This document shows, in pieces, positions 1 to 64,000 of a stretch of DNA of 64,000 bases (its first letter is position 1; each line of letters starts with the position of its first letter). The DNA lies in NCBI GenBank assembly GCA_919901745.1, contig CAKKPP010000010.1:1-64000 (forward strand), read 5' to 3'. The notes beneath the pieces were generated by a model. The model was not told the DNA's origin and made no database searches. It worked only from the letters and a program-made list of their open reading frames with translations. The DNA comes from Chloroflexota bacterium (GTDB lineage Bacteria; Chloroflexota; Limnocylindria; Limnocylindrales; CSP1-4). The translations under genes were made by a program, and so were the position numbers.

Positions 1-43
1 ACTCGGCGGGCGGCGCACTCGGCGGGCGGCGCACTCGGCGGGG
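1..43. repeat. 16-bp tandem repeat, about 2.7 copies
   Basis: The unit ACTCGGCGGGCGGCGC is present twice without mismatch (1-16, 17-32), and a third partial copy begins at 33. The array is cut by the window edge, so its full length is unknown. It lies beyond the stop of the leftmost gene, in GC-rich non-coding sequence. Confidence 0.8.
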
Positions 44-50
44 CGCCGGC

Positions 51-88
51 GGGTCCGCCGGCCTTGGCTTGATGCGTCAGGCGGACCC
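51..88. terminator. inverted repeat downstream of the nicotinate phosphoribosyltransferase gene
   Basis: GGGTCCGCC (51-59) pairs perfectly with GGCGGACCC (80-88) across a 20-base loop, just past the stop codon of the minus-strand gene ending at 97. There is no T-tract, which is common for hairpins in very GC-rich genomes, so this is a possible rather than certain terminator. Confidence 0.4.
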
Positions 89-96
89 GTCGGCCG

Positions 97-1125
97 TCAG
101 GCCTCGCGCCACGCTGCGAGATCGATCGGCCGGAGGCGTGGACTCTCGGTTCGCCCGGGAATGCGGCCCCGCTTGGCGATCGGGCGCCCGTCGATCTCCT
201 TGATGTCGGCCGTGAAATCGATCGGACGTGCGCCCGAGATGTGCGACCCGACCGCATACGAGTCGACCGCGGCGCCGGCCTCCTTGAAGGTTCGGATGCG
301 ATCCGGTGTCAGGCCCCCCGATACGACGATCCGGACGTGCGAGAAGCCAGCCTGATCGAGCCTGGCGCGCACTTCGCGGCACAGCGCGGGTGTCACGCGG
401 CCGCGCTCCGCGGGCGTGTCCAGGCGGATGCCATAGAGCCGATCACCCAGCGCCCGGGCCACGCGCAGGGCCTCCTCCGCCTCGTCGCGGAACGTGTCGA
501 CGAGGACGATCCGCGGTACCTCGGGGCCGAGGTCGCGATCGAATGCAAGGGCCGCCTCGACCGTGTCGCCGAAGATCAGGACCAGCGAATGGGGCATCGT
601 TCCGGTCGGCGACAGCCCGGCCAGCCGGGCACCGGCAGGCGTCGAGGCACCGACGCACCCGCCGACGATGGCCGCGTAGTCAAGGACATCGGTGATGTCC
701 GGATGGACGTGCCGGGCACCGAAGCTGATCACGGGCTCCGGGGCGGCGGCCTCGACGCACTCGCGCGCCGCCGTCGCCCAACCCGTCGACTGCGCGAGCA
801 TCCCCAGGAACGCCGTCTCGTACAGCCCGAAGGCACGATACCGAGCGGTGATCCGAAGCACGACCTCCTTGGGTCCGATCAGGTCGCCATCATCGAGCCC
901 CTCGAGCGTGGTCTCCGAAGGATCGGCCTGGGCAAGGACGTGGCCCAGCAGGTTCTTCGCTTCCTCGATCCCGCACAGCACGGCGTCCTGCCGCGTGAAC
1001 ACCTCGACCGTGACGATGGGATCCATTCCCTCGCGCTCGAGGATGCTCTCGGCGCGCGCGAAGTAGACGTCGGCCGAGTCACCCGAGAGGATCTCGCGCG
1101 ACGGACGTGTTCGGAGCAGGCCCAT
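97..1125 (-). CDS. pncB: nicotinate phosphoribosyltransferase
   Basis: Predicted to make nicotinate mononucleotide from nicotinate and PRPP in NAD salvage. The protein has the family's alpha/beta-barrel fold signatures: SFGARHVHPD in the middle, the PHSLVLIFGD segment, and the phosphate-binding VSGGLTPDRI plus YAVGSHI near the C-terminus. I place the start at the ATG at 1125 (342 residues), preceded by GGAGGG. An in-frame GTG at 1185 would add 20 residues with no family resemblance and overlaps a TACACT -10-like element. The upstream M1-like gene is on the same strand about 105 bases away, so co-transcription is possible. The family call is confident; nicotinate versus nicotinamide specificity is by homology only. 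Confidence 0.88.
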   Translation of the reverse strand: MGLLRTRPSREILSGDSADVYFARAESILEREGMDPIVTVEVFTRQDAVLCGIEEAKNLLGHVLAQADPSETTLEGLDDGDLIGPKEVVLRITARYRAFGLYETAFLGMLAQSTGWATAARECVEAAAPEPVISFGARHVHPDITDVLDYAAIVGGCVGASTPAGARLAGLSPTGTMPHSLVLIFGDTVEAALAFDRDLGPEVPRIVLVDTFRDEAEEALRVARALGDRLYGIRLDTPAERGRVTPALCREVRARLDQAGFSHVRIVVSGGLTPDRIRTFKEAGAAVDSYAVGSHISGARPIDFTADIKEIDGRPIAKRGRIPGRTESPRLRPIDLAAWREA

Positions 1126-1230
1126 CAACCCTCCAGCGCTCTCCGGGTTCCCGTTTCTCGCGGGTGGCACGGGAGTGTACCGCACGCGACAGCGCGGCCC
1201 GGGCGTCCGCCCGATCCCACCCTCCGGCGG

Positions 1231-3351
1231 CTACTCCGGCCCTCCGGCACGCCCCAGGTTCTCGACTGACGCAGCGGCACGCCTGGAGCGCCCCCGGCTC
1301 CAACGCACCACGACGATCAGGACGATCGCGACGGCCAGCCCCAGCAGGAGGAGGCTCATGGCGCGACCGCCGCCCACCTCGGCGGCCGTTGTCCAGGCCA
1401 GCCACGCGTCGCCGGCCCGCTGGCCGGCGGTCTCGAGCTCGCCGACCTCGTACGCTCGTCGGGCCGCGTCCAGGTCACGTTCGGGTCTGGTGCCGATCAA
1501 GCCGAGCTGCTCGACGATCCCAGGCTCGGCGATCCGGACCGCAACGACTCGATCGAGCGCGGCCAGGACGCCGAGCTGGGCCGTTGCTTCCGCGTTGGCT
1601 GCCGCAAACCCGTCACCGGCCTCGAACAGCGGCCGCAGCGTGGACGGCTGGTTCAGCCCATGGCGGGCGGCCTGCCGGGCGATCTCGGAGCGCAGGTTGA
1701 GGACCTCCGCCGCGTCATCGAACAGGCGATCGGCTGTGTCGAACTGCCACGCACGGAGCGCGGTTCGGATCGAGCTCGGAAGCCGCCAATCGTCGGCTGC
1801 GGCCACGAGTGCGTTGTAGCGCCCCTGGGCGTTCGCCCGCTGCTCGAGCAGGGGCAGGTCGCTGTCGCGCACCACCCATGTCGTCCAGAGGTCGGTGAAC
1901 GACTGTCCCGTCGATTCTTCGAGCAGGTCGAGGAGGCCGCGCCAATCGGGCGGACTGTCCACGGTCTCGTTGCCCTCGGCCGTGCCGGCCTGCGCGTCGC
2001 CGCCGATCGGTTGGTAGGCCCCCACCTTCGCCTGGGCTTTCGCCCACACCTCGCGGAGCGGTCCATCCCCGGCGCGTTCGGCGATCTCGCGGGCAAGCGC
2101 CAGTGATGCGGCGTACGCGTAGGTCTCGACGTCGTCGTCCGCTTCACCAATGGGGGCCCAGTCGTTGAGCGGGATCCGGCTGGCGTCGAGCGCCTCCGTG
2201 AGCTCCGGATCGGCCACGTCGATCCCGAGTTCGGCCGCCGCGTCCTGCCCGTACAACGACGCGAACGCCTCGTTCGACCAGCGATCGGCCAGCAACCCTC
2301 CGTTGAACCAGCGGTGCGCGGCCTCGTGGAGAACAACGCCCGGACCGGCGTAGTACGCGACATCGATGCGACCCTCGGCCGGGTCGAAGATCCCGGCATA
2401 CCCACCGGTGTTCCGGGCCAGCGCCTCGCGAACGAAGAGGGCGTCCGGCGCGGGCCATGGCAGGCCGATCGAGCGGCCGAGCACGGGCAGCCCCCGCGCG
2501 AACAGGTCGCCCACGCGGACCGCCCACTCCGGGTCGTCCTGCCACGCCTGGATCACGATCGTTGCCGCGGTGTCGGCAATGGGCACCGACAGGGTGGTGT
2601 CGACGTACGTCCCCGGGCGGTCGCCCACGAGGTAGGCATAGAAGGCCAGGGGTTCCTGGAGCGCTCCCGAGTCGTAGACCGCGAGGCCGTCCGGTCCCAC
2701 TTCCGGGCCGGGCAGGTTCCCGGCCAGGAACTCCACGTGATAGGCGACTGGCAGCGCCACCTGTACGCGACTGCCGGGCGTGGAATCGGTACCGAACGCC
2801 CAGATCGGGAAGCTGACGACCGTGGTTCCGACGCGGAGATCGCGGTTTCCGGCCCCGCCCGGGTCGATGAGATCGAACCCCAGCGCAAACGTTGTCGACT
2901 TGCCCGACGCCAGTCGCGCGCCAAAGTCGATGCGGAGGAGCGTGTGGTCGGCCTTCCGCGAGGAAACGACGACCTTTGGGGTGCCTTGCTCGCCCGAGAT
3001 CCTGAACCCGCTCGATCCGGGCAGCACCGCCAGGAACGCTCGGTCGTAGTAGTAGCTCCGGGTGGCCGTGTCGGTCAGGTGGTTCGTGGCCGTGATCGAG
3101 ATGCTGACATGGACCCGCTTCGCGTCCGGCAGGACCTCGTAGCGCGCGTCGGTGACGAGGGTGAGATCCGGCCCGCCCTGGTGCTCGGCTCGAACCACGG
3201 GCGGGGCACCCAGCGTCACGAGGCTGCCCAGCGCCAGAAACACGCCCAGGACGCCCGGCCCAAGCCGGCTGAGAACCGGCCGTGGCCGTGTGAGAACGGG
3301 CCGACCCGGCCTGGCCGGCCGACGGGCCTCGCGGGCGCGTGCGCCGATCAC
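1231..3351 (-). CDS. membrane-anchored M1-like zinc metallopeptidase
   Basis: A 706-residue extracytoplasmic protein. The N-terminus has an arginine-rich stretch then a hydrophobic segment (about residues 30-50), a likely signal anchor. The C-terminus has one strong membrane helix (about 665-685) followed by an Arg-rich tail. The catalytic motif HEAAH is at residues 342-346, followed by W-SNEAF with E361 as the likely third zinc ligand, as in gluzincins of the M1/M61 type. The helix between the second His and that Glu is a few residues shorter than in classic M1 enzymes. The start is a GTG overlapping the stop of the YbjN-like gene by 4 bases, so translation is coupled. Substrate unknown. Confidence 0.75.
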   Translation of the reverse strand: MIGARAREARRPARPGRPVLTRPRPVLSRLGPGVLGVFLALGSLVTLGAPPVVRAEHQGGPDLTLVTDARYEVLPDAKRVHVSISITATNHLTDTATRSYYYDRAFLAVLPGSSGFRISGEQGTPKVVVSSRKADHTLLRIDFGARLASGKSTTFALGFDLIDPGGAGNRDLRVGTTVVSFPIWAFGTDSTPGSRVQVALPVAYHVEFLAGNLPGPEVGPDGLAVYDSGALQEPLAFYAYLVGDRPGTYVDTTLSVPIADTAATIVIQAWQDDPEWAVRVGDLFARGLPVLGRSIGLPWPAPDALFVREALARNTGGYAGIFDPAEGRIDVAYYAGPGVVLHEAAHRWFNGGLLADRWSNEAFASLYGQDAAAELGIDVADPELTEALDASRIPLNDWAPIGEADDDVETYAYAASLALAREIAERAGDGPLREVWAKAQAKVGAYQPIGGDAQAGTAEGNETVDSPPDWRGLLDLLEESTGQSFTDLWTTWVVRDSDLPLLEQRANAQGRYNALVAAADDWRLPSSIRTALRAWQFDTADRLFDDAAEVLNLRSEIARQAARHGLNQPSTLRPLFEAGDGFAAANAEATAQLGVLAALDRVVAVRIAEPGIVEQLGLIGTRPERDLDAARRAYEVGELETAGQRAGDAWLAWTTAAEVGGGRAMSLLLLGLAVAIVLIVVVRWSRGRSRRAAASVENLGRAGGPE

Positions 3352-3875
3352 GAGGCGAACAACTCCCCGAGATCGGGCGCGTAACGATCGATCAGGCCCG
3401 CGTTACGTCGCGGACGCGTGGTGAGGTCGTCGGGGATCCTTCCGCCCTTCCAGAGCCACTCGGCAGACTCCTCGAGGAGGCGATCCGCCACGCCGACCAG
3501 CCGGACGAGGGCGATGCCGAGCGCGTCTCGATCCAGCCCGGCTGGACCGAGCTCCGCGGCGAGGATTGGCCGGCCGTCCTCGGCGAGCGAGAACTTCACG
3601 AACGGGAATTCGTCGTTCCAGCGCAACAGCTTGCGGTACGCACGGCGGAGCATGTCACCGAGCGGCGGCGCGAAGTGGACCCAGCAGATGAGGCCCAGCG
3701 CCGGATCCAGGATGACCGTCACCGGCAGGTCGCAACGGCGGCGACCATCGAGAACCAGGTCCCAGGCGGACAATGCGTCACGGTCGATCCGTGGACCGGC
3801 TTCCAGCTGCAGCTCGCCGAGCCAGCGTTCGACGTCCGCAGGGCGCGCCACGGACGGCCGGAGATCTGATGGCAT
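3348..3875 (-). CDS. YbjN-like / chaperone-fold protein
   Basis: A 175-residue protein with no signal peptide. The central block (ICWVHFAPPLGDMLRRAYRKLLRWNDEF then FVKFSLAEDGRP) resembles the YbjN/type-III-chaperone-like fold, a small alpha/beta domain often of unknown role. The first part of that block reads DMLRRAYRKLLRWNDEFPFV around residues 80-100. It is translationally coupled to the M1-like membrane peptidase (4-base GTGA overlap), suggesting a joint function. The start ATG has no Shine-Dalgarno sequence but is preceded by TAGACT-N7, consistent with a leaderless transcript. Function not established. Confidence 0.6.
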   Translation of the reverse strand: MPSDLRPSVARPADVERWLGELQLEAGPRIDRDALSAWDLVLDGRRRCDLPVTVILDPALGLICWVHFAPPLGDMLRRAYRKLLRWNDEFPFVKFSLAEDGRPILAAELGPAGLDRDALGIALVRLVGVADRLLEESAEWLWKGGRIPDDLTTRPRRNAGLIDRYAPDLGELFAS

Positions 3876-3882
3876 GCGCGGC

Positions 3883-3888
3883 AGTCTA
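3883..3888 (-). promoter_or_regulatory. -10 element TAGACT for a leaderless start at 3875
   Basis: On the minus strand TAGACT ends 7 bases before the ATG at 3875, and no purine-rich ribosome binding site fits in between. Confidence 0.5.
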
Positions 3889-3941
3889 CCCGCGATCCGG
3901 ATCCGGCCTCCCCGACGACGGTCGGCGCCGCCGATCGCCGG

Positions 3942-5252
3942 TCAGTCGCTCCCACCGGACGCGGCCGGGGGCAACGCGCGTCGAGTCCGGGAGGCGGATT
4001 CGGGTTTTCGATCGACCGACGCGCCGGCCCTGACGATCCGCGTCGCGAAGTCCGTGGACCGGACCCCCTCGCCGATGCGCACGTTGCGTCCGATCCGTGC
4101 GCCGCGCGGGATCACCGACCGCTTCCCCACCACCGTTATCCCGGTATTGAGCCGCGTCGGTTCCTGGCGGTTCGGCGTGTCGTCCGGGCCATGGCCGACG
4201 ATCGCGCCCTGGCCCACGACCACCTCCTTGTCGAGGATCGCCCGATCGATCACGGCGCCGGCGCGGATGACGCAGTCGAACATGACGATCGAGTCGCGGA
4301 TCACCGCACCGACGTCCACGCGCACCCCAGGCGAAAGAACGGAGTTGACGACGGTCCCGGCGATGACACAGCCATGACTGATCAGGCTGTTGTGGACCTG
4401 GGCGATGGTGCCGATCCGGGCCGGAGCGCGCTCCTCGGACCTCGTGTGGATCAGCCAGCCCTTGTCGTACAGGTCCAGCTCGGGCGGGTCGGCAAGCAGG
4501 GCGAGATTCGTCTCCCAATAGGCCTGGATGGTGCCCACATCCTGCCAGTAGCCGTCATGGCGGTAGCCGAAGACGCGAGCCCCGTCCTCGAGCATCGCCG
4601 GGATGACGTGCCGCCCGAAGTCGACGAGTTCCTCGCGCAGCCAGCGCCGGAGGGCCCGCTTCGAGAAGACGTACACGCCCATCGACGCAAGGTCGCTCTT
4701 CGGCTGCTTCGGCTTCTCCTGCCAGTCGACCACCCGGTTGGATTCGTCGAGGGCGAGGATACCCATGCGCGTGGCGTCCGCGATCGGGACCCGGCGGACA
4801 GCGATCGTCACGTCCGCGCGGCGGCGCTTGTGCGCGGCCACGAACGGCGCGTAGTCCATCTTGTAGATATGGTCGCCGGCCAGCACCAGGATCGTGTCGG
4901 CGTCGCTGTGCTCGATCTCGTTGAAGTTCTGGAGGACGGCATCCGCGGTACCGCCGTACCACTCGGCGACCCTGCCGCGCTTGAGGTAGGGCTGGAGGAG
5001 CTTGATCCCGCCGTTGGTGCGATCGAGGTCCCACGGGCGGCCGAGGCCGATGTGGTCGTTGAGCGAGCGCGGGTTGTACTGCGTCAGGACGAGGACGTTG
5101 TCGATGTCCGAGTTGACGCAGTTCGACAACGTGAAGTCGATGATCCGGTACTTGCCCCCGAACGGGACGGCCGGCTTCGCCCGCAGGGCCGACAGGATCG
5201 AGAGGCGTTCACCCTCGCCACCGGCAAGGATGATGGCCATCGTCCGTTTCAC
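3942..5252 (-). CDS. glgC: glucose-1-phosphate adenylyltransferase
   Basis: Makes ADP-glucose, the donor for glycogen synthesis. The 436-residue protein has the nucleotidyltransferase P-loop AIILAGGEGERL (residues 6-17), the RAKPAVPFGG and YRIIDFTLSN substrate-binding blocks, WYGGTADAVLQN, and LAGDHIYKMDY. The C-terminal third is a left-handed beta-helix (hexapeptide-like SLISHGCVIAG to IRAGAVIDRAIL). The GTG at 5252 is chosen because GGAGG lies about ten bases upstream and the N-terminus aligns with the family; an ATG four codons later is possible. No glycogen synthase or branching gene is nearby. The C-terminus ends in a basic, low-complexity tail. Confidence 0.95.
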   Translation of the reverse strand: MKRTMAIILAGGEGERLSILSALRAKPAVPFGGKYRIIDFTLSNCVNSDIDNVLVLTQYNPRSLNDHIGLGRPWDLDRTNGGIKLLQPYLKRGRVAEWYGGTADAVLQNFNEIEHSDADTILVLAGDHIYKMDYAPFVAAHKRRRADVTIAVRRVPIADATRMGILALDESNRVVDWQEKPKQPKSDLASMGVYVFSKRALRRWLREELVDFGRHVIPAMLEDGARVFGYRHDGYWQDVGTIQAYWETNLALLADPPELDLYDKGWLIHTRSEERAPARIGTIAQVHNSLISHGCVIAGTVVNSVLSPGVRVDVGAVIRDSIVMFDCVIRAGAVIDRAILDKEVVVGQGAIVGHGPDDTPNRQEPTRLNTGITVVGKRSVIPRGARIGRNVRIGEGVRSTDFATRIVRAGASVDRKPESASRTRRALPPAASGGSD

Positions 5253-5341
5253 GGGCAGGTCCCCTCCGGCTGGATGGATGGGTCGACGTCCGACTCGATG
5301 CTAGCAGACGCACCGCCGCCGACGGCCTGCAGGATCTCGGC

Positions 5342-6718
5342 CTACAGGAAGAGCCGGGGGTTCACGAACCTGTCGTCGAGCTCGACCATCCAGTGGAGGT
5401 GCGGCCCGGTCGTTCGGCCGGTGAGCCCCTCGTAGGCGATCACCTGGCCCTGCCTGACGGTCTGACCGGCCTTGACCTGGATCGGGTGCGCCTTGTTGTC
5501 GACGTGGGCGTACCAGGTGAGCAGCTTGGTCGAGTGGGCGATGACCACGATCCAGGCCTTGGGCGAGGGGTCGTACGGGTTGGGCCCCGCAAACACGACC
5601 GTCCCGGCACCGGCTGCCTTGATCGGGGTGTAGAGCGGGGCGGCGATGTCGATCCCCTTGTGGAAGTGCCGGCAGCTGCCCGACGGGGGCTCCCAGGCGA
5701 AGCCGGTGCAACCGAATTCCTGGGTGATCGTCCCCGACATCGGCCATTTCAACGTCCCGTTGTAGACCGACGGGATCTTGCCCTGCTGCGACTGCCGGGC
5801 GACGAGTTGCTTGATCTGCCTGGCGAGGGCGGCCTGGGCGGCGGCCGCCTTGGCGATCGCGGCCTCGAGCGCGACCTTGTCGACCGCCATCTTGCGATAC
5901 TGGGTCTGCTGCGCGGCGAGGGCGTTGGCGGTCCGCTCCTCCAGGTTCTCGAGCTTGCGGCGAGTCGCCTCGAGCTGCCGGTGCTGCTCATCGAGCAACG
6001 CCTTCTTCTCGGCGGTCGTCGAACGAAGGTCCTCGGCCTGACGTCGGGTGGAAACGACACTCTGGTGAATGGCCGCCAGCGTCTCCTGGTCTCGGACGAT
6101 CTGTTGCGCCAGGGCGCGGTCCTGCTCGCCGATGTCGAGGTAGTAGCCGACCTCCGAAATCACGTCGGTGAAGTCGGCCCCCGACAGGACCGTCTCGAGG
6201 AGCGTCGTTCGATCCGTGTCGTAGGCGTTGCGGATTCGCTCGGCGAGGAGCGCCTTGCGCGCAGCCAGGTCGTCGCGCTTCTCGGCCTCGCGCACGGCCA
6301 GCCGGGCCAGCTCGGTGTCGAGCACCTGGATCTGCGCGACGAGCGAATCGTAGCTGGCCTGCGTGGCCTCGGCCTCGGCAACCACGTCGGTGACCTGCTG
6401 GCGGACGGCGGCAAGGTCGGCGTTGAGGCCATCGAGCGTGGCCGCGGTCGACGCGATCCGGGAGGTCAGCGCCGACTGCTGCGCGCTGAGCTGGCTGACC
6501 TGGGCCTTCTGGGCCGCGATCGTGCGCTGGAGCGACTTCTGGGCCGCGATCGCATCGGTGAGCTCGTCGCCCGCGACGCGCGTGGCCGGAGCCGCGCCGA
6601 ACATCCCGCCCAGCAGCGCCGGCAGGAGGAGCAGGAAGACGACCCGACGCCGGGCCCGCGCCGAGCGGCGGGGTCCCGGGACCCACGACCACCCTCGGCG
6701 GTCGCTGGCTGGCTGCAT
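5342..6718 (-). CDS. secreted coiled-coil M23 peptidoglycan hydrolase (EnvC/CwlO-like)
   Basis: Predicted cell-wall hydrolase or hydrolase activator. From the ATG at 6718 (458 residues) it has an arginine-rich N-terminus and a hydrophobic signal segment (VVFLLLLPALLGG). A long Ala/Gln/Glu-rich coiled coil covers about residues 50-320, with an interruption near ETVLSGADFTDVI typical of EnvC/RipC/CwlO-type proteins. The C-terminal M23 domain carries metal ligands H353 and D357 (HFHKGID) and H440/H442 (HLHW), so the peptidase site looks intact. The frame stays open to a GTG at 6817, but those codons overlap a structured leader (see 6719-6840). Position next to division or export genes is not seen. 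Confidence 0.85.
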   Translation of the reverse strand: MQPASDRRGWSWVPGPRRSARARRRVVFLLLLPALLGGMFGAAPATRVAGDELTDAIAAQKSLQRTIAAQKAQVSQLSAQQSALTSRIASTAATLDGLNADLAAVRQQVTDVVAEAEATQASYDSLVAQIQVLDTELARLAVREAEKRDDLAARKALLAERIRNAYDTDRTTLLETVLSGADFTDVISEVGYYLDIGEQDRALAQQIVRDQETLAAIHQSVVSTRRQAEDLRSTTAEKKALLDEQHRQLEATRRKLENLEERTANALAAQQTQYRKMAVDKVALEAAIAKAAAAQAALARQIKQLVARQSQQGKIPSVYNGTLKWPMSGTITQEFGCTGFAWEPPSGSCRHFHKGIDIAAPLYTPIKAAGAGTVVFAGPNPYDPSPKAWIVVIAHSTKLLTWYAHVDNKAHPIQVKAGQTVRQGQVIAYEGLTGRTTGPHLHWMVELDDRFVNPRLFL

Positions 6719-6852
6719 CACGTTGGCGAAATCACTGTGCGAGCAACACTCCGTGTCGCGTCCGAAGACGCGGTTGCGGCGACGCCCGCCGGTGAGTCGC
6801 CGTCCAGACGCGGGCACTGCCTCGGGACGACACCGGCTTGGCCCTCAGGATA
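6719..6852 (-). promoter_or_regulatory. promoter and structured 5' leader of the M23 hydrolase gene
   Basis: On the minus strand a TATCCT -10-like hexamer (6847-6852) would start transcription near 6840 and give a leader of about 120 bases. The leader contains a very stable hairpin, CGCGTC-TTCG-GACGCG (6757-6772), and a GGCGAC/GTCGCC stem further 5'. I do not recognise a known riboswitch family; the c-di-AMP type often found before wall hydrolases was considered but its conserved blocks are not visible. Confidence 0.4.
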
Positions 6853-6867
6853 GCAGCCCCGTCCACC

Positions 6868-7518
6868 CTAGCCCGGAGCGAGCATTCCCCACACGGCGGC
6901 GACGATCAGGAACGGGCCGAACGGCACGTAGGAGCGGCGGGTGATTCGCCGCGTCGCCAGGAGCAGGCCCAGGACGACCACCACGAGGATGGCCCCGCCC
7001 ATCAGCCCGGTCAGCTCGCGCACGAACCCGAGCAGGAGCCCGACGCTGATCATGAGCTTGACATCGCCGAGGCCCAGGGCCCCGGGGCCAAACGGAATGG
7101 ACGGCAGATACATCACCAGGGGAATCACGATGGCCGCCGCGATCGGGCCGATCATGCCCGGCCACCCTCCCACCAGCAGTGGATTGAGGTCGAGCAGCCC
7201 CACGGCGGCCGCATATGCCACGAGCGGCAGCGTGATCACGTCGGGCAGCAGGCGCTGGTCGAGGTCCGTCGCCAGGAGCAGGATGAGGGGCACGACGTAG
7301 ACCGCAAGCACGAGCAGGTCACGTGGCTCCGCGCCGTGGCCCTGGGCGAGGAGTCCGAGGGCGAGCCCACCGAAGGCGATCACGAGCACGGTTCGCCAGT
7401 CGACGGCTCGCACCGAACCGTCCTCGTGCGCCGGCCAACGCGCGGCAATCCGATCCGCCGCGAGCCCCCAGGCCGCGCCGCCGACCGCGAACAGCCCGAT
7501 GAGAATCGCCGCGTCCAT
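6868..7518 (-). CDS. prepilin peptidase, A24 family (catalytic half only)
   Basis: A 216-residue polytopic membrane protein with the two A24 aspartate motifs: D85-L-D87 followed by PD (residues 85-93) and GLGDVKL (D152). About six hydrophobic helices are visible. The usual N-terminal N-methyltransferase domain with paired CxxC is absent, so it may only cleave prepilin leader peptides. It is an isolated gene here, with no pilin, ATPase or PilC-like gene in the window. It sits 28 bases downstream of the leucyl aminopeptidase gene, probably in the same transcript. No clear ribosome binding site before its ATG. Confidence 0.8.
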   Translation of the reverse strand: MDAAILIGLFAVGGAAWGLAADRIAARWPAHEDGSVRAVDWRTVLVIAFGGLALGLLAQGHGAEPRDLLVLAVYVVPLILLLATDLDQRLLPDVITLPLVAYAAAVGLLDLNPLLVGGWPGMIGPIAAAIVIPLVMYLPSIPFGPGALGLGDVKLMISVGLLLGFVRELTGLMGGAILVVVVLGLLLATRRITRRSYVPFGPFLIVAAVWGMLAPG

Positions 7519-7546
7519 CGGATCCGCGTGCCGCCGCCGCGAGCGG

Positions 7547-9052
7547 TCAGGCCGCGCCGGCGAGGGCGAGCTCGACCAGCGTCGCGTGGGTCACGCCCGT
7601 CGCACCGCGCGCGGCGTAGGGCGTCGCCTTCCGGATGTAGCCGGTGCCGCCGATGTCGAGATGTGCCCACGGCCGGGTGGCGAACTCGCGCAGGAACAGC
7701 CCGCTCTTGACCAGTGAGCCCTCCGCACCGCTCGAGTTCTGCATGTCCCCGTACCAGCTCTCCATGTCCTTGATGTACTCATCGACCAGCGGCAGCTGCC
7801 AGTAGCGCTCGCCGGCGCGAGCCGCGGCCGCGGCAACGTCCGAGAAGAACGTCGCGGGCTGGGCGAAGGCACCGGTCACGAGATGACCGAGGGCACGGGA
7901 GACCGCACCGGTCAGCGTGGCCACATCGACCAGATGCGTCGCCCCGAGCCGCTCCGCGTAGGTCATCGCGTCGCCCAGGATCAGCCGACCCTCGGCATCG
8001 GTGTTGGTGATGTCGACCCATTTGCCGTTGAGGGCCCGGACGACGTCTCCCGGCCGCGTCGAATGGGGCCCGGGCATGTTCTCGACCGCCGGCGCGACGG
8101 CCAGGAGCGGCGTGCCCGGTGCGAGCCGCGCCACCGTCGCGATCGCGGCGATGACCGTACATGCCCCGGACTTGTCCATCTTCATCTCTTCCATCCGGTC
8201 GGATGGCTTGATCGAGATGCCACCCGAGTCGAAGGTGACGCCCTTGCCGATGATCGCCAGGTGGCGGTCGAGGGAATCGCGCTGACCTTCGGAACCCGAG
8301 CGCATGACGATCATCCGGGGCGGGTTGTCACTCCCCCGCCCGACCGCCATGAACATGCCCATTCCAAGCTCGGTTGCGCGGTCCGGCCCCATCACGTCGA
8401 TCCAGAGCCCGTGGCGTTCCGCGATCGTCCAGGCCTCCTCGGCAAGCACCTCGGGGCTGACATCGTTGGCCGACCGGTTCGACAGCGTCCGTGCGAGGTT
8501 GGCCCCTTCGCCCATGATCACGCCGCGCTCCGCCGCCCGGGTGAGAGCGACGGCGTCGCCGCTCCCGGAGATGAGGATCAGCTCGTCAAGCCTGGGCGGC
8601 GAGGTGGTCACGTTGTCGCGGTAGATCGTCGAGGGGTCGAACGCGCCCTCGACGACGCCTCGGGCGACGAGGCCGGCCACCGCGTCGGCCCCCCCGTCGA
8701 GCACGGCAGCGAGCGGATCGAGCCAGATCGCGAGGCTGCGCACCGTACGACCCCCGAGCCGCCGCTCGGCGGCTGCACCGATCCGGACGGCCGTTTCCCG
8801 ATCGAGCTCCGCCGCATTGCCGGCGCCGATCGCAAGCAGACGACGGGCCGCGTTGTCGCCGGGCTTCACGAGTGTCCCGCAATAGCGCTCCGAATTGATC
8901 TCGCCGAACGCGGCCAGGGCCGCCAGCTCACCGCTTGACCGCCGGTCGAGCTCGCCGAGCGGGCCATCGAGTGCGAGGTCCCCGAGGATGGGGATGGCCA
9001 GGACATCGGCCGGGACATTCCACGGTTGGTCAATGACGACGCGAACGAGCAC
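7547..9052 (-). CDS. pepA: leucyl aminopeptidase (M17)
   Basis: Cytosolic aminopeptidase removing N-terminal residues from peptides. The signature NTDAEGRLIL begins at residue 350, with D352, E354 and catalytic R356. Upstream are GKGVTFDSGGISIKP and KMDKSGA with the catalytic lysine and metal ligands. The frame is open to an ATG at 9241, but that extension is low-complexity and overlaps the neighbouring gene. I place the start at the GTG at 9052, which has GGAGGA nine bases upstream and gives 501 residues, the usual family length. The N-terminal regulatory domain is present but divergent. Confidence 0.93.
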   Translation of the reverse strand: MLVRVVIDQPWNVPADVLAIPILGDLALDGPLGELDRRSSGELAALAAFGEINSERYCGTLVKPGDNAARRLLAIGAGNAAELDRETAVRIGAAAERRLGGRTVRSLAIWLDPLAAVLDGGADAVAGLVARGVVEGAFDPSTIYRDNVTTSPPRLDELILISGSGDAVALTRAAERGVIMGEGANLARTLSNRSANDVSPEVLAEEAWTIAERHGLWIDVMGPDRATELGMGMFMAVGRGSDNPPRMIVMRSGSEGQRDSLDRHLAIIGKGVTFDSGGISIKPSDRMEEMKMDKSGACTVIAAIATVARLAPGTPLLAVAPAVENMPGPHSTRPGDVVRALNGKWVDITNTDAEGRLILGDAMTYAERLGATHLVDVATLTGAVSRALGHLVTGAFAQPATFFSDVAAAAARAGERYWQLPLVDEYIKDMESWYGDMQNSSGAEGSLVKSGLFLREFATRPWAHLDIGGTGYIRKATPYAARGATGVTHATLVELALAGAA

Positions 9053-9170
9053 TGGGCAGGGTCCTCCGGGAGCAGGGTCGCCGATCGGCAACGACAGGGC
9101 GTCGACCCGGCGACGGGCAGTGTACCCAACCCGGCCCGCGGCGGGCGGGACACTGGTCCCGGGACACGGG

Positions 9171-10124
9171 TCAGGGCGGCGGGGTGGCGGTGGCGTCCTC
9201 GAGGGCGAGCGCGAGGCGGCCACGCGCCTGCTCGATGGCAATGACCGCCTGGTTGAGGCCGCCGCGCGCGATCTCGGCCATGATCACGACCAGGCCCCGG
9301 GTGTCCGGCGGCAGGTTCGATCGTGCTGCTTTCTCGGCAGCGATTGCCGTCCGGATCTCCGGCGTGACCCGCCCACTGGACGCCCCCAGCAGCTCGTAGA
9401 GATGGCGGAGGGCCTCGTCGTACGTGCGATTTCGCTTGATCCACTCGTCGAGGATCGCCACGTCGGTTGTGTTGGCGAGCTGATCGCGGAGCGCCGTGGC
9501 ATCGTCGAGCATGACAAGGGCTCCGTCGATCGCGACGAGCGCTTCGGGATACCTGGCGGACCGGCCGAACTCCGCGCCGGCCGCGGTCGCCGGATCGTGG
9601 CCCTCGAGGAGCGCGGTCAGCCGCGCCGCAGCGAGGCTCCCGGCGGCCAGACGGGCCCACGCGCTGCTGAGATCGTCGGTCGCGTCGAGCGCGCCAACGA
9701 GGACGGCGTGCTGGGCCAGCGCCGCAGCCGAGATCCGGAGCTCCTGGTGGGGGCCCAGCCCCGGCAGGCCGCGGAGTCGGGTGCGCAGGGCGGACGATTC
9801 GGCCGCGATGCCGAGGGCAAGGACGGACCCCTGGTCCGTCGCAGCGGCGAGCGTCGCCTCATCGCGAGAGACCATCGCCGTGAGAGCGGTCCTTCCCAGC
9901 TCGCCCAGCGTCGCAACGGCGTCGGCAATCCCGGCGAGGTCGACGGCGGCCGCGTCGAGACTCGGTCGAACGGCGCTGTCGCCGGCCCAGGTCAACTCGG
10001 CTCTGGCAGGCGTCCCGGGCAGATGGGCCATCCCGGCCACGATCCCGGCCGATCCGAAGGCCAGGGCCGCCACGGCCAGGACCCACACGACGCCGAGCAC
10101 GATGCGGCGCCCGACAGTCCTCAC
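9171..10124 (-). CDS. membrane-anchored helical protein of unknown function
   Basis: A 317-residue protein with one N-terminal membrane helix (IVLGVVWVLAVAALAFG) and an Ala/Leu-rich, almost entirely helical extracytoplasmic part with no recognised motif or cysteine cluster. The start is taken as the GTG at 10124, six bases downstream of a TACGAT hexamer. Upstream ATGs at 10148 and 10193 would run into the divergent adenosine deaminase gene. It precedes pepA on the same strand with about 118 bases between them. I do not recognise the family; it may be lineage-specific. Confidence 0.6.
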   Translation of the reverse strand: MRTVGRRIVLGVVWVLAVAALAFGSAGIVAGMAHLPGTPARAELTWAGDSAVRPSLDAAAVDLAGIADAVATLGELGRTALTAMVSRDEATLAAATDQGSVLALGIAAESSALRTRLRGLPGLGPHQELRISAAALAQHAVLVGALDATDDLSSAWARLAAGSLAAARLTALLEGHDPATAAGAEFGRSARYPEALVAIDGALVMLDDATALRDQLANTTDVAILDEWIKRNRTYDEALRHLYELLGASSGRVTPEIRTAIAAEKAARSNLPPDTRGLVVIMAEIARGGLNQAVIAIEQARGRLALALEDATATPPP

Positions 10125-10130
10125 CGCCGC

Positions 10131-10140
10131 ATCGTAGCAT
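10131..10140. promoter_or_regulatory. bidirectional leaderless promoter core
   Basis: The 10-base core ATCGTAGCAT contains TAGCAT on the plus strand (10135-10140), six bases before the ATG at 10147. It also contains TACGAT on the minus strand (10131-10136), six bases before the GTG at 10124. The two hexamers overlap by two bases and only 22 bases separate the two start codons, leaving no room for ribosome binding sites. Confidence 0.65.
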
Positions 10141-10146
10141 CGAGCC

Positions 10147-11196
10147 ATGACGATCCCTGCCGCGGTCGAGCTCCAGATCGTCGAGATGCCCAAAGCGGAG
10201 CTCCACCTCCACCTCGACGGGTCGGTCCTGCTGGAAACGGCGCTCGAACTCGCCCGGACGCGCGGTGTGGACGCGCCGCGCGACGTCGACGGGATGCGAG
10301 CACGGCTTGTCGCGCCGCCGCGCTGTGTCGATCAGGCAGAGCTTCTGGGCGCCTTCGACCTGCCGATCGCGCTGCTCCAGGACGCGGAGGCGTTGTCGCG
10401 CGTCACCGAGGAGCTGGTCGTCGCGAAGGCGGCCGACGGTGTCCGCTACGTGGAGATCCGCTGGGGCCCGTTGCTCCACGTCGAGCGCGGGCTGGCGCTT
10501 GCCGACGGGATCGCGGCGGTGTGCGACGGCGCGGACCGCGGTGCTGCCGCGGTGGTGGAGTCCGGCGGTCGAATCGTCGTCCGGCTCATCTGCACCGCCC
10601 TGCGCTCCCACGACCCGGACGAGAACGTTCGACTCGCGGACGTGGCCGGCCGATTCCGCGATCGGGGCCTCGTCGGCTGGGACCTTGCCGGACGCGAGGC
10701 GGAGTTCCCCGACCCCCTCGTGCACGCGCGTGCCTTCGAGGTGGCGCGGGCCGGCGGCCTGCGGATCACGCTGCACGCCGGCGAGTGGGGCGGCGCGGCG
10801 CAGGTGCGGCGTGCGCTTGCGCTGGAGCCGGAGCGGATCGCCCACGGTCCCGGAGCGATCGACGATTCGTCGCTCGTCGCCGAGTTGATCGCCCGAAACG
10901 TGACCCTCGACCTGTGCCCCACCTCCAACGTCCAGGCCGCCATTGTCCGGTCCCTTGCCGGCCATCCCCTCGCCCGTCTCCACCGCGCAGGCGTGCCGGT
11001 CACGCTGTCGACCGACGACCTCACGGTCTCGGACGTCACGCTGTCGGAGGAGTACCGGCGCGCCGTCGCCGAGATCGGCCTGACGCCGGCCGAACTCTGG
11101 GCGATCAACCGCCACGCCCTCGACGTCGCGTTTGCCGACGAGGCGACGTTGCGACCCGTGCGGGCCGCCTTCGACTCGTGGGCGAAGCAATCGTGA
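10147..11196 (+). CDS. add: adenosine deaminase
   Basis: Deaminates adenosine (or a related amino-purine) to inosine in purine salvage. The 349-residue protein has zinc ligands in HLHLDG (H20, H22, D24), the HAGEWGG motif mid-protein with the catalytic Glu, the ERIAHGPGAI block and the STDDLTVSD motif near the C-terminus, all in canonical order. Its stop overlaps the ATG of the double acetyltransferase gene (TGATG), so the two are translationally coupled. Expression appears to be from a leaderless promoter shared with the divergent gene. Substrate could also be a modified purine; family assignment is firm. Confidence 0.9.
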   Translation: MTIPAAVELQIVEMPKAELHLHLDGSVLLETALELARTRGVDAPRDVDGMRARLVAPPRCVDQAELLGAFDLPIALLQDAEALSRVTEELVVAKAADGVRYVEIRWGPLLHVERGLALADGIAAVCDGADRGAAAVVESGGRIVVRLICTALRSHDPDENVRLADVAGRFRDRGLVGWDLAGREAEFPDPLVHARAFEVARAGGLRITLHAGEWGGAAQVRRALALEPERIAHGPGAIDDSSLVAELIARNVTLDLCPTSNVQAAIVRSLAGHPLARLHRAGVPVTLSTDDLTVSDVTLSEEYRRAVAEIGLTPAELWAINRHALDVAFADEATLRPVRAAFDSWAKQS

Positions 11197-12239
11197 TGAA
11201 GTCTGCCCAGGCGTTCACGCCGATCCGGACCGCGCGTCTCCTGATCCGCGCGGTCACCACCGATGACGCCGCGTCGCTGGCCGCGCGTCGCAGCGACCCG
11301 GAGGTCGCGCGCTACCAGAGCTGGACGATCCCCTATCCGCTCGAGCGCGCCGAGGCGGTGGTCACGCAGGTCGCGGCGATGGATGGTCCGGCCAACGACG
11401 CGTGGTGGATGGCGATCGTCTGCGACCCCGATACGGGCGAGGTCTTCGGTGACGTGGTGACCATGCTCACCTGTGAGGGCCATGCCGCCGAGGTCGGCTA
11501 CACGTTCTTCCGCGAGCATTGGGGCAAGGGCTATGCGGTGGAGGCCGTCGAGGCGCTCATCGTCCACCTGCTCGCGGAGCTCCATGTGACCCGCGTGTTC
11601 GGAAGGTTGGACCCCGCCAATCCTGCCTCGGCGATGGTCATGGAGCGCTGCGGGCTCCTGTTCGAAGGCCATACGCGGTCCTCGTTCTGGGTGGGCGACG
11701 AGGCATCGGACGACTGGATCTACGGCATGACCCGTCCCGACTGGGAGGCGTGGCGCTCGCGACCCAGGACGCCGCCGAAGGATGTCCGGCTGGTCGAGGT
11801 GACCGTCGAGAACGAGCGAATCGTCTCGGTGCTGAAGACGCACAGGACGCAGGAGGCGTTCGTCGCCCCGATGGGCAGGTCCTTCACCGACGCGCTGTTC
11901 CCTCAGGTCGTCGATGGAGCGCCGGTCGTCCCCTGGCTGCGTGCGATCGAGGCCGACGGCGTGATCGTCGGGTTCGTGATGCTCGCGCTTCGGACGGAGC
12001 ACCATCCCGAACCATACCTGTGGCGGCTGCTCGTCGACCGCCTGCACCAGCGTCGCGGCATCGGCGGTCGGGCCCTCGCCCTCATCGAGGATGAGGTCCG
12101 GGCCATGGGCGATCGCACCCTGCTGGTCAGCTGGGGCGAGGGCAAGGGGTCGCCGCGGCCGTTCTACCTCGCCCACGGCTTCGAACCCACGGGCCGCGTG
12201 ATCGACGAGGAAACGGAAGGGCGCAAGCCCCTGGCTTGA
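11196..12239 (+). CDS. tandem GNAT N-acetyltransferase
   Basis: A 347-residue fusion of two GNAT domains. The first (about 1-180) is of the RimJ/RimL type (TARLLIRAVTTDDA, EVGYTFFREHWGKGYAVEA, RVFGRLDPANPASAMVMERCG). The second (about 190-347) is a standard GNAT (LLVDRLHQRRGIGGRALALI as acetyl-CoA loop, YLAHGFEPTGR). The join is a short linker near RTPPKDVRLVEV. The start ATG shares its A with the adenosine deaminase stop. A GTG 17 bases upstream is possible. Substrates unknown; similar two-domain GNATs are often linked to small-molecule detoxification. Confidence 0.82.
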   Translation: MKSAQAFTPIRTARLLIRAVTTDDAASLAARRSDPEVARYQSWTIPYPLERAEAVVTQVAAMDGPANDAWWMAIVCDPDTGEVFGDVVTMLTCEGHAAEVGYTFFREHWGKGYAVEAVEALIVHLLAELHVTRVFGRLDPANPASAMVMERCGLLFEGHTRSSFWVGDEASDDWIYGMTRPDWEAWRSRPRTPPKDVRLVEVTVENERIVSVLKTHRTQEAFVAPMGRSFTDALFPQVVDGAPVVPWLRAIEADGVIVGFVMLALRTEHHPEPYLWRLLVDRLHQRRGIGGRALALIEDEVRAMGDRTLLVSWGEGKGSPRPFYLAHGFEPTGRVIDEETEGRKPLA

Positions 12240-12300
12240 CCAGACCGCTTCCGGATCGCGCCGAGACGGACGGCACGGGCCGGCATGGCAAGATGCCGCC

Positions 12301-13668
12301 GTGATCTCGTCAATCGGTGTCGATCTGGATCGCGTCGCCGCGCTGGAGCGCGAAGAGACCGCGCGGTTCGTCAGCGAGCGGCCACGTTCGATGGCCCTCC
12401 TCGAGCGCTCCCGCCGCACCATGCCGCGCGGCGTCCCGATGGCCTGGATGGACGACCTGTACGAGCATCCGCCGGTCTTCGCCGACCGGGGCGAGGGCGC
12501 CCACTTCACCGACGTCGACGGACACACCTACCTCGACATGTACATCGCGGACATGAGCGGCTTCTGCGGCCATGCCCCGCCAGCCGTCGTCGAGGCGGTC
12601 GCGCGCCGGATGGCGCTCGGCAACCACTTCCTCCTCCCAGGCGAGGATGCCATCGCTGTCGCGGAGCACCTCGTCGAGCGATATGGCATGCCGCAATGGC
12701 AGTTCACGCTCAGCGCCACGCAGGCGAACACCGAGGTCATCCGGCTCGCTCGGCAGGCCACGGGTCGTGAGGTCATCGTCCTGTTCGACGGGAAGTACCA
12801 CGGCCACGGCGACGCCACCCTCGTGGTCCTCGATGACGGCGAGATCGTCGCGGAGGAGAGCGGGCTTCCGCCCTGGGTGACCCGCGATGCGCGGATCGTC
12901 CAGTTCAACGACATCGCCGCGCTCGAAGCCGCGCTGGCGCCACGCGACGTTGCCCTCGTGATGACCGAGCCGGTCATGACGAACGCGGGCGTCATCCGGC
13001 CCGACCCCGGATTCCACGAGGCGTTGCGACGGCTCAGCCGTGTCGCCGGCACACTGCTCGCGATCGACGAGACGCATTCGCTCGTGGGCGCGTACGGCGG
13101 CTTCACGCGCGAATTCGGGCTCGAACCGGACCTGTTGACGATCGGCAAGTCGATCGCGGCAGGTGTCCCGCTCGGCGCCTACGGCATGACGGGGGCGGTC
13201 GCCGCGCTCATCACGCCACCGGATGAGGCCTTCGTTGTCATGGGCGTGCCGGTCGCCGAGATGGCGCTCGGCGGCACCCTGTTCGCCAACGCGCTGTCGA
13301 TGGCCGCCGGTCGCGCGGCCCTGCTCGACGTCCTCACGCCCGGGGCCTTTGAGCGCGCGCGGGCGCTCGGTTCGCGGATGGCGGACGGCCTCGAGGCGGC
13401 CATTCGCGCCGCCGGCCTGCCGTGGAGCGTGGCCAGGATGGGGCCGCACGCCTACTACAGCTTTGCCCCCACCCCGGCCGGGAATGCGATCGAATCGCGG
13501 GCCAACGACCACCCCGGCCTGCGTGCGTTCATGCGCGTCTGGATGGCCAACCGTGGCATCTGGGAATCCGGCTGGTGGCTCGGCCCGACGGTCTCGCTCG
13601 CCCACACCGCCGACGACATCGACCTGTACGTGGAGCGCTTCGCGGAGTGTCTCGAAGCGATCAGCTGA
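12301..13668 (+). CDS. class III PLP-dependent aminotransferase (GSA-aminomutase-like)
   Basis: A 455-residue fold-type I enzyme. It shows the PLP phosphate and ring contacts (SATQANTEVIRLAR, FDGKYHGHGDATLV), LLAIDETHSLVGAYGG with the ring-binding Asp, and the Schiff-base lysine in TIGKSIAAGVPLGAYG. The order resembles glutamate-1-semialdehyde aminomutase and related aminotransferases, but no haem genes are nearby and residues 1-60 are atypical, so the substrate is open. The GTG start has CAAGAT six bases upstream, a weak form of the leaderless motif. Its 3' end overlaps the convergent phosphatase gene by 8 bases. Confidence 0.8.
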   Translation: MISSIGVDLDRVAALEREETARFVSERPRSMALLERSRRTMPRGVPMAWMDDLYEHPPVFADRGEGAHFTDVDGHTYLDMYIADMSGFCGHAPPAVVEAVARRMALGNHFLLPGEDAIAVAEHLVERYGMPQWQFTLSATQANTEVIRLARQATGREVIVLFDGKYHGHGDATLVVLDDGEIVAEESGLPPWVTRDARIVQFNDIAALEAALAPRDVALVMTEPVMTNAGVIRPDPGFHEALRRLSRVAGTLLAIDETHSLVGAYGGFTREFGLEPDLLTIGKSIAAGVPLGAYGMTGAVAALITPPDEAFVVMGVPVAEMALGGTLFANALSMAAGRAALLDVLTPGAFERARALGSRMADGLEAAIRAAGLPWSVARMGPHAYYSFAPTPAGNAIESRANDHPGLRAFMRVWMANRGIWESGWWLGPTVSLAHTADDIDLYVERFAECLEAIS

Positions 13669-14509
13669 CCGCGCTGGCCATCGACTGCAGGATCGCCGCC
13701 AGCTCGGCGGCATCGTGGGCAACCGCGTCGGGCCGTTCGTCGGCGGGGAGGGCGTCGTGCTGCTCGCGCGTCGAGACCCCGGTCAGCATGAGGATCGCCC
13801 GCGCCCCGGCGGCGTGGGCCGCGGCGATGTCGGTGTCGAGGCCGTCGCCGATCATCACCGCGTCGCTCGCACGGCGCCCGACTGTCGCAGCCGCGACCTC
13901 GAGGAGGTGCGGGCCGGGCTTGCCGATGACATCGGGGATTGCCTGCGCGGCGGCCTCGACCGCGGCGACGATGCTCCCGGCTCCCGGTCGCAACCCGCGC
14001 TCGGTGGGATAGATGGGGTCCCGATTCGTGGCGATGAAGCGGGCACCGGAGCGGATGCAGTCGGCCGCCACGGCCAGGCGCAGGTACGTGATCTGCGGGT
14101 CCAGGCCGACCACCACGACGTCCGGGGCGCCGGCGGCCTCCCAGCCGCTGATCCCCTCCTGCGCCATCCGTGTCGCCGCGTGGCCCGCCGTCACCACGTC
14201 CAGCCCGACGTCGCGCAGCTCGCGCTCCAGGCCGCTGGCCCCCAGCGCGAGGACGCGCCGCGCGGCCGGATGGTGCTCGCGGATGTGGAGGGCGGTGGCG
14301 CGTGGCGCGGACACGACACGATCGGCAGTCACCGGCGCACCCATGCCGGCAAGCCGGGTGACGTAGTCGGCGCGGTAATGCATCGAGTTGTTCGTGACGT
14401 AGACGACGTCATCGCCGAGCGCGGCGCGAGCGGCGAGCACCGCGGCGACGCCCGGGACGGGTTCGCTACCGCGATAGACGACGCCGTCAAGATCGACGAG
14501 GAGGAGCAT
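13661..14509 (-). CDS. HAD-IIA sugar/nucleotide phosphatase (NagD-like)
   Basis: A 282-residue HAD hydrolase: motif I LLVDLDGVVYRG at the N-terminus with the nucleophile and general-acid Asp, motif II VTNNS, the C2-type cap, motif III lysine in VIGKPGPHLL, and motif IV VMIGDGLDTDI near residue 215. This is the HAD-IIA architecture shared by NagD, pyridoxal phosphatase and nitrophenyl phosphatase-like enzymes. Substrate unknown. Start ATG follows TACGAT-N7 and lacks a Shine-Dalgarno. Its promoter faces away from the NYN gene, whose own TACGAT lies 6 bases further on. Confidence 0.82.
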   Translation of the reverse strand: MLLLVDLDGVVYRGSEPVPGVAAVLAARAALGDDVVYVTNNSMHYRADYVTRLAGMGAPVTADRVVSAPRATALHIREHHPAARRVLALGASGLERELRDVGLDVVTAGHAATRMAQEGISGWEAAGAPDVVVVGLDPQITYLRLAVAADCIRSGARFIATNRDPIYPTERGLRPGAGSIVAAVEAAAQAIPDVIGKPGPHLLEVAAATVGRRASDAVMIGDGLDTDIAAAHAAGARAILMLTGVSTREQHDALPADERPDAVAHDAAELAAILQSMASAVS

Positions 14510-14516
14510 GGCTCCG

Positions 14517-14534
14517 ATCGTAGCCGGTTACGAT
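14517..14534. promoter_or_regulatory. divergent leaderless promoter pair
   Basis: Minus-strand TACGAT (14517-14522) lies 7 bases before the ATG at 14509. Plus-strand TACGAT (14529-14534) lies 6 bases before the GTG at 14541. The starts are 31 bases apart, too close for separate leadered promoters. Confidence 0.6.
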
Positions 14535-14540
14535 GATCCG

Positions 14541-15209
14541 GTGACCCCCAGCGGACCCGCACGTCCCTCGCGTCCCTCGCGTCCCGCCGACCCCCTCGCC
14601 CAGACGGAGCTGCTGCTGGTCGACGCCACCAATCTCGCCCATGTGCTGGCCCGGGCGTCCGGCGGGGCGACGGCGGTGGCGCTGGTGGCCAGGATTCGCA
14701 GCCTGATCCCGCCGGCCGTGACGATCGAGCTGGTGTTCGACGGCGCTGCGGAACCGGGGATGCGCGGCATCCGCATCGCCTCGGGGGTGACGGTCCGCTA
14801 CGGCGGCCGCCAGAGCGCGGACGCGGTCATCGTCGAACGAGTGACCGCGGAAGCCAGGAACGCGGGGCCGGTAGGTGCGGCAGCCATCCTCGTCGTCACC
14901 GACGCTCGCGAACTGCGCGACCTTGTCCGCGTCCGCGGTGCGCGCACGGCCGGCGCCTCGTGGCTCGCGTCGCGCCTCGATCGTTCGGGGCTGGCTGCGC
15001 CGGCGGCCGTCGGAAATCCGCGCCCGCCGGCTCCGTCCACCGGCTCAGGCCACGACCGCGGCCGCGGCAACGACGACGGCCGGGACGTCGACGGCGAAGG
15101 CGACGGCGATGAGAACGCACGACCGGGATGGAAAGCGGGGCGCGGCGCGACCACGAAACGCGGGAATCCGCGACGCAAAGCCCGTGGCGCGAGGCGACCA
15201 CCGGGATAG
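14541..15209 (+). CDS. NYN-domain (YacP/Rae1-like) RNA-processing protein
   Basis: A 222-residue protein. Residues about 25-155 match the NYN/PIN-like nuclease fold: LLLVDATNLAHVL with the first acidic residue, VELVFDG-type strand (IELVFDGAAEPG), RQSADAVIVE with the central Asp, and VVTDARELRD with the last. The C-terminal 65 residues are disordered and very Gly/Asp/Arg rich, ending in a basic stretch likely to bind RNA. The start is placed at the GTG at 14541 by the TACGAT-N6 rule; the open frame to 14508 is not used. It probably cleaves RNA at the ribosome or processes structured RNA, by analogy only. Confidence 0.72.
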   Translation: MTPSGPARPSRPSRPADPLAQTELLLVDATNLAHVLARASGGATAVALVARIRSLIPPAVTIELVFDGAAEPGMRGIRIASGVTVRYGGRQSADAVIVERVTAEARNAGPVGAAAILVVTDARELRDLVRVRGARTAGASWLASRLDRSGLAAPAAVGNPRPPAPSTGSGHDRGRGNDDGRDVDGEGDGDENARPGWKAGRGATTKRGNPRRKARGARRPPG

Positions 15210-15232
15210 CGCTCGGGAGCGGCGACCCCTGC

Positions 15233-15238
15233 TACGAT
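15233..15238 (+). promoter_or_regulatory. -10 element TACGAT for the leaderless start at 15245
   Basis: TACGAT followed by GCGCCC and then GTG at 15245. The sequence is nearly identical in layout to the one at 14529, and there is no ribosome binding site. Confidence 0.6.
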
Positions 15239-15244
15239 GCGCCC

Positions 15245-15721
15245 GTGATCGACGCCCTTCAGAACCTCTGGCACCAGATCCTCGACGTCCTGAGCCTCTT
15301 CATCATCCCGGACTGGGGCGAGGTGATCAACCTCATCCCGCTGCTCCTGCTCGCCGGCCTGATCGGCCCGTTGCTCACGATCGCCGCCCTGGTCTGGTTC
15401 GTCTATGCGGTGCGCCGCCCGCGGACGGGCGTCCAGATCCTCGAGGGCCCGGATCGCGCCCAAATTGGCGCCGACGGGCAGCCGATCTTCCCCACCGCCG
15501 AGCCGTACTGTCACCGTGATGCGCTCATCTACCCGGCGGGGGCAACCCACTGCGACGAGTGCCGCGACGACCTCCTGGTGCGCTGTCCGAAATGCTCGGT
15601 CGGTCGCGTCGCCACGATGGCCGCCTGTGGCAACTGCGGGCTGGAACTCAACCTGAAGGCCCGGGTCCGGACGGTCTCGCGGATCGCCGGTCCCCCACCG
15701 GGTGGAGCCGCAATCGCCTGA
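15245..15721 (+). CDS. membrane protein with C-terminal zinc ribbons
   Basis: A 158-residue protein. An N-terminal amphipathic stretch and one or two membrane helices (LIPLLLLAGLIGPLLTIAAL then VWFVYAV) are followed by a cytosolic zinc-binding region. That region has a single CHRD cysteine and three CxxC pairs (CDEC, CPKC, CGNC). The start is taken from the TACGAT-N6-GTG signal, which removes 39 residues from the longest open frame. Zinc-ribbon membrane proteins of this type are common and uncharacterised. It lies between the NYN gene and ccsA on the same strand. Confidence 0.68.
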   Translation: MIDALQNLWHQILDVLSLFIIPDWGEVINLIPLLLLAGLIGPLLTIAALVWFVYAVRRPRTGVQILEGPDRAQIGADGQPIFPTAEPYCHRDALIYPAGATHCDECRDDLLVRCPKCSVGRVATMAACGNCGLELNLKARVRTVSRIAGPPPGGAAIA

Positions 15722-15793
15722 CCGCCCGGTCGCGGGCGCCGGTCCCGCGGCCGTGGCACCAGCAAGACCCAACCGAGCGTCCACGAGGAACAC

Positions 15794-16735
15794 ATGGAAA
15801 GCGCGTCCCTGGCCCTGTTCGCCGTCGGCTCCATCCTCCTCGCGCTCGGCTTCGCGGCGCACGTTGGGCACTCCGTGCTCCTGGCGAACGGCCGCCGCGC
15901 GCTGGCCCTCGCCGTCGCGCGACAGGAGCCGGCCTTTGCCGGAGCGGTTTCGGGATCGTTTGTGACGGCGCGCGCGGCGGCAACCGAGGCCTCCGCGGCG
16001 TCCATCAGCGGTGCATCGAGCCCGCTCTCGGGGGCCGCCCTGTGGACGACCGTCGCCGCCACGCTGGTCATCGGCGCGTCGCTGCTCCTCCGGGCGATCG
16101 TCGTCCAGCGCGGACCATGGGGCAACCTCTTCGAGTTCAGCGTCGCCTTCGGCTTCTCGATCGTCGTCGGCTACCTGGTCCTCGGGCGTCGATTCCCGAT
16201 CCGCTCGATCGGCTTCATCCCCGTCGGAGTCGCCTTCGCCCTGATCCTCTACGCCTCGAGCCTGCCGTCGCCCATCGAGCCGCTCGTGCCGGCGCTGCAG
16301 AACGCGCCGCTGCTGACGATCCACGTCGGGCTCGCCGTCATCAGCTACGGCATCTTCGCGACGAGCTTTGCCGCGGGGATCGGCTATCTCATCCAGGGAA
16401 CCGGCGACCGGTTCGCCTGGCTGCCCGGCCATCGCGTGCTGGATGCCCTCGCCTACCGGGCCGTGGTGATCGGCTTTCCGATCTTTGCCACGATGATCAT
16501 CCTGGGGTCGTGGTGGGCGGCCATCGCCTGGTCGCGCTACTGGGGCTGGGACCCCAAGGAGACCGCGGCGCTCGTGACCTGGCTGACCTACGCGATCTAT
16601 CTCCACGCCCGCAACCAGCGCTCGTGGGCCGGCCGGCCCGCGGCCCTGCTGCTCGTGATCGGCTTCGTGATGGTCCTCGTGACCTATTCGGGGTCGCTCT
16701 GGTTCAGCGGCCTCCACGCCTACAGCGGCCTCTAG
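15794..16735 (+). CDS. ccsA: cytochrome c biogenesis protein CcsA/ResC
   Basis: Haem-handling membrane subunit of system II cytochrome c maturation. The 313-residue protein has about eight helices and the tryptophan-rich WWD haem-binding motif, here WWAAIAWSRYWGWDPKET near residue 240, plus conserved histidines in the periplasm-facing loops. The partner CcsB/ResB is not in the window. The loop around residues 50-85 is Ala/Ser rich and longer than usual. A GAGG is present before the ATG. Neighbour to a cupredoxin chain on the opposite strand, consistent with a respiratory theme. Confidence 0.88.
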   Translation: MESASLALFAVGSILLALGFAAHVGHSVLLANGRRALALAVARQEPAFAGAVSGSFVTARAAATEASAASISGASSPLSGAALWTTVAATLVIGASLLLRAIVVQRGPWGNLFEFSVAFGFSIVVGYLVLGRRFPIRSIGFIPVGVAFALILYASSLPSPIEPLVPALQNAPLLTIHVGLAVISYGIFATSFAAGIGYLIQGTGDRFAWLPGHRVLDALAYRAVVIGFPIFATMIILGSWWAAIAWSRYWGWDPKETAALVTWLTYAIYLHARNQRSWAGRPAALLLVIGFVMVLVTYSGSLWFSGLHAYSGL

Positions 16736-16752
16736 CCCCGCCGCGGGTCGCA

Positions 16753-16768
16753 GGCCCCCTCGAGGGCC
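16753..16768. terminator. hairpin between convergent ccsA and cupredoxin genes
   Basis: GGCCC (16753-16757) pairs with GGGCC (16764-16768) around CCTCGA, with further pairing possible in the loop. It sits between two convergent stops, where a bidirectional terminator is expected. Confidence 0.45.
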
Positions 16769-16772
16769 GGCG

Positions 16773-18698
16773 TCAGCGGCGCGGCGCCTCCACGCGGCGC
16801 AATGTGTCGCGGATGACAACACCGCCCGCGGCAAACGCCGCCGCGATCAGCCCAAGGACGACGGCGAGGCGCATCGGATCGACACCGTCCCCGGACGCGC
16901 TGCCGGTCGGATCGGCTGCACCCGGGCCACCGCCCGCGGCCCCGGGTTCGTTCCCGCCGCCGCCGGCTGCCGGATCCAGGTCACCCGTCACCTGACCATC
17001 CCCGTCCCCGGCTGACCCAGCCGCCAGCACAACGACCGTCCCGATCATCTGGGGGTGGAGCGCACAGACGTAGTCGACGGCGCCCGGCTTCGTGAAGGTC
17101 CGCGTGTACTCGTCGCCCGCATCGATGAACCCCGAATCGAAGGTGCCGTCGGTGGCGGTCACGGTGTGGATCGCCACCCCGACGTTGTGCCAGCGCACCG
17201 TCGTCCCGGCGGAAACGGTGAGCACGAGCGGATCGAACGCGAAATCGAGCATCCGGGCATCGGCGATCCCCGGCGGAGCGGACGACCCCGGCCCGACTCC
17301 GCCGCCGCCGGGACCTGGCGTCGGGATCGGTGCCGGGGGCGGGACCTGGCCGTCTGCGGCAGCGACGAGGACGGAGCCGGTCATGTCTGGATGGAGCGAG
17401 CAGAGATAGAGGAACGTTCCTGGCGTCTCGAAGGTCCGGGTGTACCGCCCGCCGGCGGCGATGATGCGACTGTCGAAGGCTCCGGTCCGCGACGTCACGG
17501 TGTGCGGGGCGACGCCCTCGTTCACCCATGTCACCGCGCTCCCGGCGGTCACCCTGATCGATGTCGGTGAGAACGCGAAGTCGAGGATCCGGGCGGCCCC
17601 CGGCGGCGCCGTCGGGCGGGGCGTCGGGGGAACCGTCGGCAGCGCAGGTGGCGCAGTCGCGCCCGGGGCCGGCGCGACGCGCACGACACCGGTCATGGAT
17701 GGGTGCAGGACGCACAGGTAGGGGAACGTGCCGGGAACGCCGAACAGTCGAGCGAAGCTGGCCCCGGCAGCCATGAGTCCGCTGTCGAAGCTCCCGTCGG
17801 TCGCCGTCACGGTGTGGAGCGCGATCCCGCGATTGGCCCATGTCACCCGCGTCCCCACGACGATGTCGATCGTCGCGGGGCTGAACGCGAAGTCGATCGC
17901 CGACACGTCGGAGGGACTCGGCGGGGGCGGCACCGGGGTCGGAGCCGGAGCGGGTGGCGCCGTCGTGCCGGGCGCGGGTGTCACCGCCACGGTCCCGGTC
18001 ATGTCGGGGTGAATGACACACAGGTAGGCGAAGGTGCCGGCCACGGTGAAGGTCCGGACAAACGTGGCGCCGGTCCCCATGAGCCCGCTGTCAAACGACG
18101 CATCGCGGGCGGTCACCGTGTGATCACGGCCGTCGTCGTTGAGCCAGGTCACGCGACCGCCCGCGGCGATTGTGATCGTCGCCGGTCGAAACACGCGGCC
18201 GGCCATCGTCACGGTCGCGCCGGCCGGCGGCGGGGTCGCGCCGGGTGGAGCCGGGGTCGGGCTGACCCCGGGTGGCGGGGTCACGAGGTTGACGGTGATC
18301 GTGCCCCAGTAATTCGAGAGGTTCGGGTCGCGCTCGTCGCGGTACGCGTACGTCCCGGTCTCGGAGAACGTGAACGAGAACGTCGCTCCCGGGTCCAGGT
18401 TGCCCGAATCGAATTCGGCCGGACCACTCGTGGATCGCATGCGATGGCGGGTGCCATCGTCGTTGCGCCAGGTCACCGTGTCCCCGGGACCGATCGTGAC
18501 GACGGCCGGATTGAGGCTCGACGTGATCACCACCAGCTGGCTGGCCGCGAGCGCGGCGCGCGGTGGGCCCGCGACCACGGCAGCGGCGGCGGCAGCCGCC
18601 ACGGCGATGGCCGTGGACAGCACGACCGGGAGCAGGGCGCGCGCGCCCACCAATCCGCGATGTGTCGTGGCGCGGCGCCTTACCGCCCTCGGGTCCAA
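16773..18698 (-). CDS. membrane-anchored protein with five tandem cupredoxin domains
   Basis: A 641-residue exported protein: signal sequence (about residues 20-50), five cupredoxin domains joined by Pro/Ala-rich linkers, a Gly/Pro-rich stalk and a C-terminal membrane helix (about 610-630) with a basic tail. Domains 2-5 each keep the type-1 copper ligands: a His in HTVT, then C-x2-HP-x-M (CVIHPDM, CVLHPSM, CSLHPDM, CALHPQM). Domain 1 keeps the fold and an early His but has YAYRDERDPN where the Cys/His/Met loop should be, so it probably does not bind copper in the same way. It may relay electrons along the cell surface. Start (TTG at 18698) is uncertain; a GTG at 18650 is an alternative. Confidence 0.82.
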   Translation of the reverse strand: MDPRAVRRRATTHRGLVGARALLPVVLSTAIAVAAAAAAAVVAGPPRAALAASQLVVITSSLNPAVVTIGPGDTVTWRNDDGTRHRMRSTSGPAEFDSGNLDPGATFSFTFSETGTYAYRDERDPNLSNYWGTITVNLVTPPPGVSPTPAPPGATPPPAGATVTMAGRVFRPATITIAAGGRVTWLNDDGRDHTVTARDASFDSGLMGTGATFVRTFTVAGTFAYLCVIHPDMTGTVAVTPAPGTTAPPAPAPTPVPPPPSPSDVSAIDFAFSPATIDIVVGTRVTWANRGIALHTVTATDGSFDSGLMAAGASFARLFGVPGTFPYLCVLHPSMTGVVRVAPAPGATAPPALPTVPPTPRPTAPPGAARILDFAFSPTSIRVTAGSAVTWVNEGVAPHTVTSRTGAFDSRIIAAGGRYTRTFETPGTFLYLCSLHPDMTGSVLVAAADGQVPPPAPIPTPGPGGGGVGPGSSAPPGIADARMLDFAFDPLVLTVSAGTTVRWHNVGVAIHTVTATDGTFDSGFIDAGDEYTRTFTKPGAVDYVCALHPQMIGTVVVLAAGSAGDGDGQVTGDLDPAAGGGGNEPGAAGGGPGAADPTGSASGDGVDPMRLAVVLGLIAAAFAAGGVVIRDTLRRVEAPRR

Positions 18699-18927
18699 TT
18701 GAACAACGACGTCGCCGATGCGGGCCTCCCACTGCTTCGAGGCGATCCCCGACCGAAAGGTTTCAGCAGGCCAATCTGGCAGCCTGCGTGCAGCCGATGG
18801 CGGCGCGAGGGCTCATCCATAGCGTACGAGTCCCGCGCCCCGCCGGTTCCCTCGGGATCACGATTCAGCACGTCCGTGCTATTGCTCGTCGGCAGCGACC
18901 GATCCTGCGAGGCCCAACACGTGGAAC

Positions 18928-18958
18928 GCGCCCGCGATCGACGAGCGATCGCGGGCGC
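18928..18958. terminator. perfect 13-bp stem-loop not attached to an obvious gene
   Basis: GCGCCCGCGATCG (18928-18940) pairs with no mismatch to CGATCGCGGGCGC (18946-18958) around the loop ACGAG. There is no T-tract on either side. No annotated gene ends here, so it could end a small RNA or block read-through between the divergent cupredoxin and nrdJ units. Confidence 0.5.
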
Positions 18959-19074
18959 CGGAGATCGCCCTGGACGCGGAGCGGTCAAGGCCAGCGGATC
19001 GACCTTTCAACGGTCCGTCCACAGGCCGGCCGGACCTCTCCACAGCGATGATGCACCTTATCCACGGAATGTCC

Positions 19075-19127
19075 CCTACCGCTACATGTAGCGGTAGGTA
19101 CGGCAACTGGACCACAACATCTTGTGG
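19075..19127. promoter_or_regulatory. two NrdR-box-like palindromes upstream of nrdJ
   Basis: Box 1 is the core of a perfect 24-bp palindrome (19075-19098) centred on CTACATGTAG. Box 2 is CCACAACATCTTGTGG (19112-19127). Their centres are 33 bases apart, about three helical turns, matching the paired 16-bp boxes of the repressor NrdR found before ribonucleotide reductase genes. Box 2 fits the ACA-N-AT-N-TGT consensus better than box 1. Confidence 0.7.
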
Positions 19128-19135
19128 TTTTGGTC

Positions 19136-19164
19136 TTGACTCGGTCGCCCGCTCGACGTATCGT
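19136..19164 (+). promoter_or_regulatory. sigma-70-type promoter of nrdJ
   Basis: TTGACT (19136-19141) and TATCGT (19159-19164) are separated by exactly 17 bases and lie just downstream of the two NrdR-like boxes. Transcription would begin near 19171, leaving a leader of about 250 bases before the ATG at 19422. Confidence 0.7.
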
Positions 19165-19421
19165 AAGCGGATCGCTCGAATGCGAGCGCCGGACCGCTCC
19201 GCGGCCGCTCAGCGCCGTCGATCGGACCCCGATCCGGGACCCCGACAAGACGTCCGCTGACGCCCCGAGGCCACGGAACACCGGCACGAGATGGAGCGAA
19301 CGGCCGGGACCGTCGCAGCTACGAGGTGAGCTGCCAACGGGTTCGACCGATGCGGATCCCCGGCCGCATGGTGCGGTCGGGAGAAGGCGAGGAGACCGGA
19401 CTTCCGGGAGGAGATCAGACG

Positions 19422-22400
19422 ATGGCCCCAGGCACCAACGCGGTCCCCGTGACGAACACGACACGCGGCAAGAGAACCAGGAACGCCGCGAACGGGACCG
19501 GCTCGGCCGCCCGCACGCTGAGCGGACCGTGGGGCGCAAGCTTCGACGGCCGGGGCGCGAAGGGCCTCACGTTCCCGCGCCGCTGGACTCGTCCGGACGT
19601 CCACCCGTACGACGAGATCACCTGGGAACAGCGCACGGCCGGCATCTCCAACGAGAGCGGCAAGAGCGTCTTCGAACAGACCGACGTCGAGGTGCCCTCG
19701 TTCTGGAGCCAGCTGGCCACCAACGTCGTCGTCAGCAAGTACTTCCGCGGGCATGTCGGCACGCCAGAGCGGGAGCGCAGCGTCAAGCAGCTCATCGACC
19801 GGGTCGTCAACACGATCGCTTCGTGGGCCGAGACGCGGCACTACTTCGCCACGGACGAGGACCTCGCCGCGTTCAAGGCGGAGCTGACCCACCTCCTCGT
19901 GCACCAGAAGATGGCCTTCAACTCCCCGGTCTGGTTCAACGTCGGCGTCGAGCCGAAGCCGCAGTGCTCCGCGTGCTTCATCAATTCCGTCCAGGACAAC
20001 ATGAGCAGCATCATGGATCTCGCCAAGACGGAGGCGATGCTGTTCAAGTTCGGCAGCGGTGCCGGCAGCAACCTCTCGCCCATTCGCTCCAGCCGGGAGC
20101 GGATGACCGGCGGCGGCATCGCGTCCGGCCCCGTCTCGTTCATGAAGGGCTACGACAGCTTTGCCGGCGTCATCAAATCGGGCGGCAAGACCCGGAGAGC
20201 CGCGAAGATGGTCATCCTGGACGCCGACCATCCGGACGTCCTCGACTTCATCGATTCGAAGATGCTCGAGGAGAAGAAGGCCTGGGCCCTCATCGAGCAG
20301 GGCTACGACCCCAGCTTCACCGGCGAGGCCTACGCGAGCGTCTACTTCCAGAACGCCAACCACAGCGTTCGTGTCACCGACGACTTCATGCGGGCGGTCG
20401 AAGCGGACGGCGACTGGACGACCCACGCCGTCGTCGACGGGGCCGAGATGGGCACGTACAAGGCCCGCGACATCTTCCGCCGGATGGCCGACGCCGCCCA
20501 CCTCTGCGGCGATCCCGGGATCCAGTACGACACCACCATCAACGACTGGAATCCCGTTTCGAACTCGGATCGCCAGTACGCCACGAACCCGTGCGTGACG
20601 GGCGACACGCTCGTCGCCACCGACGAAGGCTGGCGCTCGATCGAGTCGCTCGTGGGCGAGCGCGTCAACGTCATCGGCGCCGATGGGCAGCCCCATCCGG
20701 TCGATCGGATCTTCCCGACCGGCACCAAGCCGGTCTTCGAACTCAGGACGCGGTCGGGTTATCGCGTACGGATCACCGCCGATCACAAGGTCGCCACCAC
20801 CCGTGGCGATGTCGCCGTCAAGGATCTGCAGCCGGACGACCGGATCTTCCTGAACGCGCCCGGCTTCGGACGCGAGCAGGTGGCGCCCGCCCTCGCCGAG
20901 GCGATCGGCCTCGCTGTCGGTGATGGTTGCCTCGCATGGACCGCCGTGGGCGAGATCGAACGGCCGATGATCATCCTGACGATGCACGCGAACGAGGCGG
21001 GCGTCCTCGAGGCGGTCGCCGTGGAGCTCAACGACCAGAAGCGGAGCCTGAAGGCCGTCGGTTCGGTCGGGCGAAACGACGACGTGCACGTGTCGATGGG
21101 TGCCACCGGATCGCGGTTGGCCTTCGCGTCCCGGCCTGTCGTCGAACAGTTCATGAGCTACGCCGTCCTCGATGAGGGCAGCACACTCAAGCGGTTCAAG
21201 CCAGCCGTCTACGGCCTCGACCGGACGTCCGTGGCGGCGCTCCTGCGAGGCCTCTTCACCGCGGACGGCACGGTCGTCGACTCAGGCTCCAGGAGCCAGT
21301 ACGTTGGACTGGACTCCACGTCGCTCGAGCTGCTCGAGCAGGTGCAGCGCCTCCTGCTCGGCTTCGGGATCAAGTCGAAGCTCTACGAGAATCGCCGAGG
21401 CGGCAAGTTCCAGGCGATGCTGCCGGACGGTCGTGGTGGCCTCAAGGCCTACCCGGTTCAAGAGATGCACTCGCTTCGGATCACCCGAAGCTCGAGTGTC
21501 CGCTTCGAGCGCGAGATCGGCTTTGTCGCCGGCAGTCCCAAGGTGGCGAAACTGGCTCGCCTCAACGCCCGGGTCTCCACGTACAGCGACGAGCTCATCG
21601 ACGGCGTCGGATCGATCACACCGCTCGGCATGGAGCCCGTATTCGACCTGACAGAGCGGGCCACGAGCCACTTCGTCGCCAACGGGCTGGTTGTTCACAA
21701 TTGCTCAGAATTTTCGTTCCTGAATGACACCAGCTGCAATCTTGCCAGCGTGAACCTCATGAAGTTCGTGGACGCGGACGGCGAGTTCAACGTCGAGGAC
21801 TACAAGTACGCCTGCCGCGTCACGATCACCGCCCAGGAGATCCTCGTCGACAACGCCAGCTACCCGACGCCGAGGATCGAGGAGAACTCCCATCGGTTCC
21901 GACCGCTCGGGATCGGCTACGCCAACCTCGGCGCGCTGTTGATGTCGCGTGGCCTGGCCTACGACAGTGACGAGGGCCGCAACTTCGCCGCTGCCCTGAC
22001 GTCGATCATGACGGCCGAGGCCTACCGGCAGTCCGCGGTCATCGCCCGCGATCACGGCGGTGCGTTCGTCGAGTACCAGAAGAATGCGGCCCCGTTCCTG
22101 CGCGTCATGGGGATGCACCGGGATGCGGCCTACCAGATCCCGACGGAGGGTGTCCCGGCTGACGTGCTCGAGCAGGCCCATCGGATCTCCGATGCGGCCC
22201 TCGAGCTCGGCCGGGAGCACGGCTACCGGAACGCGCAGATCAGCCTGCTCGCTCCAACCGGCACCATCGCGTTCATGATGGATTGCGATACGACCGGCGT
22301 GGAGCCGGACATCGCGCTGATCAAGTACAAGAAGCTCGTCGGCGAGGGCTTCCTCAAGATCGTCAACCAGACCGTCCCGAGCGCCCTCCGGCAGCTCGGC

Positions 22401-23582
22401 TACACCGCGGACGAGGTCGAGGGAATCCTCGACTACCTGACCGAACACGAGACGATCGAAGGCGCGCCCAGCCTGAAGCCCGAGCACCTGCCGGTCTTCG
22501 ACTGCGCCTTCAAGCCGGTCAACGGCGTGCGGTCCATCCACTACATGGGCCACGTCCGGATGATGGGCGCGATCCAGCCGTTCCTCTCCGGCGCCATCAG
22601 CAAGACCGTGAACATGCCCGAGGCGGCCACGGCCGAGGAGATCGAGCAGGTCTATCTCGAGGGCTGGAAGCGGGGCCTCAAGGCGATCGCGATCTATCGC
22701 GACGGCAGCAAGCGCAGCCAGCCACTGTCGACCGGCAAGAAGAAGGACGGCGACGTCGCCGATACCGAGGTCGTGACCAAGCTCAGGAAGCAGCTCGCCG
22801 CGGCCCAGGCCGAGGCGGCCCTGCCGCACCGCCGCCGGCTCCCGTCGGAGCGGACCGCGGTCACCCACAAGTTCGACATCTCCGGCCACGAGGGCTACAT
22901 CACGGTGGGCCTGTACCCGGACGGGCAACCCGGCGAGATCTTCCTGAAGATGGCCAAGGAGGGGTCCACGGTCTCCGGGCTGATGGACACCTTCGCAACC
23001 GCGGTCAGCGTCGCACTTCAGTACGGCGTGCCGCTGCGCGACCTGGTCAACAAGTTCGCCCACGTCCGGTTCGAGCCCAGCGGCTTCACCGGCAACGGCG
23101 AGATCCCGATCGCCAAGTCGGTGGTCGACTACATCTTCCGCTGGCTCGGTGGGCGGTTCCTGACCGACGACGACAAGGCGTCACTGGGGCTCATCGATCG
23201 CTCGGCGATCGTCTCGGAGCCGCCGGTCGAGGCCGCCGCTTCGGTGGTGGCCGCAGTCGCTGCGGTGGCTCCGTCCGCCGCGCCGGCTGCCGATTCCACG
23301 ACGCCGGCGGCCACGGCCGTCGATCCGGGAAGCGAGTCCAACGCCCGGGAGGAGCTGTCGGTTCTGGCCAACGGCCATGCCAATGGTCACGCCAACGGCA
23401 ACGCCACGGCGGCCAACGGATCCGGTGGCGGCGGCACGATGACGCTCTCGCTGGGCGGCACGAAGGTCGCCTTCGCCACCCAGTCGGACGCGCCCGGCTG
23501 CGCCGAGTGCGGCTCGATCATGATCCGCAACGGCAGTTGCTACAAGTGCCTGAACTGCGGCAGCACGAGCGGCTGCAGCTGA
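19422..23582 (+). CDS. nrdJ: adenosylcobalamin-dependent ribonucleotide reductase with intein
   Basis: Class II reductase making deoxyribonucleotides with B12. The 1386-residue precursor starts at an ATG preceded by GGGAGGAG. The N-extein (1-390) has FNSPVWFNVG and QCSACFI. An intein occupies residues 391-760. The C-extein begins with the thiyl-radical Cys761 in NPC-SEF and continues with CNLASVNL and the barrel. After about residue 1130 come a TSCPD-type domain (GHEGYITVGLYPDGQPGE), an Ala-rich linker with repeated ANGH units, and a C-terminal zinc ribbon with the redox pair (CAECG, YKCLNCG, GCS). Control probably by NrdR. The reductase is complete once spliced. Confidence 0.95.
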   Translation: MAPGTNAVPVTNTTRGKRTRNAANGTGSAARTLSGPWGASFDGRGAKGLTFPRRWTRPDVHPYDEITWEQRTAGISNESGKSVFEQTDVEVPSFWSQLATNVVVSKYFRGHVGTPERERSVKQLIDRVVNTIASWAETRHYFATDEDLAAFKAELTHLLVHQKMAFNSPVWFNVGVEPKPQCSACFINSVQDNMSSIMDLAKTEAMLFKFGSGAGSNLSPIRSSRERMTGGGIASGPVSFMKGYDSFAGVIKSGGKTRRAAKMVILDADHPDVLDFIDSKMLEEKKAWALIEQGYDPSFTGEAYASVYFQNANHSVRVTDDFMRAVEADGDWTTHAVVDGAEMGTYKARDIFRRMADAAHLCGDPGIQYDTTINDWNPVSNSDRQYATNPCVTGDTLVATDEGWRSIESLVGERVNVIGADGQPHPVDRIFPTGTKPVFELRTRSGYRVRITADHKVATTRGDVAVKDLQPDDRIFLNAPGFGREQVAPALAEAIGLAVGDGCLAWTAVGEIERPMIILTMHANEAGVLEAVAVELNDQKRSLKAVGSVGRNDDVHVSMGATGSRLAFASRPVVEQFMSYAVLDEGSTLKRFKPAVYGLDRTSVAALLRGLFTADGTVVDSGSRSQYVGLDSTSLELLEQVQRLLLGFGIKSKLYENRRGGKFQAMLPDGRGGLKAYPVQEMHSLRITRSSSVRFEREIGFVAGSPKVAKLARLNARVSTYSDELIDGVGSITPLGMEPVFDLTERATSHFVANGLVVHNCSEFSFLNDTSCNLASVNLMKFVDADGEFNVEDYKYACRVTITAQEILVDNASYPTPRIEENSHRFRPLGIGYANLGALLMSRGLAYDSDEGRNFAAALTSIMTAEAYRQSAVIARDHGGAFVEYQKNAAPFLRVMGMHRDAAYQIPTEGVPADVLEQAHRISDAALELGREHGYRNAQISLLAPTGTIAFMMDCDTTGVEPDIALIKYKKLVGEGFLKIVNQTVPSALRQLGYTADEVEGILDYLTEHETIEGAPSLKPEHLPVFDCAFKPVNGVRSIHYMGHVRMMGAIQPFLSGAISKTVNMPEAATAEEIEQVYLEGWKRGLKAIAIYRDGSKRSQPLSTGKKKDGDVADTEVVTKLRKQLAAAQAEAALPHRRRLPSERTAVTHKFDISGHEGYITVGLYPDGQPGEIFLKMAKEGSTVSGLMDTFATAVSVALQYGVPLRDLVNKFAHVRFEPSGFTGNGEIPIAKSVVDYIFRWLGGRFLTDDDKASLGLIDRSAIVSEPPVEAAASVVAAVAAVAPSAAPAADSTTPAATAVDPGSESNAREELSVLANGHANGHANGNATAANGSGGGGTMTLSLGGTKVAFATQSDAPGCAECGSIMIRNGSCYKCLNCGSTSGCS
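20592..21701 (+). other. intein with LAGLIDADG homing endonuclease inside nrdJ
   Basis: A 370-residue in-frame insertion. Splicing block A is CVTGDTLVATDEGW at the N-terminus. Block B contains the TADH histidine. Block F ends VFDLTERATSHFVANGLVVH-N, and the next extein residue is Cys. Two dodecapeptide motifs of a homing endonuclease are visible, IGLAVGDGCL and LLRGLFTADGTV, both keeping their catalytic Asp, so splicing and endonuclease activity look intact. The insertion separates Asn-Pro from the catalytic Cys of the NPCSE active-site motif. The DNA immediately after it is noticeably more AT-rich than the rest of the gene. Confidence 0.93.
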
Positions 23583-23613
23583 ACTCGTCCTCTCTGGGGG
23601 GAGAGCGGAAACC

Positions 23614-23641
23614 AGGCCGGGAGTCGGGGGGCTCCCGGCCT
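23614..23641 (+). terminator. strong hairpin after nrdJ
   Basis: AGGCCGGGAG (23614-23623) pairs perfectly with CTCCCGGCCT (23632-23641) around an 8-base G-rich loop, 31 bases past the nrdJ stop. It is likely a terminator and separates nrdJ from the accessory island. No T-tract. Confidence 0.65.
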
Positions 23642-23670
23642 CCTCGACTCGCGACCTGAGGAGCAGTGAC

Positions 23671-23808
23671 ATGACGGACAAGAAGACCAGCAAGAAAGCC
23701 GCATCCGCCGCATCGAAGGTCCTCCGAGACGGCCGGACGGGCGGCGCCTCGAAATCGGCCGCGGGGAGTGCGTTGAGCCAACGCGAACCGAAGAAGAAGT
23801 CGAAGTAG
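23671..23808 (+). CDS. 45-residue basic protein (SKK...AGSALSQ type)
   Basis: An ATG with GAGGAG upstream opens a 45-residue frame beginning MTDKKTSKKAASAASKVLRD and ending in PKKKSK. It is Lys/Ala/Ser rich with the pattern KxxKxxASxASKVLRDG...SKSAAGSALSQ. From memory, very similar tiny proteins occur widely beside genomic-island and defence genes, with no known role; I cannot check this here. It ends 12 bases before the TIR-like gene and is probably co-transcribed with it. It is too short to be found by length-based gene calling. Could bind nucleic acid or be an antitoxin-like partner; both are inference. Confidence 0.7.
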   Translation: MTDKKTSKKAASAASKVLRDGRTGGASKSAAGSALSQREPKKKSK

Positions 23809-23820
23809 TCAACGATCGAC

Positions 23821-24708
23821 ATGTCGCCATCGAAGCGACCGCCCGCCACAAGAGATCCTGAGCCAGGACGTCTCACGACCACTCGGTCGTCGCTCGCGTC
23901 GGAACTATCGGATCGCATCGAACGCGGGAATGAGCTGCTCGGCCGCGTCCTGAATTCCGCCGAAGCTCTCAAGGCGACGCGGGCTGACTACTACACATGG
24001 GACGAGTACAACTCGCAGCTGCTCAGGAGACGCTTTACGACGGACGAGGTCGAGTCGGCCTACAGGGATCATGCGTTCATTTCTGGCGGCCGGCAAAGCT
24101 TTGCCGAGGAGGTTTCCGAACTTCATGAGGACGTCCGGCGAAAACTGCGCCGGCTACGATCCGTTCAGGAGCAGCTTCCTCTTTACGACGAGCCAGCGCG
24201 CGTTGATGAGAAGCGCGCTGACGAGACCGTTGCCTCTCGCTCAACATCTGCGCCGCAGGGTGATTCGATCTTCGTTGTACATGGCCATGACGAGGTCCGG
24301 AAACTCGAAGTGACCCGATTCCTGACCCAGGTCACTGACCATGCACCGACGGTTCTTCACGAGCAGTCGAACGAAGGGCGCACGATCGTGGAGAAGCTTG
24401 AGCACTTCGGCCGGCAGTCGGTTTTCGCCGTCGTTCTCCTGACGGCCGATGACGAAGGGCGCGAACGTCACTCCGAAGGCGTGCTGCTGCCGCGAGGCAG
24501 GCAGAATGTCGTCATGGAGCTCGGATTCTTCATTGCGGCGCTTGGCCGCTCGCACGTTGTGCTGCTCTACGAGAACGAGGTGGAGCTTCCGTCGGACATG
24601 GCAGGTGTCCTCTACGTCAGGCTCGATGACGCGGGCGGATGGAAGCTTGCTCTCGCCCGCGAGTTGAGTTCAGCTGGAATCCCAACTGACCTGAATTCAG
24701 CCACGTAG
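23821..24708 (+). CDS. TIR-like nucleotide-binding effector (CAP12/Pycsar TIR family)
   Basis: A 295-residue protein. Residues about 148-290 match the TIR-like domain of CBASS/Pycsar effectors: IFVVHGHDE (H154-D157), LHEQSNEGRTIVEKLE, VVLLTADDEG, RQNVVMELGFF with the candidate catalytic E233, and ELPSDMAGVLYVRL. Such domains hydrolyse NAD+ on activation in antiphage defence. The N-terminal half (RADYYTWDEYNSQLLRRRF, then a helical region) is not a STING or cyclase-linked sensor I recognise, and there is no cyclase gene nearby. Sequence is more AT-rich than neighbours (about 55% GC around 24061), which suggests transfer. Start codon lacks a clear ribosome binding site. Confidence 0.75.
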   Translation: MSPSKRPPATRDPEPGRLTTTRSSLASELSDRIERGNELLGRVLNSAEALKATRADYYTWDEYNSQLLRRRFTTDEVESAYRDHAFISGGRQSFAEEVSELHEDVRRKLRRLRSVQEQLPLYDEPARVDEKRADETVASRSTSAPQGDSIFVVHGHDEVRKLEVTRFLTQVTDHAPTVLHEQSNEGRTIVEKLEHFGRQSVFAVVLLTADDEGRERHSEGVLLPRGRQNVVMELGFFIAALGRSHVVLLYENEVELPSDMAGVLYVRLDDAGGWKLALARELSSAGIPTDLNSAT

Positions 24709-24751
24709 ACCAAGCTCCCCGATAGACTCTCCAGGTAAGTCGGGAGGGGAC

Positions 24752-25264
24752 GTGGCGCTCAGCGAGGCGGATACCCGAACGCAACTCATCGATCCGATCC
24801 TGCACGCGCGTGGGTGGACCGAGGATCTGATTCGGCGCGAGGAGACGCTCGGGACCGTTGAGATCGTCGATGGGCAGCCGCGGCGGCAGACGCATGGACG
24901 GACGGATTACACGCTCCGGGTGAAGACGGCGGCGGGGCCACAGCCGGTCGCGGTGGCGATCCTGGAGGCGAAGTCGGAGGACAAGTCGCCGACGTACGGC
25001 CTGGACCAGGCCAAGGTCTACGGCACCGAGGCGAAGCGCCTGAACGTCCCGTTCGTCATCGCGACGAACGGCCACCTCTGGACGCTCTTCGACCGTCGCT
25101 CGGCCAAGACCACGCCGATCCCCCGCCCCATGGCCGACTTCCCCACGCCTCAAGAGCTCCGAGACGCGTACGAGGACGCCGTCCGGATCGACCTCACGAG
25201 TCCCGCAGCCAAACCCCTCGCAATTCCCTATCGCGGCTGGAAGAACAGGATCACGATTCCGTAG
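24752..25264 (+). CDS. stand-alone HsdR N-terminal nuclease domain
   Basis: A 170-residue protein equal to the first domain of type I restriction HsdR subunits: RTQLIDPILHARGW at the start, GRTDYTLRV carrying the first catalytic Asp, and ILEAKSED carrying the E-x-K pair of the PD-(D/E)xK nuclease fold, then YAKVYGTEAKRLNVPFVIATNG-like sequence. The helicase and C-terminal parts of HsdR are missing and the frame ends cleanly with a stop. The GTG start has GGGAGGGG upstream and a TAGACT -10 further up. It could be a decayed remnant of a type I system or an independent nuclease. A methyltransferase subunit lies 3 kb downstream. Confidence 0.7.
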   Translation: MALSEADTRTQLIDPILHARGWTEDLIRREETLGTVEIVDGQPRRQTHGRTDYTLRVKTAAGPQPVAVAILEAKSEDKSPTYGLDQAKVYGTEAKRLNVPFVIATNGHLWTLFDRRSAKTTPIPRPMADFPTPQELRDAYEDAVRIDLTSPAAKPLAIPYRGWKNRITIP

Positions 25265-25375
25265 AACTGACTGACTTCGGACACGCGAACTCCCGCGCGT
25301 CGGGCGGGAGGCAACATCGGTCAGCGTAGCGGCGCCCCCTTCACGGCTGATCACCTGTCGCATTCTTCCGGCGCC

Positions 25376-25693
25376 ATGACCCCACGACCTGACACCCATC
25401 GCACCCCGCGGAACCAGATCACGCTGCGGCTGGATCGGGACCTCGTGTCCGCGATCAACGCACTGGCCGACGATGAGGGAACGGATCGCACCAAGCTTGC
25501 CCGTCGACTCCTGTCGGACGGCCTGGCCCAGCATCGGCTCAGGGCCGCGGTCGCGGATGTGGCGGCTGGGCGGCGCTCAACCTGGCATGCCGCCGAGCGC
25601 GCCGGGGTGAGCCTCTACGAGATGCTGGACCGTGTGCCCGAAGCGGGCATCCCCTACCGGCTGGATCCCGAGGTCATCGAGCGGATTCGCTGA
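25376..25693 (+). CDS. RHH / UPF0175-like antitoxin-type regulator
   Basis: A 105-residue protein. The N-terminal half (NQITLRLDRDLVSAINALAD then DRTKLARRLL) is a ribbon-helix-helix DNA-binding domain. The C-terminal half, WHAAERAGVSLYEMLDRVPEAGIPY, resembles UPF0175-type proteins, which are often antitoxins. No toxin gene follows: the next 215 bases (25694-25908) contain no plausible frame. It may be an orphan antitoxin or a regulator of the island. There is no clear ribosome binding site before the ATG. Confidence 0.6.
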   Translation: MTPRPDTHRTPRNQITLRLDRDLVSAINALADDEGTDRTKLARRLLSDGLAQHRLRAAVADVAAGRRSTWHAAERAGVSLYEMLDRVPEAGIPYRLDPEVIERIR

Positions 25694-25908
25694 CGAGCGG
25701 GCCATCGATGTCATGCCCTCCCCGATCCGGCGGCGGCGCTTCCCTGTTCCAGTCGAGCGACCTGGGGATCCGTCTCCGAACTGGGCAGCGCCTCCAGCTC
25801 GTCGGGCGGTCGAGGGCGACCGTACTTTTGGTTGAGTGACATCGAGAACATGCTCTCGACAATCGGGATCCTCTTCTCCGTAGGTCATGGACGGATCGAG
25901 CAAACACG

Positions 25909-27336
25909 ATGCAGAAAATCACAAGTCCGATGTCGTCGCTACCCGCTCTCATCTCACGGGGCATCCGGGCGGCAGGCGCTCTGGCGATCAGCATCGTCCT
26001 GACTGCCGGTCTGGCCCCCACGGTCCTGGCCGCCGACCCGACCCCTTCCCCGATCGTCTTCAGCCCGCCGCAACTCCTGGTCTGGGAGGACAAGCACAGC
26101 ACGTACAACGGGCCGGTGGTCGATGGCTACTATGCCCTCGTCCCGAACAGTCAAGTCGATCCCAACGACAACGCTCACTTCATCCTGCCCGACGGGAGCG
26201 GCGGAGTCTTTCACTACTACGGGTACATCGTCTCGGGGCCGTTTGGCGGCTCGAACGATCTGTGCCCGAAGTTGCTGTCGCTCGGTATCGACTCCGTGTC
26301 GGACCTCCCCGGCTACAACTATCTCAGCGCGGACCAGTGCCGCGCCCTTCTGGCCCCGATCATCACCGCCGAGCCGGGTGTCACGGTGGATCCGTACGCC
26401 ACGGAGGATCCGTACGCCACGGCGACCGACTCCGCCGGCGGCACGACCTACGATCGCCCGGGCGATTACGTCGAACCTGATCCGATCTCACTCGAGATCG
26501 CGGCGGCGATCATCCTCGCGCTGCTCGGCATCGGCAGCCTCGGGGCTCTCGCTCGCATCTTCCACAAGGGCCCGTTCCATCGTTCCGCCTCAAGCCAGGG
26601 TCAGTCAAACCCGCAATCCAATCCGTGCGCAGCCCAGATGGCGACCCTGGAGGCTGCCTCGTCCCACGCGCGCGGTCTCAACTCCGTTCTTGCGACGCTG
26701 CGCGAGTTCTACGCCGGTCTCGACGAGCAGATCGTGCTGATCGAGAAAGCCGAGATCCCGGCCACGCTCGGAGTGGATGTGGCCTTCCTGGCCGGCAGCT
26801 TTGCCAGCAAACTCGGACCGGGCCTGATTCCCAAGACCCTCCTCGGCAAGATCATGGACGGTCTCGCCAAGGATCAGGCCAAGAGCCTGGTCAAGAAGAC
26901 CCTCGGTTCCGGGGGGTTCGGTCTGGCGGGCAAGATGCTGTCAGGCAAGGACGCCGGCGAGTCGGCCGCCAAGGCGACGCTCAAGGTCGCGCTCAAGGAC
27001 GGACTCCTGGGCCACTATGCCGACGCGGCGATGAAGGACATCAGCGGCACTTCGTACAGCTCGGTGAAGAAGGCGGCGGGTGCGTGGAACGCCGCCGACA
27101 AGATCGCCGGCTCGATGGCTGATGCGGTGGGGCACCTGCTGACGCTCTACTCGAGCGGCGCGTCACTGGCGACACTCGTCCAGCAGTCGGCGATCCTGCG
27201 AGCGAAGGCGATGACGATCTATGGCGACATCGCCGATCTTCAGGAGGAATACGCCTCGGCCATGGGCGCGATGCACGACGCCGCCGATCGACTCACCTTC
27301 TGTCAGAAGGTGAACGCCCCGGACTGGAAGCCGTAA
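25909..27336 (+). CDS. orphan exported/membrane protein
   Basis: A 475-residue protein. A signal sequence (about residues 15-42, ending VLAADPTPSP) is followed by an extracytoplasmic domain with the acidic repeat DPYATE-DPYATA. A membrane helix (about 195-220, SLEIAAAIILALLGIGSLGA) follows, and then a roughly 255-residue Lys/Ala/Gly-rich helical domain, predicted cytoplasmic. The repeat is an exact 18-bp tandem duplication apart from one base (26389-26424). The C-terminal domain contains glycine-rich amphipathic stretches (LVKKTLGSGGFGLAGKMLSG) that recall pore-forming or membrane-active proteins. I do not recognise a family. It lies in the accessory island between the RHH gene and the HTH operon. 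Confidence 0.6.
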   Translation: MQKITSPMSSLPALISRGIRAAGALAISIVLTAGLAPTVLAADPTPSPIVFSPPQLLVWEDKHSTYNGPVVDGYYALVPNSQVDPNDNAHFILPDGSGGVFHYYGYIVSGPFGGSNDLCPKLLSLGIDSVSDLPGYNYLSADQCRALLAPIITAEPGVTVDPYATEDPYATATDSAGGTTYDRPGDYVEPDPISLEIAAAIILALLGIGSLGALARIFHKGPFHRSASSQGQSNPQSNPCAAQMATLEAASSHARGLNSVLATLREFYAGLDEQIVLIEKAEIPATLGVDVAFLAGSFASKLGPGLIPKTLLGKIMDGLAKDQAKSLVKKTLGSGGFGLAGKMLSGKDAGESAAKATLKVALKDGLLGHYADAAMKDISGTSYSSVKKAAGAWNAADKIAGSMADAVGHLLTLYSSGASLATLVQQSAILRAKAMTIYGDIADLQEEYASAMGAMHDAADRLTFCQKVNAPDWKP

Positions 27337-27358
27337 CACCGCTTCGCGCCCCGTCGGA

Positions 27359-27386
27359 TTGACCGCTGACGATTGTGCATTATCAT
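27359..27386 (+). promoter_or_regulatory. promoter of the HTH-unknown-HsdM operon
   Basis: TTGACC (27359-27364) and TATCAT (27381-27386) are 16 bases apart, 26 bases before the ATG at 27413. This is the strongest promoter seen in the island and drives three overlapping genes. Confidence 0.65.
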
Positions 27387-27412
27387 GCCCTCTACCGCAT
27401 GGAGCGCAGAGC

Positions 27413-27691
27413 ATGCACACGAAGCAGTTCCTTTCGCCTGCTGATGTCGCCCGAGAGTTGGACATCAGCACCAGCACGGTCCTTCGCCTGATCCACTCGG
27501 GTGACCTGCCGGCGATCGCCGTATCGGCACGGATCTATCGCATCCCCACAGCGAGTTTCGAGATGTACAAGGCCGGGACGCTCACCCGACCCACGACGGC
27601 GCCGCTCGGCGGGTCAAAGGCCCGACCGGAGATCGGGCGCGGTGAGCGCCTGCCGGCCGCTGCGCATCGCCCGTTGGCTCGGGCTCGCTGA
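27413..27691 (+). CDS. excisionase-type helix-turn-helix regulator
   Basis: A 92-residue protein. Residues 5-50 (FLSPADVARELDISTSTVLR, IHSGDLPAIAV, YRIPTASFEMY) form a MerR-like/excisionase HTH. The rest is a disordered Pro/Arg-rich tail. Its stop overlaps the next start (TGATG). It is the first gene of a three-gene coupled operon ending in hsdM and probably autoregulates it, or directs the methyltransferase or its partner to DNA. A role as a recombination directionality factor is less likely because no integrase is present. Confidence 0.72.
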   Translation: MHTKQFLSPADVARELDISTSTVLRLIHSGDLPAIAVSARIYRIPTASFEMYKAGTLTRPTTAPLGGSKARPEIGRGERLPAAAHRPLARAR

Positions 27692-28170
27692 TGGCGACGA
27701 TCGGCGAACTGCGCCAGCATCTCGGCACGCTGTCCTCGATCCTCTGGAACTACGGCGGGACGTTCGCGGTCCCGACGCTCGACCGCTACGACCAGGGTGA
27801 CATCGGGTTCTCGTTCGCGGCAGAGCTGCCGGGCGGATCGGAGCCGAAGCCGCCGCTCATCGAACTCACCGAGGTTTGGACGCCCGAGCGCCGCGGTCGC
27901 TTCCGGCTCGTGGAGTACGCCTACGAGTTCGTCGATTACCCGCTCGCCCGGCGGCAGGCCTTCCACCGCCACGATCCGGAACGGTTCTCGCGTGAGTTCG
28001 GCGTCGTCGTTCACGAGCATTGCGAGGAGATCCTGGGCCAACCCGCATGCGATCACTACTACGGTCTGCCGATGGACGCCTACGAGGCGATCGAGCGCTT
28101 CCTGTCGTCCTGGGGGCAACCGACCCCGCTCGGATGTGCCGGGTTGCGCTGCATGGGCGAGGCCGCCTGA
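27691..28170 (+). CDS. island protein of unknown function with a conserved His/Cys block
   Basis: A 159-residue soluble protein without signal peptide. The middle reads YAYEFVDYPLARRQAFHRHD followed by FGVVVHEHCEEILGQPACDHY and YGLPMDAYEAIERFLSSW. The clustered His and Cys residues could bind metal. I recall similar proteins in mobile and defence islands, annotated as a domain of unknown function, but cannot confirm. Both ends overlap neighbours by the TGATG arrangement, so its dosage is tied to the HTH protein and HsdM. It could be a toxin-like or nuclease-like partner. Confidence 0.62.
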   Translation: MATIGELRQHLGTLSSILWNYGGTFAVPTLDRYDQGDIGFSFAAELPGGSEPKPPLIELTEVWTPERRGRFRLVEYAYEFVDYPLARRQAFHRHDPERFSREFGVVVHEHCEEILGQPACDHYYGLPMDAYEAIERFLSSWGQPTPLGCAGLRCMGEAA

Positions 28171-29693
28171 TGGCAATCGCCTCCCGCCGCCTCGCCACGC
28201 CCTCGTCCGTGAATGCCGCGATCAAGCAGATCGCGGACGTCATGCGCCGCGCCAACTACGCCGGCGCGCTCCAGTACGTGCCGGAACTGTCATGGATCCT
28301 GTTCCTCCGGATCCTCGACGAACGTGAGGAGCTCGAGGCGGACGAGGCCGACGCCGTGGGCGTGGGCTTTCAGCAATCCGTCGCCGCGCCGTATCGCTGG
28401 CGCGACTGGGCAGCCAAGGGCGGCGCGAAGCGCGTGGCGCTCGTGGACGCGCCGATGGGCTCGTTCCTCGCGTTCGTCAACGGGCAGCTGCTTCCGTACC
28501 TCCGCGGGCTGCGGGATCGGTCGGACGCGTCCGCGCGGCAGCGGGTGATCAGCCAGGTCGTGTCGGCCGTCGAGCGGGTCGGCGTCGACACGGAAAAGAA
28601 CCTCCTCGACATCCTCGACCTCGTCGACCAGATCCGCCTCGAGGCCGTCGATCAGACGCACCTCTTCACGCTCAGCCAGGCCTACGAGGGCCTGCTCCAG
28701 AAGATGGGCGAGAAGAACAACGACGGCGGCCAGTTCTTCACCCCGCGCGAGGTCATCCGGGCGATCGTGCGCGCGGTCGATCCGAAACTCGGCGAGACGG
28801 TCTACGACCCGGGTTGCGGCACCGGCGGCTTCCTCGCCCAGGCGTTCGAGTGGATGCGGACACGGCTGGGACCAGACGCCACCGCGGAGCAGCTGACGGC
28901 GCTCAGAGAGGACTCGTTCTGGGGTCGCGAGAAGGCGGATCTCGTCTACCCGATCGCCCTCGCCAACCTCGTGCTCCACGGGATCGACCACCCGCACATC
29001 TGGCACGGCAACACCCTGACCGGACAGGAGGTTTACGGCGGGCTCTTCCTCGGCGCGCCGACCCTGTACGACGTGATCCTCATGAACCCGCCGTTCGGCG
29101 GGAAGGAGGGCCGCGAGGCCCAGACGCAGTTCGCCTACAAGACGAGCGCCACGCAGCTCCTCTTCCTCCAGCACGTGATCAACTCGTTGAAGCCCGGCGG
29201 GCGCTGCGGGATGGTCATCGATGAGGGCGTGCTGTTCCGGACGACCGAGACGGCATTCGTCCAGACGAAGCGCAAGCTCCTCGACGACTGCGACCTGTGG
29301 TGCATCGTGTCCCTGCCGCCCGGCGTCTTCTCGTCCGCCGGCGCCGGCGTGAAGACGAACCTTCTCTTCTTCACGAAGGGCGGTCCGACGGAGCGAACCT
29401 GGTACTACGACCTCTCGGACATCAAGGTCACGAAGAAGCAGCCGCTGACGGTGGATCGCTTCGAGGAGTTCTTCGAACTCCTCCCGTCACGTGGCGATTC
29501 CGACCACTCGTGGACGGTCACCCGCGAGGCCATCGAGGCGCGCAATTTCGACTTGAAGGCGGTCAATCCGAACGCGAAGTCGACCGAGGACACGCGGACG
29601 CCGGAAGAGCTCCTCGACATCATCGAGGCCCAGGGCCGCGAGGTGGACGCGGCGATCGCGGAACTGCGGAGGCTGCTGGCGGAGGGTACCTAA
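28170..29693 (+). CDS. hsdM: type I restriction-modification methyltransferase subunit HsdM, no HsdS
   Basis: N6-adenine DNA methyltransferase. The start is set at the ATG at 28170, which overlaps the upstream stop (507 residues). The N-terminal helical bundle (MRRANYAGALQYVPELSWIL) is followed by SAM motif I DPGCGTGGFL (213-222) and catalytic N306-P-P-F309. A C-terminal coiled region (PEELLDIIEAQGREVDAAIA) normally packs on HsdS. The sequence is intact, but there is no specificity subunit or full HsdR in the window; the next gene is on the other strand. It may be a remnant or use the HTH protein for targeting. The 79 bases after it (29694-29772) hold no gene. Confidence 0.88.
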   Translation: MAIASRRLATPSSVNAAIKQIADVMRRANYAGALQYVPELSWILFLRILDEREELEADEADAVGVGFQQSVAAPYRWRDWAAKGGAKRVALVDAPMGSFLAFVNGQLLPYLRGLRDRSDASARQRVISQVVSAVERVGVDTEKNLLDILDLVDQIRLEAVDQTHLFTLSQAYEGLLQKMGEKNNDGGQFFTPREVIRAIVRAVDPKLGETVYDPGCGTGGFLAQAFEWMRTRLGPDATAEQLTALREDSFWGREKADLVYPIALANLVLHGIDHPHIWHGNTLTGQEVYGGLFLGAPTLYDVILMNPPFGGKEGREAQTQFAYKTSATQLLFLQHVINSLKPGGRCGMVIDEGVLFRTTETAFVQTKRKLLDDCDLWCIVSLPPGVFSSAGAGVKTNLLFFTKGGPTERTWYYDLSDIKVTKKQPLTVDRFEEFFELLPSRGDSDHSWTVTREAIEARNFDLKAVNPNAKSTEDTRTPEELLDIIEAQGREVDAAIAELRRLLAEGT

Positions 29694-29772
29694 GGGTCTG
29701 GGGGGCCCAATCGACCGGCTCCGCAAGGCCTTCATGCCCGCGCCGATCGGCGGATCACCGACGAGACGATCG

Positions 29773-31029
29773 TCAGCCAGATCCGTCGCGGCTGACCGCT
29801 TCGAGCCGCTTCCGCAGCAGCGGTTGGGACATCCGCCGCGCGTCAAGCGTCGCCGCCCCGAGGAAGCCCAGGAACGTCGCCGTCCCCCGACCCATCGCCT
29901 CGGCGAACGCGTCGTCGGTCGCCAGGGCTTCGTCCTCGAACCAGAGGCCCTTGACCACGAGCGTCATCGTGGCGCGATCGAGCGCGGCGTCCATGCGCGC
30001 CACGAGGCGGTCACCCCACAGGATCGGAAGGGTGTAGTAGCCGAACTTGCGCTTCTCAGGCTTGTCGTAGACCTCCCACTTGTAGTCGAAGTCGAAGACC
30101 CGGCGCGTGCGCTCGCGATCGTGGATCACGGGGTCGAGCGGCGAGAGGAAGGTCACCTCGTCGGTGGTCGTGGTCTCGAGGGGCTTCCAGGCGCGGGGGG
30201 TTCGACCGGCGGCCAGGGCCTCGAGAATCGGGAGATCGGAGGCCAGCCCGACGAGGCCGGCCAGCTTCACCCCCTCGATGTCGACGTCGATGAGGGCACC
30301 CTCGGCCACCTTGCGCTGCTTCCAGGCCGATGCGTCGCGGGCTGAAAAGGGGCGCAGGAGCGAGCCCTGCGCGCCGTTGAGCTTGGTCAGGCCGGTGGCC
30401 GCCACGGCCTTCATCAGCAGGAAGTCGTCTGTCTCCGCGTCCAAAGCCTCGGCGAGCAGCGTGGCCGGCGCGACGGCCTCGGACGGTGCATAGACGCGCT
30501 CGAAGCGCTCGCGGCGAGTCACCATCGCCTCGCCGATCCGCCAGAGGTAGTGCAGCGCGATCGAGCTGTCCTTGCGGCCGCGATAGCTGTTGACACGGGT
30601 GCGTTCCGCGATCGCGAAGTCACGATTGCTGACCTCGCCGCGCTCCCGGAGGAGCGCTTGCATCTCATCGATCGCCGGGCGGTGTCCGTCCGCCGCCCAC
30701 GTGGACCACCACTGGTGTCGCTCGCGGCGCATGAGAACGCGGTAGTGGGGCAGCTCATCCATTGGGCGCAGCGCCAGCCACCCGCCCCATTCGAAGAACC
30801 GTCGTCGTTGGTAGGTGAGCGCCATCCAGTCGTCCGGCCGGTAGCCGATCACGCGGCTCGCGAGGGCAAGGTCCTGCGCCCGCGCGATGATCGCCAGCGG
30901 GTCCAGCTGGACGTGCTCCATCGTCCGCATCGCAAGCTCGGTGCCTCGGGGCACTCGCCAGCGGCGACCCGGCCAGAGGCCCTGCCGCCCGAGGAGATAG
31001 CGACGCGCGACCTCGACGGAAATCTGCAT
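29773..31029 (-). CDS. YcaQ/AlkX-type winged-helix DNA glycosylase
   Basis: A 418-residue protein of the HTH_42 family, whose characterised members unhook interstrand crosslinks and alkylated bases. The N-terminus ISVEVARRYLLGRQGLW is followed by the diagnostic Q41-L-D43 (HVQLDPLAII), WGG, and FLSPLDPVIHDRERTRRVFDF. Later, KWEVYDKPEKRKFGYYTLPI and LVARMDAALDR appear in the usual order. Three winged-helix subdomains are expected. The start ATG at 31029 is defined by TATCGT six bases upstream; the frame's extra ten residues are dropped. It lies next to a VapC gene on the same strand, separated by 17-bp tandem repeats. Confidence 0.85.
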   Translation of the reverse strand: MQISVEVARRYLLGRQGLWPGRRWRVPRGTELAMRTMEHVQLDPLAIIARAQDLALASRVIGYRPDDWMALTYQRRRFFEWGGWLALRPMDELPHYRVLMRRERHQWWSTWAADGHRPAIDEMQALLRERGEVSNRDFAIAERTRVNSYRGRKDSSIALHYLWRIGEAMVTRRERFERVYAPSEAVAPATLLAEALDAETDDFLLMKAVAATGLTKLNGAQGSLLRPFSARDASAWKQRKVAEGALIDVDIEGVKLAGLVGLASDLPILEALAAGRTPRAWKPLETTTTDEVTFLSPLDPVIHDRERTRRVFDFDYKWEVYDKPEKRKFGYYTLPILWGDRLVARMDAALDRATMTLVVKGLWFEDEALATDDAFAEAMGRGTATFLGFLGAATLDARRMSQPLLRKRLEAVSRDGSG

Positions 31030-31035
31030 TCGGGC

Positions 31036-31041
31036 ACGATA
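31036..31041 (-). promoter_or_regulatory. -10 element TATCGT for the leaderless start at 31029
   Basis: On the minus strand TATCGT is followed by GCCCGA and then the ATG at 31029. No Shine-Dalgarno sequence. Confidence 0.55.
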
Positions 31042-31054
31042 CCCGGCACCGCGG

Positions 31055-31104
31055 GTCAATCGCGAGCGAAGGTCAATCGCGAGCGAAGGTCAGTCGCGAG
31101 CGAC
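31055..31104. repeat. 17-bp tandem repeat at the vapC 3' end
   Basis: GTCAATCGCGAGCGAAG occurs exactly at 31055-31071 and 31072-31088, with a third diverged copy at 31089-31104. The third copy contains the vapC stop codon (31090-31092). The unit is not a multiple of three, and each copy repeats the sequence coding the end of VapC, so it looks like slippage copies of the gene tail. Confidence 0.75.
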
Positions 31105-31632
31105 CGCTCGAACGCCCTCGCGGGCCTCGGCACGGAGCCGGGCGAGGTACGGCCCGAACCGGGCCCAGTCGATCGGCTCGCCACCGTAGGTCGCCGTCTC
31201 CTCGGCCAGGTGCCGCGGCGGCATGCCGTCGATCCGGATCGCGCGTCCGCCGGCCGCATCCGCCAGTCGCGCGTCGAGTGTGATGAGTTGCCCGTCCTCG
31301 GCCTCGACCAGAGCCAGGTACACGGCGTCGTAGGCGGGGAGCCGATGGCGCTGCTGCATGTCGATGGCGGCGAGCAGAAGAGCTCGGTCGAGGCGTATCG
31401 ATTCGATCGCGAGATCGTCGATGTCCCGGAGCGCGCCGACGATCTCCTCGGATGTCGCGGAGTACCGTCGAGCAAGGACATTGACGAGCTCGATCCAGAA
31501 CACATCCGGGACGAGCAGTCGCTGCCCTGCGGCCCCGTGCTGCGCGATCGTCCGACGCGCGCTGGGGGCGACGGGCTCCCGACGAATGAGGGCAATGGCC
31601 ACGGAGGCGTCGACGACGATCGGCATCGGCAT
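31090..31632 (-). CDS. vapC: VapC-type PIN-domain toxin
   Basis: Probable RNase toxin. The 180-residue protein has the PIN acidic set: D8 in VVDASVAIA, Glu in FWIELVN, Asp in PAYDAVYLAL and Asp in LITLDARLA. It is longer than usual, with a C-terminal extension (about residues 140-180) rich in Ala/Arg. Its ATG overlaps the antitoxin stop (TGATG). An alternative ATG lies two codons later. Expression likely follows the antitoxin from the palindromic promoter at 31910. Confidence 0.8.
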   Translation of the reverse strand: MPMPIVVDASVAIALIRREPVAPSARRTIAQHGAAGQRLLVPDVFWIELVNVLARRYSATSEEIVGALRDIDDLAIESIRLDRALLLAAIDMQQRHRLPAYDAVYLALVEAEDGQLITLDARLADAAGGRAIRIDGMPPRHLAEETATYGGEPIDWARFGPYLARLRAEAREGVRAVARD

Positions 31633-31913
31633 CAGCGCGAGTCGCGCTCGAGACGGATCGCCGTCGCGGCATCGAGCGCGTCGGGATCCCGTTCGCGGAG
31701 GCGGTCGCCAAGCGCGGCCAGCCGGTCCAGCGCCGCTTCGATCCGAGCGCGCCGTGCCTCGCCGTCATCGCTGAGCCGATGCCCGTCCTCCACGGACACG
31801 AGCATGGCCATCGGCCGATGGTCCCGCTCGATGACGAACTGCTCACCGGCAGATGCCTCGTCGAGGATCCGCCCGAGCGAACGGCGAAGATCGAGCGCGG
31901 TGATGACTCTCAT
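31632..31913 (-). CDS. Phd/YefM-type antitoxin
   Basis: A 93-residue protein beginning MRVITALDLRRSLGRILDEA and containing EQFVIERDHRPMAMLVSVED, the Phd/YefM/VapB DNA-binding fold. The C-terminal helix is Arg/Ala/Leu rich and probably wraps the toxin. Start is the ATG at 31913, which sits inside a 16-bp palindrome. The frame is open further upstream but that part is not conserved in style. It pairs with the VapC gene through a one-base overlap. Confidence 0.8.
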   Translation of the reverse strand: MRVITALDLRRSLGRILDEASAGEQFVIERDHRPMAMLVSVEDGHRLSDDGEARRARIEAALDRLAALGDRLRERDPDALDAATAIRLERDSR

Positions 31914-31925
31914 GGTCGACCATGA
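31910..31925. promoter_or_regulatory. perfect 16-bp palindrome over the antitoxin start and -10
   Basis: TCATGGTCGACCATGA is a perfect dyad that includes the antitoxin ATG and overlaps the minus-strand TATCAT (-10), eight bases upstream of the ATG. This is the expected place for the toxin-antitoxin complex to repress its own transcription. A second dyad AACCACC/GGTGGTT lies at 31947-31964. Confidence 0.7.
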
Positions 31926-32220
31926 TAGCAGACATGCATAATCTGTAACCACCACTCGGTGGTTCCCGACGAAGGGCTCCGAAGATCGCGTGAACCGTGA
32001 CGCCCGCCCGCGCATCGAATAGGGTGAGCGCCCAGGTTTGCGATGGATGGAGGGCCAGATCAGCCGAAATCGGATTGACACCGGCCGCCATCGCCACCCA
32101 CACTGCGGCCCTGACGCAACCCCCGCGGGTGTCCGACCGGAGCACCGTTCGGCCCGTTATCCGGGACCCGTTCGCCGCGGCGGCAACAGGGAGCCCGGCG
32201 CTGCTGTAGAGGAGAGGCAC
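31914..32220. other. intergenic region between the antitoxin and nucleoside-transporter operons
   Basis: 307 bases with divergent control signals: the antitoxin promoter palindrome at the left, a dyad at 31947-31964, and a TTGACA (32075-32080) toward the right without a good -10 at the usual distance. No purine riboswitch core is visible before the Bmp gene. No open frame here is convincing. Confidence 0.5.
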
Positions 32221-33279
32221 ATGTTCGCTCGTCTTGCCCAGGGCCCGCACGGCCGCGCCGGTCGGTCGCTCGGAGGCGTGGCCCTGGTGGTCATCGCGCT
32301 GGTCCTCGCCGCCTGCCAGGGAACCGCGTCCCCGGCGCCGGGCAGCGATACGGTCAAGGTCTTCGGGGCCTTCGCGACGCAGATCGAGGAGCCCTGGGAC
32401 GGCGTCATCCACGCGGCTCTCGAGGCCGAGCAGGCTGCCGGTCGCATCGAGTACACCTTCAGCGACGACATCGGCTACGCCGGCGACATGGAGCGGGTCC
32501 TGCGCGAAACCGCGGAAAAGGACAAGCCCGACATCATCTTCGGCGACGCGTTCGGCAATGAAGAGGCGGTCCGAAAGGTCGCGGCCGACTTCCCGGACAT
32601 CGCGTTCGTGTTCGGCTCGGGCGGAGGCCCGGCGAACCCGAACTTCTCGGTCTTCGACAACTGGATCCATGAGCCCGCGTACCTCGCGGGAATGATCGCG
32701 GGTGGTCTCACCACGTCCGGTGTCATCGGCGTCGTCGGCGGGTATCCCGTCCCCGAGGTCAACCGGATCATCAACGCCTTCATCCAGGGCGCCCAGGCCA
32801 CGAACGAATCCGTCGAAGTCAAGGTCACCTTCCTGAACAGCTGGTTCGACCCGGGCGCCGCCAAGGAGGCGGCTCTGGCCCAGGTTGGTGCGGGCGCGGA
32901 CGTCCTGTACGCCGAGCGGTTCGGCGTCATCGAGGCGGCCCAGGAGAAGGGGCTCGTGGCCGTCGGCAACATGAGCGACCAGCAGAGCCTCGCTCCCGGC
33001 AACGTGGTAACGAGCGTGACCTGGAACATGGGACCGACGGTCAAGTACGTCATCGACCAGGTGATCGCGGCCTCGTACACCAGCCAGGACCTGAAGGACT
33101 TCTCGATGGTCGGCAAGGGTGGTGCCGCGCTGGCCGCGGTCAACACCGGCGTGCCGGGCGGCGTGTCCGACGCGCTCAAGGCCGAGGTGGCAGCGCGCGA
33201 GGCCGAGATCAAGGCCGGTACGTTCCGCGTCGACATCAATGAGGCACAGCCGCCCGGCTCGACGATCGCGGGCGGCTAG
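32221..33279 (+). CDS. Bmp-family nucleoside-binding lipoprotein
   Basis: Substrate-binding subunit of an ABC importer. The 352-residue protein has a lipoprotein signal ending in the lipobox VLAAC (Cys about residue 33). Bmp/PnrA-type features follow (KVFGAFATQIEEPWDG, then DIIFGDAFG, FVFGSGGGPANPNFSVFD, and the NSWFDPGAAKEAALAQV block). The start ATG at 32221 has AGGAGAGG upstream; the frame extends 61 codons further but with no signal sequence. It heads a five-gene unit with the ATPase, two permeases and a deaminase, which points to nucleosides or nucleobases as cargo. Confidence 0.85.
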   Translation: MFARLAQGPHGRAGRSLGGVALVVIALVLAACQGTASPAPGSDTVKVFGAFATQIEEPWDGVIHAALEAEQAAGRIEYTFSDDIGYAGDMERVLRETAEKDKPDIIFGDAFGNEEAVRKVAADFPDIAFVFGSGGGPANPNFSVFDNWIHEPAYLAGMIAGGLTTSGVIGVVGGYPVPEVNRIINAFIQGAQATNESVEVKVTFLNSWFDPGAAKEAALAQVGAGADVLYAERFGVIEAAQEKGLVAVGNMSDQQSLAPGNVVTSVTWNMGPTVKYVIDQVIAASYTSQDLKDFSMVGKGGAALAAVNTGVPGGVSDALKAEVAAREAEIKAGTFRVDINEAQPPGSTIAGG

Positions 33280-33293
33280 ACCAGCCGCCGTCG

Positions 33294-34847
33294 GTGGTCG
33301 GCGGGGAGACGTCCGGGCCCGAGGTCGCCCTGGAGCTTCGTGGGATCACGAAGCGCTTCGGCGACCTCGTCGCCAACGACGCCATCGATCTCGACGTCCG
33401 CCGCGGTGAGATCCATGCCCTGCTCGGGGAGAACGGGGCCGGCAAGACCACCGTCATGCGGGTGGCGTACGGCCTGAGCCACGCCGATTCGGGTGAGATC
33501 CGGGTCAACGGCACGCTGGTCCATGTCCGCTCGCCGCGGGACGCGATCGCCGCGGGGATCGGCATGGTCACGCAGCACTTTTCGCTTGTCCGACCCATGA
33601 CCGTGGCCGAAAACCTGGCCCTCGGGCGGTCCGGCGGCCTGCGGCTCGACCTAAACGCCGCCCGGCGAACCGCCGCCGACGCGTCGATGCGCTTCGGGAT
33701 TCGCGTGGATCCAGACGCGATCGTCGGTAACCTCTCCGTGGGCGAGCAGCAACGCGTGGAGATCCTGAAGGCGCTCGCCCGCGACTGCCGGATCCTCATC
33801 CTCGACGAGCCGACCGCGGTGCTGGTCCCCCAGGAGGTGGACGCCCTGTTCGCCACGCTCCAGCGGCTCGTCGCCGATGGCCTCGGCGTGGTGTTCATCA
33901 GCCACAAGCTCGGGGAGGTCCGGGCGATCAGCCAGCGCGTCAGCGTCCTGCGCCGGGGCCGGATGATGGGCACGGTCCCGGGCACCACGGCGGAGGGGGA
34001 ACTGGCCCGGCTGATGATCGGGCGACCGATCGCCGGCGACAAACGAGCGGCGCCAACCCACGACGATGCAGGCGGCGGGGTCGGCGATCCACGAGGTGTC
34101 CTCTCGATCCGCGACCTCCGCGTGGCAGGCTCGCATGGGACGGCCGTGATCGATGGGCTCTCCCTCGATGTGCGGGCCGGGGAGATCCTGGGGATCGCCG
34201 GGGTGTCGGGCAACGGCCAGACCGAACTCGTCGACCTCCTCTCGGGCATGCGCATGCCGCTTGGCGGGTCGGTCGTGGTCGACGGGGTGGACGTGACCGG
34301 GCTGGGACCGGCCGAGATGGTGGAGGCCGGCGTCGGCCGCATCCCGGAGGACCGCCACGCGAGCCTGATCCCTGAGCTGTCCGTTGCCTACAACCTCGTC
34401 ATGGAACGGCTCGACGAGTTCCGGCGGGCGGGTCGACTCGACGAGCGAGCGATCAACGAGCACGCCGATCGGCTCATCGAACGGTTCGCCATCAAGGCTC
34501 ACCGCGGCGACCGTGTGGCCGCGCTCTCCGGGGGAAACATCCAGAAAGTGCTGCTTGCCCGGGTGCTGAGCCGCGACCCGAAGGTGCTCGTCGTGTCGCA
34601 GCCGACCCGCGGACTGGACGTGGGAGCCACCGAGTATGTTCGGTCCCAGCTCGTGGCGCGGCGCACGGCGGGTGCCGCGGTCCTCCTCGTGTCCGAGGAC
34701 CTGGACGAGTTGCTCGACCTGGCGGATCGCCTCGTCGTCATCTACGAGGGGCGGATCGTCGGCGAGATGGCCGTCGGCGACGCCGACCCGGAACGGCTCG
34801 GGCTGCTCATGGCCGGCCGAGGCGCGGCTGGGGGCGCGGCTGCATGA
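33294..34847 (+). CDS. nucleoside ABC transporter ATPase (tandem domains)
   Basis: A 517-residue fused ATPase. Domain 1 has Walker A GENGAGKTT, a variant signature LSVGEQQRVEIL and Walker B LILDEPTAVL. Domain 2 has a degenerate Walker A (GVSGNGQTEL) but the signature LSGGNIQKVLL and VVSQPTRGLD. This asymmetry is usual for Bmp- and sugar-type importers. The GTG start lies 14 bases after the binding-protein stop. The 3' end overlaps the first permease start (ATGA), giving coupled translation. Confidence 0.9.
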   Translation: MVGGETSGPEVALELRGITKRFGDLVANDAIDLDVRRGEIHALLGENGAGKTTVMRVAYGLSHADSGEIRVNGTLVHVRSPRDAIAAGIGMVTQHFSLVRPMTVAENLALGRSGGLRLDLNAARRTAADASMRFGIRVDPDAIVGNLSVGEQQRVEILKALARDCRILILDEPTAVLVPQEVDALFATLQRLVADGLGVVFISHKLGEVRAISQRVSVLRRGRMMGTVPGTTAEGELARLMIGRPIAGDKRAAPTHDDAGGGVGDPRGVLSIRDLRVAGSHGTAVIDGLSLDVRAGEILGIAGVSGNGQTELVDLLSGMRMPLGGSVVVDGVDVTGLGPAEMVEAGVGRIPEDRHASLIPELSVAYNLVMERLDEFRRAGRLDERAINEHADRLIERFAIKAHRGDRVAALSGGNIQKVLLARVLSRDPKVLVVSQPTRGLDVGATEYVRSQLVARRTAGAAVLLVSEDLDELLDLADRLVVIYEGRIVGEMAVGDADPERLGLLMAGRGAAGGAAA

Positions 34848-35980
34848 CCGGGCCCGCGTCGGCTCGCGCGCGTGTGACGGCGTGGCGACCGTCGCGCTGG
34901 TCGAGCCCGGTCATCGTCGGGTGGGCCGTCCTCATCACCTTCGCCCTCACCGCCGGCCCGATCCTGCTGGCCGGTGCCAATCCGATCGCCGCGTACGGCG
35001 AGTTTCTCGTCGTCCCGCTCACGTCGCGCTTCTCGATCCTGGAAGTCCTGGTGGCCGCCACGCCGATCCTGTTCACCGGCGCGGCCGTGGCGATCGCCTT
35101 CCGGGCCGGCTACTGGAACATCGGGGCCGAAGGACAACTCCTGCTCGGCGCGATCGCAGCGGCGGGTGTCGGTGCGGCCGCCGGCGACCTGCCGCCGATC
35201 GTCGTCCTGCCGGCGATGCTGCTGGCGGGGGGGGTCGCCGGAGCGGCCTGGGCGCTGGTCCCGGCACTGCTCCGTGTCCGGTTCGGGATCGACGAGGTGG
35301 TCACGACGCTCCTGCTGAACCCGGTGGCGCTGCTCGTCGTCAACGGCCTCCTCCACGGCCCGTGGCGCGATCCGGTGACCGGCTTCCCGGAGTCGCCGCG
35401 GATCGCCGCCGCGGCCGAGTTCCCCGCCTTCCTCGAGCGGTCGCGACTCCACCTCGGGTTCGTCATCGCCCTCGTCATCATCGCGGCGGCCTGGTACGTG
35501 GTCGCACGGACACCGGCCGGGTTGCGGCTTCGAGCTGCCGGCCTGAGTCCGATCGGCGCGCGGTTCGCCGGGATCGACGTCTCCTGGGTTGTCTTCCGAG
35601 CCGCGCTGATCAGCGGTGCGATCGCCGGACTGGCCGGGGTCAGCGAGGTGGCCGGGATCCAGTTCCGGCTCACCAGTGGGCTCTCGCCCGGATACGGCTA
35701 TACGGGGATCGTTGTGGCGACGCTCGGCTCGCTGTCCCTACCCGGCGTGGCCCTTGCGGCACTGTTCCTCGGCGACCTGACAGTGGGTGCGAGTTCGGCG
35801 GCGCGCGCCCTCGAGATCCCATCGCAGCTCGGTGCCGTGGTCCAGGGCGTGCTCCTCCTCACCACGATCGGCCTGATCGCCCTTCGCCGGTCTCGCGGCG
35901 GCACGACACGACGCCCCACGCTGGATCCGCAGGCCCCACCGGATCCGCCGCCGATGGGTAACGGGGAGGCAGGCCCGTGA
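34844..35980 (+). CDS. nucleoside ABC transporter permease 1
   Basis: A 378-residue polytopic permease of the BPD_transp_2 family. About nine helices are visible. The conserved cytoplasmic segment AVAIAFRAGYWNIGAEGQLLLGA and GLRLRAAGLSPIGARFAGI are typical of the NupP-type subunit. The C-terminus is Arg/Pro rich. It overlaps the ATPase gene by 4 bases (ATGA) and the second permease by 4 bases (GTGA). Confidence 0.88.
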   Translation: MTGPASARARVTAWRPSRWSSPVIVGWAVLITFALTAGPILLAGANPIAAYGEFLVVPLTSRFSILEVLVAATPILFTGAAVAIAFRAGYWNIGAEGQLLLGAIAAAGVGAAAGDLPPIVVLPAMLLAGGVAGAAWALVPALLRVRFGIDEVVTTLLLNPVALLVVNGLLHGPWRDPVTGFPESPRIAAAAEFPAFLERSRLHLGFVIALVIIAAAWYVVARTPAGLRLRAAGLSPIGARFAGIDVSWVVFRAALISGAIAGLAGVSEVAGIQFRLTSGLSPGYGYTGIVVATLGSLSLPGVALAALFLGDLTVGASSAARALEIPSQLGAVVQGVLLLTTIGLIALRRSRGGTTRRPTLDPQAPPDPPPMGNGEAGP

Positions 35981-36891
35981 CCTTCATCATCGACCTGCTC
36001 GCAGCCACGCTGCGCAACGCGACACCGCTCATCTACGGCACCGTCGGCGAGACGTACAGCGAGCGCTCGGGCGTCCTCAACCTCGGAATCGAGGGAACGA
36101 TGTACGCCGGCGCCTTCGCGGGGTTCGCGACAGCGGCCGCAACGGGCTCTCCATTGATCGGATTGGCTGCCGCGCTCGTGGTCGGGGTGCTGGCCGGGGC
36201 GATCATGGCGTTCCTGACCGTCACGCTCGGTGCCAACCAGCATGTCTCCGGGATCGGTCTGACGATCATGCTCATCGGCGTGGCCGAGTTCGCCAACCGG
36301 CTGATCTTCACGGGGACCGACCTCCAGCGAATCGAGCCGATGCCGCTGCTGGATCCGCTGGCCGTCCTTGGGCCGGGCGGCGAGGTGTTCCGGCAATACG
36401 CCCTCACCTACGTGGCGTTCCTCCTGGTTGTTCCCGTCGCCTGGTGGGTTCTCCAGCGCTCCAGCTTCGGGCTCGAGATCCGGGCCGTCGGCGAGAACCC
36501 CGAGGCGGCCGATGCGGCCGGCGTCAACGTCGCGCGGACGCGCTATCTGGCGCTCATGATCGGCGGCGCGCTGATGGCGATCGGGGGCGCGTTCTTCACC
36601 CTCGCCGTCCTCGGCAGCTTCACCCTCGACATCATCGCCGGGCGCGGCTGGGTCTGCGTGGCCCTGGTCATCTTCGGTCGCTGGCGAATCGGGCGAGGCG
36701 TCCTCGGGGCGCTCGTGTTCTCATTCGTCTACTCGCTCCAGTTCCGGCTGCGCATCCTGCCGGGCTTCGGCGAACTCCCGTTCGAATTGCTGCTGGCGCT
36801 CCCCTACCTCGTGGTCATCCTTGCCCTGGCGCTGTCCGGCCGGAACGTCGCCTACCCCGGGGCCTACCTGAAGCCATATCGCCGCAGTTGA
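35977..36891 (+). CDS. nucleoside ABC transporter permease 2
   Basis: A 304-residue partner permease of the NupQ type: GETYSERSGVLNLGIEGTM near the N-terminus and FGLEIRAVGENPEAADAAGV in the cytoplasmic coupling loop, with about eight helices. The GTG start overlaps the first permease stop by 4 bases. Only 11 bases separate it from the deaminase gene. Confidence 0.88.
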   Translation: MTFIIDLLAATLRNATPLIYGTVGETYSERSGVLNLGIEGTMYAGAFAGFATAAATGSPLIGLAAALVVGVLAGAIMAFLTVTLGANQHVSGIGLTIMLIGVAEFANRLIFTGTDLQRIEPMPLLDPLAVLGPGGEVFRQYALTYVAFLLVVPVAWWVLQRSSFGLEIRAVGENPEAADAAGVNVARTRYLALMIGGALMAIGGAFFTLAVLGSFTLDIIAGRGWVCVALVIFGRWRIGRGVLGALVFSFVYSLQFRLRILPGFGELPFELLLALPYLVVILALALSGRNVAYPGAYLKPYRRS

Positions 36892-36902
36892 GGAGGACGC
36901 AC

Positions 36903-37358
36903 ATGGACCTCGACCGGGACCGGGAATTCCTGGCCGTCGCGATCGAACAGGCGCGGATCGGCGGATCCGAGGGCGGCGTCCCGATCGGCGGGGCGCTCGT
37001 GGTCGATGGAACGGTGCTGGGGGCCGGCCACAATCGACGGATCCAGCAGGGCAGCGCGATCCGCCACGGCGAAACCGATGCGCTCGAGAATGCCGGTCGG
37101 CTGTCCGCGTCGGTCTACCGCCGGGCGACGATGTACACGACCCTCTCGCCGTGCGACATGTGCTCCGGGGCGATCCTGCTCTACGGGATCCCACGTGTCG
37201 TCCTCGGCGAGAACCGCACGTTCATGGGCGCCGAGGACCTTCTCCGCTCGCGCGGGGTCGAGGTGATCAACCTGGATTCCGACGAATGCTTCGAGCTCAT
37301 GCGTGCGTTCATCGCCGCGAACCCGGCGGCATGGAACGAGGACATCGGCGAGGAGTAG
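36903..37358 (+). CDS. cytosine-deaminase-like nucleobase deaminase
   Basis: A 151-residue zinc deaminase: H55-G-E57 (HGETDAL) replaces the more common HAE, and C84-x2-C87 (PCDMCSGA) completes the zinc site. The HGE form and small size match yeast-type cytosine deaminase (Fcy1) more than guanine or tRNA adenosine deaminases. ATG at 36903 with GAGGAGG eight bases upstream. As last gene of the importer operon it probably deaminates the imported base, giving a coupled uptake-and-salvage unit. Cytosine versus another amino-nucleobase is not proven. Confidence 0.8.
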   Translation: MDLDRDREFLAVAIEQARIGGSEGGVPIGGALVVDGTVLGAGHNRRIQQGSAIRHGETDALENAGRLSASVYRRATMYTTLSPCDMCSGAILLYGIPRVVLGENRTFMGAEDLLRSRGVEVINLDSDECFELMRAFIAANPAAWNEDIGEE

Positions 37359-37374
37359 CGCCGGGCTGACGCGA

Positions 37375-39411
37375 TCAGCCGATCACGAACACGCCCTGGA
37401 CCAGGGACGGCACGGACGTCGCGTCGGCGATCCATCCCCAGAGCAACGTCGCGAGCAGGATCAGGATGGCCGCCGCGCTCGCGCGCGCTCGGCCGGTGAA
37501 ACCTCCCGGGCCGATCCGGACCGGCGCATCGCGGCGGCTCGCAACCCGGGCGTCATCGTCCCATCGATTCCAGGCCGCACCCGGCACTTTGCCGAGCAGC
37601 CAACCGATGACGATCAGGACCACGATGGCCACGACATTCGCGCCGACGAGGTCGAGCCAACCCCCGACATCGAGCTCCAGGCCGGGAATGGCACCGACGA
37701 GCCCGATGACCAGGTCGCGGAACCCCGTCAGCGGCCCGGCCGGGGTAGCGGTCGCCCGGAGGACACCCTCGAGATCGGTGACCGCCCTGACCAACGCCGT
37801 CACGGACGATCCCAGGCGCTCAAGCGCACGCCCGCCGAACCAGGTCGACACGATGCCGAGCGCGATGACGCCGATGAGCGGCACCGTCAGCCAGGCCCAC
37901 CACTCGGCGAGCGAGCGGACCCGCTTCCGCCGCCAGACCCCGCGCGGATCGGGGCCGGTGGTCGGATAGAACCGGCTCCCGATCGCGGCCTCCTCCGGGG
38001 GCGCCCCGGCGGTCTCGATCAGGCGCAGGACGGGCAGCACGAACTGCTCGTCGTTGTCCCAATAGCCGCCGTGGTCCTGCCGAATGCTCATCCGATTGAC
38101 GACGGCCACCGATTGACCCGGCGTGTCCACTGCCGGTTCCGGGCGTTCCTCGGTCCCACCGATCGAACCGCTCGGGGCCGGATCGTGGGTCGCCCAGAAG
38201 TCATGCCACATGAGGTCCGTACGGCGATCGCGAAGGCGCTGCATGAGATGGTCGCCCGGCGCCAGCCGGTCGTCGCCGGTTTCAACGCCACCGTCGCTGG
38301 CGTGTCCGAGCACCCACGCCAGCCCCAGGCCCTGACCGTGGGTGATGAGCCGATCGACGGAAATCGCGAGCCTGTTCGGTGGCTGGTCGGCGGCTGCCGG
38401 CGCGTAGGTGCCGTCGGTGAGCGTCATGTAGCTGGCGATCGCGCCACCGGAGTGGGCGATCAGGACCATCCGTGTGCAGCCGCTCGCCTCGAGCGCCTGG
38501 ACGGTCCTGGCGATCTTCGCGCGGATGTTCGCGGCCTGGACACGATCCGCGACGAGGATTCGCAGGTCGCCGAACCAGTCGTTCAGGAACCAGTCGAGCT
38601 TCTTCCTTGCCAGCCCGTCCTGGAGCGGCTTGATGGGGATGAGGTCGAGGAAGGAGGTCAGGCTGTAGAGGATCGGCGCGCTGATTGCCACCGCGCGCAC
38701 GAACAGTTTGACGAGAACGCTCTCGAGCTTGACCCAGATCCCGGTCTGGCCGTTCTCTGCGAGACCCGCGAACACGCCGGTCACGATCCGCGTGAACTCG
38801 CCCTGGTGGAACAACCAGCCCAGGACCTCGCGCGCCCCCGGCGGGTCGAGGTCCTTCGCCCACCAGGCCTCGCTGAGCAGCCACTCCTGCGCGGGGTACG
38901 TGATGCAGTCGGCGCCGTTCGTCGGATCGCCGAGGCAGATCCGGGGCACGGACAGGGTGATCACCGGCACGGTGGCGCCGCTGAAGTCGATCTGGGCGCG
39001 TTGAACCGGATCGAGCCGCTGATCGTGCTGGAGTTGCCACTCGCGCACGGCACGCACGATCGGGGCGCTCCACTCCAGCAGGGTCTCGCCCGGCTCCTGG
39101 CCGCCGATCCCGTGAACGAACACGACGCCGATCCGCTCGGGGGCCGGCACGTCGGCCTTCGCGAACCGGCCACGGCGCCGGAGAATGCCCGGGACGCGGG
39201 CTGGCCGAGCGGGCGTTGGGGGCGCCGCTCCACGTTGCTCGCGAAGGGCGATGTCGGCGTCGGACGGCTCGGGGTCGGATCGGAAGATCGGCACGGTCCA
39301 TGAGTAGCACGACAGCGTCTCGCCACCGTCTCGGATCGCCCTATCGGGAGCACTGGCATACTTCCCCCCCGGCGCCACTTCCGCGGTGGTCGCCGTCTCC
39401 GTGAGGTCCAT
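37375..39411 (-). CDS. alpha/beta-hydrolase-like membrane protein
   Basis: A 678-residue protein. The N-terminal part has hydrolase signatures [19 protein letters not shown] (oxyanion strand) and a nucleophile elbow of the form [12 protein letters not shown] with Ser near residue 314. The C-terminal 200 residues hold about four membrane helices and a basic loop. The catalytic acid and His are not assigned with certainty. Start ATG at 39411 lies only three bases from the divergent YpfJ-like start, so a later start is possible (a GTG around residue 40). Family unclear; it may act on lipids. Confidence 0.6.
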
Positions 39412-39414
39412 CCC

Positions 39415-40311
39415 GTGACTTTTCGTCGCAACCAGCGACTCGATCCGTCCCAGGTCAGCGACGTCCGCGGCCGGCGCGTGTCCGGCGGTCGTGGACTGGC
39501 GGTGGGCGGGGGCGGTCTCGGGTTGGTGATCGTGATCGTCTACGTCCTGCTCGGCGGCGATCCCGGGCAGCTCGGCACCGTCCTCGACCCGGGCGGCGCG
39601 GGCGGACCAGGTTCGGTCCTGGAGCCTGGACCGGACGGCAGTTCAAGGATCGACGGCTGCCTGACCGGAGCCGATGCCAACGCACGGGCCGACTGCCGGA
39701 TCGTGGGCTTCGTGAACAGCATCCAGGCCTTCTGGACCGACGAGTTCGCCGGCGTCGGCGAACGGTACGAGCCGGCCCGGACGGTCCTTTTCTCGGACGC
39801 TGTCGACACCGGATGCGGCGCTGCCAACTCGCAGGTGGGGCCGTTCTACTGCCCGGCCGACCAGCGGGTCTACATCGACCTCGGCTTCTTCGACACGCTC
39901 CAGGCTCGGTTCGGGGCGAGCGGGGGCCCGCTCGCCGAGGCCTATGTGATGGCCCACGAGTACGGCCATCACATCCAGAACCTGACCGGCGTGCTCACGC
40001 CGGGTGGCGGTGGCAGTGGCGAGGAGAGCCGCGCCGTCCGAACGGAGCTCCAGGCGGACTGCCTGGCCGGCGTCTGGGCCAATCACGCCGCGGCCACCGG
40101 GTACCTCGAGCCGCTCAGTCAGGCGCAGATTGCCCAGGCGCTCGATGCGGCGGCGGCCGTCGGCGACGACCGGATCCAGTCGCGAACCCAGGGCCAGGTG
40201 AACCAGGAAGCCTGGACCCACGGCTCGTCGGCGCAACGCCAGGAGTGGTTCCTCGCCGGCTACGAGCAGGGCACGACGGCCGACTGCGACACGTTCGCCG
40301 CGGATCTCTGA
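39415..40311 (+). CDS. YpfJ-like membrane zinc metalloprotease
   Basis: A 298-residue protein. Start [18 protein letters not shown] is characteristic of the family, then a membrane helix (about 29-47), then an extracytoplasmic domain. The catalytic motif is H181-E-Y-G-H185-H. Later conserved blocks are [12 protein letters not shown] and [12 protein letters not shown]-like sequence ([20 protein letters not shown]) at the C-terminus. GTG start with GAGG about nine bases upstream. Function of the family is not established. Confidence 0.85.
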
Positions 40312-40320
40312 CCGGCCGCG

Positions 40321-40914
40321 TCATCCGTCAGGCTTCGCGACCGCCCGATCGGGAGCGACGCCCGGTAGGCTGGCGGTCCAGATGGCTGCGGCCAGGCCTC
40401 CGACCATCCCGAGAGCGATGTCGAGCAGCGTGTCCGCATACGCCGTGGCGGCCTCCGGCGAGTTCGGGACGAACGTGACGTACTCCGCGAGCTCCCATAG
40501 CACGGCCGACGTCACGGCGTAGCCGAACGCGAGTGCGACGCGTGTCGCTGTCCCCCACGAGCCGAGGCGCAGGAGGAGCCCGATGGCACCGGTGTGGAGC
40601 GCCCAGTTCACGAGATGGTTGGCGTCGTCCCACCACTCGACGGTGTCGTACAGGTTCAGCGCGTTTCCGGCGACGTCGATGAGGAACGGCAGGCCGAACA
40701 GGATGTCGACCGCAAACGGGAACCCGATCCGGTTCCGGCCGAACAGCCACCATGCCGCCGGGATCAAAGAGAGCGCGACCGGATAGGCCACGGCTCGCCC
40801 GGCGAAGGCCTTGCCCTGGAACTGCGGGAGGTCCGGAGCCAGGACGGCCCACGCGAGCAGGACGATCGTGATCACTTTGACGGCGATGGTGAGCCCCAGG
40901 CCCAGTCGATTCAC
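40321..40914 (-). CDS. small integral membrane protein
   Basis: A 197-residue protein with about six helices. Charged conserved-looking positions lie in loops (NLYDTVEWWDDANHLVNWAL, VLWELAEYVTF). The start is set at the GTG at 40914, which has GGAGGAG immediately upstream; the open frame back to 41259 runs under the neighbouring gene and is not used. It resembles DUF2238/YjdF-like membrane proteins in the D-x3-H pattern, but this is weak. It converges with the YpfJ-like gene, with only 9 bases between stops. Confidence 0.6.
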   Translation of the reverse strand: MNRLGLGLTIAVKVITIVLLAWAVLAPDLPQFQGKAFAGRAVAYPVALSLIPAAWWLFGRNRIGFPFAVDILFGLPFLIDVAGNALNLYDTVEWWDDANHLVNWALHTGAIGLLLRLGSWGTATRVALAFGYAVTSAVLWELAEYVTFVPNSPEAATAYADTLLDIALGMVGGLAAAIWTASLPGVAPDRAVAKPDG

Positions 40915-41040
40915 GAACTCCTCCGAAGCACTCGAGTCAGCTGATGGAACCTCGCGCCGCGCCATCATGATCCGTCGAGGCAAGATCCCGTCGCATGGTT
41001 CGGGCCTGGCGCCTACGATCGACACGATCGGAGGAGCAAC

Positions 41041-41586
41041 ATGGGAAGCGGAGCGTCGAACGGCGGTCAGGTCGGCCCGGCCGTAAGCCGGAGAGAAGCC
41101 TTCGATCGCCTCGATCGGAGGATCACGGGCGTCCTGGCCCGGACCGGGGTGCCGATTCTTCGGATCGGGCTGGGCGTGGTCTTTCTCTGGTTCGGCGCCC
41201 TGAAGTTCTTCCCCGACCTCAGCCCGGCGCAGGATCTGGCGACGCGGACGATCGACCAACTGACCTTCGGGCTGGTCGGGCCGTCGATTTCCCTGCCGGC
41301 GCTCGCTGCCTGGGAGAGTCTCATCGGCCTCGGGCTGATCCTTGGCCGCTACCTGCGGGCCACGCTCTTTCTGCTCGCGCTCCAGATGCTCGGGACGCTG
41401 ACCCCGCTGATCCTCTTCCCGGCCGAGACATTCAGCCGATTCCCGATCGCGCCCACGCTCGAAGGCCAGTACATCATCAAGAACGTCGTCCTGATCGGCG
41501 CGGCGATGGTCGTCGGCGCGACGGTCCGCGGCGGCGGCCTGGTCCCCGAGCGCGACGGTGGAACCCGAGGCGACGACCCCCCGTGA
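41041..41586 (+). CDS. DoxX-like membrane protein
   Basis: A 181-residue protein with four predicted helices: LRIGLGVVFLWFGALKFFPD, then ALAAWESLIGLGLILG, ATLFLLALQMLGTLTPLIL, and YIIKNVVLIGAAMVVGA. The pattern fits DoxX-like membrane proteins of unknown role. ATG with GGAGGAG upstream and a TACGAT -10-like hexamer before that, so this gene is leadered. The C-terminus is charged. Confidence 0.7.
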   Translation: MGSGASNGGQVGPAVSRREAFDRLDRRITGVLARTGVPILRIGLGVVFLWFGALKFFPDLSPAQDLATRTIDQLTFGLVGPSISLPALAAWESLIGLGLILGRYLRATLFLLALQMLGTLTPLILFPAETFSRFPIAPTLEGQYIIKNVVLIGAAMVVGATVRGGGLVPERDGGTRGDDPP

Positions 41587-41622
41587 ATCCCCTCGAAATC
41601 GGCATCCAGCTCGACTGACGCC

Positions 41623-43005
41623 TCAACCGACCAGGGTCATCGCCCGATCCGGGCGGAGCAGGAACGGCGGCAGGAACGCCGGGATGTTTGAGAACGGCAG
41701 GACGTCGGGATGGAGCTCGACCCCGAGCTGCTCGCGCATGAAGCGGCGTCGCGCCTGGATCCGTGCCCAGGCCTCCGGGTAGTCGGTGGCCAACGCGCCA
41801 CGCAGTCCATCGTCCGCCAGCGCGATCCCGTCCTCGATATTCGTCGTGAAGTAGTCGGTGCCGGTCGCCGGGATGATGTCGACCTGGAAGACCATCCCGG
41901 ACGTCAGCTCGGTCGTGGATCCGGGCCCGATCGGCGAATTGACCCATTCGTCGAGGTGGAGCTGGTGACCTGGGTTCAGGAAGATCCCGAAGAACGAGTC
42001 ACCGAGGCGGCGGGCGACGATCTCGTGCAGGACGCCCCCGACCTGGCCGACGTGGAGCGCGCCGTACCACTCCGCCACGGCTTCGAAGTACGGCCCGACC
42101 AGCCGATCGACGTAGTCACGGATCGGCTCCGGAAGCTCCGCCGCATCCTCGACGACGAAGCCGGCCCGGCAGTTGAGCGCACCCCAGATGCCGAACGCGG
42201 TCGTGAACCGGTCGCCGCGCTCGATCGGCCGAGCGCCCGGGCTCAGCAGCCCGTAAGTCGCGCGCGGACCGGCCGTCAGCATCACGTGGCAACTGAGCGG
42301 CATGCCGTTCCATTGGAGCAACCGTACGGCCTCGTGCTCGGTCATCCCGGGCCGCAGGCCACGCAGGACATTGAGGACACCGTTCGACGTCTGGCACGCG
42401 GCCCACTCGAACGCCGCCAGCTGCTCGACCTCGTTGACGATCCGGAGGCCGTCGCCTGCTGCGATGAGCAGGTCGCCGGCATTCTCGACGAGCCCGCCTG
42501 GCCCGGTCACCTCGCGCAGCTCGTCCACGATGAACGCGGGCAGCTCGATCGTCTCGCGCCGCGCATACGTCTTCCAGCCGATCGCCCCCACTCGGCTGCC
42601 CGGCCCGATCCCCTCGTCACCGAGGATTTCCGCGAGCGACCGCGAGCGGTCGCGGGGCTGGCTGGGCAGGCTCAGGTCCTGGAACAGGTGGCGGCGCATC
42701 GGGAGCGGGGCGGCGCCGGCGGTCCCCCAGCACTCGTTGCCGACGAGGATCGCCGGAGCGCCGGCCGGGCCGACGATGAACACGGCCTCCTCGAAGCGCG
42801 GGTCGAACCCGGTAAGAAAGGAGAGGTTGGCGCTGTGCTCGCGGTCCGCGTAGACGACGAGGCGGTCGTATCCACGCTCGTCCATCCGCACCCGCAGGTG
42901 CTCGAGGCGCTCCGCGTACATCGCCGCCGGAATCTGCGGCATCGCGCCGGGCATCCCGAAGTCGGGCAGCTCGATCTCGGCCAGGCGCGCGGTCGGCATC
43001 GTCAT
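41623..43005 (-). CDS. M24/creatinase-like protein lacking part of the metal site
   Basis: A 460-residue protein with the two-domain creatinase/Xaa-Pro-peptidase architecture. The N-terminal domain spans about 1-190 (AERLEHLRVRMDERGYDRLV, YADREHSANLSFLTGFDPRF). The pita-bread domain spans about 200-440 (RGDRFTTAFGIWG, NPGHQLHLDEW, GMVFQVDIIPATG, TNIEDGIAL). The positions of the two metal-binding Asp residues in the IDxG-like segment read AFGIWG and are not acidic, while the later His, Asp/Glu and Glu are present. It may be a non-peptidase like creatinase. ATG with GAGGGAG upstream. Confidence 0.72.
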   Translation of the reverse strand: MTMPTARLAEIELPDFGMPGAMPQIPAAMYAERLEHLRVRMDERGYDRLVVYADREHSANLSFLTGFDPRFEEAVFIVGPAGAPAILVGNECWGTAGAAPLPMRRHLFQDLSLPSQPRDRSRSLAEILGDEGIGPGSRVGAIGWKTYARRETIELPAFIVDELREVTGPGGLVENAGDLLIAAGDGLRIVNEVEQLAAFEWAACQTSNGVLNVLRGLRPGMTEHEAVRLLQWNGMPLSCHVMLTAGPRATYGLLSPGARPIERGDRFTTAFGIWGALNCRAGFVVEDAAELPEPIRDYVDRLVGPYFEAVAEWYGALHVGQVGGVLHEIVARRLGDSFFGIFLNPGHQLHLDEWVNSPIGPGSTTELTSGMVFQVDIIPATGTDYFTTNIEDGIALADDGLRGALATDYPEAWARIQARRRFMREQLGVELHPDVLPFSNIPAFLPPFLLRPDRAMTLVG

Positions 43006-43069
43006 CGGTCTCCCTCGCTCGGTGGTCGTTCAGCCTCGGTGGTCGTTGAGCCGGTCGTCATTCGTCCGG

Positions 43070-44719
43070 TCAATCCTGCGCCGGCGTCCACCCGCGTGCT
43101 TCCTCCGCGCCGCGCTCGACGACGTAGAAGCGGTCCGCCTCCACCCGCAGCCATGGCCCGAGCTCACCGTCCGGCCACTGGACGCGCACCTCGGCGCGCT
43201 CCGACGGCCCGAGGCCGGCATGCACCCAGCCCAGCTGACCGCCGACGTGGCCGCCCCCCACCGTCAGCTCGCGCCGCTGGATCGCGTCGCCGACCTTGAC
43301 CTCGATCCACGCACCAATCGCGTCCCGGTTCGGGTTCGGCTGGCTGAGTCGAAGCTCCACCCAGTGGCCCATGGGCACGGCCGTGCCCGCGTCGCCTGCG
43401 CCGACACTCCGCCAGAGCTTGACAGGCGAACCGAGATTGACCTCGACCAGGTCCAGCAGACCGTCCAGGTTGAAGTCCACCAGTGCCGCACCTCGACCAC
43501 GATCGAAGCTGACGATGCCGGCGGCTTCGGCCGCCGGCGTGAACGACCCGTCGGGCTGGCCGAGGAACAGGTCGCTCGGATCGCGGCTGGCGAACTCGGG
43601 AATCGCGCTGACGTTGCCCTTCGAGATGAACAGATCGACGAAGCCATCGTTATTGACGTCGGCGAACTCGGGGTGCCAGGCCGTCGACGGCAGCACGTCC
43701 CCACCGGTCGCCGGCCGCGCCGCGACGACGCCGCGCTTGAGGGCGATGTCCCGGAAGGTGGGTCGGTCCGGACCGGTGGTCAGCGTCTGCAGCTTGTTGT
43801 CACCCTGGCTGGTGAGGAAGACCTCGGGATAGCCGTCGCCCGTCACGTCGTGGCTGGCGATGCCCATACCCCAGATCTGCATCGACACCCAGCCCTCGTC
43901 GGCCGTGTACGCCCGCGGCGGCTCACCCGCGGCGACCCGCCAGAGCTGCTCCTGACCGTCGACGTAGTAGTGACGGTCATTGCTGACGCGGAGATCGCGG
44001 CGACCGGATCGGTCCCAGTCGCTGAACAGCATCGACAGCGTGCAGTAGCCGGGCGTCAGCGGCACCGGCGGCGCGTACCCATTGCCGCTGGTGTCCGGGC
44101 GGACCAGCGCGTTGTCCGCGCAATCCGACGTGGGCACCTCTGCCGCGTCCAGCTCGAGATAGTTCCCGATCGCCAGCGTCGGCCAGCCGGCCGCGCCCTC
44201 CCAGGTGGCACTGAACGCGATCGCCCAGCCATCGCCGCCGGCAAATCGCCAGGCCGCGTCGGCCGGCTCGAACTGACAATCGCCGAGACCCCGGAGCAGG
44301 GTCGCGCCGCCCACGCGAAGGACCGCGAGGTCGACCTGCCCGTCACCGTCGATGTCGATGGGGTACGCCCCGGTGACGCCGGTCATGTCGGTGACGGGGG
44401 CCGCACGTGCCGAGAAGCGCAGGGCGCCCTCGGTGGGGCTCTCGTTCCGGAAGAGCGCTGCGGGCCGCTCCCCGCCCGAGACGTACAGATCGGGGCGTCC
44501 GTCGTCGTCGCAGTCGAACACCGCCACGCCACCGCCGGTGAAGAAGGTGATCGGCCCGTCATAGGTGTGCGCGAGGCCGGCCGCCACCGCCTCCTCGACG
44601 AAGAGCGGCGGCCCCAGCGAGGCGCCGGGCGTGGGGGCACCCCCCAGGAGCGCTGCCGCAGCCAGCGAGCCCGCCCCGGCGATCGCCAGGATCGCGATCG
44701 CAGCGGGGGTCCGCCTCAC
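43070..44719 (-). CDS. CRTAC1-type FG-GAP / ASPIC-UnbV secreted protein
   Basis: A 549-residue exported protein with an N-terminal signal (AAIAILAIAGAGSLAAAALL). Repeated FG-GAP/VCBS calcium-binding units follow (VFDCDDDGRPDLYV, PIDIDGDGQVDLAVL, SDWDRSGRRDLRVS, DVTGDGYPEVFLTS, DVNNDGFVDLFIS, DFNLDGLLDLVEV). The C-terminal ASPIC/UnbV module contains GAWIEVKVGD and VHAGLG. A beta-propeller is expected. The GTG start at 44719 overlaps the haloperoxidase stop by 4 bases, so the two are co-translated. Confidence 0.88.
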   Translation of the reverse strand: MRRTPAAIAILAIAGAGSLAAAALLGGAPTPGASLGPPLFVEEAVAAGLAHTYDGPITFFTGGGVAVFDCDDDGRPDLYVSGGERPAALFRNESPTEGALRFSARAAPVTDMTGVTGAYPIDIDGDGQVDLAVLRVGGATLLRGLGDCQFEPADAAWRFAGGDGWAIAFSATWEGAAGWPTLAIGNYLELDAAEVPTSDCADNALVRPDTSGNGYAPPVPLTPGYCTLSMLFSDWDRSGRRDLRVSNDRHYYVDGQEQLWRVAAGEPPRAYTADEGWVSMQIWGMGIASHDVTGDGYPEVFLTSQGDNKLQTLTTGPDRPTFRDIALKRGVVAARPATGGDVLPSTAWHPEFADVNNDGFVDLFISKGNVSAIPEFASRDPSDLFLGQPDGSFTPAAEAAGIVSFDRGRGAALVDFNLDGLLDLVEVNLGSPVKLWRSVGAGDAGTAVPMGHWVELRLSQPNPNRDAIGAWIEVKVGDAIQRRELTVGGGHVGGQLGWVHAGLGPSERAEVRVQWPDGELGPWLRVEADRFYVVERGAEEARGWTPAQD

Positions 44720-46590
44720 CCGTCGATCGCCCCCGTGTAATAGCGCTGGGCGAGCGCCCAGGCGTTGATTCCGCACTCGGCCCCGATCCGTCGGCCGGTG
44801 AAGTCGTCGGCCTGGATGTGGATGCCGCCCCAGATCCGCGACTGGCCGGCCTGATCCGCGGCGTCGTAATACGTCCCCCATTCGAGACGAACGTCCTTGG
44901 TGGGCCCGGCCTCGAACTTCAGGGAGCCGGGGGAGATCGTGTAACCGCTGACGCCGCCCGGGAAGTACTCGCTGCCGGTGAACCCGGTGAGCACCTCGGC
45001 CGCGGCCCGACTGAACGTGCTGTGGCCCGAGATGTAGCCCGCGAACGCGGGCGTGACGAAGGTCGGGAGCTGGTACGGAACCCAGGCGCCGGCAAGCATC
45101 CAGCGCACTCCACCGACCTGCGTCTTGGGATCCTCGGGGATGCCGGCCCAGGCGCGGATCGCAATCTCGCTCTCGTGGCCGGCGAGGGCCTCGTGACGCT
45201 GACCCGGGGCCGTCGTCTCTGGCGTGATGAACTCGATCAACCCGGGCACTGGGGTCAGGACCTGGCGATCGCCGTCGTCGCGCGTCTCGCCGAGGTAGCG
45301 GATCAGTGAGATCGGCCGGCTGGAGTCGTAGTACCCCTTGAGGCCCCACGCCGCGATCGCCGCGTCGTGGACCGCGCCGTTCAGGGCGAAGTACAGCTTG
45401 ACGTCCCACTGCAGCCGATCGAGGGTTGGCCCCTCCCCTCCGATCTGCAGGTCCGGGGCCAGCTCGTCGGACACGACATTCGCGATGGTGTTCCAGTGAC
45501 CGGGAGGCGTCTCGGATTTCGGCCCATCGGCCCAGAACTCGGCCATGACCCGGCCGAAGTCGGCCTGGCTGACGACATCCGGCGCGTAGGGCAGGCCGGT
45601 GGCGGGGTTGATCGGATGGCCGCGGCCGTCGTTGGTCCCGAGCGGGTTGGCGCCCCGGGCCCCCGGAGAAATGTCGATCATCGTGGTGTCCGCGGGGTCG
45701 AGCAGGCTGCTATCGCGGATGACCCCCACCAGCTGGTCCATGAGCAGCGGGTTGGTCGCCGGGTCGCCGAGCCGGGGCGGCGGGCCCGGGTCGATCGGCA
45801 CCCCGTTCGGTCCCGTGGCCGGCAACGCGAACCCGGTCACATGGCCCCAATGCGGACCCACGAACTGCTGGACGCCGTTGGTCACGGGGATCCCGTTCTG
45901 GGAGATCATGTGCTCGATCTGGAGCGGCTGCCACCGATCCGGGTCGGTCATCACGTTTCCAGGAGACGCGACGGTCAGGGGTGGGTTCACCGGCGCGTAA
46001 TCCAGACCCGCATAACCGCCGGTCTCGTTCGAGCCGTCGGTTCGTCCAAAGGCCAGGATCGCCTCCGCGATCCGATTGCCGATGGCGGCCGGCGAGTCCC
46101 CCTCCGTCGTGGTCACGGCGAGCGGATAGCAGAGTGCGTCCATGAGGTCCGCGAACTCGGACAGCGACACATCCCCGCCGACGGCCTTGATGTAGCGAGC
46201 GCTGAGCACCCGGTAGGCCGCGTAGCTGATCGCCTCATTTCGAGCGGCCGTCGCATCGAACGCGCGGTGTTTCTCCTTGACGAAGTGACCCGACGCGGTC
46301 GAGTCGTAGGCGGCCCAGGCGTCCCACATCGCCGCCGAGACGTGGAACAGGTTGCGGGCATGGACGGTGGGCGCCGGGAGGGCGCGTCGGATCGCGTTCA
46401 GGAGCGCCTCGTCCCAGCGCCGGGCAACGGACCACTCGGACGGGCTCGCGCTGGAACGGCAGGCCGAGCCGGCCCACGGCTGGGCGACGGCCAGTACCCC
46501 GCCCAGGACCATGGTGACGGCGACGATGGCGACGAGGATGAAGGTGCGCGGCGGGAGGCTGCGCTGGGGCGCTCCGCCAGTGGTCGTCAT
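44716..46590 (-). CDS. vanadium-dependent haloperoxidase family protein
   Basis: A 624-residue exported PAP2/VCPO-family protein. It has an N-terminal membrane anchor (about 16-38) and the vanadate/phosphate site: K and R in KGYYDSSRPISLIRY, SGHSTF and R-I-W-G-G-I-H (RIWGGIHIQADD). Several bacterial members are phosphatases rather than peroxidases, so halide activity is not certain. Its ATG overlaps the oxidoreductase stop by 4 bases, and its stop overlaps the CRTAC1 start, giving a three-gene coupled operon. Confidence 0.82.
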   Translation of the reverse strand: MTTTGGAPQRSLPPRTFILVAIVAVTMVLGGVLAVAQPWAGSACRSSASPSEWSVARRWDEALLNAIRRALPAPTVHARNLFHVSAAMWDAWAAYDSTASGHFVKEKHRAFDATAARNEAISYAAYRVLSARYIKAVGGDVSLSEFADLMDALCYPLAVTTTEGDSPAAIGNRIAEAILAFGRTDGSNETGGYAGLDYAPVNPPLTVASPGNVMTDPDRWQPLQIEHMISQNGIPVTNGVQQFVGPHWGHVTGFALPATGPNGVPIDPGPPPRLGDPATNPLLMDQLVGVIRDSSLLDPADTTMIDISPGARGANPLGTNDGRGHPINPATGLPYAPDVVSQADFGRVMAEFWADGPKSETPPGHWNTIANVVSDELAPDLQIGGEGPTLDRLQWDVKLYFALNGAVHDAAIAAWGLKGYYDSSRPISLIRYLGETRDDGDRQVLTPVPGLIEFITPETTAPGQRHEALAGHESEIAIRAWAGIPEDPKTQVGGVRWMLAGAWVPYQLPTFVTPAFAGYISGHSTFSRAAAEVLTGFTGSEYFPGGVSGYTISPGSLKFEAGPTKDVRLEWGTYYDAADQAGQSRIWGGIHIQADDFTGRRIGAECGINAWALAQRYYTGAIDG

Positions 46591-47621
46591 GGTCGTCCCC
46601 CTGTCGTGGCGCTCCGTCGTCGGGATCGGGGCGGGCGGGTCAGCGGCGCGCGGCTGGACCGGGCGGCCCGGTCGAGGTCGACGAGGGCCGCGATCGTTCC
46701 GCGGCTGAACGCCAGGTCAACCCGCGGCGGCGTCCCGTCGAGGATCGCCGCAGTCAGGTCATCCACCTCCGCCCGGTACTGGTCCAACGAGTCGACCTCG
46801 ATCGGCCTCGCCTCGCGGCCCCGCCACATGACCAGCGAGGGTGGCGGACCAAACGGCTCGGGCAGGAACGGGGCGGTCAGGACGAGCGTGGCGTCGCTCC
46901 CGACGATCTCCACCCGCTCGCGGTCCGGTGCGGCGAATCCGCTGTCGAACTGGGCGAGGAGGCCGCCGGGAAAGTGGAGCTGACCCAGGAATGTCCGGTC
47001 GATCCCGCGCTCGTCGAAGCGCGCGAGCGCCTGCACTCGATCGGGCTCCTCGCCGGCGATCCGCCGCGCGAGGCTGACCGGATAGCACCCGACGTCCCAC
47101 AGCGAGCCGCCACCCATCGCCGGATCGGCCCGCGGGTCGTCGGGATGGCTGAGGAAGAACGAGAACGTCCCGTTGACGAGCTCCAGGCGCCCCAGTGCGC
47201 CGCCTCGCGCCAGCTCGACGGCCCGCAGGATCTGCGGGTGATGGAGGTACATGAACCCCTCGGCGGCCAGCCGTCCGGCGCGCAACGCCGTGCCGGCGAT
47301 GGCGTCGACGTCACCGGGCGTCAGCGCAAGCGGCTTCTCGCACAGGACGTGCTTGCCGGATTCGAGCGCCCGAATCGTCCACTCGGCATGGAGATGGTTG
47401 GGCAGGGCGATGTACACGACATCGACGTCGGATGAAGCAAGGAGTGCGTCGTACGACCCGTAGCTCGTGGGGATCCCGTGCTCGGTGGCGAATGACGCCG
47501 CCCGCGTCGCGTCGCGACTCGCGACGGCGACCATCGTCGCGCGCGCGCTGCCGCTCACCGCGCGAACGAGGCGAGGCGCGATCCGTCCGGGACCGAGGAT
47601 CCCCCAGCGCAACATCGTCAC
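46587..47621 (-). CDS. Gfo/Idh/MocA family oxidoreductase
   Basis: A 344-residue NAD(P)-dependent dehydrogenase: LRWGILGPGRIAPRLV nucleotide-binding start, DVVYIALPNHLHAEW, GKHVLCEKPLAL with the catalytic Lys, and the second domain with GGGSLWDVGCYPV and H positions. The C-terminus is Arg/Pro rich. I use the GTG at 47621, six bases after TATCAT; an ATG two codons later is equally good by homology. Probably acts on a sugar or inositol derivative. First gene of the operon with the haloperoxidase and CRTAC1 protein; also adjacent to the xylose module. Confidence 0.82.
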   Translation of the reverse strand: MTMLRWGILGPGRIAPRLVRAVSGSARATMVAVASRDATRAASFATEHGIPTSYGSYDALLASSDVDVVYIALPNHLHAEWTIRALESGKHVLCEKPLALTPGDVDAIAGTALRAGRLAAEGFMYLHHPQILRAVELARGGALGRLELVNGTFSFFLSHPDDPRADPAMGGGSLWDVGCYPVSLARRIAGEEPDRVQALARFDERGIDRTFLGQLHFPGGLLAQFDSGFAAPDRERVEIVGSDATLVLTAPFLPEPFGPPPSLVMWRGREARPIEVDSLDQYRAEVDDLTAAILDGTPPRVDLAFSRGTIAALVDLDRAARSSRAPLTRPPRSRRRSATTGGRP

Positions 47622-47627
47622 GGTCCG

Positions 47628-47633
47628 ATGATA
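47628..47633 (-). promoter_or_regulatory. -10 element TATCAT for the leaderless start at 47621
   Basis: Minus-strand TATCAT is followed by CGGACC and then GTG. The spacing is the same six bases seen at 10147, 14541, 15245 and 31029. Confidence 0.55.
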
Positions 47634-47833
47634 GGCCCGACGCGTCGGCCTGCGCGTCGGCACGTCGTGCCGTACCGTGCGCGATGCGATCCGAGCCGCT
47701 GTTGGGGGACGGACTCCATGACCACGGCAACCGGCGTAATGGCGAAGGATGACGACCAGATGACAGATCGACGGCGGGCGGCGATCGCGAGTCCAGGTGG
47801 AGGCGCAGTGCGACGATCGTCCGGCGCGGCGTC

Positions 47834-48745
47834 GTGATCGTCCGGCTCGCCGCCGATGGTGTGAGCGCGACAGTAGATCCGGTGGCGGGCGGCCGCCTGG
47901 CCTCGCTGGTGGTGGGCGGCCGGGAGCGGCTGATCGACGTGCCAAACCTGCGCGCCGAGCTTCCCGCGATCAGCTGGGGTTCGTTCGCGATGATCCCGTG
48001 GGTCGGCCGGATCCGCCACGGACAGCTGACCTGGGCCGGCACGACCTTCGCGTTGCCGCGCAACCTGGGCGAGCATGCGATCCACGGCGCGGCGTTCGAT
48101 CAAACGTGGGCGGTGACCGCGGTCGATGAACGGTCGGTCGAGCTGCGCCTCAGCCTTGCCGCGACGGCGCGCTGGCCGTTCGCGGCCGAACTGGTCCAGG
48201 TGATCGCCCTGACGCCGGACGCGATCGCGTTTCGCGCCGAAGTCCGCGCGGAGAGAGCCATGCCGGTCGCGATCGGCTGGCATCCCTGGTTCCGGCGCCA
48301 CGGAGACGAACCGATCGAGGTGACCGTCCCGGCGGAGTTCGTTCTCGAGACGACGGACGACATCATCCCGACGGGCGTCCTTCTCCCTGTTGACGGGCCC
48401 ACGGATCTCCGGCGTGCCGTCGACGTGATGGACCGGCGTCTCGATCACGCCTTCGTCGCTGTGACCGGACCATGCCGGGTTGCCTGGCCGGACCTCGAAC
48501 TCAGCATCGACGCCGAGCCGGTGGGATCGGTCGTCGTCCACACCACCCCGACCGCCGTGTGCGTCGAGCCCCAGACGGCATGGCCGGATGCGGTCCGCCT
48601 GGCCGCCGCCGGCGCGGCCACGGGCCTCGTCGCGCTGGAGGCCGGCGACACGTTCGTCGCCACGTCGCGTTGGACCTGGAGGCGAGCCGGCGTCGATGGG
48701 CCCGCCGGCGAGGGCGAACGGGCCGGCGACGAGGAGCGGACTTGA
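47834..48745 (+). CDS. aldose 1-epimerase family protein
   Basis: A 303-residue protein of the mutarotase fold: GGRLASLVVGG, ISWGSFAMIPWVGRIRHGQL, NLGEHAIHG, VAIGWHPWFRR, and PTAVCVEPQTAWPDAVRL with the catalytic Glu. The GTG start overlaps a short upstream frame (stop at 47835) that may be a leader, but no convincing small gene is defended. Next to xylR and the xylose genes, so it likely interconverts anomers of an imported pentose. The last 25 residues are low-complexity. Confidence 0.8.
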   Translation: MIVRLAADGVSATVDPVAGGRLASLVVGGRERLIDVPNLRAELPAISWGSFAMIPWVGRIRHGQLTWAGTTFALPRNLGEHAIHGAAFDQTWAVTAVDERSVELRLSLAATARWPFAAELVQVIALTPDAIAFRAEVRAERAMPVAIGWHPWFRRHGDEPIEVTVPAEFVLETTDDIIPTGVLLPVDGPTDLRRAVDVMDRRLDHAFVAVTGPCRVAWPDLELSIDAEPVGSVVVHTTPTAVCVEPQTAWPDAVRLAAAGAATGLVALEAGDTFVATSRWTWRRAGVDGPAGEGERAGDEERT

Positions 48746-48779
48746 CACCACGGGCCCGATTGTAAGAGTCTGCAACAAA
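48742..48779 (+). promoter_or_regulatory. promoter and operator-like dyad before the ROK repressor gene
   Basis: TTGACA (48742-48747) lies before a dyad ATTGT-N11-ACAAA (48759-48779). Position and shape match the dyad before xylA (TTTGT-N11-ACAAA), suggesting the repressor controls itself and xylA. A good -10 is less clear (AAGAGT, 16 bases from the TTGACA). Confidence 0.6.
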
Positions 48780-48805
48780 CATTGCGGCAAAAGGAAGACA
48801 AACCC

Positions 48806-50047
48806 GTGGGGATTGCGCGGCGCGACGAGGTCGGACAGCGGAGTGAGACGGTACGCCGGGCAAACCTGAGCGCCATCGTCCGCGAGCTGCACCTGTCCGG
48901 ACCGCTGACCCGTTCGGAACTCGTCGCACACACGGGTCTGACCCGGAGTGCGATCCGCGGCTTGATCGGCGAGCTGGTTTCGGCCGACATCGTGAGCGAA
49001 GAGAAGGCGGAGCCGCTTGGGTTGCCCGGGCGCCCCTCCCCGGTCGTCAAGCCGAACCCGACCGCGACGGCGGTGCTCGCACTCGACATCCTCGTCGACT
49101 CGTCGGCGGCGGCCCTTGTGGGACTCGGTGGTGTCGTCATGGAGCAGGTTCGCGTCGATCGTCCGCGCGGCCACTTTGGGGTGGACGAGGTCATCGCCGA
49201 GCTGGCCGAGCTGGCCGACACGGTTCGGAAACGTCGTCCGGATACCGATCCCCTGATCGGCGTGGGCGTCGCCGTCGTCGGCATGGTTCGGCGCGCGGAT
49301 GGGTTCGTCTCGATGGCTCCGAATCTCGGCTGGCGCGACGTCGCGCTCGCCGAGCGACTTGCCGAGGTCCTCGGGACGACGGCGCCCATCTCCATCGCCA
49401 ATGAGGCCGACCTGGGCGCGCTCGCCGAATTGCGCCGCGGCGTGTCGGTGAGCGCCGGGGATGTCCTGTTCATCTCCGGGGAGGTTGGCGTCGGTGGCGG
49501 CCTGATCGTCGGTGGGGAGGCCCTGACCGGCAGCTCGGGCTACGGCGGCGAGATCGGGCACATGCCCATCAACCCGGCAGGTCTCTCGTGCCGCTGCGGC
49601 TCGGTCGGATGCTGGGAGACCGAAGTCGGCGAGGAGGCGCTGTTGCGGCGGGCAGGGCGCCCACCCGGAGGAGGCCGGCAGGCCGTGGACGACCTGCTCC
49701 GCGACGCGGCGGCGGGGATGCCGGTCGCCCTGCTCGCGCTCGAGGAGGAAGGGCAATGGCTGGGACGCGGGCTGGCCGGCCTCGTCAACGTCTTCAACCC
49801 TCGGCAGATCGTCCTCGGCGGGCTGATCGGCCGGATTTATCCGTTCGTTGCCGAGTTGCTCGAGCGCGAACTCGATCGGCTCGCGCTGCCCGGCTCGCGC
49901 GACCTGGTCCGGATCGTCCCCGCCTCCCTCGGCGTGGACGCGGCGCTCCTCGGCGCCGCCGAACTCGCGTTCGAGCCCCTGCTCAACGATCCCGGCGCGT
50001 GGATCGGCCCGCGGAGGGCCGCAGCCCTCCTGGGAGCCGGCGCATGA
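48806..50047 (+). CDS. xylR: ROK-family transcriptional repressor, probable XylR
   Basis: A 413-residue ROK regulator. The N-terminal winged HTH covers about 15-70 (RELHLSGPLTRSELVAHTGL, TRSAIRGLIGEL). The ROK domain has LIGVGVAVVGMV, ANEADLGALAEL, GGGLIVGGEALTGSSGYGGE, and the zinc motif C-x-C-G-x2-G-C-W-E (CRCGSVGCWE). The GTG at 48806 is used because AAGGA lies about ten bases upstream; a TTG at 48782 is possible. Between the epimerase and xylF, with an operator-like dyad upstream, so it likely responds to xylose. Confidence 0.82.
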   Translation: MGIARRDEVGQRSETVRRANLSAIVRELHLSGPLTRSELVAHTGLTRSAIRGLIGELVSADIVSEEKAEPLGLPGRPSPVVKPNPTATAVLALDILVDSSAAALVGLGGVVMEQVRVDRPRGHFGVDEVIAELAELADTVRKRRPDTDPLIGVGVAVVGMVRRADGFVSMAPNLGWRDVALAERLAEVLGTTAPISIANEADLGALAELRRGVSVSAGDVLFISGEVGVGGGLIVGGEALTGSSGYGGEIGHMPINPAGLSCRCGSVGCWETEVGEEALLRRAGRPPGGGRQAVDDLLRDAAAGMPVALLALEEEGQWLGRGLAGLVNVFNPRQIVLGGLIGRIYPFVAELLERELDRLALPGSRDLVRIVPASLGVDAALLGAAELAFEPLLNDPGAWIGPRRAAALLGAGA

Positions 50048-50193
50048 CCCCCATTCCCTGCCCTTCTCGACGTGTTTGGAATCTTCGTCGCCATTCGGCG
50101 AGGAGGGTGGTAGCCTAGCGCGGTTTCGAGAAGGTATCGAACGTCAGCTGGCCAGTCAGGTCCAGAAGAACAGTTTCGGAGGAGGAGTAGCAC

Positions 50194-51318
50194 ATGCAGT
50201 TCAGTCGCAGGTTGGCGGCGCTCGTCGGAGTGACCGCTCTCGCATTCGCCGCGTGCACGGGCGGCGCGACGCCGGCACCGGCCACGAATCCACCGGCTTC
50301 GACCGCGCCGACCGAGCCACCGCCGAGCGTGGCCGCGGGGTGCGTCGTCGGCGTGTCGTGGAATAACTTCCAGGAAGAGCGCTGGGGCAAGTTCGATGAG
50401 CCGGCACTCAAGGCCGCCATCGAGGCCGGGGGCGGCACCTACGTCTCGAACGACGCGAAGTCGTCCGCCGAGACCCAGGCAAGCAACGTCGAGAACCTGA
50501 TCACGCAGGGCGCACAGGTCCTCGTCATCCTTGCCCAGGACGGCACGGCGATCAAGCCGTCCGTGGCAAGTGCGGCAGCGCAGGGGATCCCGGTCATCGC
50601 CTATGACCGCCTGATCGAGGACCCGAACGTCCTGTACGCGACATTCGACAACAAGGGTGTCGGCCGGATCATGGCCGAGATCATCCTCAAGCTGGTCCCC
50701 GAGGGGAACTACGCGATCATCAAGGGCAACAGCGCCGACGCCAACGCAGACTTCCTGCGCGCCGGCATGACCGAAGCCGGTGTCCCCGACGTCGGCCAGA
50801 CGGACCCCGCCGGCAAGATCAAGATCGTCGGCGAGACGTACACCGACAACTGGGATCCGGCGAATGCCCAGACGAACATGGAGCAGATCCTCTCGGCGAA
50901 CAACAACGACATCGACGCCGTTCTCTCCGAGAACGACGGCATGGCCGGCGGCGTCATCGCGGCGCTCACGGCCCAGGGCCTGGACGGCAAGATCCCGGTC
51001 TCGGGCCAGGACGGCGACAAGGGTGCCCTCAACCGGGTCGCCCTCGGCACCCAGACCGTGTCCGTCTGGAAAGACGGCCGCAACCTCGGCAAGGCCTCCG
51101 GCGAGGCAGCCATCGCGCTGTGCGCCGACAGCGACCTGTCCAAGCTCTCGGGCACGGTGCAGTTCGACACCCCTGGTGGGAACACGCTGACCTCGATCAT
51201 CCTCGACCCCACGCCCGTTCAGCAGGACAACCTCCAGGCTGTCCTCGACGGCAACGTGCTGACCAAGGACGAGCTGTGCCAGGGCGTGACCCCGGGTTCT
51301 GTGGCCGCCTGCCCGTAA
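50194..51318 (+). CDS. xylF: xylose-binding lipoprotein
   Basis: Periplasm-side sugar-binding subunit of an ABC importer. The 374-residue protein has a lipobox AFAAC (Cys about residue 22), a Pro/Thr linker, then a periplasmic-binding fold: GCVVGVSWNNFQEERWGKFD, VENLITQGAQVLVILAQDG, GIPVIAYDRLI, and NNDIDAVLSENDGMAGGVI. The sequence order matches XylF. ATG with GGAGGAGGAG upstream. A long hairpin follows the stop (51343-51372), which could protect this transcript and keep the binding protein in excess. Confidence 0.88.
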   Translation: MQFSRRLAALVGVTALAFAACTGGATPAPATNPPASTAPTEPPPSVAAGCVVGVSWNNFQEERWGKFDEPALKAAIEAGGGTYVSNDAKSSAETQASNVENLITQGAQVLVILAQDGTAIKPSVASAAAQGIPVIAYDRLIEDPNVLYATFDNKGVGRIMAEIILKLVPEGNYAIIKGNSADANADFLRAGMTEAGVPDVGQTDPAGKIKIVGETYTDNWDPANAQTNMEQILSANNNDIDAVLSENDGMAGGVIAALTAQGLDGKIPVSGQDGDKGALNRVALGTQTVSVWKDGRNLGKASGEAAIALCADSDLSKLSGTVQFDTPGGNTLTSIILDPTPVQQDNLQAVLDGNVLTKDELCQGVTPGSVAACP

Positions 51319-51342
51319 GCCAATCGCAATCGCTGAAGAGCA

Positions 51343-51372
51343 GCCCCCTGGCGCCACCCGGCGTCAGGGGGC
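51343..51372 (+). terminator. 13-bp hairpin between xylF and xylH
   Basis: GCCCCCTGGCGCC (51343-51355) pairs with GGCGTCAGGGGGC (51360-51372), with one G-T wobble, around a 4-base loop. It is likely an attenuating terminator or a 3' stabiliser. Confidence 0.65.
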
Positions 51373-51377
51373 CTCGA

Positions 51378-51383
51378 TATACT
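51378..51383 (+). promoter_or_regulatory. internal promoter -10 before xylH
   Basis: TATACT is one base from the TATAAT consensus and lies right after the xylF hairpin, 31 bases before the xylH start. It may supply independent low-level expression of xylHG. No good -35 was found. Confidence 0.45.
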
Positions 51384-51414
51384 CACGGCGACTTTCTCGA
51401 GAGGGGCGTCAACG

Positions 51415-52728
51415 ATGACCGAGACCGCCAGCGCCAGGAAGGACCCCGGTAGCGGATCAGGCAGATCGCTCCGCTCGGTCCTGTTCTCCCTCGAGATCGA
51501 TACCCGACTGGTCGGCATGCTGGCGGCGCTCGCGGTCATCTGGGTCGCCTTCAACGTCATGTCGGGCGGCAACTTCATCACCGCGCGGAACCTCTGGAAC
51601 CTGTCCGTCCAGAGCTCGTCCGTCGCGATCATGGCGACCGGCATGGTCCTGATCATCGTCTCGCGGAACATCGATCTCTCGGTCGGTTCGATGCTCGGGT
51701 TCCTCGGCTACTTCATGGCGATGGCCCAGGCGGTCTGGATCCCGACGACCCTCGGCCTCGGACTTGACCAGCCGTTCACGTGGGTCATCGTCCTCGTCCT
51801 GGGCGTCGCCGTCGGCGCGATCATGGGTGGGATCCAGGGCTTCCTCGTGGCGTACGGCGGCGTTCCGTCGTTCATCGTCACCCTCGGTGGCCTCCTGGTC
51901 TGGCGTGGCCTGATCTTCCGGTTCCAGCAGGGCGTCACGATCTCCCCGCTCGACTCGACCTTCCAGCTGCTGGGCGGTGGGCCCAAGGGCTCGCTCGGCG
52001 AGATCGGAAGCTGGCTGATCGGGATCGTCCTGTGCGTGGGGATCGCCTACACGCTCGTCGCCACCCGTCGCCGTCGTCGCCGTTACGACTTCCCGGTGCG
52101 GCCGATGTGGGCGGAGGTCACGATCGGCGCCATCGCGGTCGCTGCCGTTCTCGGGGCCGTCGCGATCGCCAATGCGTATGCCTGGCCGCCCGCCCTCGCG
52201 GCGGACTTCGCTGCCGAGAACAACATCGTCGAGCCGCCCGGCGGCCTGATCATCCCCACCGGGATCGCCTATCCGGTCCTGATCATGCTGGGCGTCGGCC
52301 TCCTGATGGCCTACCTCTCGAGTCGTCGCCAGTTCGGCCGCTACGTCTATGCGATCGGAGGCAATCCCGACGCAGCGGAGCTGGCCGGCGTCAACGTCCG
52401 ACGGACGATCGCGTTGACATTCATGCTCATGGGCATCCTGGCGGCCGTGAGTGCGGCGATCCAGACGGCCCGGTTGAACTCCGCGGTGACCAACCTCGGC
52501 GTCCAGAACGAGCTCGACGTGATCTCTGCGGCCGTGATCGGCGGAACATCGTTCGCCGGCGGGATCGGGACGATCCCGGGCGCGATCCTCGGAGCCGTCG
52601 TCATGCAGTCGCTTCGCTCGGGAATGCTGCTTCTCAACGTCGATTCACCGGCCCAGGATGTCGTGGTCGGTCTGGTCCTCGTGGCAGCCGTCGGATTCGA
52701 CTCGATCGTGCGTCGACGGGCAAGCTGA
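51415..52728 (+). CDS. xylH: xylose ABC transporter permease
   Basis: A 437-residue polytopic permease of the BPD_transp_2 family with about ten helices, including [21 protein letters not shown] (family hallmark near residue 65) and [20 protein letters not shown] in the coupling loop. The insertion between the two halves ([15 protein letters not shown] region) is typical of XylH-like proteins. It runs directly into xylG, separated by 17 bases. Confidence 0.9.
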
Positions 52729-52745
52729 GAGACAGGAGTGCCGCC

Positions 52746-53564
52746 ATGACGACAATCGCCAGCCCGTCCTCGAGCCCGGCCACGGTGCCGCAGGTTCCCC
52801 TCGTGGAGATGCGCGACATCCGCGTGTCCTTCGGCGGCGTTCACGCAGTCGACGGGGTCAGCGTGGACCTCCATGCGGGTGAGGTCATCGGGCTCGTAGG
52901 CGGCAATGGCGCCGGCAAGTCCACCTTGATCCGCGTCCTGTCCGGAGCGCACCGGGCGGATTCCGGTCAGATCATCATCGACGGGACTCCCGCCCAGATC
53001 GACAATCCGCGTGACGCGAAGGCGTACGGCATCGAGACGATCTACCAGACGCTTGCCCTGGCGGAAAACATCGATGCGGCCGGAAACATGTTCCTTGGCC
53101 GCGAGCTGCGATCACGATTTGGATCCCTCGACGACTCCGCGATGGAATCGGCCACCCGGGGCGTGATGGGCCGCCTCAACCCGAACTTCAAGAACTTCAA
53201 GACCGCGGTGATGTCACTCTCCGGCGGCCAGCGACAGTCGGTCGCGATCGCCCGCGCCGTGCACTTCAATGCGCGGATCCTGATCATGGACGAGCCCACG
53301 GCGGCGCTCGGGCCTGCCGAGACGGCCCAGGTGCGCGATCTGATCAGGCAGCTCAAGTCGGAGGGCATCGGCATCTTCCTGATCAGCCACGACATCCACG
53401 ACGTGTACGACCTGTCGGACCGGATCAGCGTGATGTACCACGGCAAGGTCGTCGGCACCGTGAAGCGCACGGATGTCACGACCGACGACCTGCTGGCGAT
53501 GATCATCATGGGCAAGCCGCCCGGAGAGGCGACGCAGAAGGAACTCGCGTCTCTCCACGCCTGA
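52746..53564 (+). CDS. xylG: sugar ABC transporter ATPase, single-domain XylG-like
   Basis: A 272-residue ATPase: Walker [10 protein letters not shown], signature [13 protein letters not shown] and Walker [13 protein letters not shown], with the conserved switch His in [11 protein letters not shown]. Unlike E. coli XylG (about 510 residues with two domains) only one ATPase domain is present, so the transporter probably uses a homodimer. ATG with AGGAG upstream, in frame inside a longer open frame that starts in xylH. The C-terminal helix is short. Confidence 0.88.
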
Positions 53565-53578
53565 TCGCGGGTACACGG

Positions 53579-53597
53579 CCCGGGTCCACGACCCGGG
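53579..53597. terminator. terminator hairpin between convergent xylG and xylB
   Basis: CCCGGGTC (53579-53586) and GACCCGGG (53590-53597) pair perfectly around CAC in the 54-base gap between convergent stops. It is likely to work in both directions. Confidence 0.65.
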
Positions 53598-53618
53598 TCC
53601 GCGCCCGGGGCGAGCCGA

Positions 53619-55103
53619 TCAGGTCCGCCGAAACGTCGGGGCCAGCGCGGGATAGAGGCCGCGGTAGAGCGCGTGCGCCTCGGCATAGCGGGCGGCGTCG
53701 GGTCCCGGCACGGCGACCGGGGTCGCGGTCACGAAGGCCCCCGCCGCGCCCTCCACGGTCTCGTGCCAGCCGGCCCCCACGGCGGCCAGGAGGCCGGCCC
53801 CGTAGGCAGCTCCCTCGGAGGTGTCCACGGTGGCGATCTCGGCCCCGAGCACGTCGGCCAGGATCTGGCGCCAGAGCGGACTCGCCGTCCCGCCGCCCGA
53901 GGCACGAATCTGCGCCGGTTGGGGCAGGCCCGCCGCCGCCATGAGGTCGAGGCCGTCGCGCAGCCCGAATGCCACGCCTTCGAGGACGGCCCGCGTCAGG
54001 TGACGGCGATCGTGGCGGACGGTGAGGCCGACGAAGGCGCCGCGCGCCAGCGGATCGGGATGCGGACTGCGCTCTCCCGTGAGGTACGGCAGAAAGAGGA
54101 GGCCGTCGCTCCCCGCCGGCACTTCGGCAGCGGCCGTCACCAGATCGCCGAAGTCCTCACCCGGGGCGAGCGCGTCGCGGAACCAGCGCAGGCTGCCGGC
54201 TGCCGAGAGCATCACCGACATCAGGTGCCAGCGATCGGGGACCGCGTGACAGAACGCGTGGACGCGGCCACGTGGATCGAAGGTCGGTTGGTCCGTCGTC
54301 GCGAACACCACGCCCGACGTCCCCAGCGACAGCGCGACGGTCCCCGGCGTCACTGCGCCGACCCCCACGGCGTTTGCCGACTGGTCGCCCCCACCGGCGA
54401 CCACCGGCGTGCCGGCCCGGAGGCCCGTCGCCGCGGCCGCGGCAGCCGTGATCGATCCGGTGATGGACGGGCCTTCGTGCGTCGGTGCCATCCAGGCCGG
54501 GTCGATGCCGAGCGCCGCGAGGATCTCAGGGGACCAATCGCGCGCCGCAAGGTCGAACAGGATCGTGCCCGAGCCGTCGGCCTTGTCCATGGCGTACTCG
54601 CCGGTCAGACGAAGCCGGAGGTAGTCCTTGGGGAGCAGCACGTGTCGAACTCGACGCCAGTGATCGGGCTCGTGATCGCGAACCCAGACGAGCTTCGGAG
54701 CGGTGAACCCGGTCAGGGCATCGTTGCCGGTGAGCTCGATGAGACGTTCGGGACCGACCGTGGCGCGGATCGCGTCGCACTCGGCGGCCGTGCGCTGGTC
54801 GTTCCACAGGATCGCCGGCCTGATCACCTCACCGGCGCCGTCGAGGAGCACGGCCCCGTGCATCTGGCCGGTCAAGCCCACGGCGACGACCTCGTCGCCG
54901 GAGACGCCCGCGGCGTGAAGCACCGCTCGGATCGCGCTCACGGCACCAGCCCACCAGAGCCCCGGGTCCTGCTCGCTCCACAACGGACGGGGCACGTCGT
55001 AGCCGTACTCGGCGGTCCCGATGCCAAGAACGCGGCCGGTCTCCCCGACGAGGACCGCCTTCGTGGCCGTCGTGGAGACGTCGATGCCGATGACGGCGGA
55101 CAT
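53619..55103 (-). CDS. xylB: xylulokinase
   Basis: Phosphorylates D-xylulose in the isomerase pathway. The 494-residue FGGY kinase has IGIDVSTTATKAVLV at the N-terminus, GLTGQMHGAVLLD, ILWNDQRTAAECD, VAGGGDQSANAVGVGA with the catalytic Asp, and IRASGGGTASPLWRQILADVL in the ATP site. Gene lies 8 bases downstream of xylA on the same strand, so the two enzymes form an operon. Confidence 0.95.
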   Translation of the reverse strand: MSAVIGIDVSTTATKAVLVGETGRVLGIGTAEYGYDVPRPLWSEQDPGLWWAGAVSAIRAVLHAAGVSGDEVVAVGLTGQMHGAVLLDGAGEVIRPAILWNDQRTAAECDAIRATVGPERLIELTGNDALTGFTAPKLVWVRDHEPDHWRRVRHVLLPKDYLRLRLTGEYAMDKADGSGTILFDLAARDWSPEILAALGIDPAWMAPTHEGPSITGSITAAAAAATGLRAGTPVVAGGGDQSANAVGVGAVTPGTVALSLGTSGVVFATTDQPTFDPRGRVHAFCHAVPDRWHLMSVMLSAAGSLRWFRDALAPGEDFGDLVTAAAEVPAGSDGLLFLPYLTGERSPHPDPLARGAFVGLTVRHDRRHLTRAVLEGVAFGLRDGLDLMAAAGLPQPAQIRASGGGTASPLWRQILADVLGAEIATVDTSEGAAYGAGLLAAVGAGWHETVEGAAGAFVTATPVAVPGPDAARYAEAHALYRGLYPALAPTFRRT

Positions 55104-55111
55104 CGGTGCGA

Positions 55112-56449
55112 TCAGTCCCGAATCGCCCAGATCCGCTGGTTCACCGCGTTCTCGAGGGCCTCCTGGCCGCCGGACACCGGCGTCGGGGCGATCGCGCCGG
55201 CGGCGACGCGTGCCTCGAGCGACTCCAGCGACGCCGAGCCGTCGAGGATCGAGGTGCCCACGGCGCCCGACCAGCCCGCATACCGGGCGTCTCGAGGCGC
55301 GTCGAGGGTCCTGTGTTCGATCATGCCGGCCGCGACCAGGAGCGAGCGCGCCAGCGTGTCGATCCCGCCGATGTGGCCGTGGAACAGGTCCGTTCGGGCC
55401 ATGCTCTGGCGACGAAGCTTGGCATCGAAGTTGAAGCCGCCGGTGGTGAAGCCACCACCCTTGAGGATCTCGTAGAGCGCGAGCGACAGCTCATCGACGG
55501 AATTGGGGAACTGGTCCGTGTCCCAGCCGTTCTGCGGGTCGCCGCGATTGGCATCGATGCTCCCGAAGATCCCGTTGGCGACCGCGTACGCGACATCGTG
55601 GTGGAAGCTGTGGCCGGCGAGCGTCGCGTGGTTGACCTCGAGGTTGACGTGGTACTCGCCCTCCAGGCCATGCCGGACGAGGAAGCCGTGCACGGTCGCG
55701 GCGTCATAGTCGTACTGGTGCTTCGTCGGCTCCTGCGGCTTCGGTTCGATGAGGAGGAGCCCCTTGAACCCGATCTTGTGCTTGTGCTCCGCGACGAGTG
55801 TGAGGAATCGGGCGAGCTGCGTCTCCTCGCGCGCCAGATCCGTGTTCAGGAGTGTTTCGTACCCCTCGCGGCCGCCCCACAGGGTGTAGTTGGCGCCACC
55901 GAGACGCTGCGTGGTCTCGAGCATCACCTTGACCTGCGCCGCGGCATAGGCGAAGACGGCGGGATCCGGGTTGGTGGCCGCGCCCGCGGCGTAGCGCGGA
56001 TGGCTGAAGAGGTTCGCGGTTCCCCACAGCAGGTGCTTGCCGGTCCGATCCATGTGCTCCGCGATCCATCCTGCGACCGTGTCCAGGTTCGAGCGCGATT
56101 CGGCAAACGTCGCGCCCGCCGGCGACACGTCGACGTCGTGGAAGCAGAAGAACGGCACGCCGAGCTTGGTGAGGAACTCGAACGCGGCGTCGAGCTTCGC
56201 GCGCGCCGCGACCATCGGGTCCTGACCCGCAACGAGCCACGGTCGGTCGAAGGTCCCGACACCGAAGACATCCGATCCGGGCCACGCGAACGAGTGCCAC
56301 AGGCACACGGCAATCCGGAGATGGTCCTCCATCCGCTTGCCGAGGACCATCCGGTCTGGCTGGTAGACCCTGTACGACAGCGGATCCGATGCGTCCGGGC
56401 CACCGAACGGGATGATCCCCGTCACGTCCGAAAAGAAGTCCTCGCTCAC
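55112..56449 (-). CDS. xylA: xylose isomerase
   Basis: Converts D-xylose to D-xylulose. The 445-residue TIM-barrel protein has [13 protein letters not shown] with the active-site His and Asp, [12 protein letters not shown], and the metal-binding stretch [20 protein letters not shown]. The start is the GTG at 56449, seven bases after GGAGG; the longer open frame to 57421 is spurious. The upstream dyad at 56518-56538 and the ROK gene point to xylose-controlled transcription. Length is normal for the class II type. Confidence 0.96.
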
Positions 56450-56517
56450 GCCCGTTCCTCCGCTGTCTCGCTTGGACGCCCGGCACCCCGCCCGCGCCGC
56501 CGGCTTCATCGGGATAA

Positions 56518-56538
56518 TTTGTAGGAGCGTATCACAAA
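56518..56538. promoter_or_regulatory. XylR operator-like dyad upstream of xylA
   Basis: TTTGT-N11-ACAAA (56518-56522 and 56534-56538) lies about 70 bases upstream of the xylA start. It matches the dyad before the ROK gene in arm sequence and 11-base spacing, and both spacers begin with A-(A/G)-GAG. Confidence 0.6.
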
Positions 56539-56610
56539 CCCTCCGCGGCCGGCGACGCGACGGACGGCGTGAGGGACGTGACGGACAACATCCCCGTCGG
56601 CGAGTCCGGC

Positions 56611-57321
56611 CTACCCCCAGGACGTCTCGGTCACCGGGCGAAGCGCGACTTCGAGGATGCGGTGGTTGCGCGACCGGGTGAGGACGAACTCGACGACCTC
56701 GGCGACATCGTCCGGCCGCATCATGCCGTCGAGCGCAGCCATGCCCGGCGTGCGACCGCGGCCCATCGCGAAGTCCGTGGAGACGCCACCCGGACAGACG
56801 TTGGTGCAGCGGATTCCCTTTTCGCGAAGCTCGTGGTCGAGTGCGCGGGTGAGGCCGACCTGCGCGAACTTGGACGCGCAGTACACGGCTTCGTTGGGCA
56901 GCCCTCGTCGGCCGGCCTCGCTGGCGATCGTGACGATCTCGCCGGCGTCGCTCTTGAGCAGGTACGGCAGCGTGGCGCGGACGGCATACAAGGCGCCCTT
57001 GACGTTGACGTCGATCATCTCCTCGAGTTGCTCCGCCGGCAGCTCCAGGAACGGGCCGTACGCGCCCACGCCGGCATTGACGATGAGGATGTCGATCCCA
57101 CCGAACCGCTCTGCCGTGGCGGCCGCGACACGTGCGAGGGCGGCCGCGTCGCGGACATCGCAGGGCATCGCCACCACGCCATCCATGCCGAGATCGTCGC
57201 CGCTGCGGGAGGCCAGACCCAGGCGAACGCCGTCGGCGGCCAGCGTGCGGGCGATCGCGGCACCGATGCCGCGGCTCGCTCCCGTGATCAGGGCCACGCG
57301 GCCGTTGAGATCGTTCGCCAT
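56611..57321 (-). CDS. short-chain dehydrogenase/reductase
   Basis: A 236-residue classical [11 protein letters not shown] cofactor motif (residues 14-21), NAG strand motif, Ser in IASEAG, catalytic Y-x3-K in VYCASK, and PGGVSTDF. It resembles 3-oxoacyl-reductase-like and sugar dehydrogenases; substrate unknown. Upstream of xylA on the same strand with 161 bases and the xylA operator between, so it is probably transcribed separately. Confidence 0.85.
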
Positions 57322-57460
57322 CGCTCGGTTCCCTTCCGTCGTCGTTCGCTGATCCTGTGATCGCTTCCGTGTGCGACCAGTATCGCCGGTTACGGTTGCG
57401 AGGCTCGTGCGTCCCGCACAATCCGCTGGCGAACGTGCGAGTCCGCTGGCGAATCCGGGG

Positions 57461-59158
57461 TCATCGACCTCGGATGGCCCGATCCTTCAAGATCTGACCC
57501 GCCGCCAGCTTGCCGGGCGCGCCCATGACGCAGCCGCCGGGATGCGTGCCGGAGCCGCATTGGTAGTAGCCGTCGATCGGCGTGCGGTACTGCGACCAGC
57601 CGGGCGCCGGACGGAAGAAGAACATCTGGGGCGCGAGGAACTCGCCGGCGAAGATGTTGCCCTCGGACAGGCCCACCACCCGTTCGATGTCGAGCGGGGT
57701 GACCACCTCGCGATGGAGCACGAGGTTGCCGAAACCCGGGAAGAACGATTCGAGCGTCCGCTGCACGGTGTCGCCGAGGTTCTGGCGCTCCGCGTCCCAG
57801 TCACGTTCGCGGAGCTTGTACGGCGTGTACTGGATGAAGCACGACATGACGTGCTTGCCGGGCGGGGCCATGTCCGGGTCGATCGTGGACTGGACGGCCA
57901 TGTCGATGTACGGGTGTTGGCTGTACCAGCCGTACTTGGCGTCATCGAACGCCCGCTCGAGATACTCCATCGATGGTCCGATGTTCGTGAACCCGCGGAA
58001 GGGTTCAACGCCACGATCGGCCAGGGCCGGGAAGACGGGAATACCGTCGAGGGCGAAGTTGACCTTGGACGAGGTGCCCTGGAAGCGGAACCGCCGAATG
58101 TGGTCGACGAGGTCCGTGGGGAGATCGCGCGGCTCGACCAACTCGAGGAACGTCCGCCGCGGGTCCAGCGCGCTGACGACGACATCGGCGTGGTACTCCG
58201 TGCCGTCGGAGAGTGCCACGCCGGTCGCCCGGCCGCCTTTCGTGATGACCGACGCGACCGGCGACTCGAGCCGGATCTCCGCGCCGAACGCCTGCGCCGC
58301 GCGCGCGAGGACCTGGGTGAACCCGCCGTTGCCCTTCTTGTGGAACGCCCACGCGCCGAACACCGAGTCGTGTTCACCGATCGAGTGATAGAGAAGGACA
58401 AGCCCGGAGCCCTGCGAGTACGGCCCCACCTTCGTACCGATGATCGATGCCGAGGCGAAGAGACCCTTCACGATGTCCGATTCGAAGTAGTCGTCCAGGA
58501 AATCCGCCGCGCTCCCGGTCAGCAGCCGGATCGCGTTCTGGACCACGCGCGGCTGGGCGCGGCGGAAGTGCCGGCCGAGCCCGGCCAGCGCCAACAGCTC
58601 GGCCGGATCGTCGCTGAACAGGTCGGGCGGCACCATGTCGAGCAGCGGCTTGATGAGCTGGCAGACCTGCGAGACGTCGTGCTCGTACTGGTCGTAGGCG
58701 TCGGCATCGTGCTTCGAATGGCGAGCGATCTCGCGCAGGTTCTCCCCCCGATCCTGGCTCAGCAGCAGGTAGTCACCGTTCTCCATCGGGGCGAAGGTGT
58801 TCGCCATCAGCAGCGGCATGAAGCCGTGCCTGGTCAATTCGAGTTCGTGGATGATGTCGGGGCGCAGCAGGCTCAGGGCGTACGAGAAGGTCGTGAACCA
58901 GAACCCCGGGTGGAGCTCCTCGGTGATCGCGGCGCCGCCGACGAGGTGACGGCGTTCCAGGATCAGCGTGCGCAGCCCGGACTTTGCCAGGTAGGCGCCG
59001 TTCACGAGGCCGTTGTGGCCGCCGCCCACGACGATGGCGTCGTAGCGCTGGTCGTCGCCGGTCGTGCGCCTGCGCGTCGTGCCGCTCGTCGAGGTCGTCG
59101 CGGTGGTCCGGGAGGTGCGGCCCTTCGGTGCCTTCGGTGCCGTCGTCTTCTTCGTCAT
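57461..59158 (-). CDS. FAD-dependent oxidoreductase (phytoene desaturase/PYROXD2-like)
   Basis: A 565-residue protein. After a Lys/Thr/Arg-rich, disordered 38-residue tail comes the FAD-binding YDAIVVGGGHNGLVNGAYLA, LRTLILERRHLVGGAAITEE, then VVVSALDPRRTFLEL in the middle and GTHPGGCVMGAPG near the C-terminus. The order fits amine-oxidase/phytoene-desaturase-type flavoproteins. Its ATG follows one base after the stop of the GcvT-like gene, so both belong to one unit. Role unknown; such pairs may oxidise N-methylated amines. Confidence 0.8.
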   Translation of the reverse strand: MTKKTTAPKAPKGRTSRTTATTSTSGTTRRRTTGDDQRYDAIVVGGGHNGLVNGAYLAKSGLRTLILERRHLVGGAAITEELHPGFWFTTFSYALSLLRPDIIHELELTRHGFMPLLMANTFAPMENGDYLLLSQDRGENLREIARHSKHDADAYDQYEHDVSQVCQLIKPLLDMVPPDLFSDDPAELLALAGLGRHFRRAQPRVVQNAIRLLTGSAADFLDDYFESDIVKGLFASASIIGTKVGPYSQGSGLVLLYHSIGEHDSVFGAWAFHKKGNGGFTQVLARAAQAFGAEIRLESPVASVITKGGRATGVALSDGTEYHADVVVSALDPRRTFLELVEPRDLPTDLVDHIRRFRFQGTSSKVNFALDGIPVFPALADRGVEPFRGFTNIGPSMEYLERAFDDAKYGWYSQHPYIDMAVQSTIDPDMAPPGKHVMSCFIQYTPYKLRERDWDAERQNLGDTVQRTLESFFPGFGNLVLHREVVTPLDIERVVGLSEGNIFAGEFLAPQMFFFRPAPGWSQYRTPIDGYYQCGSGTHPGGCVMGAPGKLAAGQILKDRAIRGR

Positions 59159-59159
59159 C

Positions 59160-60359
59160 TCACGCCGTCTTTCGCTCGGGGTTGTAGAGCGGCAGCCGGG
59201 CGGTGTGCGCGGCCACGTACTCGTAGCGGTGGTTGACGTCGATCTCGAGACGCACCCGCGTCCCCGGTGCCGCCAGGTTCGGCCGAACGCGGGCCAGGGC
59301 GATGTGGCGCTGGAGGATCGGCGAGTAGGCGTAGCTGGTGGCATAGCCGACCTGCTTGAGGTCGTCGTCGTACAGGAAGAACTCCTCGTGGACCGGGGTG
59401 TGGTCCTTGGGCGGGATCAACCCGGCGTTCGTGTAGATCCGGTCGTAATCGTGCCAGTCGACGACGACCCCGGTCATCCGCCAGCGCGAGGTCTTCTCGG
59501 TCATCTCCCGGACGATCGCTCGGCGGCCGATGAACGCCCGGTCGTCGGCCTCGATCCCGCGGAGCATCCAGCCGAGGCCGAGCTCGGTGGGCGTCGAACG
59601 GTCCTCGTCCGTCCAGGCGAACCGGCTCGACCTGAAGTCGACGTCGAGGAGCAGCAGGCCGGCCTCGATGCGGGCCATTTCCAGCGCCTGGAGGCCAAAC
59701 GGGATGACGCCGTGGCCTTGCGACGCCTCGGCGACGGCATCCCAGACCGCGAGTGCGTCGCCCGAGGCCACCCAGACCTCGAAGCCGAGGTCGCCGGTGA
59801 AACCGGTTCGAGAGATCGTCACGGGGATGCCGGAGATCGTCGCCGGGGTCAGCGCGAAGTAGGGCAGGGCGCTCACCTCCGGGGCAAGACCTTCGAGGAT
59901 CGTGCGAGATCGCGGGCCCTGGAAGGCCAGCGTCGCGTAGTCGTCGCTGACCTCCTCGATCGCGACATCGTGTCGACCGATGAGATCCGCGAAGTAGGCG
60001 AAATTGGGCTCGGCGGCGGTCAGCAGGAACTCATCCGCGGCATGGCGCAGGATCACCCCGTCCTCGACCACGAACCCGCGGTCGTCGCACCACGTCGTGT
60101 ACTGGGCGTGGCCCGGCCGGCAGGCCCGGATGTCGCGGGCGAGGACGCCGCCGAGGAACCGCTCGGCGTCGCGGCCGTGGATCCGGTACTTGTACAGCGG
60201 CGACGAGTCGAACATCCCGGCGCTGTTGCGAATCGCGAAGTACTCGAACTTCTCCGCGACCTGGTACTTCTCCGAGGCGAGGTGGCCCGACCAGTGGCTC
60301 CACAGCCCGGTCTGGTTGGCCGCACTTGTCCGCGGATGGAACGGAGTCGTCCGGATCAC
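59160..60359 (-). CDS. GcvT-like aminomethyltransferase/folate-binding protein
   Basis: A 399-residue GCV_T family protein: MFDSSPLYKYRIHGRDAERF, TTWCDDRGFVVEDGVILR, IPVTISRTGFTGDLGFEVWV, and a C-terminal barrel domain with GYATSYAYSPILQRHIALAR. Similar domains occur in dimethylglycine and sarcosine oxidation as well as the glycine cleavage system. The start GTG at 60359 has AGGTGG upstream, and the frame beyond it is open but unrelated. First of a two-gene unit with the FAD oxidoreductase. No other glycine-cleavage gene is present. Confidence 0.8.
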   Translation of the reverse strand: MIRTTPFHPRTSAANQTGLWSHWSGHLASEKYQVAEKFEYFAIRNSAGMFDSSPLYKYRIHGRDAERFLGGVLARDIRACRPGHAQYTTWCDDRGFVVEDGVILRHAADEFLLTAAEPNFAYFADLIGRHDVAIEEVSDDYATLAFQGPRSRTILEGLAPEVSALPYFALTPATISGIPVTISRTGFTGDLGFEVWVASGDALAVWDAVAEASQGHGVIPFGLQALEMARIEAGLLLLDVDFRSSRFAWTDEDRSTPTELGLGWMLRGIEADDRAFIGRRAIVREMTEKTSRWRMTGVVVDWHDYDRIYTNAGLIPPKDHTPVHEEFFLYDDDLKQVGYATSYAYSPILQRHIALARVRPNLAAPGTRVRLEIDVNHRYEYVAAHTARLPLYNPERKTA

Positions 60360-60464
60360 CGATGAACCACCTCGCTGCCATTCCCGGTTCGGAGCGTAGC
60401 CGGTTGCGCAGGATCGGGGCCCGGGACGGCCCGTCTGTCGCAACCGTACATCCGCGTCACGGCC

Positions 60465-60470
60465 TATCCT
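60465..60470 (+). promoter_or_regulatory. -10 element TATCCT for the leaderless start at 60478
   Basis: TATCCT is followed by TGGGTCC and then GTG at 60478 (seven-base spacing) with no Shine-Dalgarno sequence. Confidence 0.5.
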
Positions 60471-60477
60471 TGGGTCC

Positions 60478-61332
60478 GTGAGCCTCTATCGCCTGGACGA
60501 GCCCATCGCGCTGGACAAGCCGACGGTGCTTGCCGCGTTCGACGGCTGGATCGACGCCGGGGCCGCCGCGACCACGGCAACCGGTCTCCTCGCAACCGGG
60601 GGCACCCTCGTGGCGACGTTCGACGGCGACGTTCTGTTCGACTATCGGGCTCGCCGCCCCACGCTCCAGATCGTCGATGGACGGCTGACGGAACTGACCT
60701 GGCCGAGCCTGACCCTGCGCCACGCGCGCGTCGCCGAGCGCGACCTGCTGGTCTTTACCGGAGCCGAGCCCGACTTTCGCTGGCAGGAGCTGGCCGAATC
60801 CGTCGTCGAGCTCATCAAGCGGCTCGGTGTCGCAGAGTGGATCAGTGTCGGCGCCATCCCGGCAGCCGTTCCCCACACCCGGGACGTCCCGATCATGGCC
60901 ACGGCTTCCGAGGCCGGCGTGCTGGCCACCGACGTCCAGCGCGGACCGATGGGCATCATGCGCGTGCCCTCGGCGGCCCTGTCGGTGATCGACATGGCCG
61001 TGGCCGCTGCCGGGATTCCGACCGTCGGCTACTACGGGCAGATCCCCCACTACGTCTCAGGGCCGTATCCGGCGGCGTCGCTCGAGTTGCTGCGGGTCAT
61101 CGGCAGCCACCTCGGCGTCGAGCTGCCGACGGGCCTGCTGACCGCCGAGGCGCGCCAGGTGCGCACGCGGTTGCAGGCCGCGGTGCAGGCGGACGAGACG
61201 ACGCGCGACTACGTGGAGCGGCTCGAATCGATGGTCGACGAATCCCGGCTGCCGTCGGGTGACGACCTCATCTCCGACATCGAGCGCTTCCTCCGCCAGC
61301 GCGGCGGCACCGAGGGTGGACTGCTGAACTAA
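60478..61332 (+). CDS. PAC2-family protein
   Basis: A 284-residue protein of the PAC2 (proteasome-assembly-chaperone-2-like) fold: VLAAFDGWIDAGAAATTAT at the start, DLLVFTGAEPDFRW, VGAIPAAVPHTRDVP, and GIPTVGYYGQIPHYVSGPYP in the usual order. The C-terminal 70 residues are helical and charged. Bacterial PAC2 proteins occur in Actinobacteria and Chloroflexi with unknown role. GTG start set by TATCCT-N7. Confidence 0.82.
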   Translation: MSLYRLDEPIALDKPTVLAAFDGWIDAGAAATTATGLLATGGTLVATFDGDVLFDYRARRPTLQIVDGRLTELTWPSLTLRHARVAERDLLVFTGAEPDFRWQELAESVVELIKRLGVAEWISVGAIPAAVPHTRDVPIMATASEAGVLATDVQRGPMGIMRVPSAALSVIDMAVAAAGIPTVGYYGQIPHYVSGPYPAASLELLRVIGSHLGVELPTGLLTAEARQVRTRLQAAVQADETTRDYVERLESMVDESRLPSGDDLISDIERFLRQRGGTEGGLLN

Positions 61333-61337
61333 CTGAA

Positions 61338-61931
61338 CTAGCCCCGGCCCGGCGGCCGGGCCCGGAGGCGCTCCATGGCCTGGATCGCCGAGAGGGTGTG
61401 GGCGAATTCGCGTCGAAGTTCGTTGACTTCACCAGCTGGGAGGTCCAGCTCGCGGGCGATCTGCTGAAGGACCGACGACTCGTCCGCCGTGATCGTTCCA
61501 TCGGCAGAACCGACGATGTAGCAGCAGCGGAGGAGCGCGTGACGCTCTTCGAGCGTGGACAGTTCACGGAACTGGCGCGATACGAGATAGTCCTCGGTAC
61601 CGCCGTGGAGCAGCGACTGGGTTCGGGCAATCTCCGCCACGAGGACCGCCTGTGCCTCCGGAATGGCACCGAATTCCTCGACGACCCGCTCGATCTCGGC
61701 CGTCTCGACGTCGCTGATATGCAGGTCCGCCGCCGCGGCACGGGTCAGCAGGTAGGCAAACGCCGCGAGGTAGCGCGCACGGTCGCGCGGAATCGCATCC
61801 AGCTCTCGAGCGATCCGCCGGACGGTCTCCGTGTCGGAGGAGCCCGTCCCCGCCGATGCGCCGCCGGAGCGGTCGTCAGCGTCGGGATCAGGCTCGCGCG
61901 AGGGAAGTCCAAGCAAGCGACCGAGTGCCAT
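61338..61931 (-). CDS. TerB-like helical protein
   Basis: A 197-residue soluble helical protein: an acidic, disordered N-terminus (about 1-35) and a TerB-type bundle with two similar halves (AADLHISDVETAEIERVVEEF and SADGTITADESSVLQQIARE). Each half has an Asp/Glu-rich turn that may bind metal. ATG with GGAGG six bases upstream. Convergent with the PAC2 gene, with 5 bases between stops. Function unknown; TerB relatives are linked to stress response. Confidence 0.7.
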   Translation of the reverse strand: MALGRLLGLPSREPDPDADDRSGGASAGTGSSDTETVRRIARELDAIPRDRARYLAAFAYLLTRAAAADLHISDVETAEIERVVEEFGAIPEAQAVLVAEIARTQSLLHGGTEDYLVSRQFRELSTLEERHALLRCCYIVGSADGTITADESSVLQQIARELDLPAGEVNELRREFAHTLSAIQAMERLRARPPGRG

Positions 61932-62009
61932 CGATGTCCTCCGGTGCGGCGGGTGCGGCGGGTGCGGCGAGCGCGGCTTGATCCCGCGCGAGCCGCAGTG
62001 CTTGTCCTG

Positions 62010-62393
62010 TCAGGCCATCTTGCCCGGGAGCGGATAGAGGCGCCACCGGCCATACGCAACGAAAGCGGCCAGGACCCCCAGCGTCGCGTTGAACGCGATG
62101 TTCGGGTACTCCTCGCGCCCGATGTGGAACACGACCGCCAGGATCATCACGGCGACGAGACCGAGCCCGGCAAGTGGTGTGAGTCGGGTCTGGATACGGG
62201 TCAATCCCGGAAGGATCAGGCCGAGGCCGCCCAGGATCTCCGCCGTCCCGATGGCGAAGTGCAGCCCGGAGGGAAGGGCGTACATCCAGGCCATCGGCGC
62301 CGGGAGGCCGGGCGGCACAACGAAATGCGTCACGCCGATGCCGATGAAGGAGACGCCGAGTAGGATCTGTACTGCCCAGAGCGCGCTGTTCAT
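62010..62393 (-). CDS. DoxX family membrane protein
   Basis: A 127-residue protein with four helices and the DoxX pattern: ILLGVSFIGIGVTHFVVPPG, then FAIGTAEILGGLGLILPGL, LAGLGLVAVMILAVVFHIGR. ATG with GGAGGG upstream. No DoxD/thiosulfate gene is near, so physiological role is open. Confidence 0.75.
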   Translation of the reverse strand: MNSALWAVQILLGVSFIGIGVTHFVVPPGLPAPMAWMYALPSGLHFAIGTAEILGGLGLILPGLTRIQTRLTPLAGLGLVAVMILAVVFHIGREEYPNIAFNATLGVLAAFVAYGRWRLYPLPGKMA

Positions 62394-62438
62394 CCGATGC
62401 CCTCCGTGGTCTGTGCGACCGCCACCATACCAAGGTCG

Positions 62439-62832
62439 TCAGGAGCGGAACCCGTGGGCGCCGCTCCTGCGCTCGAACACGACCTCGATGAGCGGGCTGT
62501 GGGCGAGCATCGGCTCCACCGGATACTTCCAGGTCTGAGCGAACCGGGGCACGATTGATTGGCGCTCGGCCGCGTCCGAGATGACCCGCGCCGTCGCCGC
62601 GAGGTCCGCCTGGACCGGGCCTTTGAGGTGGAAGGTCAGGGCCGGGTCCGCCTCGAGGTTGCGGAGCCAGTGCCGCCTCCGGGTCGGGGTTTGGCATCCC
62701 CGAGATGTAGATCCGTCCATCGATGTTCTCGAAGTAGATCTCGATCCGGCGCGGCAGACCCGTCTTCCTCCCGGTGGTGGTGATATCGATGGTGTGGCCG
62801 CGCGCGAGCGCGCGATGGGTCTCCTCGTCCAT
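62439..62832 (-). pseudogene. F420-type (deazaflavin) nitroreductase-like gene with a frameshift
   Basis: Two overlapping frames form one protein. The first runs from the ATG at 62832 (GHTIDITTTGRKTGLPRRIE, YFENIDGRIYISGMPNPD). The second continues with HWLRNLEADPALTFHLKGP, YPVEPMLAHSPLIEVVF. Together they match a deazaflavin-dependent reductase/DUF385-like family of about 130 residues. One extra C in the run at 62681-62683 breaks the frame. It is either a real inactivation or a sequencing/assembly error. A MarR/TetR-like operator sits upstream. Confidence 0.7.
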
Positions 62833-62849
62833 GTGACTCTCGGTTGGTG

Positions 62850-62871
62850 ACTAGTTGCGCTCGCAACCAGT
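62850..62871. promoter_or_regulatory. MarR/TetR-like operator before the deazaflavin reductase gene
   Basis: ACTAGTTGCG (62850-62859) and CGCAACCAGT (62862-62871) form a near-perfect 10-bp dyad with one mismatch and a two-base centre, directly upstream of the start at 62832. GTTGC/GCAAC dyads are typical of MarR or TetR regulators. No such regulator gene is in the window. Confidence 0.55.
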
Positions 62872-62907
62872 CTACACGCGTTCCCAGGTCGGCGCCAGAG
62901 GTCCGAT

Positions 62908-63489
62908 CTACGCCTGGAACGTATCGCTCTTCGCCTTCAGTTCGGCCTTATGGGCACGCTTCATCTCCTGGTAGCGGGCCAGTGCCTCGGGCGAGTCGGC
63001 ATCGGCAAGGGTCGGGTAGTCAGGCACGACGTCCGCCAGACCCGGCAGCTCCAGGCCGAATCGCTTGTAGAGAATCGCAAGGAGCGTACGCACCTTCATC
63101 GGTCCGAAACCCGGCAGCCCGCCGATCCGCTGCTCGAGATCGCGGCCGTCGCGGGCTTCAGTCCACAGCGATGCGGGATCGTTGGCGTACTCGTCACGGA
63201 CGACGGTGCACAGCGCCTGGACCTTGCCGGCCATCGAGCCAGGGAAGCGGTGCAGGGCCGGTCGGCGGCGGAACACCTCATCGAGTTCTGCCGGATCCAT
63301 CGCCGCAATGCGCGCGGCATCGAGGTGGCCCAGCCGCTGGCTCAGGTCCCAGGGCCCGCTGAACGCCTTCTGCAGCGTCACCTGCTGGTCGAGGGCCAGT
63401 CCGATGAGGAGAGCCAGCGGCTCGCGGGCGAGGAGGCGGTCGGCCCCGTCGATACCGGTGTACGGCAGTCGTTCGAGCATCGTTTTCAT
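62908..63489 (-). CDS. HhH-GPD family base-excision-type protein
   Basis: A 193-residue protein related to endonuclease III-type glycosylases by the helix-hairpin-helix GGLPGFGPMKVRTLLAIL near residue 130. The N-terminus (ADRLLAREPLALLIGLALDQQ) matches an uncharacterised HhH-GPD family. There is no C-terminal iron-sulfur cysteine cluster, and the C-terminal segment is Lys/Ala rich (RAHKAELKAKSD). The start is the ATG at 63489, seven bases after TACCAT. Confidence 0.75.
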   Translation of the reverse strand: MKTMLERLPYTGIDGADRLLAREPLALLIGLALDQQVTLQKAFSGPWDLSQRLGHLDAARIAAMDPAELDEVFRRRPALHRFPGSMAGKVQALCTVVRDEYANDPASLWTEARDGRDLEQRIGGLPGFGPMKVRTLLAILYKRFGLELPGLADVVPDYPTLADADSPEALARYQEMKRAHKAELKAKSDTFQA

Positions 63490-63496
63490 GGCCCGC

Positions 63497-63502
63497 ATGG
63501 TA
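63497..63502 (-). promoter_or_regulatory. -10 element TACCAT for the leaderless start at 63489
   Basis: Minus-strand TACCAT is followed by GCGGGCC and then the ATG at 63489. It favours this start over the ATG at 63498. Confidence 0.5.
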
Positions 63503-63571
63503 CGCCCATCGCGTGGAGATCAGCGACGGACATGGCTGCCGGTCGCGGGCGACGAGGTTGCGCCCCGGGGG

Positions 63572-63577
63572 TATGAT
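63572..63577 (+). promoter_or_regulatory. -10 element TATGAT before the 58-residue ORF
   Basis: TATGAT differs from the TATAAT consensus by one base. The leader would be about 20 bases and includes GGAGG at 63589-63593, nine bases before the ATG at 63603. The -35 region is not clear. Confidence 0.55.
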
Positions 63578-63602
63578 GGAGGCCAAGCGGAGGTACCCGA
63601 GC

Positions 63603-63779
63603 ATGTCGGAAACCAGGCGCCGCACCCCGGTCATTCAGACCGGTCGGAGAGCACGAGGCCATTCGATGGTCTCGGCCCTGCCGAAGACCGCGGACGCCAC
63701 CCGGGGCTCGAGCAACCTCGCCACCAGGCCCCGAGCGGGCAATATCAGCACCGACACTCGCGCCGGCGTTCTCGGGTGA
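63603..63779 (+). CDS. 58-residue protein of unknown function
   Basis: A short frame starting MSETRRRTPVIQTGRRARGH and ending TDTRAGVLG. It is Arg/Ser/Thr-rich, without hydrophobic segments, and probably disordered. Support comes from signals rather than homology: a near-consensus -10 (63572), an ideal GGAGG and a hairpin at its stop codon. I do not recognise it. It could be a real small protein or a transcribed leader. Confidence 0.5.
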   Translation: MSETRRRTPVIQTGRRARGHSMVSALPKTADATRGSSNLATRPRAGNISTDTRAGVLG

Positions 63780-63821
63780 TCCGGGCCAGACGCCGGTCGA
63801 GCCGACCCGCGCCCCGGATCA
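63777..63821 (+). terminator. hairpin at the stop of the 58-residue ORF
   Basis: TGATCCGGG (63777-63785, including the stop codon) pairs with CCCGGATCA (63813-63821) across a 27-base loop. It is a long-loop hairpin without a T-tract. Confidence 0.4.
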
Positions 63822-63843
63822 CCAGGCACCAACATGAAACGAG

Positions 63844-63871
63844 GACCCGCGCCCGGTGACGAGCGCGGGTC
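63844..63871. terminator. terminator-like hairpin at the right end
   Basis: GACCCGCGC (63844-63852) pairs perfectly with GCGCGGGTC (63863-63871) around a 10-base loop. A small AT-rich stretch (TGACTATT) follows. The remaining bases to 64000 hold no supported gene. Confidence 0.6.
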
Positions 63872-64000
63872 TGACTATTCGTCGCGGATCTGATCGACCG
63901 CGCCGGCCGAGGCGAGGCCCGTGACCCGGCAGCGCAATCCCTCGCGCGTCTATTGACGCTGAATACCGCGAACGATCCCACCAACCGCACGCACGAGATC

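Follow-up and report, generated by a model that had tools for sequence, protein, structure and literature searches.

A probable doubly leaderless bidirectional promoter between divergent adenosine deaminase and membrane-protein genes in a Limnocylindrales-type Chloroflexota genome

The divergent gene pair and its intergenic core

The window analyzed here is a 64,000-nucleotide stretch of contig CAKKPP010000010.1, from a Limnocylindrales-type Chloroflexota metagenome-assembled genome (MAG; GenBank assembly GCA_919901745.1). Within it, an adenosine deaminase gene and a gene for an uncharacterized membrane-anchored protein are transcribed away from each other (Table 1). The adenosine deaminase matches PF00962 over residues 15 to 336 (E 2.1e-74) and the curated model TIGR01430 at full length (240.7 bits, with a cut-off of 216.55). 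Its neighbor, a member of the family labeled P0001, has a hydrophobic helix at the N-terminus followed by a helical bundle, and searches of Pfam and NCBIfam returned no match. The AlphaFold model of the protein is all-helical (pLDDT 84); no significant match to it was found in the PDB, and the structure route gave no function. The family is nonetheless conserved beside adenosine deaminase in many Limnocylindrales-type genomes, and toward the C-terminus its members share a highly conserved segment near LPPDTRGLVVIMAxIARGGLNQAVIAIE.

Table 1. Coordinates of the genes and putative promoter elements in the window
Feature	Position	Strand	Basis or remark
Uncharacterized membrane-anchored protein gene, P0001 family, 317 aa	9171-10124	-	Predicted transcript start G10124
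Minus spacer GCGGCG	10130-10125	-	Between TACGAT and GTG 10124-10122
Candidate promoter core ATCGTAGCAT, pseudo-symmetrical 10-mer	10131-10140	both	Geometry; kept in relatives
Putative -10 element TACGAT, divergent gene	10131-10136 (10136-10131)	-	6 bases upstream of GTG 10124
Putative -10 element TAGCAT, adenosine deaminase gene	10135-10140	+	6 bases upstream of ATG 10147
Plus spacer CGAGCC	10141-10146	+	Between TAGCAT and ATG 10147
Adenosine deaminase gene, 349 aa	10147-11196	+	PF00962, TIGR01430; predicted transcript start A10147

By inspection, positions 10122 to 10149 read CAC CGCCGC ATCGTAGCAT CGAGCC ATG. The first-pass annotation of this DNA had described a 10-base core that holds TAGCAT for one gene and TACGAT for the other, each six bases before its start codon, and these coordinates and counts are exact. 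It had also put 22 bases between the divergent starts, which the count confirms (10125 to 10146); the first bases of the two codons are 23 apart. The TA at 10135-10136 belongs to both hexamers, and hence two -10-like elements on opposite strands overlap. On the plus strand, ATG 10147 is the earliest possible start, the TAG within TAGCAT being an in-frame stop. On the minus strand, we place the start at GTG 10124 because relatives start 6 to 10 bases after the reverse hexamer; the other candidate, an ATG at 10148-10146, was rejected on the same ground and because its own hexamer would lie downstream of it.

Leaderless signature and other divergent pairs in the genome

Genome statistics were taken from an 864-kb sample of the same genome (69% GC), with gene starts from our own home-made gene calls. 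At called starts, TANNNT is found 59 times at a spacing of six bases (38 ATG and 21 GTG) and 39 times at a spacing of seven (32 ATG and 7 GTG), where about 2 would be expected at each spacing; six bases before any ATG or GTG in the 864 kb, its frequency is 0.0021 (0.21%). The hexamer is thus enriched genome-wide 6 to 7 bases before start codons, as leaderless promoters would be, and 111 of the roughly 734 called genes in the sample, about 15%, carry this signature. Because TANNNT-N6/7-ATG/GTG is so strongly enriched at gene starts, leaderless promoters appear to be widely used in this genome. No -35 signal was seen at the TANNNT-bearing gene starts of the sample, and a sigma-70 scan requiring a -35 element found no match between positions 9900 and 10400 of the window, as expected if the promoters consist of TANNNT only. 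Across the leaderless hexamers overall, the fifth base is A in.49, C in.37, G in.10, and T in.03.

The two-sided pattern CAY-N6-ANNNTANNNT-N6-RTG matches once in the window and in none of 100 dinucleotide shuffles, and the 864-kb sample holds three two-sided 23-bp matches. A second doubly leaderless 23-bp core in this genome lies at C35:11318-11345 (L190, G000), between genes for a TerC-like membrane protein and a MiaB-like enzyme, names that reflect sequence resemblance and not a family search. A two-sided match at C34:49897, with frames of 4 and 46 aa, looks like chance and was set aside. Another overlapping TANNNT pair, with starts 22 bp apart, is found at C4:187703-187725. Among 94 sampled divergent gene pairs, about 17 have TANNNT on both sides at spacings of 5 to 10, and the two hexamers overlap in 2. 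In genus g2, a 23-bp core recurs in about 11 genomes between HAD-hydrolase-like and NYN-like genes, with GACGGTAGCATCG in most (for example, L191 at about 2803-2830; G001:C57:4302-4329). Elsewhere in the window, positions 14509 to 14541 carry divergent TACGAT hexamers on both strands, six bases apart and without overlap, with start codons 32 bp apart.

Conservation of the reverse element and turnover of its partner gene

The relatives compared are Chloroflexota MAGs, labeled Limnocylindrales among others. At 33 non-identical ortholog loci, TAGCAT precedes the adenosine deaminase start at a spacing of 6 to 8. The first-pass annotation had proposed looking for the same divergent core in related genomes, and it is there: the A that completes a reverse TANNNT is present at 30 of these 33 loci, compared with 12 of the 111 leaderless promoters of the own-genome sample. 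The reverse hexamer is absent from L015, L017, and L109. After the orthologs were thinned by protein identity, the proportions were 24/27, 15/17, 13/14, and 9/9 (Fisher p 6e-15 to 3e-8 against the own-genome background), although such clusters correct for phylogeny less than fully and the orthologs are not fully independent. The spacer columns vary among the orthologs while both hexamers persist, and such drift right beside the hexamers speaks against simple inheritance. The fifth position of the reverse hexamer (A in 19, C in 11, and G in 3 of the 33) resembles that of leaderless hexamers generally. Judged by these comparisons, the minus -10 element is under constraint.

A further constraint may act as well, for instance from a regulator, given that GTAGCATC (10134-10141 in the window) is invariant in 33/33 orthologs, which exceeds what TANNNT requires. 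This invariance and the near-symmetry of the core would also fit a transcription-factor operator for adenosine deaminase, formed by the near-palindrome ATCGTAGCATCG, with the likeness to a reverse -10 element being secondary. We regard that reading as very unlikely, because variation within the reverse hexamer is of the kind seen in -10 elements, no gene for a regulator was noticed adjoining the core, and the motif is scarce. The extended form, ATCGTAGCATCG-N4-RTG, occurs in 20 of 107 family genomes, one copy in each, with no match for reversed-pattern controls; of the 14 sites checked, 13 are at an adenosine deaminase start that had already been located and 1 is elsewhere (G038:C53). The core ATCGTAGCAT itself is single copy in 864 kb of the own genome. 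With so few copies, a regulon-wide operator seems unlikely. The two-sided 23-bp pattern gave about 89 matches across the family compared with about 59 for reversed-pattern controls (hand totals), a modest enrichment only, since genus g3 is rich in controls, and not the main evidence. In g3, the reversed control is commoner than the forward pattern, perhaps owing to one conserved chance site.

The gene on the other side of the core changes among relatives. In most of them, the P0001 gene neighbors adenosine deaminase, directly or with a same-strand NAD-epimerase-like gene in between. In the own genome (L009), its start is at spacing 6; for the same membrane protein at L019, L020, L022, L023, L049, and L112, the distance from TACGAT is 7 to 9 bases. 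At L011, L014, L026, and L031, the NAD-epimerase is the partner gene; it starts exactly 6 bases from TACCCT or TACGCT, and its start is unambiguous from the N-terminus M[ST]TxLVTGA[SN]GFVG. On a tree of adenosine deaminase, loci with an epimerase partner are mixed with loci whose partner is the membrane protein while the core persists, a distribution that epimerase loss in several lineages would probably explain. At L034, the epimerase-like gene beside the core appears to be frameshifted after MSTVLVTGASG, possibly through decay or assembly error.

Not every relative has this compact form. Roughly 30 to 140 bases separate the core from the start of the minus gene in about half of the orthologs with TAGCAT, and the transcript of that gene would then carry a leader or come from another promoter. 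In more distant relatives, adenosine deaminase is preceded by TACCAT without a reverse element, and at L070, L073, L080, and L089 the membrane protein has its own TAGACT 6 or 7 bases before ATG, tens to >100 bases away; one and the same gene pair is thus found with fused and with separate promoters. Both the distant starts and the separate promoters would be in keeping with only the adenosine deaminase direction being real, the reverse TACGAT being a product of chance or inheritance and the minus gene being transcribed from elsewhere. We think this improbable, however, because the reverse TANNNT is retained through spacer drift and changes of partner, the epimerase starts that can be placed unambiguously lie exactly 6 bases from it, and the GTG of the own genome falls at exactly that spacing too.

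Proposed function and relation to known promoters

The first-pass annotation had read the site as an overlapping bidirectional leaderless promoter, and that proposal is well supported by the genome-wide signature, the conservation of the reverse -10 element, and the 23-bp class to which the spacing corresponds. The 10131-10140 core is probably a real and functional doubly leaderless bidirectional promoter. We are fairly confident that the 22-bp gap acts as a single promoter of this kind whose two directions are largely independent at low activity. For start sites, polymerase usage, and consequences for expression at the core, we infer the following. A housekeeping-type RNA polymerase would read the gap both ways, from one TANNNT per strand and with no recognizable -35 element. 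Transcription would begin seven bases after each -10 element, on the first base of either start codon. A polymerase in the plus orientation would thus produce a leaderless adenosine deaminase mRNA from A10147, and one in the minus orientation a membrane-protein mRNA, likewise leaderless, from G10124. The constraint on the two hexamers supports transcription both ways indirectly.

The core would be opened by one polymerase at a time, because the shared TA pairs the -12T of each promoter with the -11A of the opposite one, and one polymerase must exclude the other. That two polymerases could not bind at once, as had been suggested, follows from this geometry and is stated for the promoter type (PMC12825309). 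The further suggestion that the two genes are expressed in mutually exclusive or alternating fashion found no support. Such a switch would draw on the joint occupancy being impossible and on the arrangement being conserved in relatives. At five E. coli bidirectional promoters, however, weakening one direction barely changed the other, basal activity being too low for competition, which was seen only upon strong activation of one direction. We therefore do not take exclusive or alternating expression to be the default reading, and the orthologs with separate promoters indicate that exclusion is dispensable; a switch between the adenosine deaminase and membrane-protein genes seems unlikely. At low ordinary activity, the two directions of the bidirectional promoter would probably fire largely independently, with competition arising only under strong one-sided activation.

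If so, all of the intergenic DNA in this very compact divergent arrangement would be one two-way promoter, and both messages would lack leaders. The retention of both hexamers in different genera is comparative evidence that selection can act on the reverse -10 elements of bidirectional promoters, and it comes from an uncultured lineage; the relatives with fused or separate promoters for the same genes offer a natural test of the effect of fusion. A broader proposal is tentative, and we lean against it: that doubly leaderless 23-bp promoters recurrently and selectively couple divergent genes in this lineage, with sharing of or competition for polymerase possibly setting the expression ratio and the core outlasting changes of partner between epimerase and membrane protein.

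Two known classes of promoter are closest to this site. Leaderless genes preceded by TANNNT, about 12 bp ahead of the start codon, are described from Actinobacteria, Deinococcus-Thermus, and some Chloroflexi, and the TAnnnT form is typical of high-GC genomes (PMC3160421). Each half of the core has the same consensus at the same distance from its start codon; the difference is that this site joins two of these units head to head. Leaderless genes average 4.7% in Chloroflexi (PMC3160421), compared with about 15% here by sequence signature. In prokaryotic bidirectional promoters, distances of 10, 18, and 23 between transcription start sites (TSSs) are common (PMC12825309), and divergent TSSs lie 7 to 25 bp apart. 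The core resembles the promoters of Warman, Grainger, and colleagues (PMC12825309, PMC10268837) in its overlapping opposite-strand -10 elements, and its predicted starts, derived from the -10 geometry, fall in the 23-bp TSS class (PMC12825309). It differs from them in having high-GC TANNNT boxes with no obvious -35 element and in that both predicted transcripts are leaderless, the start codons coinciding with the TSSs and the intergenic DNA being all promoter. A literature search of incomplete coverage turned up no earlier account of a bidirectional promoter that is doubly leaderless. The promoter type as such is already described in bacteria, and this site is probably a compact, conserved example of it.
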